Position numbers and translations under genes: made by a program. DNA of 64,000 nt, taken from Hysterangium stoloniferum (lineage: Eukaryota > Basidiomycota > Agaricomycetes > Hysterangiales > Hysterangiaceae). The first letter of the stretch is position 1; every line of letters begins with the position of its first letter. This document shows positions 1-64,000 of this stretch, in pieces. Under the pieces are notes generated by a model, which saw only the letters and a program-made list of their open reading frames with translations, had not been told where the DNA came from and searched no databases. Location of the stretch: contig WHVD01000090.1 of NCBI GenBank assembly GCA_015178975.1, forward strand, positions 1 to 64,000, in the 5' to 3' direction.

Positions 1-840
1 TATTACAGTACATCCAGAACGAAATCTCGCCTCTGTTCGTGCTCAAGAGTTCACCACGGACCTCCACGAGCTCCACGAGGACCTCCGGACTGCAATATTG
101 TCCGCCCAAGAGCAATACCAACATTCAGCGGACAAACACCGGATCCCGCCACCAAACTTCAAGATTGGCGACCGTGTTTATGTCAAAGCTCAATTCTTCC
201 GGACTACCCGTCCATCAAAGAAGCTTGCTGAAAAATATTTAGGTCCCTTTGAAATTATCGCACAAGTAGGTTCAGTTTCTTGGACTCTACGGCTTCCGGA
301 TAGCATGCGCGCGGTACACCCGGTATTTCATGTCTCTATGCTAGAACCTTGTTTACTGCTAACACTATCCCGGATCGCATGCAATCTCCGCCTCCTCCTG
401 TCGTCATTGACGGAGAACCCGAGTTTGAAATCTCTCAGATTTTAGATTCAAAAATTGACAAGCATCGACGCACTTGTAAACTGCTTTACTTGGTCAAGTG
501 GGCGGGTTTACGAGGGCACCGATGAAGAAACCTCATGGATTTTGGCCACGGAACTCGGTAATGCCACGGAAATTGTTACTGACTTTCATACAGCTTACCC
601 ACTCAAACCTGGACCATTATCGTCTCTCTGACCACACTCCGCGGACCCCGTGTTACGTTTGGACTCATTTTCACTATTCCCTGTCACCCTATGTCTCTCT
701 TTGCTTTTACAGGTTCTGACATGTCTTGTCAAGTCTTTAAGCGGATTCCCCGCGGACTTTGGCTTTGACTTTTAATTTTTATGTTTTTCTTTCACGCTTT
801 GCTTTTATAATTCAAATTATTTTTATTCTATACTACTTTT

Positions 841-1825
841 TCAGTCTACATTTATGGGACTGTTCTTTTTCCCTGCTTCCTCAGCTATCTCCTCTGGGAG
901 CTCCGCGACCTCCGCGGCAACCCCGTCCTCATCCGATCCGGCATCCTCGGAACTCCCGACTTGCGGCTCTTCAAAGACATAGCCGCCATACTCCGCCAGG
1001 AACTTCCAAAACTCCTCGCGGAGTCCGGACAGCTCCTTTGCCACCACAATTTGGACTTTGTTGCTCTTCCGGAGCAACTCGTTTTGGGCCTCGATGCCCT
1101 CGGCGATCCGTCCAAGGACCTCGTCCAACCCGGACAACCCGTCCGTCCCGCTTATGTCTCGCGCCCCGGATCCCGTGGCCTGCTCGTGCACAAGCGAGCA
1201 CCTCGCCTTGAGGTGCGCGCATTGATAACATCCCGGCCCCCGGCCGGCCTTTCGGTTGCATTCCGTGTTCCGGTCGTTGCAACCGGAACACCGCGGCTCG
1301 TTCCGCGTCGGAAGACGGACTGGCGCCGCCTTCCTTGCCTTCTGTTGAGTTGGTCAGTCTCCGCGGGTATTCCATGGACATGAGGCCTACCTTTTGGGGG
1401 CTCTCTGGCTCCCCCTCGGACTCGGACTCCACCTCTGTCGCTTTGCGCTGAAAATCACAAGTCAGTAAAAAATCGACAAGTGAATTTGGGACTTACTTTT
1501 CCCGCAACAATGGCGGCCCTCTCCGCGGCCAACCAGGCTTTCTCCGCAGCCACCCGGGCGTTCTCCGCGGCCACTCGCGCAGCCTCCTCCGCCTCACGTT
1601 CCCTCTCCTTTGCGGCCTCTTCCTCCGCGGCCAATGCTTCCTGGTACTCCTTGTCCAGGGCCTCCACAGCCTCCCTCGCCTCTCTCTCTGCTGCTTCACG
1701 AAGCTGGCGCTGCTCTTCTCGCCGCGCCAACAATTGGGCCGCCGTCCACGGCGCCCGATACGGAGTGCCCGTGGAGGGCCCTGCTGTCGGCATTGGTTTG
1801 CGTGGTGTTGGTTTTGGTCCCATAG
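841..1825 (-). other. Antisense coding-like region inside gypsy element A
   Basis: Between the chromodomain and the 3' LTR, open frames run on the strand opposite to pol. One begins MGPKPTPRKPMPTAGPST and becomes a long Ala/Glu/Arg-rich coiled coil (EEAAKEREREAEEAARVAAE). Others include a Cys-rich stretch (GCYQC, KARCSLVHEQA) followed by a leucine-patterned helix (NELLRKSNKVQIVVAKELSG). The gaps between frames have intron-like edges. The same region, frames and orientation recur in element B at 46160-47143, so it is a family feature and not chance. The Cys-rich part recalls a small zinc cluster, but I cannot assign a family. Treated as part of the fossil element. Confidence 0.6.
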
Positions 1826-2032
1826 TGACGAAGATGGGGGTAATAAAGAAGAAGAAATTTCTATTTTTCAATTTTTTATATAGGCTCGTCGCGTTTGAAC
1901 CTTACCTTCCAGATCACATGACTCTTTGACACATACGTGTAACCGACATGACTTTTGACACATGCGCGTAGCCGACAAGAACCTTATTTAGGTCTAGAGC
2001 CTCTTTGGGACTTCGGCATAAAGGGAGGATAC

Positions 2033-2852
2033 TGTTACGACCCGGACAAATCCCGCCGGACTCCGGGCACTAACTCGTACGCCCCCACGCGCTACAAGCA
2101 CCAATCGTCTGTTTATAGGATTTCCCGCCCGGACTCCGTTACGACAAGACTCGTTACGTTCGACCTCATTAAGACACATATCAGTCACCGGACTTCCCCC
2201 GGACCCCGTCTCTGTCTATGTCCGTCTTCGTCCCACGCATCAGTCACCGGACCCGCTTAGAATCCCGTCACCGCTCTAATCGAGCCCCGTTCCCGTTTTA
2301 GTCAAATGACCTGTCACGATTTAGGACTCCGCTCCCGCTCTGTTTCCCGTTATGGGTTATGCTTTGTCACGATTCGGACTCCGCTCCGTTCCGTCCCGTT
2401 CCTAACACCAATTTGGTGTTTACTATTCCCGTTTTATGTTTTGCTCGTTTCGTCTCATTATTACTGGATTCGGTATGTCATGCATTCCACGGTCTATATA
2501 AACTGGCAGATGTTGTACATACAATCCAGTCAGAAAATTAGCTTAGATTCCCCCCAGTAATCTAATACATTTTCCTCTCTAAAACCCTACTCTCATCAGA
2601 CCGCTCGCACTAGTCGGAGCCCACGGGCTCCGGCGCATCTATCTCTCTCGACTATCTCGACTCACGACTCTCGACTCACGACCTACGACTCACGACCCAC
2701 GAACCCCCGCCCGGACTCCCCGGGATTCCCGTCCGCCTGTCTGAAATTGGACAACACGATCTAGCGAGGGCGCAGCCTATAAGCTGAAGCCAAGTCCTAC
2801 CGGATATCCCGCGGGTTTCTCCGGAAACCCGGCCTGAGTGTGTATCCTAACA
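2033..2852 (+). repeat. 3' LTR of gypsy element A (820 bp)
   Basis: Starts TGTTACGACC after a purine-rich tract and ends CCTAACA. The same sequence recurs as solo LTRs at 3037-3855, 7133-7953 and 36021-36840 and, more diverged, at both ends of element B. It includes a TATATAAAC box near 2497, consistent with an LTR promoter. Confidence 0.92.
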
Positions 2853-3036
2853 GTTAACTAAGTCAAATACTAAGTTGAGATTAAAACTATCCTGTAACTA
2901 CTTGAAGTTTGGTATATATACAGGTTTCCAGCATCTTGCAATACTAATGAGGAGACAAGGAAAGTATCTAAAGTAGAACAAGACTGTAACTAATTAGGAA
3001 TACAACAGGTATGGGTTTCTAATTGATCTGGGGAGT
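2853..3036. other. Unassigned spacer between two inverted LTRs
   Basis: 184 bp with no open frame or recognised element. It separates the 3' LTR of element A from a solo LTR of the same family in the opposite orientation, and forms the loop of an inverted repeat with ~820-bp arms. Confidence 0.6.
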
Positions 3037-3855
3037 TGTTAGGATACACACTCAGGCCGGGTTTCCGGAGAAACCCGCGGGATATCCGGTAGGACTTGGC
3101 TTCAGCTTATAGGCTGCGCCCTCGCTAGATCGTGTTGTCCAATTTCAGACAGGCGGACGGGAATCCCGGGGAGTCCGGGCGGGGGTTCGTGGGTCGTGAG
3201 TCGTAGGTCGTGAGTCGAGAGTCGTGAATCGAGATAGTCGAGAGAGATAGATGCGCCGGAGCCCGTGGGCTCCGACTAGTGCGAGCGGTCTGATAAGAGT
3301 AGGGTTTTAGAGAGGAAAATGTATTAGATTACTGGGGGGAATCTAAGCTAATTTTCTGACTGGATTGTATGTACAACATCTGCCAGTTTATATAGACCGT
3401 GGAATGCATGACATACCAAATCCAGTAATAATGAGACGAAACGAGCAAAACATAGAACGGGAATAGTAAACACCAAATTGGTGTTAGGAACGGGACGGAA
3501 CGGAGCGGAGTCCGAATCGTGACAAAGCATAACCCATAATGGGAAACGGAGCGGGAGCGGAGTCCTAAATCGTGACAGGTCATTTGACTAAAACGGGAAC
3601 GGGGCTCGATTAGAGCAGTGACGGGATTCTAAGCGGGTCCGGTGACTGATGCGTGGGACGAAGACGGACATAGACAGAGACGGGGTCCGGGGGAAGTCCG
3701 GTGACTGATATGTGTCTTAATGAGGTCGAACGTAACGAGTCTTGACGTAACGGAGTCCGGGCGGGAAATCCTATAAACAGACGATTGGTGCTTGTAGCGC
3801 GTGGGGGCGTACGAGTTAGTGCCCGGAGTCCGGCGGGATTTGTCCGGTCGTAACA
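3037..3855 (-). mobile_element. Solo gypsy LTR with 5-bp target duplication
   Basis: Reverse copy of the A/B family LTR, from TGTTAGGATA to CGTAACA. Flanked by GGAGT at 3032-3036 and 3856-3860, a clean 5-bp target site duplication, so this is a solo LTR left by LTR-LTR recombination. Nearly identical to the LTR at 2033-2852, hence young. Confidence 0.93.
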
Positions 3856-3860
3856 GGAGT

Positions 3861-4866
3861 ACAAAATAGGATGAAAGGCAAGACAGATATATGTCAATAT
3901 GCAGAGTCTTACTAAATGGGACAAAAGAGAATGGCCTAAAAAGGAGATCTGGGTTTCCAATAGATATCCAAGATGAGATATAATGTCAAGGGGTTCAGAA
4001 GTCCTATGGAATTCTGGGTACAGATTGTAACATCCTATCAGAAAGTTGTTCTCTAGGTTTCTTCCACACATATTGGTGTTCATATAACCAATCTTGCTGA
4101 TTTTGATGTCATCAGACCACAATACCCTCTTCCAGTCATCCACTGTCCAGTTTTGGTATTTGAGGGCAAAGCTTAACCTGGCCTTTCTATGTTGAGCCTT
4201 GAGCAGGGGCCTCTTCACCTTGACTACAGCTTTGATACCATACTGTTTCAAGGTCCTCCTACTGTTTGTGGTGAGACATGATGTAGATTGATGGAATTAA
4301 TGTAGTGTGTAGCCTGGACAGCATTATCTAGCTTGCCAGAGGTGATTTTGTTGGATTTCGAGCATCATACAAGCTCAAATTCTTTTGTTCCTTTTCCCCA
4401 TTGTCCTCTTGTCTCACATCCTTGTTGTTTTCCTCATTAGGATTCCATTGTTCCTATTGTATATATATGTAGCTATGTGTGAATAGAGCTCCCCGCACGT
4501 TTGCAAGGGTCCCTGCTATACTCGGGTGAGGTCGAAGTCCATCTCATCTCAACAGATTTGATGCATGATCCTCCTTTAGTCAGTAGGAGAAAGCTTGGAA
4601 GGACAGTCTCCTTTCAGGTTTCTTTGGCCATGTCTATCTCCTGACCAATTCTGCTGATAGTAGACTTGCTAAGATCTGTGATAGAGGCCACCTTCCTATT
4701 GGAGAGTCCATTATGTAGGAGGGAGATGGCTTGTTCTCTTTGAGAGGAGAAATATTTTTCATGATGGGAGTGATAGTTAAATGTGACTTTCATAGTCACA
4801 TATCAATGAGAACATGGAATCTACATATGTCACATGATTATTCCTGGAATTCTCCCATGCCTCTAG
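3861..4866 (-). mobile_element. Decayed Tc1-like DNA transposon, copy 1
   Basis: Reads right to left. The N-terminal helix-turn-helix lies at 4799-4614 (REQAISLLHNGLSNRKVASI, then SKSTISRIGQEID). About 4340-4260 gives the bridge to the second DNA-binding part, and 4251-3900 gives the start of the DDE domain (WTVDDWKRVLWSDDIKIS, the first catalytic Asp being in SDD). The usual GGGS-MVWG and C-terminal parts are not visible, so the copy is truncated or scrambled. It is split by a 206-bp LTR at 4349-4554 and abuts a solo gypsy LTR at 3855. Family known to act by cut-and-paste at TA; the right end falls at CTAGTA near 4868. Confidence 0.75.
4349..4554 (+). mobile_element. Short solo LTR (206 bp) inside the Tc1-like copy
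   Basis: Runs from TGTTGGATTTCG to CTCAACA and is flanked by GATTT at 4344-4348 and 4555-4559. Contains a TATATATATG box near 4462. Size and termini fit a copia-type LTR or a short non-autonomous (TRIM-like) LTR element. The interrupted transposase frame resumes on the other side. Confidence 0.85.
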
Positions 4867-4868
4867 TA

Positions 4869-5074
4869 CAGTGGGTCAAAAAACTGCCCCAATGTTTGTG
4901 CACTTTGGAAAGATTGGTATTGTGTAAAGGAATGACATAAGCAAAGATTCTGAAACTTTTACATGATATACTAGAACATGTTGGCTATCTACCAGACTAG
5001 GAATCATGTGATTCCAATCAAAAATCATTGCTCAATAAATCAAACAAAATAATCACTTATTGGGGCAGTTTTGG
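4869..5074. mobile_element. MITE-like element with AAAACTGCCCCAAT termini
   Basis: Left terminus at 4869 (CAGTGGGTCAAAAAACTGCC) is matched in reverse complement by ATTGGGGCAGTTTTGG at 5059-5074, giving terminal inverted repeats about 205 bp apart with no coding frame between them. It begins at the TA that ends the Tc1-like copy. The right terminus runs straight into the 19-bp minisatellite. Confidence 0.6.
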
Positions 5075-5603
5075 TTACAATGGGAAACAGTGGTTACAAT
5101 GGGAAACAGTGGTTACAATGGGAAACAGTGGTTACAATGGGAAACAGTGGTTACAATGGGAAACAGTGGTTACAATGGAAACAGTGGTTACAATGGGAAA
5201 CAGTGGTTACAATGGGAAACAGTGGTTACAATGGGAAACAGTGGTTACAATGGGAAACAGTGGTTACAATGGGAAACAGTGGTTACAATGGGAAACAGTG
5301 GTTACAATGGGAAACAGTGGTTACAATGGGAAACAGTGGTTACAATGGGAAACAGTGGTTACAATGGGAAACAGTGGTTACAATGGGAAACAGTGGTTAC
5401 AATGGGAAACAGTGGTTACAATGGGAAACAGTGGTTACAATGGGAAACAGTGGTTACAATGGGAAACAGTGGTTACAATGGGAAACAGTGGTTACAATGG
5501 GAAACAGTGGTTACAATGGGAAACAGTGGTTACAATGGGAAACAGTGGTTACAATGGGAAACAGTGGTTACAATGGGAAACAGTGGTTACAATGGGAAAC
5601 AGT
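5073..5603. repeat. 19-bp minisatellite, 28 copies
   Basis: Perfect tandem repeat of GGTTACAATGGGAAACAGT, 28 units in 531 bp; one unit near 5175 lacks a single G. Because 19 is not a multiple of 3 and the unit has no stop in any forward frame, all three forward frames stay open and give the same 19-residue periodic peptide in three phases. This is repeat structure and not a gene. Near-perfect identity shows very recent expansion or homogenisation. Confidence 0.97.
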
Positions 5604-5639
5604 GGTTATAAAAGGAAGCAACAGTTCCAAATGGAAATA

Positions 5640-6191
5640 GTGGTTAAATTGAGTGTCAACTGCAAGTAATTACTGTGGTGACTGAATTTATTTATTCTAA
5701 TTTAATGTATTTTATTTTAATTTACTGTATTTTATTTTGATTTATTGAATTTTATTTGATCTATTTTATTCTATTTTTAATTATTATTATTTCTTGTGGA
5801 TTAACAGTTTTTATTTTATTTTATTTTTATTTATTTGAATTATTGTGATTTTATTGAGATTTTCCCCGAAATACCTCCATTGAAGGGCACTGGAAATACT
5901 TCCATGAGTGACATGGGAAATAGTTCTGTGAGGGCACAGGAAATGCTTCTGTGCAGGCACAGGAAAAATACTTCTGTGAGGGCACAGGAAATGTTTCTAT
6001 GAGGGGTGTGAGGAATACCCATTCAAGGGCTGTGATGTATCAATGATATTATCATAAATTTCCCTTAATTTTCCCAGATTTATTATATTATTTATTTCAT
6101 TTATTCAAGAAAGGCTTAATTCCTTTTAACTTCACATGCCAAGGCCTTTGAACTATGTTCTATTACATAATAAAGGCCTAGAGCAAGGGAA
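5640..6191. other. AT-rich non-coding stretch with a short degenerate tandem repeat
   Basis: T-rich sequence full of TTTATTTTA runs (5690-5850), then about five degenerate copies of a ~25-bp motif resembling GGAAATACTTCTGTGAGGGCACA at 5880-6010. No gene seen. Confidence 0.6.
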
Positions 6192-6502
6192 TGTTAGAGT
6201 TAATAAGCTATTTTATTTATTAAGGGCATTTTATTAATATTTACAGCCTGTGTGGCTGTATATTAATAAAATGTGCATATATGTGCATTTATTCACTGTG
6301 GTCACATGATGTCATTCAAGGGCCATGATGTCATTCAAGGGTCATGAGGTCATAGATTCTTGCCTAGTATGGAAAGTCTAGTATTATTCAGCATAGTTGC
6401 AAAAGTGTATAAAAACCCCCCCAATCTCTTGAATAAAACAACACAATCATCACACAACTCAGTCAACTGAACCAGCTTACTAAGCACAGCTTCTATTCAA
6501 GG
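6192..6502 (+). mobile_element. Possible solo LTR
   Basis: Starts TGTTAGAGTTAATAAG and holds a TATAAAAA box near 6410 followed by AATAAAA, an arrangement typical of an LTR. No target duplication could be identified, so this is a tentative call. It borders the second Tc1-like copy. Confidence 0.35.
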
Positions 6503-8098
6503 CAAGTTAGATGATGCTGTCCAGGCCATATATTGTGCAGAATTCATCCTTCCTTCAATCTCTGCAAGCATTCCCACTCCATTGCAATCCATACAGCCCC
6601 ACACCATGATATTTCCACCTCCATACTTGACTGTAGGTTAGGTTGTTCTATCAGAAAGTGACTCTCCAACTTTTTTCCACATATATTGATGTCTATCTGA
6701 TCCAATATTATTGATATTGGTCTCATCAGACTACGAGACCCTTTTCAAATCATCCACAGTCCAGTTTTGGTATTCGAAGACAAAGCTTAACCTGCCTTTC
6801 TATGTTGAGCCTTGAGCAAGGGCCTTTTTGCTTTGACTACAGAGTTTAAACCATGCTGTTTCAAGGTCCTCCTGACTGTTTTGGATGAGACATAGGATTC
6901 ATTGATGGAATTGATGAAGTGTGTGGCCTGGACAGCATTATCTAGCTTGCCAGAGGTGATTTGATATATGATCCTCCTTTAATTAATAGGGGAAAGCTTG
7001 GAAGGACATCCTCCTTTCAGGTTTTATTTGTCCATGTCCATCTCCTGACCAATTCTACTTATTAGTAGACTTGATAAGATCTATTATAAAGCCCACATTC
7101 CTATTGGAGAGTCCATTTTGGAGGAGAGAGATTGTTAGGATACACACTCAGGCCAGGTTTCCGGAGAAACCCGCGGGATATCCGGTAGGACTTGGCTTCA
7201 GCTTATAGGCTGCGCCCTCGCTAGATCGTGTTGTCCAATTTCAGACAGGCGGACGGGAATCCCGGGGAGTCCGGGCGGGGGTTCGTGGGTCGTGAGTCGT
7301 AGGTCGTGAGTCGAGAGTCGTGAGTCGAGATAGTCGAGAGAGATAGATGCGCCGGAGCCCGTGGGCTCCGACTAGTGCGAGCGGTCTGATGAGAGTAGGG
7401 TTTTAGAGAGGAAAATGTATTAGATTACTGGGGGGGAATCTAAGCTAATTTTCTGACTGGATTGTATGTACAACATCTGCCAGTTTATATAGACCGTGGA
7501 ATGCATGACATACCGAATCCAGTAATAATGAGACGAAACGAGCAAAACATAAAACGGGAATAGTAAACACCAAATTGGTGTTAGGAACGGGACGGAACGG
7601 AGCGGAGTCCGAATCGTGACAAAGCATAACCCATAACGGGAAACGGAGCGGGAGCGGAGTCCTAAATCGTGACAGGTCATTTGACTAAAACGGGAACGGG
7701 GCTCAATTAGAGCGGTGACGGGATTCTAAGCGGGTCCGGTGACTGATGCGTGGGACGAAGACGGACATAGACAGAGACGGGGTCCGGGGGAAGTCCGGTG
7801 ACTGATATGTGTCTTAATGAGGTCGAACGTAACGAGTCTTGACGTAACGGAGTCCGGGCGGGAAATCCTATAAACAGACGATTGGTGCTTGTAGCGCATG
7901 GGGGCGTACGAGTTAGTGCCCGGAGTCCGGCGGGATTTGTCTGGGTCGTAACAGAGATGGCCTATCCTCTTTTGAGAGGAGAAATAGCTTTCATGATGAG
8001 AGTAATAGTTGAGATGTGACAGTCACAGTCACATATCAATTAGAACATTGAATATATATCACATGATGTATTTTGGAAATTTTCCATGCCTCTAGTGG
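6503..8098 (-). mobile_element. Decayed Tc1-like DNA transposon, copy 2 (split by a solo LTR)
   Basis: Relative of copy 1 on the same strand. The segment 6726-6544 reads as the middle of a Tc1 transposase, where GGG..MVWGCM-like residues are recognisable in degenerate form; 6740-7130 holds the more N-terminal part, and 7959-8098 the upstream end, sharing CCATGCCTCTAGT with copy 1. Frames are full of stops. Bases 6504-6530 match, in inverted orientation, the stretch at 6926-6952, showing an internal rearrangement. A solo gypsy LTR occupies 7133-7953. Confidence 0.7.
7133..7953 (-). mobile_element. Solo gypsy LTR with target duplication GAGAT
   Basis: Same LTR family and orientation as 3037-3855, inserted in Tc1-like copy 2. 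Flanked by GAGAT at 7128-7132 and 7954-7958. CpG-rich and almost unchanged, therefore young. Confidence 0.94.
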
Positions 8099-8130
8099 AT
8101 GTTATGATAGAGTAAAATCAGTGAAAAGAG

Positions 8131-8341
8131 CAGGGGACAAAACAGTCCCAATGATTGGGTGTTTTTAAATATTCACTGTGATACCAATTCCTATCCTAAT
8201 TATGTAATCTTGGGATATTTGAGGGTCAGTATGTTCAGGTATATCTGAGAATATTTTCATAAGGTTATGAAATTTATTTGACCAGTAATAAACCATTTAA
8301 TCAGAATTAACAGAACATTGGGACAGTTTTGTCCCCTACTG
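8131..8341. mobile_element. MITE-like element, 211 bp
   Basis: Terminal inverted repeats CAGGGGACAAAACAGTCCCA at 8131 and TGGGACAGTTTTGTCCCC ending near 8338, with no coding frame between. The termini resemble those of the element at 4869, so both probably belong to one small non-autonomous family related to the local Tc1-like elements. Confidence 0.7.
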
Positions 8342-8344
8342 TAT

Positions 8345-8600
8345 ATTGACTATTGAAGTACAATATAGAAGGTAACAAGCTTTAGTTGGCTTTAGTGACA
8401 ATAAGACAACTAAGACAACTAAAGAAAGGGGATTGACCTTGCAGTACAATTCCCTAGTAATGATATATTGACTGTAGAAGTGCAATATAAAAAGTAGAGT
8501 AGTTGCATTAACCTTAGCAGTAGAACTACTGAGAGGCTGAAAGGGAAATGGGGATTGACCTTACAGTATGATTCCCTAGAATGAGTAAATGGAATAATCA
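8345..8600. repeat. Two diverged ~121-bp direct repeats
   Basis: TTGACTATTGAAGTACAATA at 8346 is repeated as TTGACTGTAGAAGTGCAATA near 8468, and GGGGATTGACCTT...ATTCCCTAG recurs at 8427 and 8550. No gene seen. Confidence 0.6.
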
Positions 8601-9856
8601 GTTGAAGGGGAGGAAGGATGATTCGAGTGACACAAGACATTAGCAGAAGTCGACAGCAGTTCTAGCTTTGACTAATCAGTTCAAAGTAAGTAGCTTGTTG
8701 TAGATTCAGGCTGGAAGCTGTTCAAGGATGACTGAGATGATACCCCAGTCTTGACTTACAGGACACTGAAAAGGGTGTCAGGGTGGGGTAAAAGTGTCGG
8801 AGTTTTAACCATAGGTACTAAAGTACATACAGTGTATGCACCAGATACGGGGCGGCCTGTTCAGCGTTTTCCATTATCGAGATGAATTGACTGTAAGGAG
8901 CTGCAGGGTAGAGAGCTAACGTTGGGCACATAGACTCATAAAACAGGACGCGATACATCTCTGCGTCTGATTACACAAGCGGAATATCAATGGAAAAAAG
9001 GGGAAGAAATCAACGCTAACAAAAGATATGCATGTTCAACAAAGATCGCCAGTGAACTCACCGACAACTTAGAATGGAAATTCTGCTATATAAAGGTTGT
9101 TTGTAAAAGGGCCAGAATAACTCCTCATCTTTCCCCTCGGAAAATACAACATAAATGACTATGTATGAAGGCGAGTTGTTCTGTGCAAGTGGTAAAGCTT
9201 TCCACGCCAGTACCACCACTCCTAACAACAAAGAGATCATCATCCGCATATTCCAATGCTTGGGAGCCCGTGTGAAAACCGATCCTGTCAGTTTACTAGT
9301 AAAAACAAAAATCGTTGGCGGTCCAAATGTCTTCTCCTGGCACAAATATCGCAAGTAGAACATGCGTTAAATGCTGTTTTAAGAAGAGGTTAACGTAAAC
9401 GAGCGTCTCCCAAGAAGTACCACGATTCAACGACGGTCTTCGCGAAGGTGGTTTGCCTCGGGCCGATGCCCGTGCCGATAAAGAACATGCGTTACAGACA
9501 GAATTGAGTACGGCTTGAGCCTCTTTTTTTTTGTTTGACCGAAGCTGGCGCAGCAAAGTCTTCTGCAAAAGTACAACCTACAAGGCTACTGGCAAGGGAC
9601 GCTGTTGTTAAAATGAAGAAATGAAAGGGGGATCGGGGCACAGAATAGTGACCCTAGTGGACAAATAGACCACCACTCGGACACAGACACAGACTGGTTA
9701 CCAGAAGTAACCGAACTCAGACGACCGCATACTGGACAGAGTCACAGACATGGATAGGGACTATTATGGATACATGTGGGTACATAATGTTCTGAACCAC
9801 AAATTCCAACAGCTGTCGGTAGAAATAGAAGAGGATAATAGATGCCAAATAACCTT
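8601..9856. other. No recognised gene
   Basis: Scattered short frames on both strands (for example 9058-9363 minus, with a hydrophobic run near its middle) show no family signature. No repeat was identified. This is the flank immediately left of the palindrome. Confidence 0.5.
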
Positions 9857-9978
9857 TCGTCAACGCGCGCCACTCGTTGGCCAGCGCTGATTCTCGTGCA
9901 CGACCTGGTTTTTGGCGTTCATCCAAATGAAGCACATTTCCGTGGTTGCCGTTGGAATCCTCCAACCCTCCTCAGACC

Positions 9979-12900
9979 ATGTCTTCGCAGTATTCACAAG
10001 ACCTTGGCTCCGCCGAATCACAGATGCCGTTTGTCTCAGGTATTAAATCAGAGTTTACACTTATTCTAAACTGAGGCACACAAACAGAGAGAGAAGGAAC
10101 AACCAACCGCCAATCTTCGCCTACTTATATTCCATCAAGCACAGTATACAGTGCCGATAATCGCTTAGAACCCGAGGACGATAACCCCTATAGCAAGCAT
10201 GTTCAATCCGATTCAACCATATGGTCATTATACCTCAAGGAAACGGGAGAAGATGACAAAGAGCTTGCCACCTCATTGCAAGTCGGTGTCGACGAGCTTC
10301 TCATATTTGTATATTCAATACGTTTTCCTTTATGGATATTTAATTAATTCACAGTTTTTCAGGCCGGTTTGTTTGGAGCAATTCTTACCGCGTTCCTGAT
10401 CGAAAGTAGGAAGGATTTGCAGGTAGATCCTCTTCGGGAAATCCTTCAGGCGCTTCAAAATCCCCTCGCTGTAACTACTTCTCAGCCTTTTCAAGTCTCC
10501 AAATCATCCCTTGTTGTCAACTGTTTGTGGTTCATTAGTCTCGGTCTGACTCTCTTCAGTGCGCTTTGTGCTGTACTTGCAAAAGAATGGCTGGCGAAGT
10601 ATATTCCTGTATCCCCCGGAAGTCGCTCAAGTGATGCATGCCTACGTCACCTTCGTGTTAGGAGAGCACAGCAATGGCATCTCGAGTCAGTTGTTACTGG
10701 AATCCCGCTTTTGATTCAACTGGCTCTCTTTCTTTTCTGTGCAGGTCTCGTCTTATTCACATGGAATAGCGGCGTAGCTTTGGGCACTCTTATGCTTTTT
10801 TTGACTATATTGGCAATCGTGCTATATATACTTGGTACTGTTTTTCCCTTGTTTTCCCCCGCTTGTCCCTTTCAGACAACAATGTCACGGTTTTTCCCAG
10901 TCGTATCTGCAAGCGCAAAGTATGAGACGTCTACATCAGACTACTATGGTTTTTTTTCACCGACAAGGGCGTATACATTCAGCATTTCTGAATGGCTAGA
11001 CGGTCTTTCCCGGTTCTTGGTCGAAACGCATCGCAAGCCTCAACGGGCCGAACTTGAAGCTGATATCCTGGCATGGGTGATTGAAAAATCTACATCGAAG
11101 GAGGGGATTTACAAGGTACTTAAGGCGGTAGCAGGTGCTAAACAATCTGAACAGTTGCGGATTGCCTTGTGCCAACGGGCTGTCACGGAGAACTTGTGCA
11201 AAACTTTGGAGAACTGCTTTGACGCCGCGGGCGTCGTCACTGTCCGTGATGCAGCACTTGCGGAAGTTTCTCTCCTTGCAATGTCACGATTCCTATCGCC
11301 GCCAACAGACAAACTCAGGGACAAAGAGTACATTACACCCTTCAAAACACTCCTAGATAATGGAAGACCATTACATCGGTTGGACAATTTAGATCCTTGC
11401 GTAAAGACGTTGGGGTGGGCGGTTCATATTGGGATTTGGGTAAATATGGATGTCGACAACCCAGAGGTGCTGACAGGCCCACACATTCAAACGGTGGCCA
11501 ATATGGGTGCAGCACCATACGAACGAAGGACATTGATGACGGCGTCTATGGATGGAGCATTGTCAGAAAAGAAGGGCTTACGTGCGACATGCGAAGGGTT
11601 AATGGTGGCATATTCGCATCTTAGTAGGGACTTTTTCCATGGCTTCGGGAAAGACACTGATTGATAAGCAGCGGATTGCCGAAGAATGCTCAAAGAAAAG
11701 GGTTTCATACTTGGTAAACTATGGAGTTGCCAGAGGTCAAAACAGACCTACCTAATGTATTATCATAACAGGGAAAGAAAGAGAGTGGGTGAAGAAAGTG
11801 ATTGAAAAAGCAGATGATCCTGATGAGCGATTACTTTTGGAATGTGGTGAGAAGATGCCAAGTGGAGAAGGGGTGCGATATAATATTCACCGGCGTTCAG
11901 CTAGATTCCCAACTGGCATCGTTGATGCTATTCCCAACATTGCTGCACTGTTGAAGGACTCTGACAACTCCATTCGATCAAGTGGAGTATCGGCCCTGGC
12001 GAAGTTTTCAGAGCAAGGTACGGTGTGATAATGAGATCGGAATCCACCTGACATTTGACCACAGCCGAATTTCGAGGCGCCATTGCCCCTGCCATTCCCG
12101 ACATTATTGCACTGTTGAAGGAGTCCGACCAATCCGTTCGATCAAGCACAGTATCGGCCCTGGCGAAGTTTTCAGAGCAAGGTGCGGTGTATGATAATGG
12201 GATCGGAATCCAGCTGATATTTACCCGCAGCCGAATTTCGAGCGGACATTGCGCCTGCCATTTCCGACATTGTTACATTCTTGAAGGACTCCGACGGTTC
12301 CTTTCGACCAAGGACCTTTTCTGAATGGTTGACGGACCCCAACGATTCCTTTCTATCAAGTACAGTGTCGGCCCTGGCAAATTTTTCAGAGCAAGGTGTC
12401 GTGTGTGATGATGGGATGGGAATCCGGCTGACATTTGACCACAGCCGAATTTCGAACTGCTATTGCGCCTGCCATTCCCGACATTATTGAACTGTTGAAG
12501 GATTACGACCATTCTGTTCAATCAAGGACAGTATCAGCCCTAGTGAAGTTTTCAGAACAAGGTGCGGTGTATGATAATGAGATGGGAATCCAGCTGATAT
12601 TTGACCACAGCCGAGTTTGCAGCGGCAATTGCGGATGTCATCCCTGATATTGTTGCACTGTTGAAGGACTCTAGCTATTATGATCTATTACGCATAGTAT
12701 CGGCTCTGGCGAAAGTGTCAGAGCAAGGTGCGGTGTGTGATAATGGGATGGGAATCCAGTTGACATTTGGCCGCAGCCGAACTTCGAGCCGCCATTGCGG
12801 GTGTTATTTCCGATATTATTGCACTGTTGAAGGACTCTGACTATTCCGTTCGATCAAAGACTGTTTTGGCCATGGCGATGGTTTTAGAGCAAGGTGCGGT

Positions 12901-15900
12901 GTGTTATAATGGGATGGGAATTTAGTTGACATTTGACCACAGCTGAATTTCGAGCGGCCATTGCCCCTGCGATTCCCGATATTATTGCACTGTTGAAGGA
13001 TTCTCACACGTTGTTTAAATCAGGGGCAGTATCAGCCCTGGGGGAGGCTTCAGAGCAACGTACGGTGGATGAGAATGAGATGGGAATCCGGCTGACATTT
13101 GAACACAGCCGAATTTCGAGCCGCCATTGTGCCTGCCATTCCCGATATTGTTGCACTGTTGAAGGATTTTGACAATCACGTCCGATCAAACACAGTATAC
13201 ACCCTGGCGAGGTTTTCAGAGCATGGTGCGGTGTGTGATAATGGGATGGGAATCCGGCTGACATTTGACCACAGCCGAATTTCGAGCCGCCATTGCACAT
13301 GCCTTTCCCGACATTATTGCACTTTTGAAGGACTCCGACCGTTTGGTTCGATCAAGCACAGTATCGGCCCTGGCCATTGTTTTAAAGCAAGGTGCAGTGT
13401 GTTGGAATGGGATGTGAATCCAGCTGACATTTGACCTCAGCCGAATTTCGAGCCGCCATTGCGCCTGCCATTCCCGATATTGTTGCACTGTTGAAGGATT
13501 CTGACTCGATCGTTATATCACGGGCAGTATCGGCCCTGAGTGAGGTTTCAGGGCAAAGTGTGGTGTGTGACAGTGAGATGGGAATCCGGCTGACATTTGA
13601 ACACAGCCGAATTTCGAGCCGCCATTGCGCGGGCCATTCCCGATATTGTTGCACTGTTGAAGGAGTCTAACGAGTTCGTTGGATCAAGCACAAGGTCAGC
13701 CCTGGCGGAGGTTTCAAAACAAGGTGATCCAATAAATCTTGTTGAAAGATTTGTCTCAAGTCTCCATAGGGGAGTTTCTCCCTCTCGTTAGGGTTAGCAT
13801 ACGCGAGGCTATAGGTCTCTCTGACCAAACGCGACCAACCCTGCGTGAGTCATCTTGAAACCCACTTCGAAGCCTGCACATCCCCTCTTTTTCCCCATCT
13901 CATTCTGATCCATATCGCGATAATCTAGTAAATACGCAAAACATACCACACTTCTCTGGATTGTCAACCCGTCCTCTGTCGTCAACTGTAGATCTCTTCC
14001 ATACTACCGATAGTATTTCGCGTCGTGAAGACATTAAGATCATTCAATGCCTAATAAGGACATGTACGTGAAGAGAGGTCATATATTGTTCATTCACTAA
14101 TTTCTTCACCACTTTCAAGCGCGGAATTTTGACCTTCCCTTATCCAGGTTAGACCTCACAGTGAAAAAAGGAAAGTTAACTCTAGGAAAGGTGGTCACTG
14201 CTCTACATATGTTTAGTCCGTGCAACAATTCCTTATAAATTGCCGTAATTCATGGACTTTCAGACGCATTTGGATCCGCCATTACCCGTGCCATTCCGGA
14301 CATTCTTGAACTGTTGAAGGACTCTGACGATTCCGTTCGATCAAGCACACTATCGGCCCTGGCCAAGGTTTCAGAGCAAGGTGTCATGTGATAACAGGAT
14401 GTGAATTAAGCTAACATTTGACCACAGACAAATTTCGAGCCGCCATTGCACCTGCCATTCCCGAGATTATTGCATTGTTGAAGGACTACAACGATTCCGT
14501 TCGATCAGAGGCAAAATCGGCCCTGGCGAAGTTTTCAGAGCAAGGTGCGGTGTATGATAATGGGATGGGAATCCAGCTGACATTTGACCACAGCCGAATT
14601 TCGACCCACCATTGCGGATGCCATTCCTGGCATTGTTGCACTGTTAAGAGATTCTAACAATACCATTCGATCAACGGGAGCATCGGCCCTGGCGATGTTT
14701 TCAGACCAAGGTGCGGTGTGTGATAATGGGATGGGAATCCAGCTGACATTTGACGATAGCTGAATTTCGAGCCGCCATTACGCCTGCCATTCCCGACATT
14801 ATTGCACTGTTGAAGGGTTCTGACTGGTTCGTTAGATTACGCGCAATATCGGCCCTGGGGAAGGTTTCAGAGCAAAGTGCAATGCGTGATAATGGGATGG
14901 GAATCCAGCTGACACTTGACGACAGCTGAATTTCGAGCCGCCATTGCGCCTGCCATTCCCGACATTATTGGACTGTTGAAGGACTCCAACGATTCCGTTC
15001 AATCAGAGACACTATCGGCCCTGGCGAAGTTTTTAGAGCAAGGTGCGGTGTATGATAATGGGATGGGAATCACGCTGACATTTGACCACAGCCGAATTTC
15101 GACCCACCATTACGGATGCCATTCCCGATATTGTTGCACTGTTGAAGGATTCTGACAATCACATTACATTAATCACAACATACACCCTGGCGAGGCTTTC
15201 AGAGCAAGGTGTGGTGTGTGATAATGGGATGGGAATCCGGCTGACATTTGACCCACAGCCGAATTTCGAGCCGCCATTGCGCCTGCCATTCCCGACATTA
15301 TTGCACTTTTGAAGGACTCCGACCGTTTCGTTCGATTAAGGACAGTCTCGGTCCTGGCCATTGTTTTAAAGCAAGGTGCAGTGTGTTGGAATGGGATGTG
15401 AATCCAGCTGACATTTGACCACAGCCGAATTTCGAGCCGCCATTGCGCCTGCCATTCCCGATATTGTTGCACTGTTGAAGGATTCTGCCTCGTTTGTTAG
15501 ATCGGAGGCAGTATCGGCCCTGGCGAAGTTTTCAGGGCAAGGTGCGGTGTATGATAATGGGATGGGAATCCAGCTGATATTTGACCACAGCCGAATTTCG
15601 ACCCGCCGTTGCGGGTGTCATTCCCGACATTGTTGCACTGTTGAAGGACTCTGACTGTTTCACTCGATTAAGCACAGTATCGGCCCTGGCGAAGTTTTCA
15701 GAGCAAGGTGCGGTGGGTGATAATGGATCAAAATCCCGCTGACATTTTACCACAGCCGAATTTCGACCCACCATTGCGGATGCCATTCCTGGCATTGTTG
15801 CACTGTTAAAAGATTCTAACAATTCCATTCGATCAACGGGAGCATCGGCCCTGGCGATGTTTTCAGACCAAGGTGCGGTGTGTGATAATGGGATGGGAAT

Positions 15901-16287
15901 CCAGCTGACATTTGACGACAGCTGAATTTCGAGCCGCCATTGCCCCCGCCATTCCCGACATTGTTGCACTGTTACAGAACGCTGACCAGTTCGTTCGATC
16001 AAGTGGGGCATTGGCACTGGAGGAGGTTTCAAAGCAAGGTGCGGTGTGTGATAATGGGACCGGAATACGGCTGACATTGGACCACAGCGGAATTTCGACC
16101 CGCCATTGCGCGTCTCATTCCCGAGATTGTTGCCCTGTTGGAAGACGCATATTTTCAAACTCAAAGAATTGTTCTCGGCCTGCTCGTTCGGCTAGCAGCC
16201 CATGATTTTAGAATGACATGTACTTTCGATCATGTCTTAGGCATTAATTCCTTTTCTTTGTTCCTAACATTGCTTTCGTCGTCATAG
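9979..16287 (+). CDS. DUF6535 membrane protein with HEAT-repeat array (left arm)
   Basis: Proposed exons: 9979-10039, 10145-10308, 10363-11623, 11672-11713, 11772-12017, then 21 cassette exons from 12065 to 16038 and a last exon at 16088-16287. All edges are GT-AG, and the lengths sum to 4479 nt (1492 residues). Exons 2-3 give the DUF6535 module: STIWSLYLKETGEDDKELA, then DELLIFAGLFGAILTAFLIE, with four hydrophobic segments (about residues 75-95, 125-150, 190-215 and 220-245). HEAT repeats (AIPDIVALLKDSD..VRS..VSALAKFSEQ) follow from about residue 560. DUF6535 is a fungal domain of unknown function, so membrane anchoring with a cytosolic solenoid is inference. The 3' end differs from the right-arm gene: sequence identity stops at the last common exon edge and the frame runs to a chance TAG, so this copy has lost its native C-terminus. 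The start was chosen because MSSQYSQDLG is conserved in both arms. Confidence 0.8.
12018..16087 (+). repeat. Array of 21 HEAT exon-intron cassettes (left arm)
   Basis: Tandem units of ~166 bp: a 117-nt exon coding one 39-residue HEAT repeat and a ~49-nt intron. Introns begin GTGCGGTGTGTGATAATGGG, carry GCTGACATTTGAC (branch point CTGAC) and end CACAG; I found GT and AG at every unit edge. Exons start and end in phase 1. The second unit is longer (12231-12395, 55 codons). Exons end at 12181, 12395, 12561, 12727, 12893, 13059, 13225, 13391, 13557, 13723, 14380, 14544, 14710, 14876, 15042, 15208, 15375, 15541, 15707, 15872 and 16038. Reading straight through without splicing produces the many 79-residue false frames. 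Confidence 0.88.
13724..14263 (+). other. 540-nt intron in the middle of the left HEAT array
   Basis: Lies between cassette 10 (ends CAAAACAAG) and cassette 11 (starts ACGCATTTGG), with GT at 13724 and AG at 14262-14263, joining phase 1 to phase 1. It is more than ten times the usual intron length here. The right arm has the same segment at 19081-19620, also 540 nt, nearly identical. The first ~60 nt keep the exon frame open and would encode GDPINLVERFVSSL.RGVSPSR before a stop, so an alternative is that some transcripts end there. Confidence 0.65.
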
Positions 16288-17146
16288 TATCCATTGTTCC
16301 CAATTTCCTAAATACTCAATACCTCAGTCGATTCCAGTGTTCGTATCGACTGAGGTAAGTCACCAGTTCCTTCGCTATTCTGCATACTCATTTCATATTA
16401 ATAGTTATATTTCGTTATAGGCATAGGTTTTGCGGTGACTGTCAGATCAACGGTAAACGTAGGTCTGTGCATTGGATATTCGTGATACTTCCAAAAACTC
16501 GGAAGGGACGCAAGAAATATATGACGGAACAACAAATGGGACAATATAGCGAATACATGTGGATCTGGCGGAAACCATATATAACGGTGGACTGGAGTTA
16601 TCACCATTCTACCACTCACAAACTATGTGAGACTACAATGTTGTTAATAGTCCGTGTCTATCCATTTGCACGATGAAAGCCCGAATCCGCTCAGCAGAAA
16701 TATCCTCCATGAAATGTATTATGAAGGATAAAATATGAGCAACTTCAAGAATGGCATGGCTTGTACAAGCTACCAAGATCGGTATTCATCACAACTCGAT
16801 GAGGTAAACACTTACTAGATTTCAAGAGAATTTCAATCAGCGTGCCACGAGGTTGGAGAGGTGGTGCAGGTAAATATAAGTGACACAATGCAGAGATGAC
16901 TATGTGCAGCTTAATGTCGGTAAAGTAACCTGCAAGACGGTAAAAGGAGTCAATGGTGGAAAGAATTAAAGCTTACCATATTGAGCAAAAGCTACAAACA
17001 ATTTTCCAACATTTGAAACGACTTCGTCGTCATCGTTATTGACAAGGGATATACAGTGACGTTCTAATTTGCAATCAATAATAGCTTCGCGAAGGCAATC
17101 TTTGAAAACATTGAGGAGATGTTGACTTGGGTGTCAATGCACACAC
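16205..17146. other. Palindrome spacer
   Basis: 942 bp between the arms. Its right half (16633-17146) holds the native 3' exons and introns of the right-arm gene on the minus strand; the left part (16288-16632) shows no gene. Confidence 0.75.
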
Positions 17147-17263
17147 CATGGGCTGCTAGCTGAACGAGCAGGTCCAGAACATTTGTTTGAGTTTGAAAAC
17201 TTGCGTCTTCCAACAGGGCAACAATGGTGGGAATGAGACCCGCAATGGCGGGTCGAAACTCCG

Positions 17264-20200
17264 CTGTGGTCCAATGTCATCCGGATTCCGATCCCATTAT
17301 CACACACCTCACCTTGCTCTGAAACCTTCGCCAGTGCCAATGCCCCCCTTGATCGAACGAACTCGTCAGGGTCCTGTAACGATGCAACAATGTCGGGAAT
17401 GGCAGGGGCAATGGCGGCTCGAAATTCGGCTGTGGTAAAATGTCAGCTAGATTCTGATCCCATTATCACCCACCGCACCTTGCTCTGAAAATTTCGCCAG
17501 TTCCGATACTCCATGTAATAGAACGACCTTGTGAGAGTCCTTTAACAGTGCAACAATGTCGGGAATGGCAGGGGCAATGACGGCTCGAAATTGAGCTGTG
17601 GCAAAATGTCAGCTGGATTCTGATCCATTATCACCCACCGCACCTTGCTCTGAAAACTTCGCCAGGGCCGATACTGTGCTTGATCGAGTGAAATAGTAAG
17701 AGTCCTTCAACAGTGCAACAATGTTGGGAATGACACCCGCAACGGCAGGTCGAAATTCGGCTGTGGTCAAATATCAGCTGGATTCCCATCCCATTATCAT
17801 ACACCGCACCTTGTTCTGAAAACTTCGCCAGAGCCAATACTGTGCTTGATTGAACGAAATGGTCGGAGTCCTTCAACAGTGCAATAATGTCAGGAATGGC
17901 AGGGGCAATGGCCGCTCGAAATTCGGCTGTGGTCAAATGTCAGCTAGATTCCCACCCATTATCACACCGCACCTTGGTCTGAAAACATCTCCAGGGCCGA
18001 TGCTCCCGTTGATCGAATGGAACCGTCAGAATCTTTTAACAGTGCAACAATGCCAGGAATGGCATCCGCAATGGTGGGTCGAAATTCGGCTGTGGTCAAA
18101 TGTCAGCTGGATTCCCATCCCATTATCATACATCACACCTTGCTGTGAAAACTTCGCCAGGGCCGATAATGCCTCTGATCTAGCCCATTTGTCAGAATCC
18201 TTCAACAGTGCAACAATATCGGGAATGGCAGGGGCAATGGCGGCTCTAAATTCGGCTGTGGTCGAATGTCAGCCCGATTCACATCCCATTCCAACACACT
18301 ACACCTTGCTTTGAAACAGTGGCCAGGACCGATACTGTACTTGATCTAACGAACTCGTCAGAACCTTTTAACAGTGCAACAATGCCAGGAATGGCATCCG
18401 CAATGGTGGGTCGAAATTCGGCTGTGGTCAAATGTCAGCTGGATTCCCATCCCATTATCATACACACACCTTGCTCTGAAAACGTCCCCAGGGCCCATAC
18501 TGCCTGTGATCTAACGAATTTGTCGGAATCCTTAAACAGTGCAACAATATCGGGAATGGCAGGGGCAATGGCGGCTCGAAATTTTTCTGTGGTCAAATGT
18601 TAGCTGGATTCTCATCCTGTTATCACACATGACACCTTGCTCTGAAACCTTGGCCAGGGCCGATATTGTGCTTTCTCGAACGGAATGGTCAGAGTCCTTC
18701 AATAGTGCACGAATGTCCGGAATGGCATCCGCAATGGTGGGTCGAAATTCGGCTGTGGTCAAATGTCAGCTGGATTCCCATCCCATTATCATACACCACA
18801 CCTTGCTTTGAAAACTTCGCCAGGGCCGATACTGCCTCTGATCGAACAGAATAGTCAGACTCCTTCAACAGTGCAATAATGTCGGGAATGGCAGGCGCAA
18901 TGGCGGCTCGAAATTTGTGGTCAAATGTTAGCTGGATTCTCATCCTGTTATCACACATGACACCTTGCTCTGAAACCTTGGCCAAGGCCGATACTGTGCT
19001 TGATCGAACAGAATTGTCAGAGTCCTTCAACAGTTCAAGAATGTCCGGAATGGCACGGGTAATGGCGGATCCAAATGCGTCTGAAAGTCCATGAATTACG
19101 GCAATTTATAAGGAATTGTTGCACGGACTAAACATATGTAGAGCAGTGACCACCTTCCCTAGAGCTAACTTTCCTCTTTGCACTGTGAGGTCTAACCTGG
19201 GTAAGGGAAGGTCAAAATTCCGCGCTTGAAAGTGGTGAAGAAATTAGTGAATGAACAATATATGACCTCTCTTCACGTACATGTCATTATTAGGCATTGA
19301 ATGATCTTGATGTCTTCACGACGCGAAATATTATCGGGACTATGGAAGAGATCTACAGTCGACGACAGAGGACGGGTTGATAATCCAGAGAAGTGTGGTA
19401 TATTTTGCGTATTTGCTAGATTACCGCGATATGGATCAGAATGAGATAGGGAAAAAGAGGGGATGTGCAGGCTTCGAAGTGGGTTTCAAGATGACTCACG
19501 CAGGGTTGGTCGCGTGTTGTCAGAGAGACCTATAGCCGCGCGTATGCTAACCCTAACGAGAGGGAGAAACTCCCCTAGGGAGGCTTGAGACAAATCTTTC
19601 AACAAGATTTATTGGATCACCTTGTTTTGAAACCTTCGCCAGGGCCGATCCTGTGCTTGATCTAACGAACTCGTCAGAATCTTTTAACAGTGCAACAATG
19701 CCAGGGATGGCAGCTGCAATGGTGGGTCGAAATTCGGCTGTGGTCAAATGTCAGCTGGATTCCCATCCCATTATAATACACCGCACCTTGCTCTGAAAAC
19801 TTCGCCAGGGCCGATACTGCCTGTGATCTAACTAACGAGTCGGAATCCTTCAACAGTGCAACAATACCGGGAATGGCAGGGGCAATGGCGGCTCTAAATT
19901 CGGCTGTGGTCGAATGTCAGCTGGATTCACATCCCATTCCAACACACTACACCTTGCTTTGAAACAGTGGCCAGGGCCGATACTGTACTTGATAGAACGA
20001 ACCCGTCAGAATCATTTAACAGTGCAACAATGCCAGGAATGGCATCCGCAATGGTGGGTCGAAATTCGGCTGTGGTCAAATGTCAGCTGGATTCCCATCC
20101 CATTATCATACACCACACCTTGCTCTGAAAACGTCTCCAGGGCCCATAATGCCAGTGATCTAACGGATTTGTCGGAATCCTTAAACAGTGCAACAATATC

Positions 20201-21327
20201 GGGAATGGCAGGGGCAATGGCGGCTCGAAATTCGGCTGTGTTCAAATGTCAGCTCGATTCCCATCTCACTGTCACACACCGTACTTTGCTCTGAAACCAT
20301 CCTCAGGGCTGATACTGCCCCTGATCTAAACGTGTGAGAATCCTTTAACAGTGCAACAATATCGGGAAGCGCATGGGCAATGGCCGCTCGAAATTCAGCT
20401 GTGGTCAAATGTCAACTGGATTCCCATCCCATTATAACACACCGCACGCACGTTGCTCTAAAACCATCGCCATGGCCAAAACAGTCTTTGATCGAACGGA
20501 ATAGTCAGAGTCCTTCAACAGTGCAACAATATCGGAAATAACACCCGCAATGGCGGCTCGAAGTTCGGCTGTCGTCAAATGTCAGCTGGATTCCCATCCC
20601 ATCATCACACACCGCACCTTGCTCTGAAACTTTCGCAAGAGCCGATACAACGCGTAATAGATCATAGTAGCTAGAGTCCTTCAACAGTGCAACAATATCA
20701 GGGATGACATCCGCAATGGTTGCTCCAAACTCGGCTGTGGTCAAATATCAGCTGGATTCCCATCCCACTATCATACACCGCACCTTGTTCTGAAAACTTT
20801 GCCAGGGCCGATACTGTGCTTGATCGAACGGAATGGTCGGAGTCCTTCAACAGTGCAATAATGTCGGGAATGGCAGGGGCAATGGCGGCTCGAAATTCGA
20901 CTGTGGTCAAATGTCAGCCGGATTCCCATCCCATTATCACACACCGCACCTTGCTCTGAAAACTTTGCCAGGGCCGATACTGTACTTGATCTAAAAGAAT
21001 ATTTGAGCTCCTCGCACAATTCAAACATGGTCCTTGGTCGAAAGGAACCGTCGGAGTCATTCAAGAGTGCAACAATGTCGGAAATGGCAAGCGCCATGTC
21101 CGCTCGAAATTCGGCTGCGGGAAAATATCAGCTGGATTCCGATCCCATTATCATACACCGCACCTTGCTCTGAAAACTTCGCCAGGGCCGATACTGTGCT
21201 TGATCGAACGGAATGGTCGGACTCCTTCAACAGTCCAATAATGTCGGGAATGGCAGGCGCAATGGCGGCTCGACATTCGGCTGTGGTCAAATGTCAGGTG
21301 GATTCCGATCTCATTATCACACCGTAC
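17264..21327 (-). repeat. Array of 21 HEAT exon-intron cassettes (right arm)
   Basis: Same 166-bp cassette design as the left arm. Exon 3' edges fall near 21165, 20950, 20785, 20619, 20453, 20286, 20118, 19953, 19789, 19621, then after the 540-nt intron 18963, 18803, 18634, 18471, 18305, 18139, 17973, 17812, 17644, 17480 and 17313. The unit count equals the left arm. Cassettes 1-6, 10-12, 19 and 21 correspond to those on the left; 7-9 and 13-18 do not. One intron (about 18915-18962) has lost its acceptor AG by a 4-nt deletion. Confidence 0.87.
19081..19620 (-). other. 540-nt intron in the middle of the right HEAT array
   Basis: Counterpart of 13724-14263, bounded by GTGATCC on the exon side and CTTTCAG on the acceptor side. 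It retains the short conserved GDPINLVERFVSSL.RGVSPSR extension (one residue differs between arms). Confidence 0.65.
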
Positions 21328-23492
21328 CTTGCTCTGAAAACTTCGCCAGGGCCGATACTCCACTTGATCGAATGAAGTTGTCAGAGTCCTTCAACAGTGC
21401 AGCAATGTTGGGAATAGCACCAATGATGCCAGTTGGGAATCTAGCTGAACACTGGTGAATATTATATCGCACCCCTTCTCCACTTGGCATCTTCTCACCA
21501 CATTCCAATAGTAATCGCTCATCAGGATCATCTGCGTTTTCAATCGCTTTCTTCATCCATTGCCTTTTTTTTCCTGTTATGATAATACATTAGGTGCGTT
21601 TTGACTTATGACAACTCCATAGTTTACCAGGTATGAAACCTTTTTCTTTGAGCATTCTCCGGCAATCCACTGCTAATCAATCAGTTTTTTTCTCGGAGCC
21701 ATGGAAAAAGTCCCTACTACGAGACCAATATGCCACTATTAACCCTTCGCATGTCGCATGCAAGCCCCTCTTTTCTGACAATGCTCCATCCATAGCCGCC
21801 GTCATCAATGTCCTTCGTTCGTATGCTGCTGCACCCATATTGGCCACCGTTTCAATGTGTGGGCCTGTCGGCACCTCTGGGTTGTCGACATCCATATTTA
21901 CCCAAATCCCAATATGAGCCGCCCACCCCAACGTCTTCACGCAAGGGTCTAAATTGTCCAACCGATGTAATGGTCTCCCATTATCTAGGAGTGTTTTGAA
22001 GGGCGTAAGGTACTCTTTGTCCTTGAGTTTGTCTGTTGGCGGCGATAGGAATCGTGACACATTGCAAGGAGAGAAACTTCCGCAAGTGCTGCATCACGGA
22101 CAGTGACGACGCCCGCGGTGTCAAAGCAGTTCTCCAACGTTTTGCACAATTTCTCCGTGACAGCCCGTTGGCACAAGGCAATCCGCAACTGTTCAGATTG
22201 TTTAGCACCTGCTACCGCCCTAAGTGCCTCATAAATCCCCTCCTCCGATGTGGATCCTTCAATCACCCATGCCAGGATATCAGCTTCAAGTTCGGCCCGT
22301 TGAGGCTTGCGATGCGTGTCGACCAAGAACCGAGAAAGGCCCTCTAGCCATTCAGAAATGCTGAATGTATACGCCCTTGTCGGTGAAAAACAACCATAGT
22401 AGTCTGATGTAGATGTCTCATACTTTGCGCTTGCAGAGACGACTGGGAAAAACCTTGACATTGTTGTCTGAAAGGGACAAGCGGGGGAAAACAAGGGAAA
22501 AACGGTGCCAAGCATATATAGCACGATTGCCAATATGGTCAAAAAAAGCATAAGAACGCCCAAAGCTACGCTGCTATTCCATGTGAATAAGACGAGACCT
22601 GCACAGAACAGAAAGAGAGCCAGTTGAATCAAAAGCGGGATTCCAGTAACAACTGACTCGAGACGCCATTGCTGTGCTCTCCTAACACGAAGGTGACGTT
22701 GGCATGCATCACTTGAGCGACTTCCGGGGGATACAGGAATATACTTCGCCAGCCATTCTTTTGCAAGTACAGCACAAAGCGCACTGAAGAGAGTCAGACC
22801 GAGACTAGTGAACCACAAATAGTTGACAACAAGGGATGATTTGGAGACTTGAAAAGGCTGAGAGGTAGTTACAGCGAGGGGATTTTGAAGCGCCTGAAGG
22901 ATTTCCCGAAGAGGATCTACCTGCAAATCCTTCCTGCTTTCGATCAGGAACGCGGTAAGAATCGCTCCAAACAAACCGGCCTGAAAAAATGTGAATTAAT
23001 TAAATATCCATAAAGGAAAACGTATTGAATATACGAATATCAGAAGCTCGTCGACACCGACTTGCAATGAGGTGGCAAGCTCTTTGTCCTCTTCTCCCGT
23101 TTCCTTCAGGTATAATGACCATATGGTTGAATCGGATTCAACATGCTTGCTATAGGGGTTATCCTCCTCGCTTTCTAAGCTATTATCGGGACTGGATACT
23201 GGCCTTGATGGAATATAAGTAGGCGAAGATTGACGGTTGGTTGTTCCTTCTCCCTCTGTTTGTGTGCCTCAGTTTGGAATAAGTGTAAACTCTGATTTAA
23301 TACCTGAGACAAAAGGTATCTGTGATTCGGCGGAGCTAAGGTCTTGTGAATACTGCGCAGACATGGTCTGAGTCGGTTGGAGGATTCCAACGGCAAGAAC
23401 GGAAATCTGCTTCATTTGGATGAACGCCCAAAACCAGGTTGTACACAAGAATCAACGTTGGCCAACGAGTGGTGCGCGTTGACCAAAGTGTC

Positions 23493-23838
23493 GGACAAAT
23501 CCGGAAATCCTAATCAGGCCTGTCGGCCCGCCTGGATGCCCACTTGATGCCGTCCTGCTCGTGCCTGGTGCACCCAAGCATCAGGCCGGCAGCGCTCGGC
23601 AAACAGCCCCACCCCTGGGTTCCTGCTTCCATTCTCAACCGATGTCCACCAGCTCAATCAACCTGTCAAGCCTTCTCAAAGTGGTGGGAGATGACATTAT
23701 CAGCCTATTGGACAAAAGTGAGTGTATAAATATTTATGCCTTGGAGTGCGGACAACAGCTAAATTGACTGTCAATTCTTTCAGTGCTTCTCTACTGGCAT
23801 TATTGATGCATCCGGCGACTTTCTTTCCATCAAGAATG
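23493..23838. other. No firm gene
   Basis: A short plus-strand frame at 23642-23716 (MSTSSINLSSLLKVVGDDII) ends at a GTGAGT donor-like site and resumes after CTTTCAG near 23784, but stops within a few codons. It may be a gene fragment cut off by the palindrome. Confidence 0.35.
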
Positions 23839-24459
23839 CTATAAATCGGTTGAATCTGGAAACACCTGAAGATGCTCCTCCTCGACTCGCTCTTTTGACA
23901 CGACAGATGATGGGTAAGCAGTGAGCTCCTTGGCAGGCAGGTTCTGCTCTTCGAGCGCACTGGGTGTAGCAGGTGGTGGAGGACACTGACTGAAAATGCG
24001 GGGAAACAATGTACGAGTAGGCGGGCTTAGCGATGCAGATGAGTTATTATCACCATTCCCTGATGCCGAGCCTGGCTTGGGCGAATTTGATCCCAAAATG
24101 GTGACCGATACGGGCTATATGAGTTAATCAAAATGGTCAGAATGGGGATAGATAACCCGCCATCGCAGAACCGCATACCAGAATTTCTTCCCATTTTCCT
24201 TCCCCTTGCCGAGGTGATCGTGATCTGAACTGCTGTCCTTTGAGGGTGGGTCGTGGATCTGGGCGTTTTCATCCATCCACACCTCCCAGAGTTTAGCCTT
24301 TTCACCAAAATCACGTCTTCTATTCCGCCCCATTCCACCGCCTAGGCCTTTGTCCAGTGATCCAGGCATAAGCACGCCTGCAGCGATAGCTAAGGGGAAA
24401 AGTGGCAGAAATTTGATCATCTGCATGATACCTTCTCGAGAAAAGATGTCCGAGTGCAT
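23839..24459 (-). CDS. Unknown two-exon protein with an N-terminal hydrophobic segment
   Basis: The upstream frame starts at 24459 (MHSDIFSREGI) and has a hydrophobic helix (IKFLPLFPLAIAAGVLMPGS), then a basic stretch (GGGMGRNRRRDFG), KLWEVWMDEN and GKKFWYAVLRW. A GTTATC...ATATAG gap of ~45 nt near 24150-24105 would link it to a second frame ending at 23839, a Ser/Pro-rich tail (SLSPPTRTLFPR, CPPPPATPSALEE). This is a plausible short membrane-anchored protein, but no family is recognised and the 3' exon could belong elsewhere. It sits next to the palindrome, head to head with the right-arm DUF6535 gene's upstream side. Confidence 0.45.
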
Positions 24460-24479
24460 TTTATTGGGGTCTGGTACAA

Positions 24480-25600
24480 TTGATTACCTGGTTGGTTGGA
24501 CCCTATTAATAATGACCCCTATGGATTACCAGGGATACCGTCTCTTTCATCGAGATTGAGAGAGGTTGGAATCTTCCCGGCACGGTCAAATTGGATCATA
24601 CTTGTTATTTCCGCCATGCACTGGCCCTGTATGAGCGCCGAGTTAAATTCCTTCCTGAGTACACATGTGGTGGAGTCATGCCTGATGAAAGTAAGTTGTT
24701 GTATAACAGCATGGATTGATTATACCTGCTTTTCACAGAATCATCGGAGAATCTGCTGCAATGTCCTCCACATAGTGACCCAACCACTCCAATCCCTCAC
24801 ACCCAAAGTGAAAACCCTAGCTTGCCAAAAAAGAGACAGCCACCACAGAAAATTCTGCACATCAAGGAAGTGTGGTTCCCTGGAACCCATTCAGATATGT
24901 CAGTGTCCGTGCTAACTCTCTACGATGTGCAGAGGTGGAGGGAGCGTTGTTGATGGCAACCTAGATCTCAGACATCCTTCCTTCTTATGGATATCCTTTG
25001 AAGCTGTGTGGGAGGTCTGAAACTAGACCATTCCAATGTAGCGTGGAAGTGGGATGAGTCAGGTTCAATGTGTGAATCCCTGATGCTCCCTTGGCAAATT
25101 CTGGAGTATCTACCTATGAAACAGCTATCCTACCAATCAGCTGATGGTGTCACTTGGTGGTAGGCACATGCCGTCAGTTTGAGATGAATATACTAATTTT
25201 TCCAACATACAAGGCCCCATCATGGTCGGGGACGCAAAATGCAACCAGGACAGAAGGTGCACGTCTCCCTGGGATATTGTGTATCACCATATTTGCCCAA
25301 GGTCCTTTGGCCGCTGGGTAAAGGAATGGTCCGAGTACTCATAAGCGGGAAGCCGAGTATGATTTCCCATGTTGAATTGAGGTTGACGAGAAAGATCTAT
25401 TCGAACTTGATATATTTGATGCCCTGCCCTCCCAATCTTGGTTCTAAACACTCGCCGTTTTACTGTAATTATTTTAGTTCTTTTTAATATTTAGTTAATT
25501 ATTCAAACTTCCTTAAATGGACAGGACGACTCGACTCTTACAGATTATGCGCAGCCTCAACACAGCTCGTTCACCAGTGAATTTCTTTGATTTACTTCCC
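24480..25600. other. No recognised gene
   Basis: Short frames on both strands without family signature (for example 25239-25487 plus). No repeats noted. Confidence 0.5.
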
Positions 25601-25608
25601 TAATTTAT

Positions 25609-26040
25609 ATGTCAGCATCTTCGAGGTTAAACGATTCAGAATTTATAGAAAGACAAAGATCGTATTTTTCTGATATTCTTTGCCGACGATGGGCCTGCGA
25701 CGACCCTGAACATGACGTTTGTGTGCTTACTGCAGATGGTGGTCATTTCCAACTTACGGAAGAACAAATAAATCTCTGGGTTGACGTCTTGGTGAGTTCT
25801 TTCACTATACCAAAAACGATTCCTCCGTGACAGCCATCGCAGTATAGTGCTGAAGGGAGTGCTCTTCAACCACCAGATGGTCTTCTTCCATCAGGTGGTT
25901 AGTCATCGACCTCGACGCCCCCCCCAAAAGGAGTCTTTGTAACACCATCCCGCCGACACAGGGCACGTTCGCGCATTCTTGCCGCAGCAGCGTCAATTCG
26001 CGAATCCTTGGATCGGTCAACTGCTTCTACTACGATAAAG
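25609..26040 (+). CDS. Unknown small spliced gene or gene fragment
   Basis: First exon from ATG 25609 to about 25791: MSASSRLNDSEFIERQRSYF, then WACDDPEHDVCVL and EEQINLWVDVL. A GTGAGT donor at about 25792 and a GTGACAG acceptor near 25832 define a short intron; the next segment reads PSQYSAEGSALQPPDGLLPS. Further possible exons follow to about 26040. No domain is recognised. The sequence just downstream (26043-26205) is a dispersed repeat also found at 33869-34035, where it likewise follows an unknown gene, so the two may be related loci. Confidence 0.4.
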
Positions 26041-26042
26041 GT

Positions 26043-26205
26043 GTTGTAGATCCGTGGTTGATGTTAAAATATCTTTATAAAGAGATAAATTCTCAGAAAG
26101 CATCGGGTCTAATTGACTTTGGGGTGGTGTTCAGCATCCCACCATCAACTCGGCTATTGAAATGGCTCTGCATGTAAGGTATACAACTTATTTCATAACA
26201 TGCGA
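26043..26205 (+). repeat. Dispersed ~165-bp repeat, copy 1
   Basis: Matches 33869-34035 in the same orientation: shared landmarks are ATTGTAGATCC/GTTGTAGATCC, AAAATATCTTTATAAAG, TCAGAAAGCATC, GCATCCCACCATCAACTCGG and TTTCATAACATGC. No coding frame is kept in both copies. Confidence 0.7.
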
Positions 26206-26477
26206 TGAGTCCAGTATCAACTATCCTCCAAATCCCGCTGGATCCTGGACGTTCGATTTTCTGTCACGTTGCCTTTTTGGCTTGTCTAATGACGACTCGA
26301 ATTTCGTCAGCATTTCGTGACTCCTCTTCAACACTCTCCTTAGTGTCGACGACACTGGCAATTCTTCCTGGCTAGAGACACCGACTATAAATTGAAGATA
26401 CTGGCAGACTGATGCATGTCAAGGCGTCACCTACCAAGCTCGATTTTCCTTCGCGGTGGCTTCGTAAAATTACTCTA

Positions 26478-26930
26478 CGCTGATCTTTTGATGGTCAAGG
26501 ATGGAAAGCTCTTGCGCAAATAGCCGCTGCAACCACCCCGAACTCCCATCGAAAATCTTGGTAAGCTTGTCGTTCCTCGCTAAATGCTTCTCTAGATCAT
26601 TGGCGAGCTGTGCGTTCCTCTTTGACTGCTACTCTAAATGCTTCATAAACTCGTTCCTCCCTGAGTGCTCATCTAAATTCTTTGCAAAGTCGGTGTTCTT
26701 CTCTGAATACTCCCTCAAATTTTGGGCAAGCTTGATACTTCTTTCTGAATGCCTCCTTAATATCTGGGCAAGCTCGACGCTTCTCTTTGAATGGTGTTTT
26801 AAATTCTTGGAAACGCCGTCCTTCCCGTCTGAATGGTCTCTATATTCTTGGCAGGTCCACCGCTCGTTTCAGAAAGCCCACACCTGCCGCTCCTCTCTGA
26901 ATGCCCCTTTAAATTCTTGGCAGCTCATAG
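26478..26930 (-). pseudogene. Coiled-coil protein made of 14-residue repeats (decayed)
   Basis: On the minus strand a 42-bp unit repeats about nine times and encodes 14-residue blocks such as VELAQILRRHSERS, IKLAQNLREYSEKN and TDFAKNLDEHSGRN, that is two heptads with Leu at alternating core positions, a typical long coiled coil. The tail ends in WLQRLFAQELSILDHQ and a stop near 26478. One in-frame TAG within the repeats (near 26632, in MKHLE.QSKRN) shows the copy is broken. The upstream end is unclear. The family is not recognised. Confidence 0.55.
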
Positions 26931-26959
26931 CTCCTCTTTGAACGTTCCTTTATTTTTTC

Positions 26960-28550
26960 GGCAAGCTCGTTACCAGTAAGTCGTCAGTACATGTATTCTA
27001 TTAAAAATTCTGACATTTCGGACTCTATGGCATTCTATGTGGCATGACTGCGTATCGGCAGTGGCCTTGCCGAAGCAGTTGCCGTTGTGATTGCAGGTGC
27101 ATGTGGTAGGATGTTGTTCAGGTCAATGAAGATCATGAGGTGTTCCACATCGTCATAGTTGTTGGAGTATAAATGGGGAAGGTGGATCCATATGTGGTGG
27201 GTATATGCGTTCTAGGGAGACACCAGACGTCGATATTTGTGTTGGTGGTATTGAATGGTGGGGTAAATGGTATTACAAAGTGAGTTTTCATTCTCATTTT
27301 GATTTTGGTCTACTAATTAATGGCATACTCTAGCATCGTCTCATCACTCGGTGTGCTCAGCATATTTACATTCCCATCGCCTAACAGCATAATCCCACCC
27401 TTCCAACAACCTCTGACTGCTCAGAACGTGTTTACTGGCATATGGTGGTGGAGGGTGACAATGGTGGATGGTGGATGCGGTGGATGCAGGTGAAGGTGGC
27501 AGTATTGGCAATGATGACAGCGATAATGGTGATGGGTGGTGATATATTAGTGGTTGGTGGTGGAATAAGAGCATGGTAGAAATGCTCAGTCAGTGCAATG
27601 TATTAGTGGAAAGTATTCAGTGTGATTAGTATTTAAATGAATTGGTTTGAAGAGTAATATGAACTGAAATCAAGTGCAAAAATACGCAAAAAGTGACATC
27701 TGCCCTACTTAGATTCAATGCCTTAAATGCATCATCTAACAACCGCTTAAAGGCTTTAAATCAAAGTTTGAACACTGTTACAAAGTGACCTTCGTTGAAG
27801 TGCTTAGAGCACTTCATTTAAGTGCACTGACTTCCTACACCGTGGAACATCGTTGGACTTCATGAACACGTTGAAACTGCTGTCGCTTGACGGACCCCTG
27901 TAGCGGCGCTGGTACCAAATATATTAGCGGATGCAAGAATGCATAGCATCAATTTAGCCTAGTACTACGCAGTGATTAATCGATTGGCATTGTCGGTTAA
28001 AGAATTAACATTGAAATCACAAAAGCTTCAGTCATTTCCTCGGGTGGTGTGCTGTGAACATTATCCCGGCAGAGCTTAACCTCAAGAACCTCGAATTTTT
28101 ACGTTGAGAGGTCCAATCTTCGTAGAGACGCGAATGTTCCCACCTAAGGAAGGAGTCTAGTCATCCATTCTGAGTGTACAGATCATATGCAGTGAATAGC
28201 TTTCGAGGCCGAAGTTTCCTTTCAGTCTGATACAACTATTATGTTGGCCCTCTACAATTAATGTGATGCGAATGGGATGCAATGGTACTACATGTAATGA
28301 CTGATATACACCCTCTGGATAGCCCACTGTATTCTTCTCAAGTATGGCTAGGTTCAAATTGAGTTATGTGTATAATTCCACACAATTTTGAGTGAGCGGG
28401 TGCTTTATAAATAAATAAATACAAATATTCTTGCGGCTCTACTAATATCCTGAATACATCTATAGAAAAATGAGTTGAGATGTGAACTGTATCCAACGAT
28501 TTCTGGGGGCTTTTATTTTTACTTCATCAAGTGTAATAAATATTTTTAAT
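26960..28550. other. No recognised gene; low-complexity GGTGG tract
   Basis: 27440-27560 is a purine-rich, degenerate GGTGGATG/GGTGGTGG tract. The remainder shows only short chance frames. Confidence 0.5.
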
Positions 28551-28730
28551 TGCATGGTTACTGATAATTTTCAGCAGATAACCCCCTTACATTACTGTGT
28601 AGCAAGGCCTTCAAGCTTCCCACCAGAAGTTTCTTCACACCCCTCTGCGGAATGGATGGGGATTCCTCCTTCATAATGTTCCCTCGAAATGAAATCTCCT
28701 ATATAATTATCTCCGACGTCCTCAATGAAA

Positions 28731-28999
28731 GAATGTCCAATACTGCGTACGGCCCCTCGGAAGGTAGTGAGCCCGAGATTATTCGTAGTATTGATCGCGT
28801 TACATGACGAGTTGAATTCTCGCAGATCGAGAAAGAAGCGGCAAACGAGAATGGCGGATATGCTGCAGTTGCCATGAAGACCTCAGGTGAAATGCATGGG
28901 ATAAATGCTTACCAGCCCTCCAAGTTTACACCGATGTTGGAAATTGAGGTCTGTATTCGATTTGGAATGAGTAGGTGTCATGGAATTCACAGCGGATAA
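28731..28999 (+). pseudogene. Unknown small protein, decayed copy
   Basis: Reads SNTAYGPSEGSEPEIIRSID, then YAAVAMKTSGEMHGINAYQP and VCIRFGMSRCHGIHSG, with an internal stop and substitutions. A better kept copy sits at 63565-63831 minus. Not recognised. Confidence 0.5.
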
Positions 29000-29149
29000 A
29001 AGATATTCACGGAAGTAACTTAGAAGAAATGTAGTAGTATCAGCTAAAAGGGGGAAAGGAGCGGCAGTCCCAAACCTTATTTGTAATTAGGATCTGTAAA
29101 TTCCAGATGAACATTACGCTGAAAAATCAAAATCAAAATTTTATCAACT

Positions 29150-30110
29150 AAGGTCATGTTAATTTAGCACTGACGCAAATCGGAGAATACCTGCGATTGA
29201 TATGGTCATATAAGAACACGCAGACTCAAACGCCGGGATAAATTACTATTTCTTTGCAGCCTAATCGTGCCGATGGTGTGGAAGAATGTAGTGCCTAATA
29301 TGAGCCCATCAAACGTAATGATAAGAGCGCTTATTGCTGAGTCTATAACGATCATGTCAACTCGAGGTCTCCAGGAGCCCATCGAACGTAATTGTAAGAG
29401 CATTTGTTGTTATGACTATAACGATAATGTCAACTCGAGGTCTCCAGGCATATACAATCGACTTCTGTACTCCTGTTTAATGATGTTAAATTTTAATACA
29501 CAGTCGCATGGTTCTAGCTAAGGGAAACAAACAGTTTGATACTTGGGTCAGAAATACAATCTTCACGGACTATGATAAGCTATCACACTCATGGGTTATA
29601 CCGCTCCACACATTGGCAATAAGTAAACACACCACATGGCAGAAGGCTTCTCCAATATATGCGAGCAAGATTGGAGTTAAGAGGTATTTGTTATCCCTGC
29701 TTATAGCGTAAACCCTTGCAAGTAATACCCCTGACATCCATCTTGGTTGAGTTATTTGAGAAAGTAAATGATAACTAGATTAATCACTGTGTACACTAAG
29801 CGCCGCTGCAATTTCCAGAGCATCGAAGGTGTGGAATAGTGCATTGCATACCCTTATGGATAATCAGTACACAACCTGAGGGCGCAAATGGTATCACACA
29901 CTATCAACTGCTGTAAGCCACGGGACCATTTTCGGACCATCCCCATCACGCACCTTTAACGATTCATCTGCTAAATTATTGGCCATATCAAATATCAACA
30001 CAAGTAGCGATGAGGGCAACGATGTACAGCGCAGGTGCTAGTCTGATCTTGCTCTTCCATACCAACTGGATTTCCGCATGAAGAGTCAAAATTGTATCAT
30101 AACTAAACAA
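29150..30110 (-). pseudogene. DUF6533-like multi-pass membrane protein remnant
   Basis: The frame at 29403-29206 reads SALIITFDGLILGTTFFHTI, equivalent to the sixth or seventh transmembrane region of fungal DUF6533 proteins, and weaker matches to upstream helices lie toward 30110. It is the inverted counterpart of 62340-63330 and more decayed. Basidiomycetes carry many such putative receptors of unknown ligand; assignment is by overall pattern only. Confidence 0.4.
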
Positions 30111-30529
30111 AACTGAGATACCTGTCTGTAAATATGGTAAACAACTGCGAACACTGTAGACAGACCTAGAGCTGTCAAAACTGTGGAAGTGTAAATGTTC
30201 CTGGAAAATGCTACTGTCAGGATGTGTGCAATTATGAGCAGCACAAGGTACTTACTTTGCAGTTGCTTCTTGAATAGCTGCTGTTTGAAGGTCTGCCACG
30301 GATTCCATATGAAATATTAACAAGCTCCTGGGTTGGTGAAGTAACAGCACATTATAAGTAGTATGATTGCAAGCGCCCAGTGAGATGTAACTCTAGCCAG
30401 TCTGTGGCTTCATAAAATAACAACTTACGCAATTTTGAATGACAGGGGAAGGGTTCTCATCCATCAGATAAGCCAGAAAGCTGATGAGAGTAGAATACTT
30501 GACTGGCAAAAATCTTCCTTCTGATAACG

Positions 30530-30815
30530 AATTGCCATCACTTCATGCTTACGCTGCCATGTTCTATGTTCTATCGTCAAGTTCCATTTACTATCTTCCA
30601 TCTGTGGCAAATCAGCATACAGGAATCATTACATATGCTGATGCCACATGTTTTCGCTGGGAGGAGAGAATTGCCATCACTTCATGCTTGCGCTGCCGTG
30701 TTCTATGTTCCATCGTCAAGTTCCATCTACTATCTTCCATCTGTGGCAAATCAGTGTATTCATACAGGAATCATTACATATGCTGATGCCACATGTTTTC
30801 ACTGGGAGGAGAGTT
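30530..30815. repeat. Two ~140-bp direct repeats
   Basis: GAATTGCCATCACTTCATGC...GCTGATGCCACATGTTTTC occurs twice in tandem (30530-30670 and 30671-30815); the second copy has a small insertion (TGTATTCA) before ACAGGAATC. Confidence 0.85.
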
Positions 30816-31035
30816 GCAACCGCCGTAAACCGCCTGCATTAAGTATGAACCCATTCTGCTTCAGGCCTACATCACACGGTCAGCGTTATGTATGCAATAT
30901 AACAGTGTAAGATACTGAGTTACATTGGAGTTGCCTCTTGAATAACCGCTCTTTGAAGATATTGGCAAGTCCAGTGCTGGGTCACTGTTAGCTGCTCAGG
31001 GAATAAAGTTCCCAGCATTCTCGGTGCAGTATAAG

Positions 31036-31559
31036 TAGTATGATTGTACGCGCTCAGTGAGAAGTCACAGCTTCAGAAAATTGTTAATTGAAAGGCAAGG
31101 TTCACGACCATGAATGGTGGACCACCATATCCTGGCATTGAGAATGCCAAGAAAGCCTTACATAGTTCAATTTGGAAGGTACCCGAGGAATTGTTCAGAA
31201 TATGAAAAATTTCCTGCACATTTTCAGAAATTTAAACATTTTTGAGTTTGCAAGAAATCGGCACGAACAGGACAATAAGCACAAGCATTGAACCCAGGGC
31301 CAGCTTGAGCCTATTCGGACGCAGTAGCAAAGACAGGGAATATTCTATATTTTCTCCCAAATTTCAGAGGGTATCCTGAGACTGAGAATTTTCAATGCCG
31401 TGTGAGAGCGGCTATTTACTTGAAACAAAAGGGCCCAAGTCGGCTATATTCAAGCTCCGATAGCCTAATTAGTGCTGCTGGCTAAGTACTCGAATTCCCT
31501 CAGTCGACTGCATTTTTATGCATCTTTTTACTTTATCATAGTGAGCTGGATGAGATGAA
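31036..31559. other. No recognised gene
   Basis: No frame, repeat or RNA feature was identified between the inverted repeat and the LysM pseudogene. Confidence 0.5.
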
Positions 31560-32675
31560 ATGCATAGGTTGGAATTCGATGCCAGAAACGAAGAGCAAGA
31601 GGCCTCTACCAACCCATGGATTGACGTTGAACACATCCCAGTCGACTTTGACACGCTCGAATCACCACCACCACCACACAGTTCGCCTGTATCTAAACCA
31701 GCAATTGGACATAGACGGTCCCAGACATCGCCTGGTCATCCCTTACGCCCCTCCTTATCAGTCTCCTACAACATCGACGACGCATCTGGATTTGGAACAT
31801 CGTTGGACTTGCATGAAACACGACCGTCACTTAGACGAGCGATTAAGGCGAGAACCGAGAGTTTTGAGGATGATGCAGAGACGGCTTTGGAGTGCAAATC
31901 GCATAAGGACGCAGAGGACACCAGGGCGAAAGAGACCGAAATCATTGTACACTACGTATGTTCACTCCACTATGGCTTGGCTGTTCTTGCTGCTGATTTA
32001 TACCCTCACAAGGTCCGCCCTGGGGATTCGCTTCCAGGCGTCGCACTCAAATACAACGTCTCCCTCGCGGCACTCAGAAACGCAAACAAACTCTGGACAA
32101 ACGATACCATCCACCTCCGAGAATGGACGTTAGAAAGGGTCATACCATTTCGTCAGGTGCACCCAAAATCCGACGTGTCCCCGTATCAGAGCTTTCCTTT
32201 TTTCCGCCGCCGTCTGCGCCACTATCACTATCCGCATTACCGAGCCCGAGCCGCCCGGTGGTATCTCGATCATTCTCCAAGCAAGCGCTTCCGAGCCCGC
32301 CGTCTGCCTTTTCGCGAAACGCCTCCCCATTGGGGTTGGCGAATATCTGGAATGGGGCCAGGGAGGAGATCGTGAGCCGGCTTTCGTTGGATTTGGCGTG
32401 GTCCTCGTCTGATGGGAGACAAGCCCGAGTTTGAACTTGATGTCGTTAGTGGTGTCAAGCGAGGCGGTAAAAATGGTGCCAAGGTGCGGACATCGAGTTT
32501 CGGATCTGCGTTAGGGGGGGACGCTATCCCGTTGGAAGAAACACTGCGCAGCCCGCGGGTTATTAGGACGCAGCAATTACAGCCTAGTGCCGCGATGATT
32601 ATCCCGGTTTCTCCAAAGGTTGGAAGGGTTGCGAATGTCGCTGTGTCACCAAGAGTGCATCCACATGTGCGTTGA
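31560..32675 (+). pseudogene. LysM-domain protein (cytosolic basidiomycete type), frameshifted
   Basis: The N-terminal frame from ATG 31560 (MHRLEFDARNEEQEASTNPW) runs to a 57-nt GT-AG intron (31956-32012). Then comes the LysM domain: RPGDSLPGVALKYNVSLAAL, RNANKLWTNDTIHLRE, with the conserved GDSL, Y and N..W..D.IHLR residues. LysM binds chitin or peptidoglycan-type glycans, but this family lacks a signal peptide and is probably intracellular. The conserved downstream motif RRVPVSELSFFPPP lies in another frame from about 32160, and the C-terminal part (PEFELDVVSG, VIRTQQLQPSAAMIIPV) in yet another from about 32412, so two frameshifts separate conserved segments. The usual length (~350 residues) is otherwise kept, suggesting a recent pseudogene or sequence errors. 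Confidence 0.75.
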
Positions 32676-32689
32676 CGCACTCGTGGTCG

Positions 32690-33171
32690 TTTTTGTGCTG
32701 GTTCGCTCCAGAGCCTCGCCATGCCATGCAGACCCCGACCAAGATGCCAATGGGTTCTTGGATAATGGCATGGACGTAGACACAAAATTTGCACCTCGTT
32801 CCGCGATCCAGAAGCAGGGAAGCGCAGGTCCACCATCTTCAAACGACAAAGTCTCGTCAAAACCTCTGAAAAATCTCCTAGTAGCCAAGAGGCTGAGGTG
32901 GAATTACTTATTAACCTCGATAATAATTCAAGTGCCGTATCCGACGAGACAAATCCCCGCCAGCAGCCTCTGCACAACCGCCCCCATCTAAAAGCGCGTG
33001 CAATTATTATCATCGCTGGTATCAAGGCTAACGCCGAGATTCAGGCTGCAAGGCAGGCGCAACAGGAACGCAATTGTCACTGTTGGGTTTAACGGATGAT
33101 GGTAGTGACCTTTCTGACGTGCCAAAGATGGATAGTCTTGAGTCGGATGAGTCGGGTTGGAACTTGAGTTG
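32690..33171 (+). pseudogene. Unknown host gene fragment with a GMDVDTKF motif
   Basis: Contains RASPCHADPDQDANGFLDNG, GMDVDTKFAPRSAIQKQGS and, at the end, an acidic tail (LTDDGSDLSDVPKMDSLESD, ESGWNLS). These lie in different frames, so the gene is spliced or broken. A homologous segment (RYANVFLDDGMDVDTEF) occurs at 60345-60470 on the minus strand. Function unknown. Confidence 0.4.
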
Positions 33172-33255
33172 AATACCATTGTGAAAAGGTTAGACGCTAG
33201 GTGGGTTTTTCTGTTCATCTTTAATAAACAGAAAGCGTGCCGATATAACTAACAT

Positions 33256-33897
33256 GTGCTATACAGACGGTCATCTCTCGCATCGGCCCACACCAGCACA
33301 TCCATTGAGGTAAATACAAGACGGTTCACGCGCCATTTCCCCAACCGAGATGTGAAAGTGACATTATTCTTAGACACGCTCCTCAAAGGCAATCGCCGTG
33401 AAGAAGCCCGCAAGGCCCGTGTCGAAGGAAAACGCGATACCAAGGCGTGGGCGTCAGGCTCGGATGAGTCGGATATTTCGATTCTGCGGAGAGGAAGCGT
33501 GGAGATGATAGAATGCATGCTCGGAGAAGCTTCTTGAACACGCCTGGAGATGGGAGCGAGGAGCCGTTAATGGGTGACGAAGCCAGGGAGGCGCTGTTGG
33601 GCAAGGAGGATGCTGGGGCTTTGGGATGATCTTGGAGGAGGACAGGAGCAAGGAGGATATCGTTCAGGTGGTGATGGAGAATGGCTTTATGTTTTGGAGT
33701 ACGGTTGAGAGCGAGATGGTATGTTGTATTCTTTTTGTTACCTTGATGTTGGGATATGATGATTGTTTTGGTAACAGGTTAATAACGATCTGATTGCATT
33801 CCTCCAAATGAAATCCATCAGGGAAGACAATCCGCTTTTTATGCTGTTGAATAGGTTCTTAGACGATACAGGTATTGTAGATCCTAAAATATCTTTA
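33256..33897 (+). CDS. Unknown spliced host gene or fragment
   Basis: The open frame at 33256-33537 contains a basic/acidic helical stretch (LLKGNRREEARKARVEGKRD) and SGSDESDISILRRGS. A later segment reads EDIVQVVMENGFMFWSTVES, then a GTATGT...GTAACAG intron (about 33720-33778) and NNDLIAFLQMKSIREDNPLF, LLNRFLDDTG. Connections between the parts are uncertain. No family is recognised. The dispersed repeat follows directly. Confidence 0.35.
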
Positions 33898-34035
33898 TAA
33901 AGCTCGAGGTAGATTATCAGAAAGCATCTGCTCTAATTGACTGCGAAGTTGTCTTGAGCATCCCACCATCAACTCGGCTGTTGAATAGCTCTGCGTGTCA
34001 GGTATACTACTTACCTTGTTTCATAACATGCAAAG
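33869..34035 (+). repeat. Dispersed ~165-bp repeat, copy 2
   Basis: Same orientation as 26043-26205; see the landmarks given there. It also lies next to the 3' end of an unknown gene. Confidence 0.7.
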
Positions 34036-34624
34036 GCTGACGTCTATGCAGCTTTATCTGCCTTGGAGTCTGGGACTGTGATAAAGGCTTGGGAACTGGG
34101 GAACAGAAATCAGATGATGATTTTGATGATAGGAAAGGCCTGGGACAGGACTCACCAACAGTAAAGCCATTCCATCTCACAGAACTTGACAAAAGCCTTT
34201 CCATGGAGACACCACTGTGAATTTGTCAATGTAAATCCCTAATCCCAGAATGGGGGGCACTGACAAAGTTCCTGCAAAGGGAAGGCAATCATGGACACAC
34301 TATGCTGGACACCCCTCAATGTACCAAACCAAGAATGGATATGTTCCCATTTGACCTGAGATGGCAACAGGGGGGCAGTATAGGGGGTATAGGAGAAGGC
34401 ATGTATGGGAATATTACTTATGGCCAGCAAGAGTATGCAAATGTCTACATCACCAGTCTTGCTGATGAAACAGTTGAGAGCTGGGTCCAGTGTGTGAGTG
34501 TGTAGGTATGAGTGTGTGGAAGTATGGGTGTGGTGTGTGGATGTGGGCAGCATGCCACACCCATACTCTGCACACTCTACCATCACCACTTCTAGTGTGA
34601 TGCAACCCACCCAAGACTCTATCA
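34036..34624. other. No gene; GT-rich microsatellite
   Basis: 34490-34560 is a GTGTGTGAG/GTGTGG-rich simple repeat. Frames on either strand have no family signature. Confidence 0.5.
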
Positions 34625-34728
34625 TTACTCCTTCCAATATCAAAATGGAACTTGTTTGCCTTGTGTCAATTGGTGTGGACAGATTGACATGAGGTGAACA
34701 AGTTCCATTTTGATATTGGAAGGAGTAA
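34625..34728. repeat. Perfect 32-bp inverted repeat (fold-back)
   Basis: Arms at 34625-34656 and 34697-34728 are exact reverse complements (TTACTCCTTCCAATATCAAA onward) around a 40-nt loop, with weaker pairing continuing outward by ~15 bp (CTCTATCAT against ATAGAATCTT). It may be a fold-back mobile element or a hairpin RNA source. Confidence 0.85.
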
Positions 34729-35282
34729 CAATAGAATCTTAGGGATCAAGTGTATGAGTGCACAAGTGTGTCCTTCCAATGACAAGAAGATGGTATAAGG
34801 TCGACAGTTGAATATGAAACAGAGCAAAAGACTGATCTCCAAGCTTGTGGACATATTTGGATGAAGGGCTGTGTCACCTCATAACAAAGCTTTCACACCG
34901 TCTCAACTTTCAACATCATCTATTCTTAGGCTCCCTATGGTTAAAGTTTCGCACTGAAATAGTTGAAGCTTTGCCTTTCTGACCTTCGCAACTTATGGGT
35001 TCAGTGCACACTGTTCAACAAGATGTGGCTAATGGTTCGGTTCAGTTTGGATTCAGCCTGCAACATTTTTCAACAAGGCATTCACAGGTTCAAGTTCAGA
35101 AATTCAGCAGATCTACAATTTCACCTCCTCCCAGTGCTCTTAGCACCCTCAATGCCTACAAAATGTGCTCATCACTTGCAGTCAAATTTGCAAGTCATGT
35201 CAATGTGCTCGTCACTCATGGTTGAATCCACCAGCACCCTTCCCACACATGTTGACACACTTGTAGCCCTCTGGTTACACAA

Positions 35283-35578
35283 CACCACTTGCTTGCCAGA
35301 CTGTTGACCCTTGTTATTGTCCTTGTTGTTGTTGTTGTTTGAAGACTTTTTATCGTTCTTCTTGGATTGTGTGGAGTTCTGGTTGCTGGTTGATGAATTG
35401 TTATTGTTGTTTTTATTGGCCATGGACTTGTTTACTTTGTCCACAGAGGTCTTGCAGGCAACTTCCACACGATGTTCCCAATAATGTGCATCTGCAATTT
35501 GAGCCTTGAGGTGCATAAGGGACAGGGTTTTTGGCTTGCCATCTTCTCCTTTTGAGACTTTGCCTTTAAGGTGGGATG
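35283..35578 (-). mobile_element. Gypsy remnant C, gag C-terminal piece
   Basis: Minus-strand gag fragment with VSKGEDGKPKTLSLMHLKAQ and an Asn-rich tail. It is the continuation of the gag piece at 48201-48900: element B inserted between them, duplicating GGATG. CpG-poor and broken, therefore older than element B. Confidence 0.85.
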
Positions 35579-37203
35579 TGTTACAACCGGACAAATCCCG
35601 CCGGACTCCAGGCACTAACCTGTACGCCCCCATGCACTACAAGCACCAATTGTCTGTTTATAGGATTTCCCACCCGGACTCCATCACGACAAGTCTCGTT
35701 ACATTCGACTCATTATGACACATATCAGTCACCGGACTTCCCCCGGACTCCGTCTCTGTCTATGTCCATCTTTGTCCCATGCATCAGTCACCGGATCCCA
35801 CTCAGAATCCCGTCACTCTAATCGAGCCCCATTCCCGTTTTAGTCAAATGACCTGTCACAATTAGGACTCCGCTCCCACTCTGTTTCCCGTTATGGGTTA
35901 TGCTTTGTCACGATTTGGACTCCGCTCTGTTCCGTTCCATTCCTAACACCAAACTTGGTGTTTACTATTCCCGTTTATGTTTTGTTAGTTTCGTTTTCAT
36001 CATTACCGGATTAGTATGTCTGTTAGGATACACACACAGGGCGGGTTTCTGGAGAAACCCGCGGAATATCCGGTAGGACTTGGCTTCAGCTTATAGGCTG
36101 CGCCCTCGCTAGATCGTGTTGTCCAATTTCAGACAGGCGGACGGGAATCCCGGGGAGTCTGGGTGGGGGTTCGTGGGTCGTGAGTCGTAGGTCGTGAGTC
36201 GAGAGTCGTGAATCGAGATAGTCGAGAGAGACAGATGCGCCGGAGCCCGTGGGCTCCGACTAGTGCGAGCGGTCTGATAAGAGTAGGGTTTTAGAGAGGA
36301 AAATGTATTAGATTACTGGGGGGAATCTAAGCTAATTTTCTGACTGGATTGTATGTACAACATCTGCCAGTTTATATAGACCGTGGAATGCATGACATAC
36401 CGAATCCAGTAATAATGAGACGAAACGAGCAAAACATAAAACGGGAATAGTAAACACCAAATTGGTGTTAGGAACGGGACAGAACGGAGCGGAGTCCGAA
36501 TCGTGACAAAGCATACCCCATAACGGGAAATGGAGCGGGAGCGGAGTCCTAAATCGTGACAGGTCATTTGACTAAAACTGGAACGGGGCTCGATTAGAGC
36601 GGTGACGGGATTCTAAGCGGGTTCCGGTGACTGATGCGTGGGACGAAGACGGACATAGACAGAGACGGGGTCCGGGGGAAGTCCGGTGACTGATATGTGT
36701 CTTAATGAGGTCGAACGTAACAAGTCTTGACGTAACGGAGTCCGGGCGGGAAATCCTATAAACAGACGATTGGTGCTTGTAGCGCGTGGGGGCGTACAAG
36801 TTAGTGCCCGGAGTCCGGCGGGATTTGTCCGGTCGTAACAATGTCATTCACTCCATGGTCTATATAAACTGGCAGATGTTGTACATACAATCCAGTCAGA
36901 AAATTAGCTTAGATTCCCCCCAGTAATCTAATATATTTTCCTCTATAAAACCTTACTCTAATCACACCGCTCGCACTAGTCGGAGCCCATGGGCTCTGGC
37001 ACATCTATCTCTCACGACTATCACGACTCACGACTCACGACCTCACGACCCACAACCCTGCCTGGACTCCCCGGGATTCCCGTTCACCTGTTCAAAATTG
37101 GACAACACGATCTAGCGAGGGCGCAGCCTATAAGCTGAAGCCAAGTCCTACTGGATATCCCGCAGGTTTCTCACGAGACCCGCCCTGTGTGTGTATCCTA
37201 ACA
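35579..37203 (+). repeat. 5' LTR of element B, split by a younger solo LTR
   Basis: LTR halves at 35579-36020 and 36846-37203, together ~800 bp, separated by a solo LTR of the same family in the opposite orientation plus its duplicated ATGTC. Confidence 0.92.
36021..36840 (-). mobile_element. Solo gypsy LTR nested in the 5' LTR of element B
   Basis: TGTTAGGATA to CGTAACA, flanked by ATGTC at 36016-36020 and 36841-36845. Nearly identical to the solo LTRs at 3037 and 7133 and clearly more CpG-rich than its host LTR. Confidence 0.95.
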
Positions 37204-37239
37204 GTATTTTCTGACTGATACTCGCAGATTGTTTTCATT

Positions 37240-38427
37240 ATGCCACCAAGAAGAAATACACGCGCACAGGCATCATTACCTGGACCGTCGACTCTTCATT
37301 CCCTGTTAACTCTGTATACCAGCCAGACACTCTTGAACCAACCGGAACCCATGGAAGAAGCCAGTATCGAAGAAGTCCCGGAAAACCAGGACAACCTCGA
37401 GCACGAGGACGAATCCATGGCACCCGACAAGGGAAAAAGTGTCGAAAATCCTCCACCTAATCAGCGACCGCACTTGGGTGACCTGACTTCTGAGTTTTTA
37501 GCAGGCACTATAGATAAATTTATGACACACCTGCTTGAAGAACGAAAGAAAAAGGAACAAGAACCTCCACGGTCAAAAGTCAATGCTCCAGAACCCTTCA
37601 CGGGTTCCAACCCAAACAAGCTCTCTACTTTCCTCATGCAATGTCGCTTCAATTTCTGTGATCGTGCCGCTGCATCCTCCATGGACTCCCAAAAAGTCAA
37701 TTACGCACTTTCATATTTGTCGGGATCCGCGTTGAAATGGTTTGAACCGGCTTTTAGTGGGATTTCCGAGGAAGAGCCACTTTGGCTCGAAGATTGGGAT
37801 GCTTTTGTTGAGGAGCTTGAAACCAACTTTGGCCCATATGACCCGACAGGAGAAGCCGAGAACAGCCTCACAAATCTTCGTATGAAGGACACACAGTGCA
37901 TCACGGACTACATCGTCCAATTCAATAATCTTGCAGCTCGTTGTCAGTGGGGCGATCCCGCTCTCCGCCACCAATTCTACGCTGGTCTGCCATCCCACCT
38001 TAAAGACAAAGTCTCAAAAGGAGAAGATGGCAAGCCAAAAACCCTGTCCCGTATGCACCTCAAGGCTCAAAACGCGGATGCACGTTATTGGGAACGTTGC
38101 ACGGAAGTTGCCCGTGAGACCTCCGCGGACAAAGTAAACAAGTCCACGGCCAATAAAAACAACAACAACTCGTCAACCAGCAACTCCACTCAATCTGACA
38201 AGAAGAACGATAAGAAGTCTTCAAACAACAACAACAACAAGGACAAGGACAATAACACGGGTCAACAGTCCAGCAAGCAAGCTGGAAAACCCGACCTCTC
38301 AGGCAAACTCGGACCTGATGGCAAATTAACCCCACAAGAAAGACAATATTGTAAGGGACGAACAGCCAAGGCCTCCACGGAAACCCCGTCAAAGGACAAA
38401 CCGGCATCTGACTCAAAAAAAGAGTAA
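37240..38427 (+). CDS. Gag of element B
   Basis: Open frame of 395 residues starting MPPRRNTRAQASLPGPST. The capsid-like part (about residues 115-260) has PEPFTGSNPNKLSTFL, SYLSGSALKWFEPAF and DPTGEAENSLTNLRM, typical of chromovirus gag; an Asn/Ser-rich linker follows. The frame itself is open, but the element as a whole is broken. Homologous pieces occur at 48201-48900 and 54100-55200 (minus). Confidence 0.88.
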   Translation: MPPRRNTRAQASLPGPSTLHSLLTLYTSQTLLNQPEPMEEASIEEVPENQDNLEHEDESMAPDKGKSVENPPPNQRPHLGDLTSEFLAGTIDKFMTHLLEERKKKEQEPPRSKVNAPEPFTGSNPNKLSTFLMQCRFNFCDRAAASSMDSQKVNYALSYLSGSALKWFEPAFSGISEEEPLWLEDWDAFVEELETNFGPYDPTGEAENSLTNLRMKDTQCITDYIVQFNNLAARCQWGDPALRHQFYAGLPSHLKDKVSKGEDGKPKTLSRMHLKAQNADARYWERCTEVARETSADKVNKSTANKNNNNSSTSNSTQSDKKNDKKSSNNNNNKDKDNNTGQQSSKQAGKPDLSGKLGPDGKLTPQERQYCKGRTAKASTETPSKDKPASDSKKE

Positions 38428-38499
38428 GCAACCCTGCGGACTCCACGCGGGTTGGGGGTTGCGTTGCCTCTCCGTGCATTCAAGAGTTTACTCGCCTTA

Positions 38500-40515
38500 A
38501 CGCATCCACTCTCTCACATTCTGATTCATTTTTCGTTAAACTTATGTCTAATATGATCCTGAAATTCGTTTTTTCAGCTCTCATAGATTCCGGTTCGACT
38601 CATTGTTTTTTTGATACAAAATTCACGCAAAAAAATTCTTTGTCAACCTATTCGATAAATCCCGTCGGCCTCCACCTCTTTGATGGCACAAGTAATTCGG
38701 TTGTTACCCAAGCTTGTGATTTATCCATCTCGTTCCCATGTGGAACATCTCATTTGGTCACTTTCTATGTGACCCAGTTAGACTCAAGTTGCTTGGTGGT
38801 CCTAGGACATAACTGGCTTACCCGCTACAATCCGTTGATTGACTGGATAGCTAACAGTATAACATTCCGGACTCCCGCGGTGACCGAGGAAACTGTGCCT
38901 GTCTCGGCCTCCACGGCACCCATGGCCTTCCCAGCACCTGCAGTCTCGAGGACTCCTGTGATCCCTACGGCACCTACAGCTTCCTTGGAACCCACGGCAC
39001 CTCTGTCCATTTCTCTGATTAATGCTGCAGCTTTTATTAGGGCTTCAAAAATGGATGGTTCCCAGGAATTCACCATCAACTTAAAAATTGATGAAGCAAC
39101 TGGACGTTTTTCAACCCCGGTATCTGAATCTGAGCAAGCCGCTGACCTAGAAGGCATCCCAGAGAAATACCATGACTTTGCGGATATTTTTAGCAAGTGG
39201 AAAGCTGACCGGCTTCCACCTCACAGAGAATATGACTTAAAAATCAATCTTGAAGACGGCACCCAGCCACCCCTAGGACATATTTACCTGCTTTTGTCCA
39301 CGGAACTATCTGCAATCCGTGATTTCCTGGATGAACATTTGTCCATAGGTTTTATTCAACCCTCAAAATCTCCTTTTGGAGCACCTGTTCTGTTTGTCAG
39401 AAAAAAGGATGGATCCCTTTGACTATGTGTTGATTTTAGAGGACTCAATGCTGTCACCAAAAAGGATAAATATCCACTCCCACTTATATCTGATCTGCTC
39501 GATGCTCTGCGGAATGCCTGGATTTACACCAAAATAGATCTCAAACATGCCTATCATTTGGTCTGGATCGCCACCGGCGACGAATGGAAAACCACTTTTA
39601 GAACCCGCTATGGGGCCTTTGAATGGTTGGTGATGCCCTTTGGACTCACCAATTCTCCTTCTGTTTTTCAGTGTTTTATCAATGACATTTTCTCCAACAT
39701 GCTTGATGTATGCATCATTGTTTACTTGGACGATATTCTTATCTACTCCAAGAATCCCGTGGAACACGACAGACAAGTCCGTGAAGTTCTCCTGAGACTC
39801 AGAAAACATGGTTTATTCGTGAATGGTAAAAAATGTACTTTTGACACGTACTCCGTGGAATACCTGGGTTTCATAATGGGACCCGATAGACTCCACATGG
39901 ACGAAACTAAAGTGCAAGTCATCAAAGATTGGCCCGAACCTCAAAAAGTTAAAGATATACAATCCTTCCTTGGCTTTGCCAATTTTTACAGACGGTTTAT
40001 CTGCAGATATTCCAACATCACGGTACCCCTTACCCATCTCACGTGTAAGGGTACTCCATGGAATTTCAACGCTAAGTGTCAAAAAGCTTTCAATCTTTTA
40101 AAAAATTCTTTTTCTACAGCTCCTATTCTGTCACATTGGAAACCGGACTTCCCACTCATTGTTGAAATGGACGCCTCAGACTATGCACTTGGAGCCATTC
40201 TGTCTATCCAGGACTCCGACGGAGAAGTCCATCCCATGGCTTTTCTGTCCTGGACTTTTACCAGAGCAGAGCTCAACTACGATGTTCATGATAAAGAGCT
40301 TCTGGCAATCTTTTCAGCTTTCAAAGCATGGCAACACTATTTGGAAGGCTCAGGAACTCCTATTGACGTTGTAACAGATCATAAAAACCTGGAATACTTT
40401 TCTACCACAAAAATTTTGACCCACCGGCAGGCCCGCTGGTCTGAATATCTATCTGCTTTCAACATGATTATTTGTTTTGACCCGGCCGTCTCGGCGGCAA
40501 ACCCGGCGCTTTAAC
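38500..40515 (+). mobile_element. Protease, reverse transcriptase and RNase H region of element B
   Basis: The aspartic protease motif is seen as LIDSGSTHCFFD, reverse transcriptase as [15 protein letters not shown] and YLDDILIYS, and RNase H as IVEMDASDYALGAILS. Broken in a few places; treated as a fossil. Confidence 0.9.
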
Positions 40516-41459
40516 TAGACGATGGGATGTCTACCCTAAAGAGGGGAGTAACGACTATGCAATGGTAAATCCGCACAACCTGAAACCTATTTTCACAAAT
40601 CAACAACTTACTGCATTGGTCCGCGCAACTTTCCTCATCAATCCCATTGTCTGTGGAATTATCATTATGGATATTGAGAAGTTACATCAAGATATTCTAT
40701 CGGCAATTCCACTAGACCCGATAACTAAAGCTCACCTTGACAATCCTGTGGACCCCAATCAACCTTGGTGGTCTCTTGATCAGCATGGTTTCATTAGACT
40801 TGACGATAGGATCTATGTACCAGACTCCGATGGCCTCCACCTCAGGATCCTTCAATACAAACATGATCATCCATTCTCAGGGCATTTCGGGTACAACAAA
40901 ACTCTATCATTAATAAGAAGAGAATATACTTGGCCTGGACTCCGTGGATTCGTTAAGCACTATTGTAAATCTTGCACTACTTGTCCCCACTCGAAATCTC
41001 AGCGACACAAGCCATACGGCCTTTTGAAACAACTCCCGGTACCGGAACACCCGTGGAATTCTATCTCTATGGATTTCATTGAACACCTACCGGACTCCAA
41101 AGGCTTTTCCACCATTCTAGTCATTGTTGACAGATTCTCAAAACACGGTACAGTCGATTAGGTCATAATGCATAAGGTCATAATGCATAAATCTAATAAT
41201 GCATTGGGTTGTATAGGGAATGATGTTGGTACGCAGGGAAAATGAATACATAATGCATAATGCATAATGCATAGGCCAAGGATGGCAATATGCATTACTA
41301 CGGGGAGAGAAATTAAGGTTTCGGAACTGTAATTACCGTGATTGAGGCACAGCTTTCACTGGCTGCTTAGGTTTGAATTAAATAGGCTGTACTATTCATA
41401 CAAATGCCAGTATTGCACTAAGGCTGGGGCGTCAGGCATGTCAGGGTGGCTGAAGAAAA

Positions 41460-42400
41460 TCAATTGTTCATCCTGTTTCCTTCTCTCTTCGTCCTACACT
41501 GATTGAACCTCCTCTCTCTTTCCTCCAGGAGGTGCATGTATGATTTCCTTCTCTCCTCATCCTCCTCTGATTGGCATTCTCTCTTTCTTGCAGTACTCAC
41601 ATGTACCCTTTCTTTCTTTCTCTCTCCATCCTCCTCTCTGTTTCCTCCAGGTTGTTCTCTTTCCACCCTCCACTGATTGGCATCCTCTCTCCGTCCACCA
41701 GCAGGTGTGTGTCCTATTTCCTTCCCTCTTCATCCTACTCTGATTGAACCACCTCTCTCTTTCCTCCAGGAGGTGTGTGTATAATTTCCTTCTCTCCTTG
41801 TCTCCTCTGATTGGCATCCTCTCTTTCCTGCAGCAAGTTTGTGTACCCTTTTTCTCTCTCTCTCTCTCTGTCCTCCTCTCTGTTCCCTCCAGGAGGTGCG
41901 TGTATGATTTCCTTCTCTCCTCATCCTCCTCTTATTGGCATTCCCTCTTTCCTGCAGTGAGTGCATGTACCCTTTCTTTCTCTCTCTCTCCATCCTCCTC
42001 TCTGTTTCCTCCAGGTTGTTCTCTTTCCACCCTCCACTGATTGGCATCCTCTCTCTGTCCACCAGTAGGTGTGTGTCCTATTTCCTTCTCTCTTCATCCT
42101 ACTCTGATTGAACCACCTCTCTCTTTCCTCCAGGAGGTGTGTGTATGATTTCCTTCTCTCCTTGTCTCCTCTGATTGGCATCCTCTCTTTCCTGCAGCGA
42201 GTGTGTGTACCCTTTCTCTCTCTCTCTCTCTGTCCTCCTCTCTGTTTCCTCCAGGTTGTGTGTGTACCCATTCCTTCTCTCTCCATCCTCCTCTGATTGG
42301 CATCCTCTCTCTGTCCACCAGTGAGTGCATGTCCCATTTCCTTTTCTCTTTGTCCTACTCTGATTGAATCCCCTCTCTCTTTCCTCCAGGAGGTGCACCA
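41460..42400. repeat. CT-rich minisatellite in the pogo element
   Basis: Diverged tandem repeats built from CTCTTTCCTCCAGGAGGTG, TCTGATTGGCATCCTCTC and CTTTCCTGCAG modules; one long copy (41665-42060) recurs at 42030-42330. Each module ends in a pyrimidine tract plus CAG, exactly like a splice acceptor, often followed by GT. It lies just upstream of the transposase start. Confidence 0.85.
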
Positions 42401-42433
42401 TTTATCATTCTCCAACTGTGTCTTTGATTCCAA

Positions 42434-44637
42434 ATGCCTAAAACCAAGCCCAAGACTACACGAAAGCCTCGAGAAAAGCCAGCACCTTATGTCAAAAACA
42501 AACAGAAGCAAATTGACAATAGAGATATGCCAAAGACATCTGCAAAACCAGCAATCCACACACAGCATGCAAATCTGACACTTGCTGATTGGCTGACTGT
42601 TCTCAAGTATGTTGATGAACATCCATTGCTTTCACAAGGAGACATTGTCAACCATTTCAAGACCAAGATTGATGGTGCTTTACATTTTTCCCAATCAGCA
42701 CTCTCTCGAGCCATCAGCAAACATCCAACACTTGAAGAACACAGTCAATCTAATCCAACTGCATTATCTTCGAAGTGTGCATGCATTGTCACTCGACCTG
42801 ACATTGAACGTGCATTGGTTCTATGGGTCAATCATATGCTGGAGAAGAATGAGACTGTTAGTGGACCCATGTTACTTGAAAAGCGCAAGTGTTTTGAGAC
42901 TTTATTTGATGTGCCTGATGATCAACAACTCACTGGTAATGGGTGGATCCCTTCCTTTTGTGCAACCTATAAGCTTAAGGAATACCGGCAACATGGGGAG
43001 GCTGGCTCTGTAGATCTTAGTGCTGCAGAGGCTGAACAGAAAAGGCTTCAGAGCTTGATAGAAACATTCAAGCCCTGTGACCAGTGGAATTTTGATGAGA
43101 CAAGTCTATTTCCAAATTGAGTAATTCTTGTTTGTTGAATGAGAGATTATCACATGCATTTCCAGGTGTCCTCCTGATTGTGGCCTGTCAGACAGACATA
43201 TGAGTGGAAAGAAAAAAGACAAATTTCGAATTACCCTGGGATTTGCTTGCAATGCAGATGGCAGTGAGAAAATACCACCAATTTACATTGGAAGGTCAAA
43301 GCAACCCTGCTGCTTTGGAAAGAAATCACCTCAAGATCATGGCTTTAATTATTGGAACAGCAAAAAGGCATGGATGACATCTGAAATATTTCAAGAGTAA
43401 GCCCTCCTTCCATATTTACTCAGAGCTAGCACTTAATTAATGCTACAGATGGATTAAGAAGTTTGACCTGAAGATGTGAGCTGAAGGATGGCACATCTTG
43501 CTTGTCATTGATAATTTTTCAGGTCATTACATTGAATATCAGCCAAAAAACATACACATTGAATATTTCAAGCCAAATCTCACCTCCTTTGTGCAGCCAC
43601 TTGATGCAGGAATAATCCGCTGCTTTAAAGCACATTACTGTGGCCTTTTCTGTCGTTGTGCAATTGACCTTGATGAGGCAAATGAACCAGACATCTATAA
43701 AATTGACCTCCTTGAAGGAATGCAAATGGCTGATGCAGCCTGGGAGGCAGTAGCCACTGAGACCATTCAGCATTGTTGGAACCACACTAAAATTCAAAGG
43801 TTTACTCTTTTTACTCTCTTCATACAGCTACTAATTATTATTTTTGCATTTATGTATAACAGACAGCTATTGTCAACATCTGCTAAAGACAGCTCTGAGA
43901 AGACTACTCCACAGGTGGCTTCTGATCCTGGTGCATGGGATATCTTGCAAAGATTTTCAAGCAGTGACATGACACTTCCACAAGCAGAGATGGCACTGAT
44001 TCAGCATCTTAGTGATCAGTACAAGGATGCTGACTGGCGTCCAGCTCTTAAAGCTGTAATGGAAGCTGAGGGTGATGTTTCAAAGGCACAGGAAGCCATT
44101 CAGGCATTGTCTGCTGCCTGTGGAAGGTCCAAGCTCACCATCAAACTCCCAGCATTCCGTCCTTCCCAGCTTGTAACAGCTGAAGAAAATCTTGGGAGCT
44201 TTATTAAAATTCTTCATCAAAAGAACCGTATCTTTGGTCAATTACCAACTGTCGAAGAACTAATCAACCCTGTTGAAGAGGGAAAAAATAATGGAGATGA
44301 ATCTCCCTATGCATTTCCTGGTGGAGATAAGGATATTGTGCAACAGGTGGTACATGAACAGCAAGTGGAGAAGGGGGAAATCATGGAAATTGATGAATCT
44401 GACAATGATGATTCAGACCCAACTGACAATCTCAGTCGACATGATACAATCAAATTGGTAAAACAACTGGAACAATTGGTAATCAAGTATGGGGCAAATC
44501 CATCTGACAATCTTGAGTTGAATCATCTGCTGTGCAAATTTCGTGCCCATTTGGTCCATGAAGACTCTATTAACTCAAAACAAACTACTCTTGACACCTT
44601 TTTCAGGCACACTACGGTAAGAGCCCATACTACATAG
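42434..44637 (+). CDS. Pogo-type transposase (one in-frame stop)
   Basis: N-terminal basic region, then a first helix-turn-helix (LADWLTVLKYVDEHPLLSQG...SQSALSRAISKH), then a CENP-B/Tc5-type DNA-binding domain (RPDIERALVLWVNHMLEKNE, GNGWIPSFCATYKLKEYRQ). The DDE_1 catalytic core shows Asp in FDETSLF, in LLVIDNFSGH and in QPLDAGIIRCFKAHY. Introns: about 43110-43164 (donor unclear, acceptor TTTCCAG), about 43397-43448 (GTAAGC...CTACAG) and 43800-43862 (63 nt, frame-neutral). A TGA at 43477-43479 interrupts between FDLKM and AEGWH; otherwise the protein looks whole, with a C-terminal acidic tail (MEIDESDNDDSDPTDN). The element is therefore probably recent but inactive, unless the stop is bypassed. 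Confidence 0.88.
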
Positions 44638-46159
44638 ATAATGGAATATACATTTACATATTATCAATGGTTTCCAATCTAGAGAAAAATATAGTAGACA
44701 ACCTATTGTAATAACCTTCTTGAAACTAAATCACTGTTGAAATTGTCTTTTTGCAAAGAATAATATTCTAATAAAATGTTATTTACATTGAACACTGGCC
44801 CCAGACAATACCATAAACAACCATTTTGATTGTATATGTCACATGTTGTCACACATGTGTGACACTTCTGGTGTTGCATAAATCTCATAATGCATTGGCT
44901 GAGGGTGGGGATGAGCATTATGCATTATGACCTAATCAACTGTATATTCATCCCTACTTATGACACAATTACGTCCGTGCAGTTAGCAGAACTTTTCATT
45001 ATCCACATATTTTCCAAGCATGGAGTTCCGTCCCACGTGACTTCCGATAGAGGATCAGAGTTCGTGTCTCACTTCTTTAGATCCCTCAGAAAATCCTTGG
45101 ACATGACCTTACATTTCATGTCCGGACACCACCCGGAAGGTGATGGACAAACCAAACGCATCAACCAGACATTGGAACAATATCTCCATGTATATTGCAA
45201 TTACCAACAGGACAATTGGAAATCCTTGTTACCACTTGCAGAGTTTGCTTACAACAATGCACCCTCGGCCACTACTGGCGTTTCCCCGTTCTTTGCAAAT
45301 AAAGGATATAATCCAAATATTACAGTACATCCAGAATGAAATCTCACCTCTGCTCACGCTCAAGAGTTCACCACAGACCTCCATGAGCTCCGCGAGGAAC
45401 TCCAGACTGCAATAAAGTCCACCCAAGAGCAATACCAACATTCAGTGGACAAACACCAGATCCCGCCACCCAACTTCAAGATTGGCGACCATGTTTATGT
45501 CAAAGCTCAATTCTTTAGGACTACCCATCCATCAAAAAAGCTTGCTGAAAAATATTTAGGTCTGTTTGAAATAATTGCACAAGTAGGTTCAGTCTCTTGG
45601 ACTCTACAGCTTCCGGATAGCATGCGTGCGGTACACCTGGTATTTCATGTTTCTATGTTAGAACCTTGTACTGCTAACACTATCCCAGATCACGTGCAAT
45701 CTCCACCCCCTCTGGTCATCATTGACGGAGAACCCGAGTTTGAAATCTCATAGATTTTAGATTCAAAAATTGACAAGCGTCGATGTACTTGTAAACTGCT
45801 TTACTTGGTCAAGTGGGCGGGTTACGAGGGCACCGATGAAGAAACTTCATGGATTTTGGCCACAGAACTCGGTAATGCCACGGAAATCGTTACTGACTTT
45901 CATACAGCTTACCCACTCAAACCTGGACCATTATTGTCTCTCTGACTGCACTCTGTGGACCCCGTGTTACGTTTGGACTCATTTTCATTATTCCCTGTCG
46001 CCCTATGTCTCTCTTTGTTTTTACAGGTTCTGACATGTCTTGTCAAGTCTTTAAGTGGACTCTCCACGGGCTTTGACTTTGACTTTTATTCTTATGTTTT
46101 TCACACTTTACTTTTATGTTCAAATTGCTTTTTTATTCTATATTACTTTCAGTCTACAT

Positions 46160-47143
46160 TTATGGGACTGTCTTTTTCCCCGCCTCCTGTTTCCCTGCCT
46201 CAGCTATCTCCCCAGGAAGCTCCGCGACCTCCGCGGCAACCCCCTCCTCATCTGACCCGGCATCCTCGGAACTCCCAATTTGTGGCTCTTCATACACATA
46301 GCCGCCATACTCCGCCAGGAACTTCCAAAACTCCTCGCAGAGTCCAGACAGCTCCTTCGCCACCACAATCTGGACCTTGTTGCTCTTCCGGAGCAACTCG
46401 TTTTGGGCTTCGATGCCCTCGGTGATCTGCCCAAGGACCTTGTCCAACCCGGAGTATCCGTCTGACCCGCTGATGTCCCGGACCCCGGACCTCGTGGCTT
46501 GCTCGTGTACAAGTGAGCACCTCGCCTTGAGGTGCATGCATTGGTAACAGCCCGGACCCCAGCCGGACTTCCTGTTGCACTCTGTGTTCCGGTTGTTGCA
46601 ACCAGAACACCGCAACTCATTCCGCATTGGAAGACAGACTGGCGCCACCTTCCTTGCCTTCTGTTGATATGGTCAGTTTCCCATGGTAATCCCATGGGTA
46701 TGAGGTTTACCTTTTGGGGGCTCTCTGGCTGCCCCTTGGACTCTGACTCCACCTCTGTCGCCTTGCACTGAAATTGACAAGTCAGTAAAAGTGAAATGAC
46801 AAGTTGAAATGTTGGGACTTACCTTGCCTGCAACTACTGCGGCTCTCTCCGTGGCCACCCGGACTTTCTCCGCAGCTGCCCGGTCATTCTCCGTGGCCAC
46901 CCGCGCAGCCTCCTCCGCTTCCCTCTCCCTCGTGGCCTCTTCCTCCGTGGCCAATGCCACCTGGTACTCTTCATCCAGGGCCTTCTCGGCCTCCCTGGCC
47001 TCCCTCTCTGCTTCCTCATGAAGTCGGCGCTGCTCTTCCCGCCGCACCAAGAGTTGGGCCGTGCTCCACAGTGCCTGATTCGTAGTGCCTGTGGAGGGCC
47101 CGGCAGTTGGCATGACTTGTCTCGGTGTGGGCTTTGGTCCCAT
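46160..47143 (-). other. Antisense coding-like region inside element B
   Basis: Same position and orientation as 841-1825 in element A. The first frame, from MGPKPTPRQVMPTAGPST, gives an Ala/Glu-rich coiled coil (EEATREREAEEAARVATEND); further on, a Cys-rich stretch (CSGCNNRNTEC, GCYQCMHLKARCSLVHEQA) and a helical segment (NELLRKSNKVQIVVAKELSG) match copy A closely. The residue pattern is kept better than silent drift would predict by eye. Treated as part of the fossil element. Confidence 0.62.
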
Positions 47144-47381
47144 TTCATTGAAGATGGGGGTAATAAAGAAGAAGAAATTTCTATTTTTTCAATTTTTATA
47201 TAGGCTCATCGCATTTGAACCTTACCTTCCAGATCACATGACTCTTTGACACATACGTGTAACCGACATGACTTTTGACACATACGTGTAACTGACATGA
47301 CTTTTGACACATGCGCGTAGCCGACAAAAACCTTATCTAGGTCTAGAGCCTCTTTGGGACTTCGGCATAAAGGGAGGGTAC

Positions 47382-48200
47382 TGTTACGACCAGACAAATC
47401 CCGCTGGACTCCGGGCACTAACCTGTACACCCCCACACACTACAAGCACCAATTGTCTGTTTATAGGATTTCCCGCCCAGACTCTGTCACGACAAGACTC
47501 ATTACGTTCGACCTCATTATGACACATATCAGTCACTGGACTTCCCCTGGACACCATCTCTGTCTATGTCCGTCTTCGTCCCACGCATCAGTCACCGGAT
47601 CCTGCTCAGAATCCCATCACTGCTCTAATCGAGCCCCGTTCCCGTTTTAGTCAAATGACCTGTCACGATTAGGACTCCACTCCCGCTCCGTTTCCCATTA
47701 TGGGTTATGCTTTGTCACGATTCGGATTCCACTCCGTTCCATTCCATTCCTAACACCAAACTTGGTGTTTACTATTCCTGTTTATGTTTTGTTAGTTTCA
47801 TTTTTATCATTCCCAGATTAGTATGACATTCACTCCATGGTCTATATAAACTGGCAGATGTTGTACATACAATCCAGTCAGAAAATTAGCTTAGATTCCC
47901 CCCAGTAATCTAATATATTTTCCTCTATAAAACCTTACTCTAATCACACCGCTCGCACTAGTCGGAGCCCATGGGCTCCGGCGCATCTATCTCTCACGAC
48001 TATCTTGACTCATGACTCACGACCTCACGACCCATGACCTACAACCCACGAACCCCGCCCGGACTCCCCGGGATTCCCGTTCACCTGTTCGAAATTGGAC
48101 AACACGATCTAGCGAGGGTGCAGCCTATAAGCTGAAGCCAAGCCCTACCGGATATCCCGCGGGTTTCTCACGAGACCCACCCTGTGTGTGTATCCTAACA
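47382..48200 (+). repeat. 3' LTR of element B (819 bp)
   Basis: TGTTACGACC to CCTAACA after the purine tract AAAGGGAGGG; followed by the target duplication GGATG. CpGs are partly lost compared with the LTR at 2033. Confidence 0.93.
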
Positions 48201-49203
48201 GGATGGCAGACTGGTGTAGAATTGGTGGTGGAGAGCGGGATCACCCCACTGACAATGAGCTGCAAGGGTATTGAATTGGACGATATAGTCTGTGATGCAC
48301 TGCATGTCCTTCATATGAAGATTTGTGAGGCTGTTCTCAGCTTCTCCTGTCGGGTCATATGGGCCAAAGTTGGTTTCAAGCTCCATAACAAAAGCATCCC
48401 AATCTTCGAGCCAAAGCGGCTCTTCCTCGGAAAGTCTGCTAAAAGCTGGTTCGAACCATTTCAATGCAGATCCCAACAAGTATGAAAGTGCATAGTTGAC
48501 TTTTCAGGAGCTTGTGGAGAATGCAGTGGATTGATCGAAGAAATTGAAGTGACATTGCATGAGGAAAGTAGAGTGTTTGTTTGGGTTGGAACCCGTGAAG
48601 GATTCCGGAGCATTGACTTTTGACCGTGGAGGTTCTTGTTCCTTTTTCTTTCATTCTTCAAGCAGGTGTGACATAAATTTATCTATAGTTCCTGCTAAAA
48701 ATTCAGAAGTAGGATCCTCTATGTGCGGTCGTTGGTTAGGTGGAGGATTTTCGACACCTTTGCCCTTGTCGGGGGCATGGATTTGACCTCGTGCTCAGAT
48801 TCATCCTGGTTTTCTGGGACTTCTTTGATATGGGCTTCTTCCATGGGTTCCAACTGGTTTGCAAGCATCTGGCTGGTATACAAAGTTAACAGGGAATGAG
48901 GAGTCGACAGTCCAGGTAATGATGCCTGTGCATGTGCTTATGGGAACGGGGCTCAGTTAGAGCGATGATGGGATTCTGAGCAGGATCTGGTGACTGATGC
49001 CTGGGACAAGGACAGACATAGACAGAGACGGAGTCTGGGCGACATCCGGTGACTGATACATGATGTAATGAGGTCGAACGTGGACAAGTCTTGATGTACG
49101 GAGTCCGGGCGGGAATTCCTGTAAACTGACAATTGGTGCATCTGGGGTGTGGGTGTGTATGAGTTAGTGCCTGGAGTCTGGCGGGATTTTCCAGTCGTAA
49201 CAC
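48201..49203 (-). mobile_element. Gypsy remnant C, gag N-terminal piece and partial LTR
   Basis: Minus strand: the gag portion (SALKWFEPAFSRLSEEEPLW, DPTGEAENSLTNLHM) continues at 35578. At 48940-49203 only the first ~265 bp of its LTR remain, joined directly to early gag, so an internal deletion removed the rest. CpG-depleted and old. Confidence 0.8.
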
Positions 49204-49284
49204 AGGGCCAATAACCTGTTGATGCAAAGAGGGGGTATACATTGGTACACCATGGATGCAAGCAAAAAGTGTTGTCATTACAAC

Positions 49285-50099
49285 TGTTAAGGGTGTGTAC
49301 ATGGAGGGTTTCCGGTGAAACCCACGGGAAATCCAGTAGGACTTGGCTTCAGCTTATGGGCTGCACCCTCATGAGATTGTCTTGTCCAATTTCAAGTGGG
49401 CAGATAGGAATCCCGGGGAGTCTGGGTGGAGTTCGTGGGTCAAGAGGTCAGGAAGTCAAGATAGATAAGTCGGAGGTTGAGTGATAGATGCATTGGAGCC
49501 CGTAGGCTCTGACTAGTGAGTGTGGTGTGATTCAAAGAGGAATTTAGAGTGGAAAATACATATACTAAGATTACTTGGGAGAATCTAAGCTGATTTTCTG
49601 ACTGGATTGTATGTATGTACAACATCTGCCAGAATATATAGACTGTGGAATGAATAACATACCAAATCCAGTAATAATGAAAATGAAACTAACAAATATA
49701 AAATGAGATAAATAAACACCAAACTTAATGTTAGGAACGGGATGGAATGGAGAGAGTTTGAATCGTGACAGGTCATAAAACCATAATGGGAATGGAGCAG
49801 GAGCAGAGTCCAAATCATGACAGGTCATTTGACTACAACAGGAATGGGGCTCAGTTAGAGGGCTGACAGGTTTTCTGAGTGAGGTCCAGTGACTGATGCA
49901 TGGGACAAGGTCGGACATAGACAGGGACGGAGTCTGGTGGGAATTCCGGTGACTGATACATGAAGTAATGAAGTTGAATGTGGACAAGTCTGACATACAG
50001 AGTCTGGTGGGAATTCCGGTAAACTGACAATTGGTGCGTATAGGGTGCGGGTGCATATAAGTTAGTGCCCAGAGTCTGGTGGGAATTCTGGTCATAACA
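49285..50099 (-). mobile_element. Solo gypsy LTR, old, with target duplication ACAAC
   Basis: TGTTAAGGGTG to TCATAACA, flanked by ACAAC at 49280-49284 and 50100-50104. Same family as the young LTRs, but most CpG sites read TG or CA. Confidence 0.92.
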
Positions 50100-50466
50100 A
50101 CAACCTACTATACAGAATTATGTAGTTTAGTGTGAAATATTCTAGGACCCACAAATGTCACTGTGTTGAGATTATTGCCAAGCAGCCATAACTTCAACAC
50201 CAGCTTGCAGTCACACTCCTTATAATACCTTGTTGGAATACAATGTGATGTGTCTGCATCATGTGCCTGTTTTGGTCCACTACTGTCCACAACCTCTGCA
50301 TACATTTGTGTAAGCAATGTCAAAAGCATTATATATGCTATAAGTCTGAGTTTGAAAGTTTTTTCCTCAGTTCTCATTTACATACTATGAGACTGAGTAT
50401 TTTTGTTATAGCTTCATATATCATCAGGTTATAGGGCCCCACTAGTATACTCACTGCACATTCAAA

Positions 50467-50750
50467 ATGTCAACTTCCCAAAACACAAACTCCATTGGGA
50501 AGCCTTCTTCTCATCTCTCTGACATCCCATATCTAGATGACACCAGATTAAATTTCCAGTCATGGAAATATCATACTCGAACAGTTCTCAAAGTTCATGG
50601 ATTGTCAAAAGCCCTCAATGGCACTGAAACAGATCAGAGAAAAATCCAGGAAGCTAGAGCCCAGATTGTACTGACCCTGAAAGGTGAACCTTTGAATGGG
50701 ATCTTTCCCCTTGTGATAAACAGTCAATTATCCATCAAATCAGCTCTGGG
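50467..50750 (+). mobile_element. Copia gag fragment
   Basis: The start of a copia polyprotein: LDDTRLNFQSWKYHTRTVLK, VHGLSKALNGT and ARAQIVLTLKGEPLNGI are typical of the copia gag (UBN2-type) domain. The upstream CATCAGGTTATAGGGCCCCA resembles a primer-binding junction after an LTR. Cut off by a Tc1-like piece. Confidence 0.8.
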
Positions 50751-51012
50751 AAGCTTGACAATGCTGTCCAAGCCACCCAATTCATAAATTCCATCATATC
50801 TACCTCTGTCACTCCTCAGACTGTTAGGAATGTGTTGAAGGAAGCTGGCTTTGGTCAGCAACAAAGCAGAAAGTCCCTATTCTCAAAGGGTTTCATCATC
50901 AGCAACATATAAAGTTTGCCCATTGTCATGAAAATTGGACTATGGAGGACTGGAAAGGGGTGTTGTGGACTGATGAGACAAAAATCAACAGGATTGGGCT
51001 TGTGGTGTCTAG
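50751..51012 (+). mobile_element. Tc1-like transposase fragment
   Basis: Reads (in broken frames) SVTPQTVRNVLKEAGF, then HIKFAHCHENWTMEDWKGVLWTDETK, where DE is the first catalytic position region. It lacks both DNA-binding N-terminus and C-terminus and sits at the edge of the copia fragment. Confidence 0.75.
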
Positions 51013-51189
51013 GCATTCATTTTTTCATGCTTGATGCCCTTAGAAGTGAGGTATGTTTTGAACTCCTTTGACCTTTGAGATGTATTCACCACCACCATCT
51101 GACCTCAATTTTGTAACTTGCATTCCAGTTTCAACTTCAACCTTTTCTACAAAAGTGGAGAATTTTTGCAATGCTTTGGATTTTTCCTT

Positions 51190-52490
51190 CAAGAATGCAA
51201 GATTTGGCATTCAGCTTGCATTGTCAATAAATGTGATGAAGTATTCATATCCAGTATGTGATTTTGTCTGCATTTTTCTACAAATATCTGAATGTATGCA
51301 TGCAAGGATGGTTGTTTCTTGACTTTCAGTGGACTTTGGAATGGGTTTGCAAGTTTGCTCTCCATGGAGATATGGTTCACAAGGTGAGTTATCTGTCATT
51401 TTGTTTTTTACAATTGACATTCCAATCCTTTTTGAACCTTTTTGAGGACTGATCTGGTGCTGATGTGGCCTAGGTGATGATGCCACAATTTTATATTGCC
51501 TTTCAACACCTTGGCAGTTGCAGTAAGTGCTTGTGGTTCCATTTCAGATCCTGGTATGATTCTACTGATGTGGATTTTTTTCAGGCAGCATTATATCAGT
51601 ATAAAGAATGTAGATATTGTTGGAATTTACTAGGTGTTGCAAGCTGTTGAGCTTTATGGTCTTGTACTGTACAGTAGCTTAGTCATCAGTTGTATTTACT
51701 AGGGACTTTGTCACCCCCTCATCTGCATGAAAACTCATTGTGTATTTCTACAGATATTGCCTTCCAGGTGGGCTTCTCCAACAAGTGAGTGGAGGTTTCC
51801 ATGCAAATAAGAGATGTGTAGCACCTTCTGTACAATGCCACTGATTTTCTGATTTCTGACAGAGAATTCAAGTTGGATAGAACCATCTCCTACTGTGACT
51901 ATGTATTGATTATTGCCCAGTGAAACCTTCACAGGTTCTTCCAGTTTACAGTAAGTGGCAAACCATTCACAATGTGAACTCATTGCAGCTGATGCTCCAG
52001 AGTCAACTATCCACTTTTGTTGGAGGTTATGGTTTGCTGACCATTCAGGGGCCAAGAAATTGGATTAGCTGGCTTATTGATACTGTGGTTTGTACCATTT
52101 TCACTGTGGCTTCAGGAACCTTTGGCTTGTCAGCTTTTTCATCCTTTGAATTAGTTTTGGGTTTTCAGCATTCACCAGGATGCTTCTTTCCAGTTATCAC
52201 ATTTCTTGTATTCCTTTTTCTCTTTGCCAAGAATGCAGCTTGTGTAGCAGATTCCTTTTGGTGACAACATCTTCTGTTTGTTGAGTTTCAACTGACATCA
52301 AGATGGTCTTTAGGGTTGAATAAGAAGTTGGAAGGGAAAGAATGATAGCAATAGCAACAAGGTTGTCTTTGATTTCATTTCCAGAGCTCTAAGTGACTGA
52401 GCAGTGGCCCACATTTTAGTTATCTGCAGTTCAAGGGCTTCTGAGTCAACAAGACTGCTTTGGAATAGCTCACCAATAAGGTAAGCCACT
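51190..52490 (-). mobile_element. Copia fragment: end of gag, protease, start of integrase
   Basis: Minus strand. Gag end near 52490-52270; protease at 52055-51735 (KWIVDSGASAAMSSHCEWF); pre-integrase and integrase start at 51486-51211 (TGYEYFITFIDNAS). Broken at many sites, CpG-poor, old. Confidence 0.8.
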
Positions 52491-52540
52491 TTTTGAGTTC
52501 CTTTCCTTCATATCTGGCACATACCTTCTCCCTCACCTCC

Positions 52541-52735
52541 TTAGCAGACTTGAGGCCAATGCTTGGAAGGATGGCCACCAGGATGATTTTCCTTATCCCC
52601 CTCCCTACTGATCCTGCCAATAGTACCCTCCCCCAGGCCAGTCCTAGCTTGAATTTGATGATGGGAATACCCCTCATTGAGGAGAGAAACAACAAAAGAA
52701 TGCTTTTCAGCAGAGCTGGATTTCATAGTGGTGGT
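52541..52735 (-). mobile_element. Tc1-like transposase N-terminal fragment
   Basis: MKSSSAEKHSFVVSLLNEGY, HHQIQARTGLGEGTIGRISR and NHPGGHPSKHWP match the first helix-turn-helix and linker of Tc1-like transposases. Only ~60 codons remain, abutting copia gag. Confidence 0.78.
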
Positions 52736-52929
52736 AATATGTAAGATATCATCAGATATTTTTCATCCTATGGCTTTCTTTATTAAGTGAAATTCATTTA
52801 TATATTCTGGGTATGTTGAATCAAGTAGAAATCTGTTCAGATTGACTGTCAAGACCCATTACAAGGAACTCCACAGAGTATTATTAGGTTCTGAACCACC
52901 TTCCAGACCAACATCAAGATCCAGAATCC

Positions 52930-54349
52930 AAAATTGGTTTTGCATTCGTCGCCCATGGAGATCCAGACCAAATGATAGACATGTTTGAGGTCTATTTTGG
53001 TATAAATCCAGGCATTCCGTGGAGCATCGAGCAGATCAGATATAACTGGAAGTGGATACTTATCCTTTTTGGTGACAGCATTGAGTCCTCTGAAATCAAC
53101 ACATAGTCTAAGGGATCCATCCTTTTTTCTGACAAACAGAACAGGTGCTCCAAAAGGAGACTTTGAGGGTTTGATAAAACCTATGGACAAATGTTCATCC
53201 AGGAAATTGCAGATTGTGGAAAGTTCTGTGGATGAAAGTGGGTAAATATGTCCTAGGGGTGGCTGGGTGCCTTCTTCGAGATTGATTTTTAAGTCATATT
53301 CTCTGTGGGGTGGAAGCCGATCAGCTTTCCGCTTGCTAAAAACATCCACAAAGTCATGATATTTATCCAGGATGCCTTCTAGATCAGTGGCTTGCTCAGA
53401 TTCAGAAACTGGGGTTGAAAAACGACCAGCTGCTTTATCAATTTTTAAGTTGATAGTGAACGCCTGGAACCTGTCCATTTTTCTAGCCCTAATAAAAGCT
53501 GCAGCATTAATCAGAGAAATAGACAGAGGTGCTGTGGGTTCCAGGGAAGCCATGGGTGCCATAAGGATCACAGGAGTCCTTGACTGCAGGTGCTGGGAAG
53601 GCCATGGGTGCCATGGAGGCCATGATGGGTACAGTTTCTTCAGCTGCCACGGGAGTCTGGAATGTTATACTGTTAGCTATCCAGTCAATCAATGGATTGT
53701 AGCGGGGAAGCCAGTTGTGTCCTAGGACCACCGAGCAACTTGAGGCTAACTGGTTCACATAGAAAGTGACCAACTGAGATGTTCCACATGGGAAACAGAT
53801 GGATAAATCACAAGCTTGGGTGACAACCGAATTACTTGTGCCATTGAAGAGGTGGAGGCTGATGGGATTTATTGGATAAGTTGACAACAGATTTTTTTGT
53901 GTAAATTTTGTATCTAAAAAACAATGAGTCAAGCCAGAATCTATAAGAGCTGAAAAAACACATTTCAGAATCATATTAGACATAAGTTTAATAAAAAATG
54001 AATCAGAATGTGAAAGAGTGGATGTGTTGAGGTGGGTAAACTCTTGAATGTGTGGAGAGGCAATGCAACCCCTAACCTGCATGGAGTCCATGGGGTTGCT
54101 CACTCTTTTTTTGAGTCAGAAGCCGGTTTGTCCTTCAACAGGGTTTCCATGGAGGTCTTGGCTGTTCGACCCTTTGCAGAGTTTGCTTTTGCCAGCGGAC
54201 ATTCTGGGACTCGATGACTGGGTTTTCCACACAAGAGACAGAGGTTATTGTCCATACCACATTGTCTTTCCTGTGGGGCCAATTTGCCATTGGGTCTGAG
54301 TTTGCCTGTGAGGTCGGGTTTACCAGTTTGCTTGCCAGACTGTTGACCT

Positions 54350-54381
<32 letters not shown>

Positions 54382-56241
54382 AGAAGACTTTTTATCGTTC
54401 TTCTTGTTGGATTGCATGGAGTTCTGGTTGCTGGTTGACGAGTTATTGTTGTTGGTTTTATTGGCTGTGGACTTGTTTACTTTGTCCACAGAGGTCTCGC
54501 AGACAACTTCTGCATGACATTCCCAATAATGTGCATCCACGTTTTGAGCCTTAAGGTGCATACAGGACAGGGTTTTTGGCTTGCCATCTTCTCCTTTTGA
54601 GACTTCGTCTTTAAGGCAGGACAGCAGACCAGCATAGAATTGGTGGCAGAGAGTGGGATCACCCCACTGACAACGAGCTGCAAGGCTGTTGAATTGGACC
54701 ATATAGTCTGTGATGTGCTGCGTGTCCTTCATGCGAAGATTAGTGAGACTATTCTCGGCTTCTCCAGTTGGGTAATATGGGCCAAAGTTGGTTTCAAGAT
54801 CCTCAACAAAAGCATCCCAATCTTCGAGCCAGAGCGGCTCTTCCTTGGAAAGTCCACTAAAAGCCAGTTCGAACCATTTCAATGCAGATCCTGACAAATA
54901 TGAAAGTGCATAGTTGACTTTTTGGGAGTCCATGGAGAATGCAGTGGATCGATCGCAGAAATTGAAGTGACATTGCATGAGGAAAGTAGAGAGTTTATTT
55001 GGGTTGGAACCCATGAAGGGTTCCAGAGCATTGACATTTGACTGCAGGGGTTCCAGATCTTTCTTTTTGCCTTCTCCAAGCATATGATTCATCAACCTTT
55101 CTAAAGTGATTGCTAAATACTCAGAGGCAGGATCCGAAACTAGCGGTTGATCACTAGATGGGAGATTTTTGACACCCTTGCCCTTGTCGGGGGCCACAGG
55201 CTCGTCCTCATGCTCGGATCAGTCCTGGTTTTCTGGGACTTCTTCAATATGGGCTTCTTCCATGGCTTCCAGCTGGTTTGCAAGTGTCTGGCTGGTATAC
55301 AAAGTTAATGGGGAATGAAGAGTTGACGGTCCAGGTAATGATGCCTGTGCATGCGCTTTTCTTCTTGGTGGCATATTGAACAATCTGCGAGTCTTAGTGA
55401 GAAAATACTGTTAAGGGTGTGTACGTGGAGGGTTTCCAGAGAAACCCACGGGAAATATGGTAGGACTTGGCTTCAGCTTATTGGCTGCACCCTCACAAGA
55501 TCGTGTTGTCCAATTTCAAACAGGCGGACAGGAAATTTGGGGAGTCCAGGTGGAGTTTGTGGGTCGAGGGGTCAGAGGTTGGAGGTTGTGGGTCGAGAGG
55601 ACAGGGAGTCAAGATAAATAAGTCAAAGGTTAAGAGATGGATGTGTCAGAGCCTGTGGGTGCCGACTAGTGAGAGCAGTGTAATTCAGAAAGGAGTTTAG
55701 AGCAGAAAATGTACTAGATTACTGGGGAGAATCTAAGCTGATTTTGACTGGATTGTATGTACAACATCTGCCAGACTATATAGACTGTGGAATGAACAAC
55801 ATACCAAATCCAGTAATAATGAAATGAAACTAGCAAAACATAAAATGGGATAAGTAAACACCAAATTTGGTTTAGGAATGGGATGGAATGGAGCAGAGTC
55901 CAAATTGTGACAAATCATAAACCATAATGGGAAATGGAGTGGGAGTGGAGTCCAAATTGTGACAGGTCATTTGACTAAAATGGAAATGGGGCTCAGTTAG
56001 AGGGATGATGGGTTTTCTGAGCAGGGTCCAGTGACTGATTCGTAGGACAAGGTCAGACATAGGCAGGGATGGAGTCTGGTGGGAATTCTGGTGACTGATA
56101 CACAATGTAATGAAGTCGAACATGGACAAGTCTGATGTACGGAGTCTGGTGGGAATTCTGGTAAACTGACAATTGGTGCATATAGGGTGTGGGTGTGTAT
56201 AAGTTAGTGCCTGGAGTCTGGCAGGAATTCTGGTCGTAACA
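52930..56241 (-). mobile_element. Ty3/gypsy element D, 5' part with LTR
   Basis: Minus strand: LTR at 55409-56241, gag about 54100-55380, protease about 53510-54100 (DSGLTHCFLDTKF), and start of reverse transcriptase to about 52930, where it stops at a junction with unrelated sequence. Same family as A and B but older and CpG-depleted; several breaks. It inserted in a copia reverse transcriptase that continues at 56248. Confidence 0.88.
55409..56241 (-). repeat. 5' LTR of element D
   Basis: TGTTAAGGGTGTGTACG to GTCGTAACA, 833 bp, with CpG decay like 49285-50099. Confidence 0.88.
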
Positions 56242-56247
56242 GTATTA

Positions 56248-57272
56248 CATCCTGTTCATTTGTAGAACACAGCTGGATCAGAGAGTGAGCAAGTGAATTC
56301 CATTTGATTCATTACCTTGCTAAGTTGTTTGTACCACTCTCTACCCAATTGTTTTAAACCATATAAAGCTTTCTTTAATTTGAGTACTTTGGCTGGTGAG
56401 TCTTGAGGGAAACCCAGTGGTTGGTGCATATACACCATTTCTGTAAGCTTTGCATTTAAATATGCATTGTTGATGTCCATTCACTCTATAGGCCAGTTGT
56501 TCTGAGCTGCTATACCTGCTATAAGTTTTAGTGAAGCTAGATGAATGATGGGAGAAAATGTTTCTTCATAGTCTGTTCCAAATACTTGAGTAAACCCTTG
56601 GGCTACAAGTCATGCTTTGTTAATGTTTCCATTTGCATCATGGTTTATTCTTAGTGTCCACTTAGAACCGACTATGTTGCCTCCTTCAGGTTTATCAACA
56701 AGCTTCCAGGTGCCCAAATTGTGTAAAGCTTTCAATTCCTTTAGAAATGCTGGCTTCCACAATGCCCAATCATTGCATCTTCCACTGTAGCTGGTACTCC
56801 TTTGTGGTCATCCCTATGGTTTCCAACCTCTCACTGTCCATCCTGTCTATAAAGTCCATCCATTCTAATGGGCTATATATGTCTGTATACAAGGTGTTTT
56901 TATCAACTGTAATTGGTGGCTGACTTGGACTGTCCTCCAATAAAATTAAGTCCTGATCAAAACTGTTTTCATCCTCTAAGACAATACATGTGGCTTTCCT
57001 GGGCTCTTCAGGTACTTTTAGTCCTGGAGGGAATTCGATCCAACTGGAACCTGCAGTACCTTCCCCTTGTTTGAGATGGCACATATAATCAGATGGGAAC
57101 CTGGTTCTTGTACTTCATCTCAATTGCTCTTGAGGCAAAGGTTCCACAACTTCTGGTAGTTCTGGAGTACCAATATAAGGTGATGTGGGAAATGGTATGT
57201 CTATAGGCCCTTGAGGAGACCTTTTAATCTCATATGTTTTGCACTCCAGATCTTTTCCTGATATGAGTATTG
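56248..57272 (-). mobile_element. Copia reverse transcriptase fragment
   Basis: Minus strand: NAYLNAKLTEMVYMHQPLGF and LKLKKALYGLKQLGREWYKQL are the copia RVT_2 signature. Upstream parts up to 57272 include the domain start and the integrase-RT linker. Split from 58722-58970 by a solo LTR. Old, with several breaks. Confidence 0.85.
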
Positions 57273-58716
57273 TGTTAGGGTATGTACACAGTGGGTTTCC
57301 AGAGAAACCTGCAGGATATCCAGTAGGACTTGGCTTCAGCTTATAGGCTGCGCCCTCCCAAGATCATGTTGTCCAATTTCAGACAGGTGGATGGGAATCC
57401 CAGGGAGTCTGGGTGGGGTTTGTGGGTCGAGGGGTCATAGCTCAGAGGTTGTGGGTCGAGAGGTCAGGAGTCGAGATAAATAAGAGAGATAGATGTGTTG
57501 GAGCCTGTGGGCTCCAACTAGCGTGAGCGGTGTAATTCAAGTAGGAGTTTAGAGTGGAAAATGTATTAGATTACTGGGGGGAATCTAAGCCAATTTTCTG
57601 ACTGGATTGTATGTACAACATCTGCCAGACTATATAGACCATGGAATGAATAACATACCAAATCCAGTAATGATGAAATGAAACTAACAAAACATGAAAC
57701 GAGAATAGTAAACACCAAATTTGGTGTTAGGAATGGGATGGAATGGAGCAAAATCCAAATCGTGACAAATCATAAAACCATAACAGGAAACAGAGCGGGA
57801 GTGGAGTCTGAATTGTGACAGGTCATTTGACTAAAACAAGAATGGGGCTCAGTTAGAGGGATGACAGGTTTTCCAAGTGGGGTCCAGTGACTGATGTGTG
57901 GGACGAGGTCAGAGGATAACCCAAAACTTTAAAAGTTATTTATCCACTAAAGTATATATTTATATTGTTTGTTGTAAAATTAATATTTAATCAAATTCAG
58001 CCTATCAGATAATATTCTGGAGAATAAGGAAATATTAATATTTATCTTGTATCTGACAAAAGTTAGTCAAACAAACATATATAAATTATCCTTTTGGGGA
58101 TAAATTCCACACCATGGATTGGTTGGCCAGATAGTTCTGGTTAACTTTCTAATCCAAATAAATTTAAATTATATGAACTACATTTGAAAGTTTGCATAAT
58201 ATACAAGAGAATACATCTTATCCCAAAGATTAAGTCATAACCCAAGTAATTTTGGTTAACTATAATGTTTGTGGACATTTTAGAAGTCATGGAGGTACCA
58301 GGAATGTATTTTATCCCAAAGATTAGGTAACAACCCAGATAATCTTGTATAACCATAACATTTGTGCATATTTTAAGGGAGTGTACAAGTCTTAAAGATC
58401 AAATTTTGGGTTAATGAAATATAAATCCCTAAAACATGTAGTCATAGCCAGGAGAAATAGTCTCACTTAAAAATATGAGGACTTTTTCATAAAATTTTGT
58501 GTATTCAATGAATTGTGACTATCCTCCATTGGACATAGACAGCGATGGAGTCCAGTGGGTATTCTGGTGACTGATACATGATGTAACGAAGTTGAACGTG
58601 GACAAGTCTGACATATGGAGTCCAGTGGGAATTCTGATAAACTGACAATTGGTGCATATAGGGTGTGGGTGTGTATAAGTTATGCCTGGAGTCCAGCGGG
58701 AATTCTGGTCATAACA
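57273..58716 (-). mobile_element. Solo gypsy LTR, old, with target duplication TATTG and an insertion
   Basis: TGTTAGGGTATG to TCATAACA, flanked by TATTG at 57268-57272 and 58717-58721. A ~615-bp AT-rich insertion splits it at about 57912-58530. Confidence 0.9.
57912..58530. mobile_element. AT-rich ~615-bp insertion with GAGGATA termini
   Basis: Begins GAGGATAACCC near 57912 and ends ACTATCCTC near 58528, giving short inverted termini GAGGATA/TATCCTC. It includes two diverged copies of a ~110-bp unit (ATCCCAAAGATTAAGTCATAACCCA at ~58220; ATCCCAAAGATTAGGTAACAACCCA at ~58313). No coding frame. It looks like a non-autonomous DNA element; the superfamily is unknown. Confidence 0.55.
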
Positions 58717-58721
58717 TATTG

Positions 58722-58970
58722 GTACTTTGATCTGTCCAGGGAATGCTACATTCCATTCTACAGTGACGGTTCATTTTTCTGGCCAATATATGGGATATCC
58801 TTCACTGTTAAAGCTATATCCAACCCAGTGACCCTCTTTTGCCTTGGGTCCGACTTTACGACCTTCTGGCTCCATCCTCACATATCCAGTTTCTCCCCAC
58901 TCTGGTAAGTCACTTAAGTTAGGCTTTTTGTTGTGGATTAACTCATATGGCATTTTTCCATCGAGAGCTG
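58722..58970 (-). mobile_element. Copia integrase C-terminal fragment
   Basis: Minus strand: MPYELIHNKKPNLSDLPEWG, then EGHWVGYSFNSEGYPIYWPE, the conserved end of copia integrase. It continues past the solo LTR at 57272. Confidence 0.85.
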
Positions 58971-59842
58971 ATTGTTACAACTGGAACACCCACCAGTCTC
59001 TGGACCCCATCCCATATGCACCCGACTCACTATAAATGAGTTGCAGTCATTGGAATACCCACTGGAACCTGCACACATCAACCCTGTGTTGGAATATGAG
59101 GTATCATCTATTAGTATGACCTCATACCTTGTATTGTGACTGCTTAGGTTATCGCCGGTTCATGGACTTCCGTGATAGTATTATTAGTTTAGTGACGGAG
59201 TTCCGAGTTCCTTGTGAGCACAGACCCATGCATTAACCATGTAATATAGTATATAGTTAGCCCCAGTTGAGGAGTAGAAACCTCAACTGGAAGCCTAGTT
59301 ATAGCATCGGTTTATTTCTACACCGCTCTATCTAAGTCGCATTCTCTGCCCTACATAGAGAGTCATTAAACTTGCTCCCCAGGCTTGCAGTTTACTCTAA
59401 TACCCTGTCTACAGGAATCACCTGAAGAGGAGGTTGGCAGGGTATGACATCCCAGGAGATGGAAGAGCTTTGGGAGAAGGTAGTGGAGGAATGGTACAAG
59501 ATTGATGCAAAGGTGTACCAGGATTTGATTGAAATTATGCATAGGAGGGTTGCAGATGTATTAAAGGCAAAGGGTGGCTATACCAAGTACTAAATACAAG
59601 TAATTTCCTGCCTAATCTTGTCAGTTACAAAAGGTATCCAATGACCCCTCTCTATTAAAATATTCATATTGTTACTATATATGGATATCACATAATGACC
59701 TTATGGTGCCTTGGACTATACATGATAGAGCATGTTGGCAAATATTTTGGTGATTTGTATGATTTTATCTACTGGGGTATAAGCTATACAGGTTGAAACT
59801 GCAAAACATTGGATATTTTTTGTAAGTCACTGTAGTGAGGTA
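58971..59842 (+). mobile_element. Tc1-like transposon fragment inside copia, split by a copia solo LTR
   Basis: Degenerate DDE C-terminus before and after the LTR, the clearest piece being 59412-59593: HLKRRLAGYDIPGD, EELWEKVVEEWYKIDAKVYQ, LKAKGGYTKY and stop, the usual end of Tc1-like transposases. The right end is near GTAAGTCACTGTA at ~59838. Only the 3' third of the gene remains. Confidence 0.7.
59087..59402 (+). mobile_element. Copia-type solo LTR, 316 bp, with target duplication CCCTG
   Basis: TGTTGGAATATGAGG to ACTCTAATA, where the expected CA end has drifted; flanked by CCCTG at 59082-59086 and 59403-59407. Contains several promoter-like TATA stretches (TAGTATATAG). Confidence 0.82.
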
Positions 59843-60330
59843 GTGAACACATATGATTTTTCATTGGTGGTGTTTGCATTTCTGCTATTGCCTGTGTAGT
59901 GTCCCCCTTGATTTTCTTGCATATATTGTGGCCCTTGCCCCTCCTTGCCACCACCTTTGCTCCACCAATCAGCTATAATGTGCCCAATATGCCTGCAATT
60001 CAGGTTGAAACATACCAAGTTTCAATTTTGAGTTGTAGAGGTATTCCTGGAGTTCCAGGAGTTATTACTAGGGCCTGCACTTTGTTGCTAGCCTTTAGTA
60101 TTTGCTAGGAGTGCTTGATTATTGTTATTAGTTGAGTTTGGGACTTTCTTTGACTTTCTCCACTCATATTCAGCCTTGATCATTGTGTTTAGGCTTGTTG
60201 GGGTTAGGATAGTTCCAGTAGCTGTTGCAGAAGTCATTACAGCATTCATCATGACATCATAAGAGTCTGGTAGTGAACTTAACATAATGTTGAAGAAATT
60301 GTTTTCTTCTACTTTCATCCCCATACTTGG
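59843..60330 (-). mobile_element. Copia gag fragment with zinc knuckle
   Basis: Minus strand: 60324-60088 reads FFNIMLSSLPDSYDVMMNAV (copia gag), and 60018-59827 reads MVCFNLNCRHIGHI with GGGKEGQGP, a decayed CCHC knuckle. It belongs with the pieces at 58722 and 56248; protease and much of integrase are missing. Confidence 0.8.
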
Positions 60331-60480
60331 TAGTAAAATGATGGACCTGTGCTTCCCTGCAGCTGGATCGCGGAATGAGGTGTAAATTCTGTGTCTACGT
60401 CCATGCCATCATCCAGGAACACATTGGCATATCGGTCAGGGTCTGCATGGAATGGTGAGGCTCTATTCACACCAATAGAA
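60331..60480 (-). pseudogene. Fragment homologous to the GMDVDT gene at 32690
   Basis: Minus-strand RYANVFLDDGMDVDTEFTPH, then AIQLQGSTGPS, matching 32735-32835 on the plus strand (DANGFLDNGMDVDTKFAPRS). Surrounding frames (60545-60858 minus) show no family. Confidence 0.5.
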
Positions 60481-60859
60481 TCTTTTCATCATCGGCATCA
60501 CAATCCAGAGAATAAGCCACACATTTTCCCTCTGCAGGATGAAGTCAGGTGCATTTAGGTGGTGAAAAGCCATGATGCTTAGTACTTGCAGCCTTCTTCA
60601 GTAACTGTGAAGATGGTTCTGATGGTGTTGGAACGACCGCACCAATTTTTGATTGGGTTGACTTTACAGGACCTTGAAAATTCTGGAGTTGGGCAAGAGG
60701 GGTGGGTGCAGATGTGGATGCCTGAAAGCCCATGGCCAGTTGTGAGAACAAACGTGATACAGACAATTAAACCTGTTCACTTCTTCTAAATGGGACGTGA
60801 GTGTTTGGAAATGGGACAATGTCGTCATCAGATTCTCCAGAATATATGATGGTGTCAAG

Positions 60860-62114
60860 CTGCTTTTGCGTTATTTATTGATCATTGTGAAGAGAGGTGG
60901 ATGTCATCATTGGGCATATTAGTTGTGTTGAACACATTCCCTTCGGTACAAGATTTTAGGCCACGGTACTTGGGTCAGTCAGTGTCAAGTGAATCTGACT
61001 ACATGACCTATTATGTCATGTGAGACATGTTTTGACTCCGCTTTCCTTCCTGCAATCATAAAATATATGATCTGCAAGTAATGTGATTATCCCACCTTGA
61101 CATTACCTCTGATAACAGCAAGCGCTCCCCACTCCAAATCTTCTGGGAAATATTGACCTCTAGCAGAGGACCAATGGCCTTTCTTTACAGCACAAAACAA
61201 TCTGAACCTAGTCAGACCTGAGGAGAATACAATAGATGGTCCGAGGGTGCAAATCAGTTGTTGCATGTAGTACCATTGCATCCCATTCAAATCACAGTAA
61301 TTATAGGGCACATATAATAGTCGTATCAAACTGCCAGTCTTAGTATGAATATTTATGTTTAATTATTTGTCACAGATGTGGTCACCTAAAAACACATAAA
61401 ATCATACAAGTAAATTATTCTCTGAGTCAAACCTCACAAGAATACAGTAGATGGTCCAGAATATTTTTCATTTGTACATGTGAGACGTGCTGCAAGAGGT
61501 CTACCCAAGAGAAGATTATAAGAGTGGCGAAAAAGGTGGCACGTTAGAAATGTTAAGAAAGATTTGTTCTTCCCAGGTTCTGGAACGACTGTTGATGGTG
61601 AGTGAGTAGATGAGAACTGTGACGAAAAAAGATGTTGGTGGAAAGCCGGGTATAATGCTTCTGCAGACTGCCTCTTCTAATGATGTGTATGAGCAACAAA
61701 CATCTGACGGCTCTCTCTGTGGGAGTTGACCTGATGCAGAGTGGTATGTGGGTACATACTTAGTACAAGATGTGTTTACCACAGTTACGGCTCTACTCCA
61801 TAACTATATAGTTGAGGTGCATGATTATACTGATTTGCTATGCATGGAAAACCAGTAGATGGAAGATGGAAGATGGCAGCTTACAATGCAATGATGAAGT
61901 GATGGTAATTTATTATGACGGAACTCCTTGGCACTCAAATGAGTACTCTCATCAGGGTTCTGATGGAGCTGGTAGCTGCAAACCTGTGTCCAATTCATAA
62001 TTGTGTAAGTTACTATGTGCCAAAGTGACAGACCGCTTAGAGTTGCTTCTCACCAAGCGCCTGCAATGAGAGTATTTGCAACTAATATATATTAGCAAAC
62101 TGAATATAATGTCA
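60860..62114. other. No recognised gene
   Basis: Short frames only. No LTR, transposase or RNA feature was identified. Confidence 0.45.
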
Positions 62115-62339
62115 CATACTGCACCGAGAATGCTAATAATCTAATTTCTTGAGCAGCTAAGAGTACTCAGCATTGGTACTTTCCAAAATCTCACATGGCA
62201 TCCATGGCAGAAAGTCAAGCAGCAACTGCAGAGTAACTACCTTTATGCCATTTCATCACACACAACACTGACGTAGGTTTCCAGTCAGCTCTGGACTTAC
62301 ACCTATTTCATAGCACTAGGTCTGTCTACACAAAGTCGC

Positions 62340-63330
62340 AGTTGTTTACCACACTATATAGACGGGCATCTCAGTTTTGCTTAGTTATGATACATTCTTG
62401 ACTCTTCTAGCAGAAATCCAGTTCATATGGAAGAGTAGGATCAGACTAGCATCTGTGCTGTACATCATCACCCAATATTCACACCTACTTGAGATAATAT
62501 TTTCTGTCACCATTGATTTAGCAGATGGACCATTAGAGGTGTGTGATGGGATGGGCCCCTTGACTTACAGCAGTTGATAGTGTGTGGTGCCATTTCATCC
62601 ATAGGTTAGTTGTTTACTGATTAGCCAAAGAGCATGTAATGCACTATTCCACACCTTGTATGCTCTGGACACTGTTTCGGTGCTTAGTGTACATGGTGAG
62701 TAATCTATTTATCATTTACTTTCTCAAATAACTCAACCAACATGGATGTCAGGGGTGTTACTTGCAAGGATTTAGGCTATAAGCAGGGCTAGCAAATATC
62801 TCTTAACTCCAATCTTGTTCACATATCTTGGAGAAGTCTCCTGCCATGTGGTGTGTTTACTTACTGGCAATGTGTGGACCGGTATACCCATCAGTGTGAT
62901 AGCTTCTCTTAATCCATGAAGATTGTATTTTTGGGACCACTATCAAACTGTTTGTTTCACTTGGCTAGAATCACCTGAGGTATGGGTGTGTAACTGTCGT
63001 AGTTAAATACTCTTCAGTTAACGTGTGGCTGAGATGGTAATACGTCTGTTCTAAGGTACAGTATGGCTGGGTACTGTCATATAAGCTTGATATGGGATGG
63101 GATGGTATTGTTTAGTGTCATTGTGTAAGTTTAACTTAAGCTTGGGTGCATGAGTCTATTTCAACATTATAGACGAGGCAACAAGTGCTCTTGCAATTAC
63201 GTTTGATGGGCTCATACTATTCACCACATTGTTCCACACCATCGGCATGATTAGGCAGCAAAGAGGTATTAAAGAATTGCAGAAACAACCTATAACCTAT
63301 CTACTTATGCAGCAAGGTAATTTATCTTGA
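62340..63330 (+). pseudogene. DUF6533-like multi-pass membrane protein, probably spliced, damaged
   Basis: Helices in order: LLSYDTFLTLLAEIQFIWKS and ASVLYIITQYSHLLEIIFSV (62377-62520); CNALFHTLYALDTVSVLSVH (62635-62695), followed by a GTGAGT...GTCAG intron; LLTPILFTYLGEVSCHVVCL and GIPISVIASLN (62800-62915); ALAITFDGLILFTTLFHTIG and QQRGIKELQKQPITYLLMQQ (63186-63318). This order and spacing match fungal DUF6533 putative seven-helix receptors. At least one stop falls between segments. It is better preserved than the inverted copy at 29150-30110. Confidence 0.5.
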
Positions 63331-63564
63331 CCTTTGAGTCTACGTGTTCTTATATGACCATATCAATCCCAGGTGTTCTCTGATTTGCATCAGTGCTAAA
63401 TTAACGTGACTTCCGTTGATAAAATTTTGAGTTTAATTTCTCAGCATAATTTTCATCTGGGGTTTACAGATCCTAATTACAAATAAGGTTTGGGATTGCC
63501 GCTCCTTTCCCCCTTTTAGCTGATACCACTACATTTCTTCTAAGTTTGTTTCCGTGAATATCTT

Positions 63565-63831
63565 TTATCCACTGTGAATTCCATAACACCTACTCATTCC
63601 AAATCGAATACAGACCTTATTTGTCAACTTCGCCAGAACCTTGGAGGGCTGGCAAGTATTTATCTCATGCATTTCACCTGATGTCTTAATGGCAACTGCA
63701 GCATATCTGTCATTCCCATTTGGCGCTTCTTTCCCAAACTGCGAGAATTCAACTCGTCCTGTAACATGATCAATATGATGAATAATCTTGGGCTCACTAC
63801 CTTCCAAGGGGCTGTATGCAGTATTGGACAT
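63565..63831 (-). CDS. Unknown 88-residue protein
   Basis: MSNTAYSPLEGSEPKIIHHI, then VTGRVEFSQFGKEAPNGNDR, MHEINTCQPSKVLAKLTNK and IRFGMSRCYGIHSG. Open, and conserved in the inverted copy at 28731-28999, which supports coding at some time. It converges with the DUF6533-like gene. No family recognised. Confidence 0.5.
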   Translation of the reverse strand: MSNTAYSPLEGSEPKIIHHIDHVTGRVEFSQFGKEAPNGNDRYAAVAIKTSGEMHEINTCQPSKVLAKLTNKVCIRFGMSRCYGIHSG

Positions 63832-64000
63832 TCTTTTATGCAGGAGATTTCATTTTGAGGGGACATTATGAAGGAGGAAGCCCCTTCCATTCCGCAAAGG
63901 GGTATGAGGAAACCTCTGGTGGGAGGCTTGAAGGCCTTGCTGCACAGTAATGTAAGGGGGCTATCTGCTGAATATTATCAGTGACCATGTAATCCTGGCC

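Follow-up and report, generated by a model that had tools for sequence, protein, structure and literature searches.

The 64-kb window analyzed here, the whole stretch of DNA under study, comes from Hysterangium stoloniferum, a truffle-like ectomycorrhizal Agaricomycete of the order Hysterangiales with a genome of 111 Mb in 554 contigs. An array of repeated exon-intron cassettes had been noted at 12,018–16,087; this interval is the middle part of one plus-strand gene (copy A, 9,979–16,287), and both of its ends fall exactly on introns. The predicted model of copy A comprises 30 exons and 29 introns and encodes 1,613 residues with no internal stops, in the order DUF6535, HEAT block 1, central domain and HEAT block 2. 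The features of copy A and of a second, inverted copy are as follows, and no match to Rfam at gathering thresholds was found in the 64-kb window.

9,979–16,287, plus strand: copy A, predicted gene; model without internal stop, Pfam matches taken on the 1,511-residue form
9,979–11,713, plus strand: N-terminal exons (9,979–10,039, 10,088–10,308, 10,363–11,623 and 11,672–11,713) with DUF6535 and strongly hydrophobic stretches (Pfam, hydropathy)
11,772–12,017, plus strand: exon covering the junction region together with HEAT repeat 1 (gene model, unit parse)
12,065–13,723, plus strand: HEAT block 1, ten cassettes with exon starts at 12,065, 12,231 (165 nt), 12,445, 12,611, 12,777, 12,943, 13,109, 13,275, 13,441 and 13,607, and 49-nt phase-1 introns between them (unit parse)
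13,724–14,263, plus strand: central, non-cassette segment with exons 13,770–13,844, 13,929–14,063 and 14,120–14,215 and introns of 46, 84, 56 and 48 nt (alignment of copies)
14,264–16,038, plus strand: HEAT block 2, eleven cassettes with exon starts at 14,264, 14,428, 14,594, 14,760, 14,926, 15,092, 15,259, 15,425, 15,591, 15,756 and 15,922, and introns of 47–50 nt (unit parse)
16,088–16,287, plus strand: last repeat exon, with the stop at 16,287; likeness to copy B ceases near 16,204 (copy A/B comparison, gene model)
16,401–23,364, minus strand: copy B, tail-to-tail inverted paralogue of the same plan, with C-terminal exons (17,100–16,401) in addition (copy A/B comparison)
17,313–21,444, minus strand: HEAT repeats of copy B, parsed as 22 units with 11 on each side of the central segment, and one more repeat at 17,263 (unit parse)
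19,081–19,620, minus strand: central segment of copy B, with three exons laid out as in copy A (alignment of copies)

At the N terminus of copy A, Pfam places DUF6535 (PF20153; E 2.2e-47, 161.6 bits against a cut-off of 23.9), and the remainder is matched by HEAT models, HEAT_2 reaching 178.4 bits over 12 stretches; these matches were obtained on a 1,511-residue form that omits the central exons. Neither a NACHT or NB-ARC domain nor a ROC-COR or GTPase domain occurs among the best 25 of the 31 Pfam families with E ≤0.01, and the first of these absences means that no known fungal receptor signaling domain is found among them. Hydropathy rises above 1.6, a threshold of our own choice, at residues 84–110, 142–169 and 200–264, and nowhere in the repeat part, where its maximum is 1.45. 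Copy A is devoid of the C-terminal exons of its paralogues, and within the window only copy B matches them.

The array has a period of 166 nt according to Tandem Repeats Finder. Of the 23 HEAT repeats in copy A, 21 lie each in a separate exon, with phase-1 introns of 46–50 nt. The proposed unit of 166 bp, one HEAT repeat in a 117-nt exon plus an intron of about 49 nt, is confirmed for the predicted exons; all but one of the 21 repeat exons within 12,018–16,087 measure 117 nt, the exception being 165 nt long. Other details given in the initial annotation need qualification. AG is indeed present at every acceptor of the model, but the donors are GT or GC rather than always GT; 28 of the 29 introns are phase 1, the exception being a phase-0 intron in the N-terminal part; and the branch-point motif, thought to be a constant CTGAC, takes that form in 15 of the 23 introns shorter than 52 nt, with CTGAT in 3 and TTGAC in 2. 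The cassettes stand in tandem as described, but not in one uninterrupted array, as they are broken by 540 nt (13,724–14,263) containing four introns and three non-repeat exons. These three central exons (13,770–14,215) had been overlooked, and so had the inverted copy B and the existence of a genome-wide family.

A genome search with the cassette consensus returned at least 471 cassette matches, a lower bound with 40 of 290 candidates scored, and a search with the DUF6535 model returned 75, fragments included. Sampling 20 loci of 10 kb together with the window yielded 472 profile hits, a single locus contributing none; the 441 that could be parsed at both edges are the units analyzed here. Three of four further DUF6535 loci carry cassettes, the fourth (L041) none, and fragments of the family are also present (L021, L023 and L040). 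The length of the solenoid is variable, as had been suggested: across the 17 loci with a central segment, paralogues differ in having 10–18 parsed units before it (15 uncut loci) and 7–20 after it, the low values of 3 (L028) and 8 (L027) before it belonging to blocks cut by the ends of the sampled stretch.

Outside this genome, a similar architecture is that of the armadillo-type protein P0001 of Mycena albidolilacea, where DUF6535 is likewise followed by a HEAT array whose repeats are about 39 residues long and which a non-repeat insert interrupts midway; BLASTP aligns residues 1–1511 of copy A with its residues 1–1557 at 39%. The homology of the two central inserts is, however, weak, with 27% over 101 residues, part of them HEAT, in a BLASTP comparison of two short pieces, and nothing significant when a HEAT-free profile of the central segment was run against P0001. 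Mycena venus P0079 and the Acaulospora colombiana fragment P0078 match the N-terminal region and have HEAT domains listed, the remaining 37 of the 40 proteins that match this region have no HEAT domain listed, and bacterial HEAT proteins give weaker matches.

The central exons became apparent on aligning 17 copies, as conserved blocks with splice sites that delimit three open exons. By pattern, exon 1 is present in 14 of the 17 copies (75 nt, or 72 in two), and exons 2 and 3 in all of them, the former with 135 nt in 13, 114 in three and 126 in one, the latter with 96 nt in 16 and an out-of-frame length of 85 nt in L028; the exons scored contain no stops, and all except one are multiples of three. 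Such open exons with splice sites, seen across the aligned copies, speak against the 540-nt gap in the array being a single long intron or the promoter of a second gene.

The claim that phase-1 cassettes are frame-neutral is supported. The coding frame is free of stops in 437 of the 441 cassette exons; of the two remaining forward frames, one is open in 19 and the other in 74, and one antisense frame is open in 277. Where the exon departs from 117 nt (20 units), the change is a multiple of three in 18, whereas among the 103 short introns that depart from 49 nt this is so in five (Fisher p 3e-15, a value that overstates independence, since the units share a common descent). These controls led us to discard the idea of a noncoding satellite. 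Donors are GT in 425 of 437 cases and GC in 12. Retention would shift the frame for 385 of 420 short introns, just 14 being both open and in frame. Deposited protein models back the cassette junctions in part. Model P0140, from the same contig as the window, agrees with L023 at 292 of 294 residues and fits the removal of a 49-nt intron (L023:5949–5997) between the last two repeats, while its start falls inside an upstream cassette; P0117 and P0118, at least, contain stretches that to the eye resemble cassette introns left in place, and introns may indeed be retained.

That the introns are at least as alike as the exons was borne out by the comparison of their divergence. Of the 441 units, 299 are stop-free and have an exon of exactly 117 nt and an intron of exactly 49 nt; for these, mean diversity is 0.128 in the intron and 0.203 in the exon (0.206, 0.191 and 0.211 at the three codon positions), a difference due partly to hypervariable exon codons. 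The closest pairs (89 edges, ≤6 differences) show rates of 0.0246 for non-synonymous, 0.0260 for synonymous and 0.0202 for intron changes, which are alike, as expected if cassettes are copied whole; over all 286 edges the rates are 0.0623, 0.0666 and 0.0474, respectively. The introns thus also evolve somewhat more slowly, with splicing constraint as a possible cause. As for introner-like insertion, in which one intron would enter unrelated sites, the genome was searched with whole cassettes, and cassette copying already accounts for introns at one fixed place per repeat.

With arrays cut by the ends of sampled stretches counted as separate genes, 223 of the 299 units have their closest relative in another gene, 123 of these at the same block and an index within 1 (about 11% expected). 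The other 76 (25%, against 5.5% by chance) have it in their own gene, no more than two places away in 23 cases. Exon pairs no more than 3 bases apart within an array number 61, most commonly at offsets 1 (14) and 2 (9). For the subfamily of the window, the distance between cassette introns is 0.137 within and 0.138 between genes, compared with 0.044 for the central introns, and the cassettes are therefore older than the gene copies. A second subfamily, with 0.060 within genes, 0.082 between genes and 0.069 for central introns, is more homogenized. Between subfamilies the distances are 0.138 for cassette introns and 0.200 for central introns, a pattern that could reflect constraint on the cassette introns or, alternatively, exchange from one subfamily to the other. 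The idea of amplification and homogenization of the whole cassette is thus upheld insofar as the intron is copied with its exon, but gene-specific homogenization as the main recent process in the window's subfamily was set aside on the cross-gene neighbors, even though own-gene neighbors are enriched. Identity between copies A and B in 100-nt steps is 88–99% in the unique 5' part (about 9,960–12,060) and 70–97% in block 2 aligned in order, from which it follows that the order or content of cassettes has changed faster than the rest.

One cassette, L029:550, on contig C212 near 670,550, is a chimera. Up to base 65, all but one of its 11 informative bases agree with a unit type of block 2, and from base 70 every informative exon base agrees with a block-1 type, which places the breakpoint inside the exon, between bases 65 and 70. 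Past this point the array continues into the adjoining L028 and, via a second central segment, to the C-terminal exons, with the junction in frame. To judge from the sequence, two genes appear to have been joined by unequal crossing over, through in-register exchange, an assembly error being possible. This second central segment carries the 85-nt exon that is out of frame, and the product of the fused gene may therefore be broken. The introns are dispensable for keeping the frame: in-register exchange of a 39-codon repeat suffices, and the sole clear chimera switched inside an exon.

Variation is unevenly distributed along the repeat. Among its 38 codons, the most variable are 22, 23 and 27, with amino-acid diversities of 0.90, 0.83 and 0.77, followed by 8, 28, 35, 33 and 21. 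In a PDB sequence search with a four-repeat query, a synthetic fusion and alphaRep chains rank first, ahead of designed armadillo proteins and PP2A-A. The alphaRep binders share the helix pattern of the present family, but they are artificial and their repeat, of 31 residues, is shorter. The alphaRep library is described as randomized at positions 18, 19, 22, 23, 26 and 30 (PMC3754942), which, with the spacing given in that source, we placed on codons 22, 23, 26, 27, 30 and 34 after the variability was known; by this mapping three of the six randomized positions are the most variable codons, whereas the other three (26, 30 and 34) show lower amino-acid diversity (0.20, 0.30 and 0.49). A later PDB alignment agrees with this placement.

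Near-neighbor ratios were calculated for 287 distinct sequences over 237 of 286 tree edges (≤15 differences), on single-change codons only. Such ratios can be inflated by recombination. At the six alphaRep-equivalent codons, a post hoc set, the ratio is 1.42 (p 0.026), obtained by a counting method that does not model recombination; at nine core codons, likewise selected once the variability was known, it is 0.64 (p 0.006); and at the three most variable codons it is 2.01 (p 0.0008), which is not a test, these having been picked from the same data. Over all 38 codons the ratio of 1.07 (p 0.36) speaks for weak constraint, and some copies may be decaying. The signal of a binding face thus appears modest.

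All together, these results suggest a large, predicted membrane-anchored family of HEAT-solenoid proteins, whose most likely role, proposed here with moderate confidence, would be the recognition of variable partners, such as non-self, symbiont or parasite molecules. The DUF6535 domain would sit in the membrane and bear a long HEAT solenoid, kept in the gene as interchangeable cassettes of one repeat exon and one short intron. The number of repeats and the order of surface variants would change as cassettes undergo unequal crossing over and conversion, which would take place in register, across genes as well, and preserve the frame at the junction, with the repeat core conserved and variation gathering where, by analogy, HEAT-like alphaRep binders touch their targets. 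This reading is favored by the open 30-exon model, the frame and length controls, the size of the family, the joint presence of DUF6535 and HEAT repeats in Mycena albidolilacea, the variability of codons 22, 23 and 27 and the ratios of 1.42 and 0.64, the alphaRep matches in the PDB, the chimera and the fit of P0140; it is held down by a mapping of alphaRep positions that was not blind, by the intron-like stretches in deposited models and by an extra lesion in copy B. Further points against it are the overall ratio of 1.07, the state of the two window copies, the out-of-frame central exon of the gene fused at the chimera, the lower variability of codons 26, 30 and 34, and the absence of NACHT and NB-ARC from the best 25 of 31 Pfam families.

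The same repeats could instead belong to a structural or scaffolding membrane family, whose arrays change by recombination and drift and whose surface residues vary because they are unconstrained. The overall near-neighbor ratio would fit this, synonymous change is elevated at codons 21–23 as well, and ordinary cellular HEAT proteins such as PP2A-A are matched too; yet the ratio at the alphaRep-equivalent codons, the fact that the three most variable codons all fall within that set, and the family size argue against it, which leaves this explanation possible though rather doubtful.

Both window copies look damaged, and on sequence neither can be called intact. Copy A is truncated, while copy B is broken near 22,060, where its large N-terminal exon has 2 nt fewer than that of A and the frame is lost thereafter, and its C-terminal match contains one stop opposite a leucine of P0140. 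In addition, copy B has no acceptor AG before 18,918; the exon concerned has, by our reading, an in-frame AG 12 nt inside it. Lesions of this kind, together with the 6 units among 441 that lack the acceptor AG (a single deletion being responsible in four), the fragments mentioned above and the 85-nt central exon, would be expected in a decaying, satellite-like family whose cassettes multiply as tandem DNA while most copies make protein no longer. Against such decay stand the near absence of stops in the cassette exons, their length changes in multiples of three, and central exons (14/17, 17/17 and 17/17 loci scored) that are stop-free and, with one exception, multiples of three, and we consider it quite unlikely.

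Equally improbable, in our opinion, is that alternative splicing gives many isoforms with different repeats from each gene, any cassette being skippable in frame. Introns as short as these, at about 49 nt, point to splicing by intron definition, under which exon skipping is rare. In favor of this reading are the symmetric phase-1 exons and the in-frame AG of copy B, and alternative splicing is described for brown algal LRR exons (PMC11378527) and for the 3-bp mini-exons of truffle NACHT-ANK genes (PMC9815663).

Returning to recognition as the preferred role, several known systems offer a comparison. Splitting every repeat by an intron was considered unusual, which holds in part, since single-repeat exons have been published for candidate receptors outside fungi. 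Brown algal ROCO (LRR) genes are reported to have one repeat per exon in a single phase, exon shuffling and diversifying selection on the binding face; the present genes are alike in their one-repeat, one-phase predicted exons and in the exchange of repeat exons between genes, but the algal exons, in the account of that source, are 72-bp LRR exons of phase 2, with a ROC-COR GTPase and alternative splicing, in contrast to 117-nt HEAT exons of phase 1 with DUF6535 (PMC11378527). In Tetrahymena, arrays of 90-bp LRR exons of exact length and single phase undergo exchange, vary in exon number per gene and often have the nearest exon in another gene, as here; that system, as described, is that of a ciliate, with LRRs, phase 2 and far more genes (PMC6564038). 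The repeats of fungal NLRs (Podospora hnwd, ANK and TPR) are described as highly similar to one another and swapped within and between genes, with few variable positions on the binding face (PMC4986451, PMC2873952). The high internal similarity and few variable positions shared with our family speak for similar working, not for membership: fungal NLRs carry a NOD domain, which is not found here among the best 25 of 31 Pfam families, and the word "intron" is absent from the main texts of PMC4986451 and PMC2873952. Among the titles and abstract openings listed in a literature search, whose coverage of subscription papers was small, there was no fungal or HEAT family with one repeat per exon, and the only occurrence of DUF6535 in the literature searched concerned an unrelated subject.

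What appears to be new here is the combination of single-repeat exons and their exchange with a HEAT fold, phase-1 introns and a predicted membrane domain, in a fungus. In the literature consulted, recognition repeats of fungi have so far been described in NLRs. A bolder proposal, which we think unlikely, is a non-NLR form of fungal recognition, where single-repeat cassettes, numbering in the hundreds and spread over dozens of membrane-anchored HEAT genes, would be recombined, and possibly alternatively spliced, into a large binding repertoire. A family lacking a recognizable NLR core, with single-HEAT exons and variation on the predicted binding face, would imply that the design of brown algae and ciliates evolved anew on a different fold and in a different intron phase. 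In an ectomycorrhizal species, such a family can be tested as a candidate for the recognition of self, symbionts or parasites, and, with the intron of each repeat serving as an internal marker, the rates at which units are gained, lost and exchanged can be measured.

The two DUF6535-HEAT gene copies of the window together make up a long inverted repeat (9971-23372), and read-through transcription across it could give rise to a hairpin RNA. Elsewhere in the genome, a search with the DUF6535 model found two pieces of this domain on contig C92 (3958-4485 and 13105-13632), in opposite orientation and with identical scores, which are perhaps another inverted duplication. Further features of the window are the following:

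5072-5608, 19-bp unit in 28 tandem copies, 99% matches (Tandem Repeats Finder)
3187, 7283, 36171, 37011 and 48007, short arrays in which a TCGTGAG-like unit, or the complement of this unit, recurs (Tandem Repeats Finder)
31554-32372, LysM domain match in an open frame
37219-40511 (+) and 55218-52852 (-), Ty3-type retrotransposon pieces (domain matches)

The retrotransposon pieces match gag, aspartyl protease, reverse transcriptase and RNase H, and each of the three forward frames of the 19-bp array contains an open frame.

Taken as a set, four deposited protein models (P0003, P0077, P0117 and P0118) contain cassette exons in the wrong frame (e.g., NFEPP), a cassette exon fused to a WD40-repeat protein model and cassette introns translated through. 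The annotation of the DUF6535-HEAT family in Hysterangium stoloniferum looks unreliable.

Parsing of the cassette units revealed the same loss of the acceptor AG in four genes, namely at window position 18918 (-) and at three other cassette loci of this genome (L024:6720, L026:3213 and L029:1873). Since the loss is identical in all of them, it suggests that the acceptor-less cassette has a common origin or has been spread by conversion.
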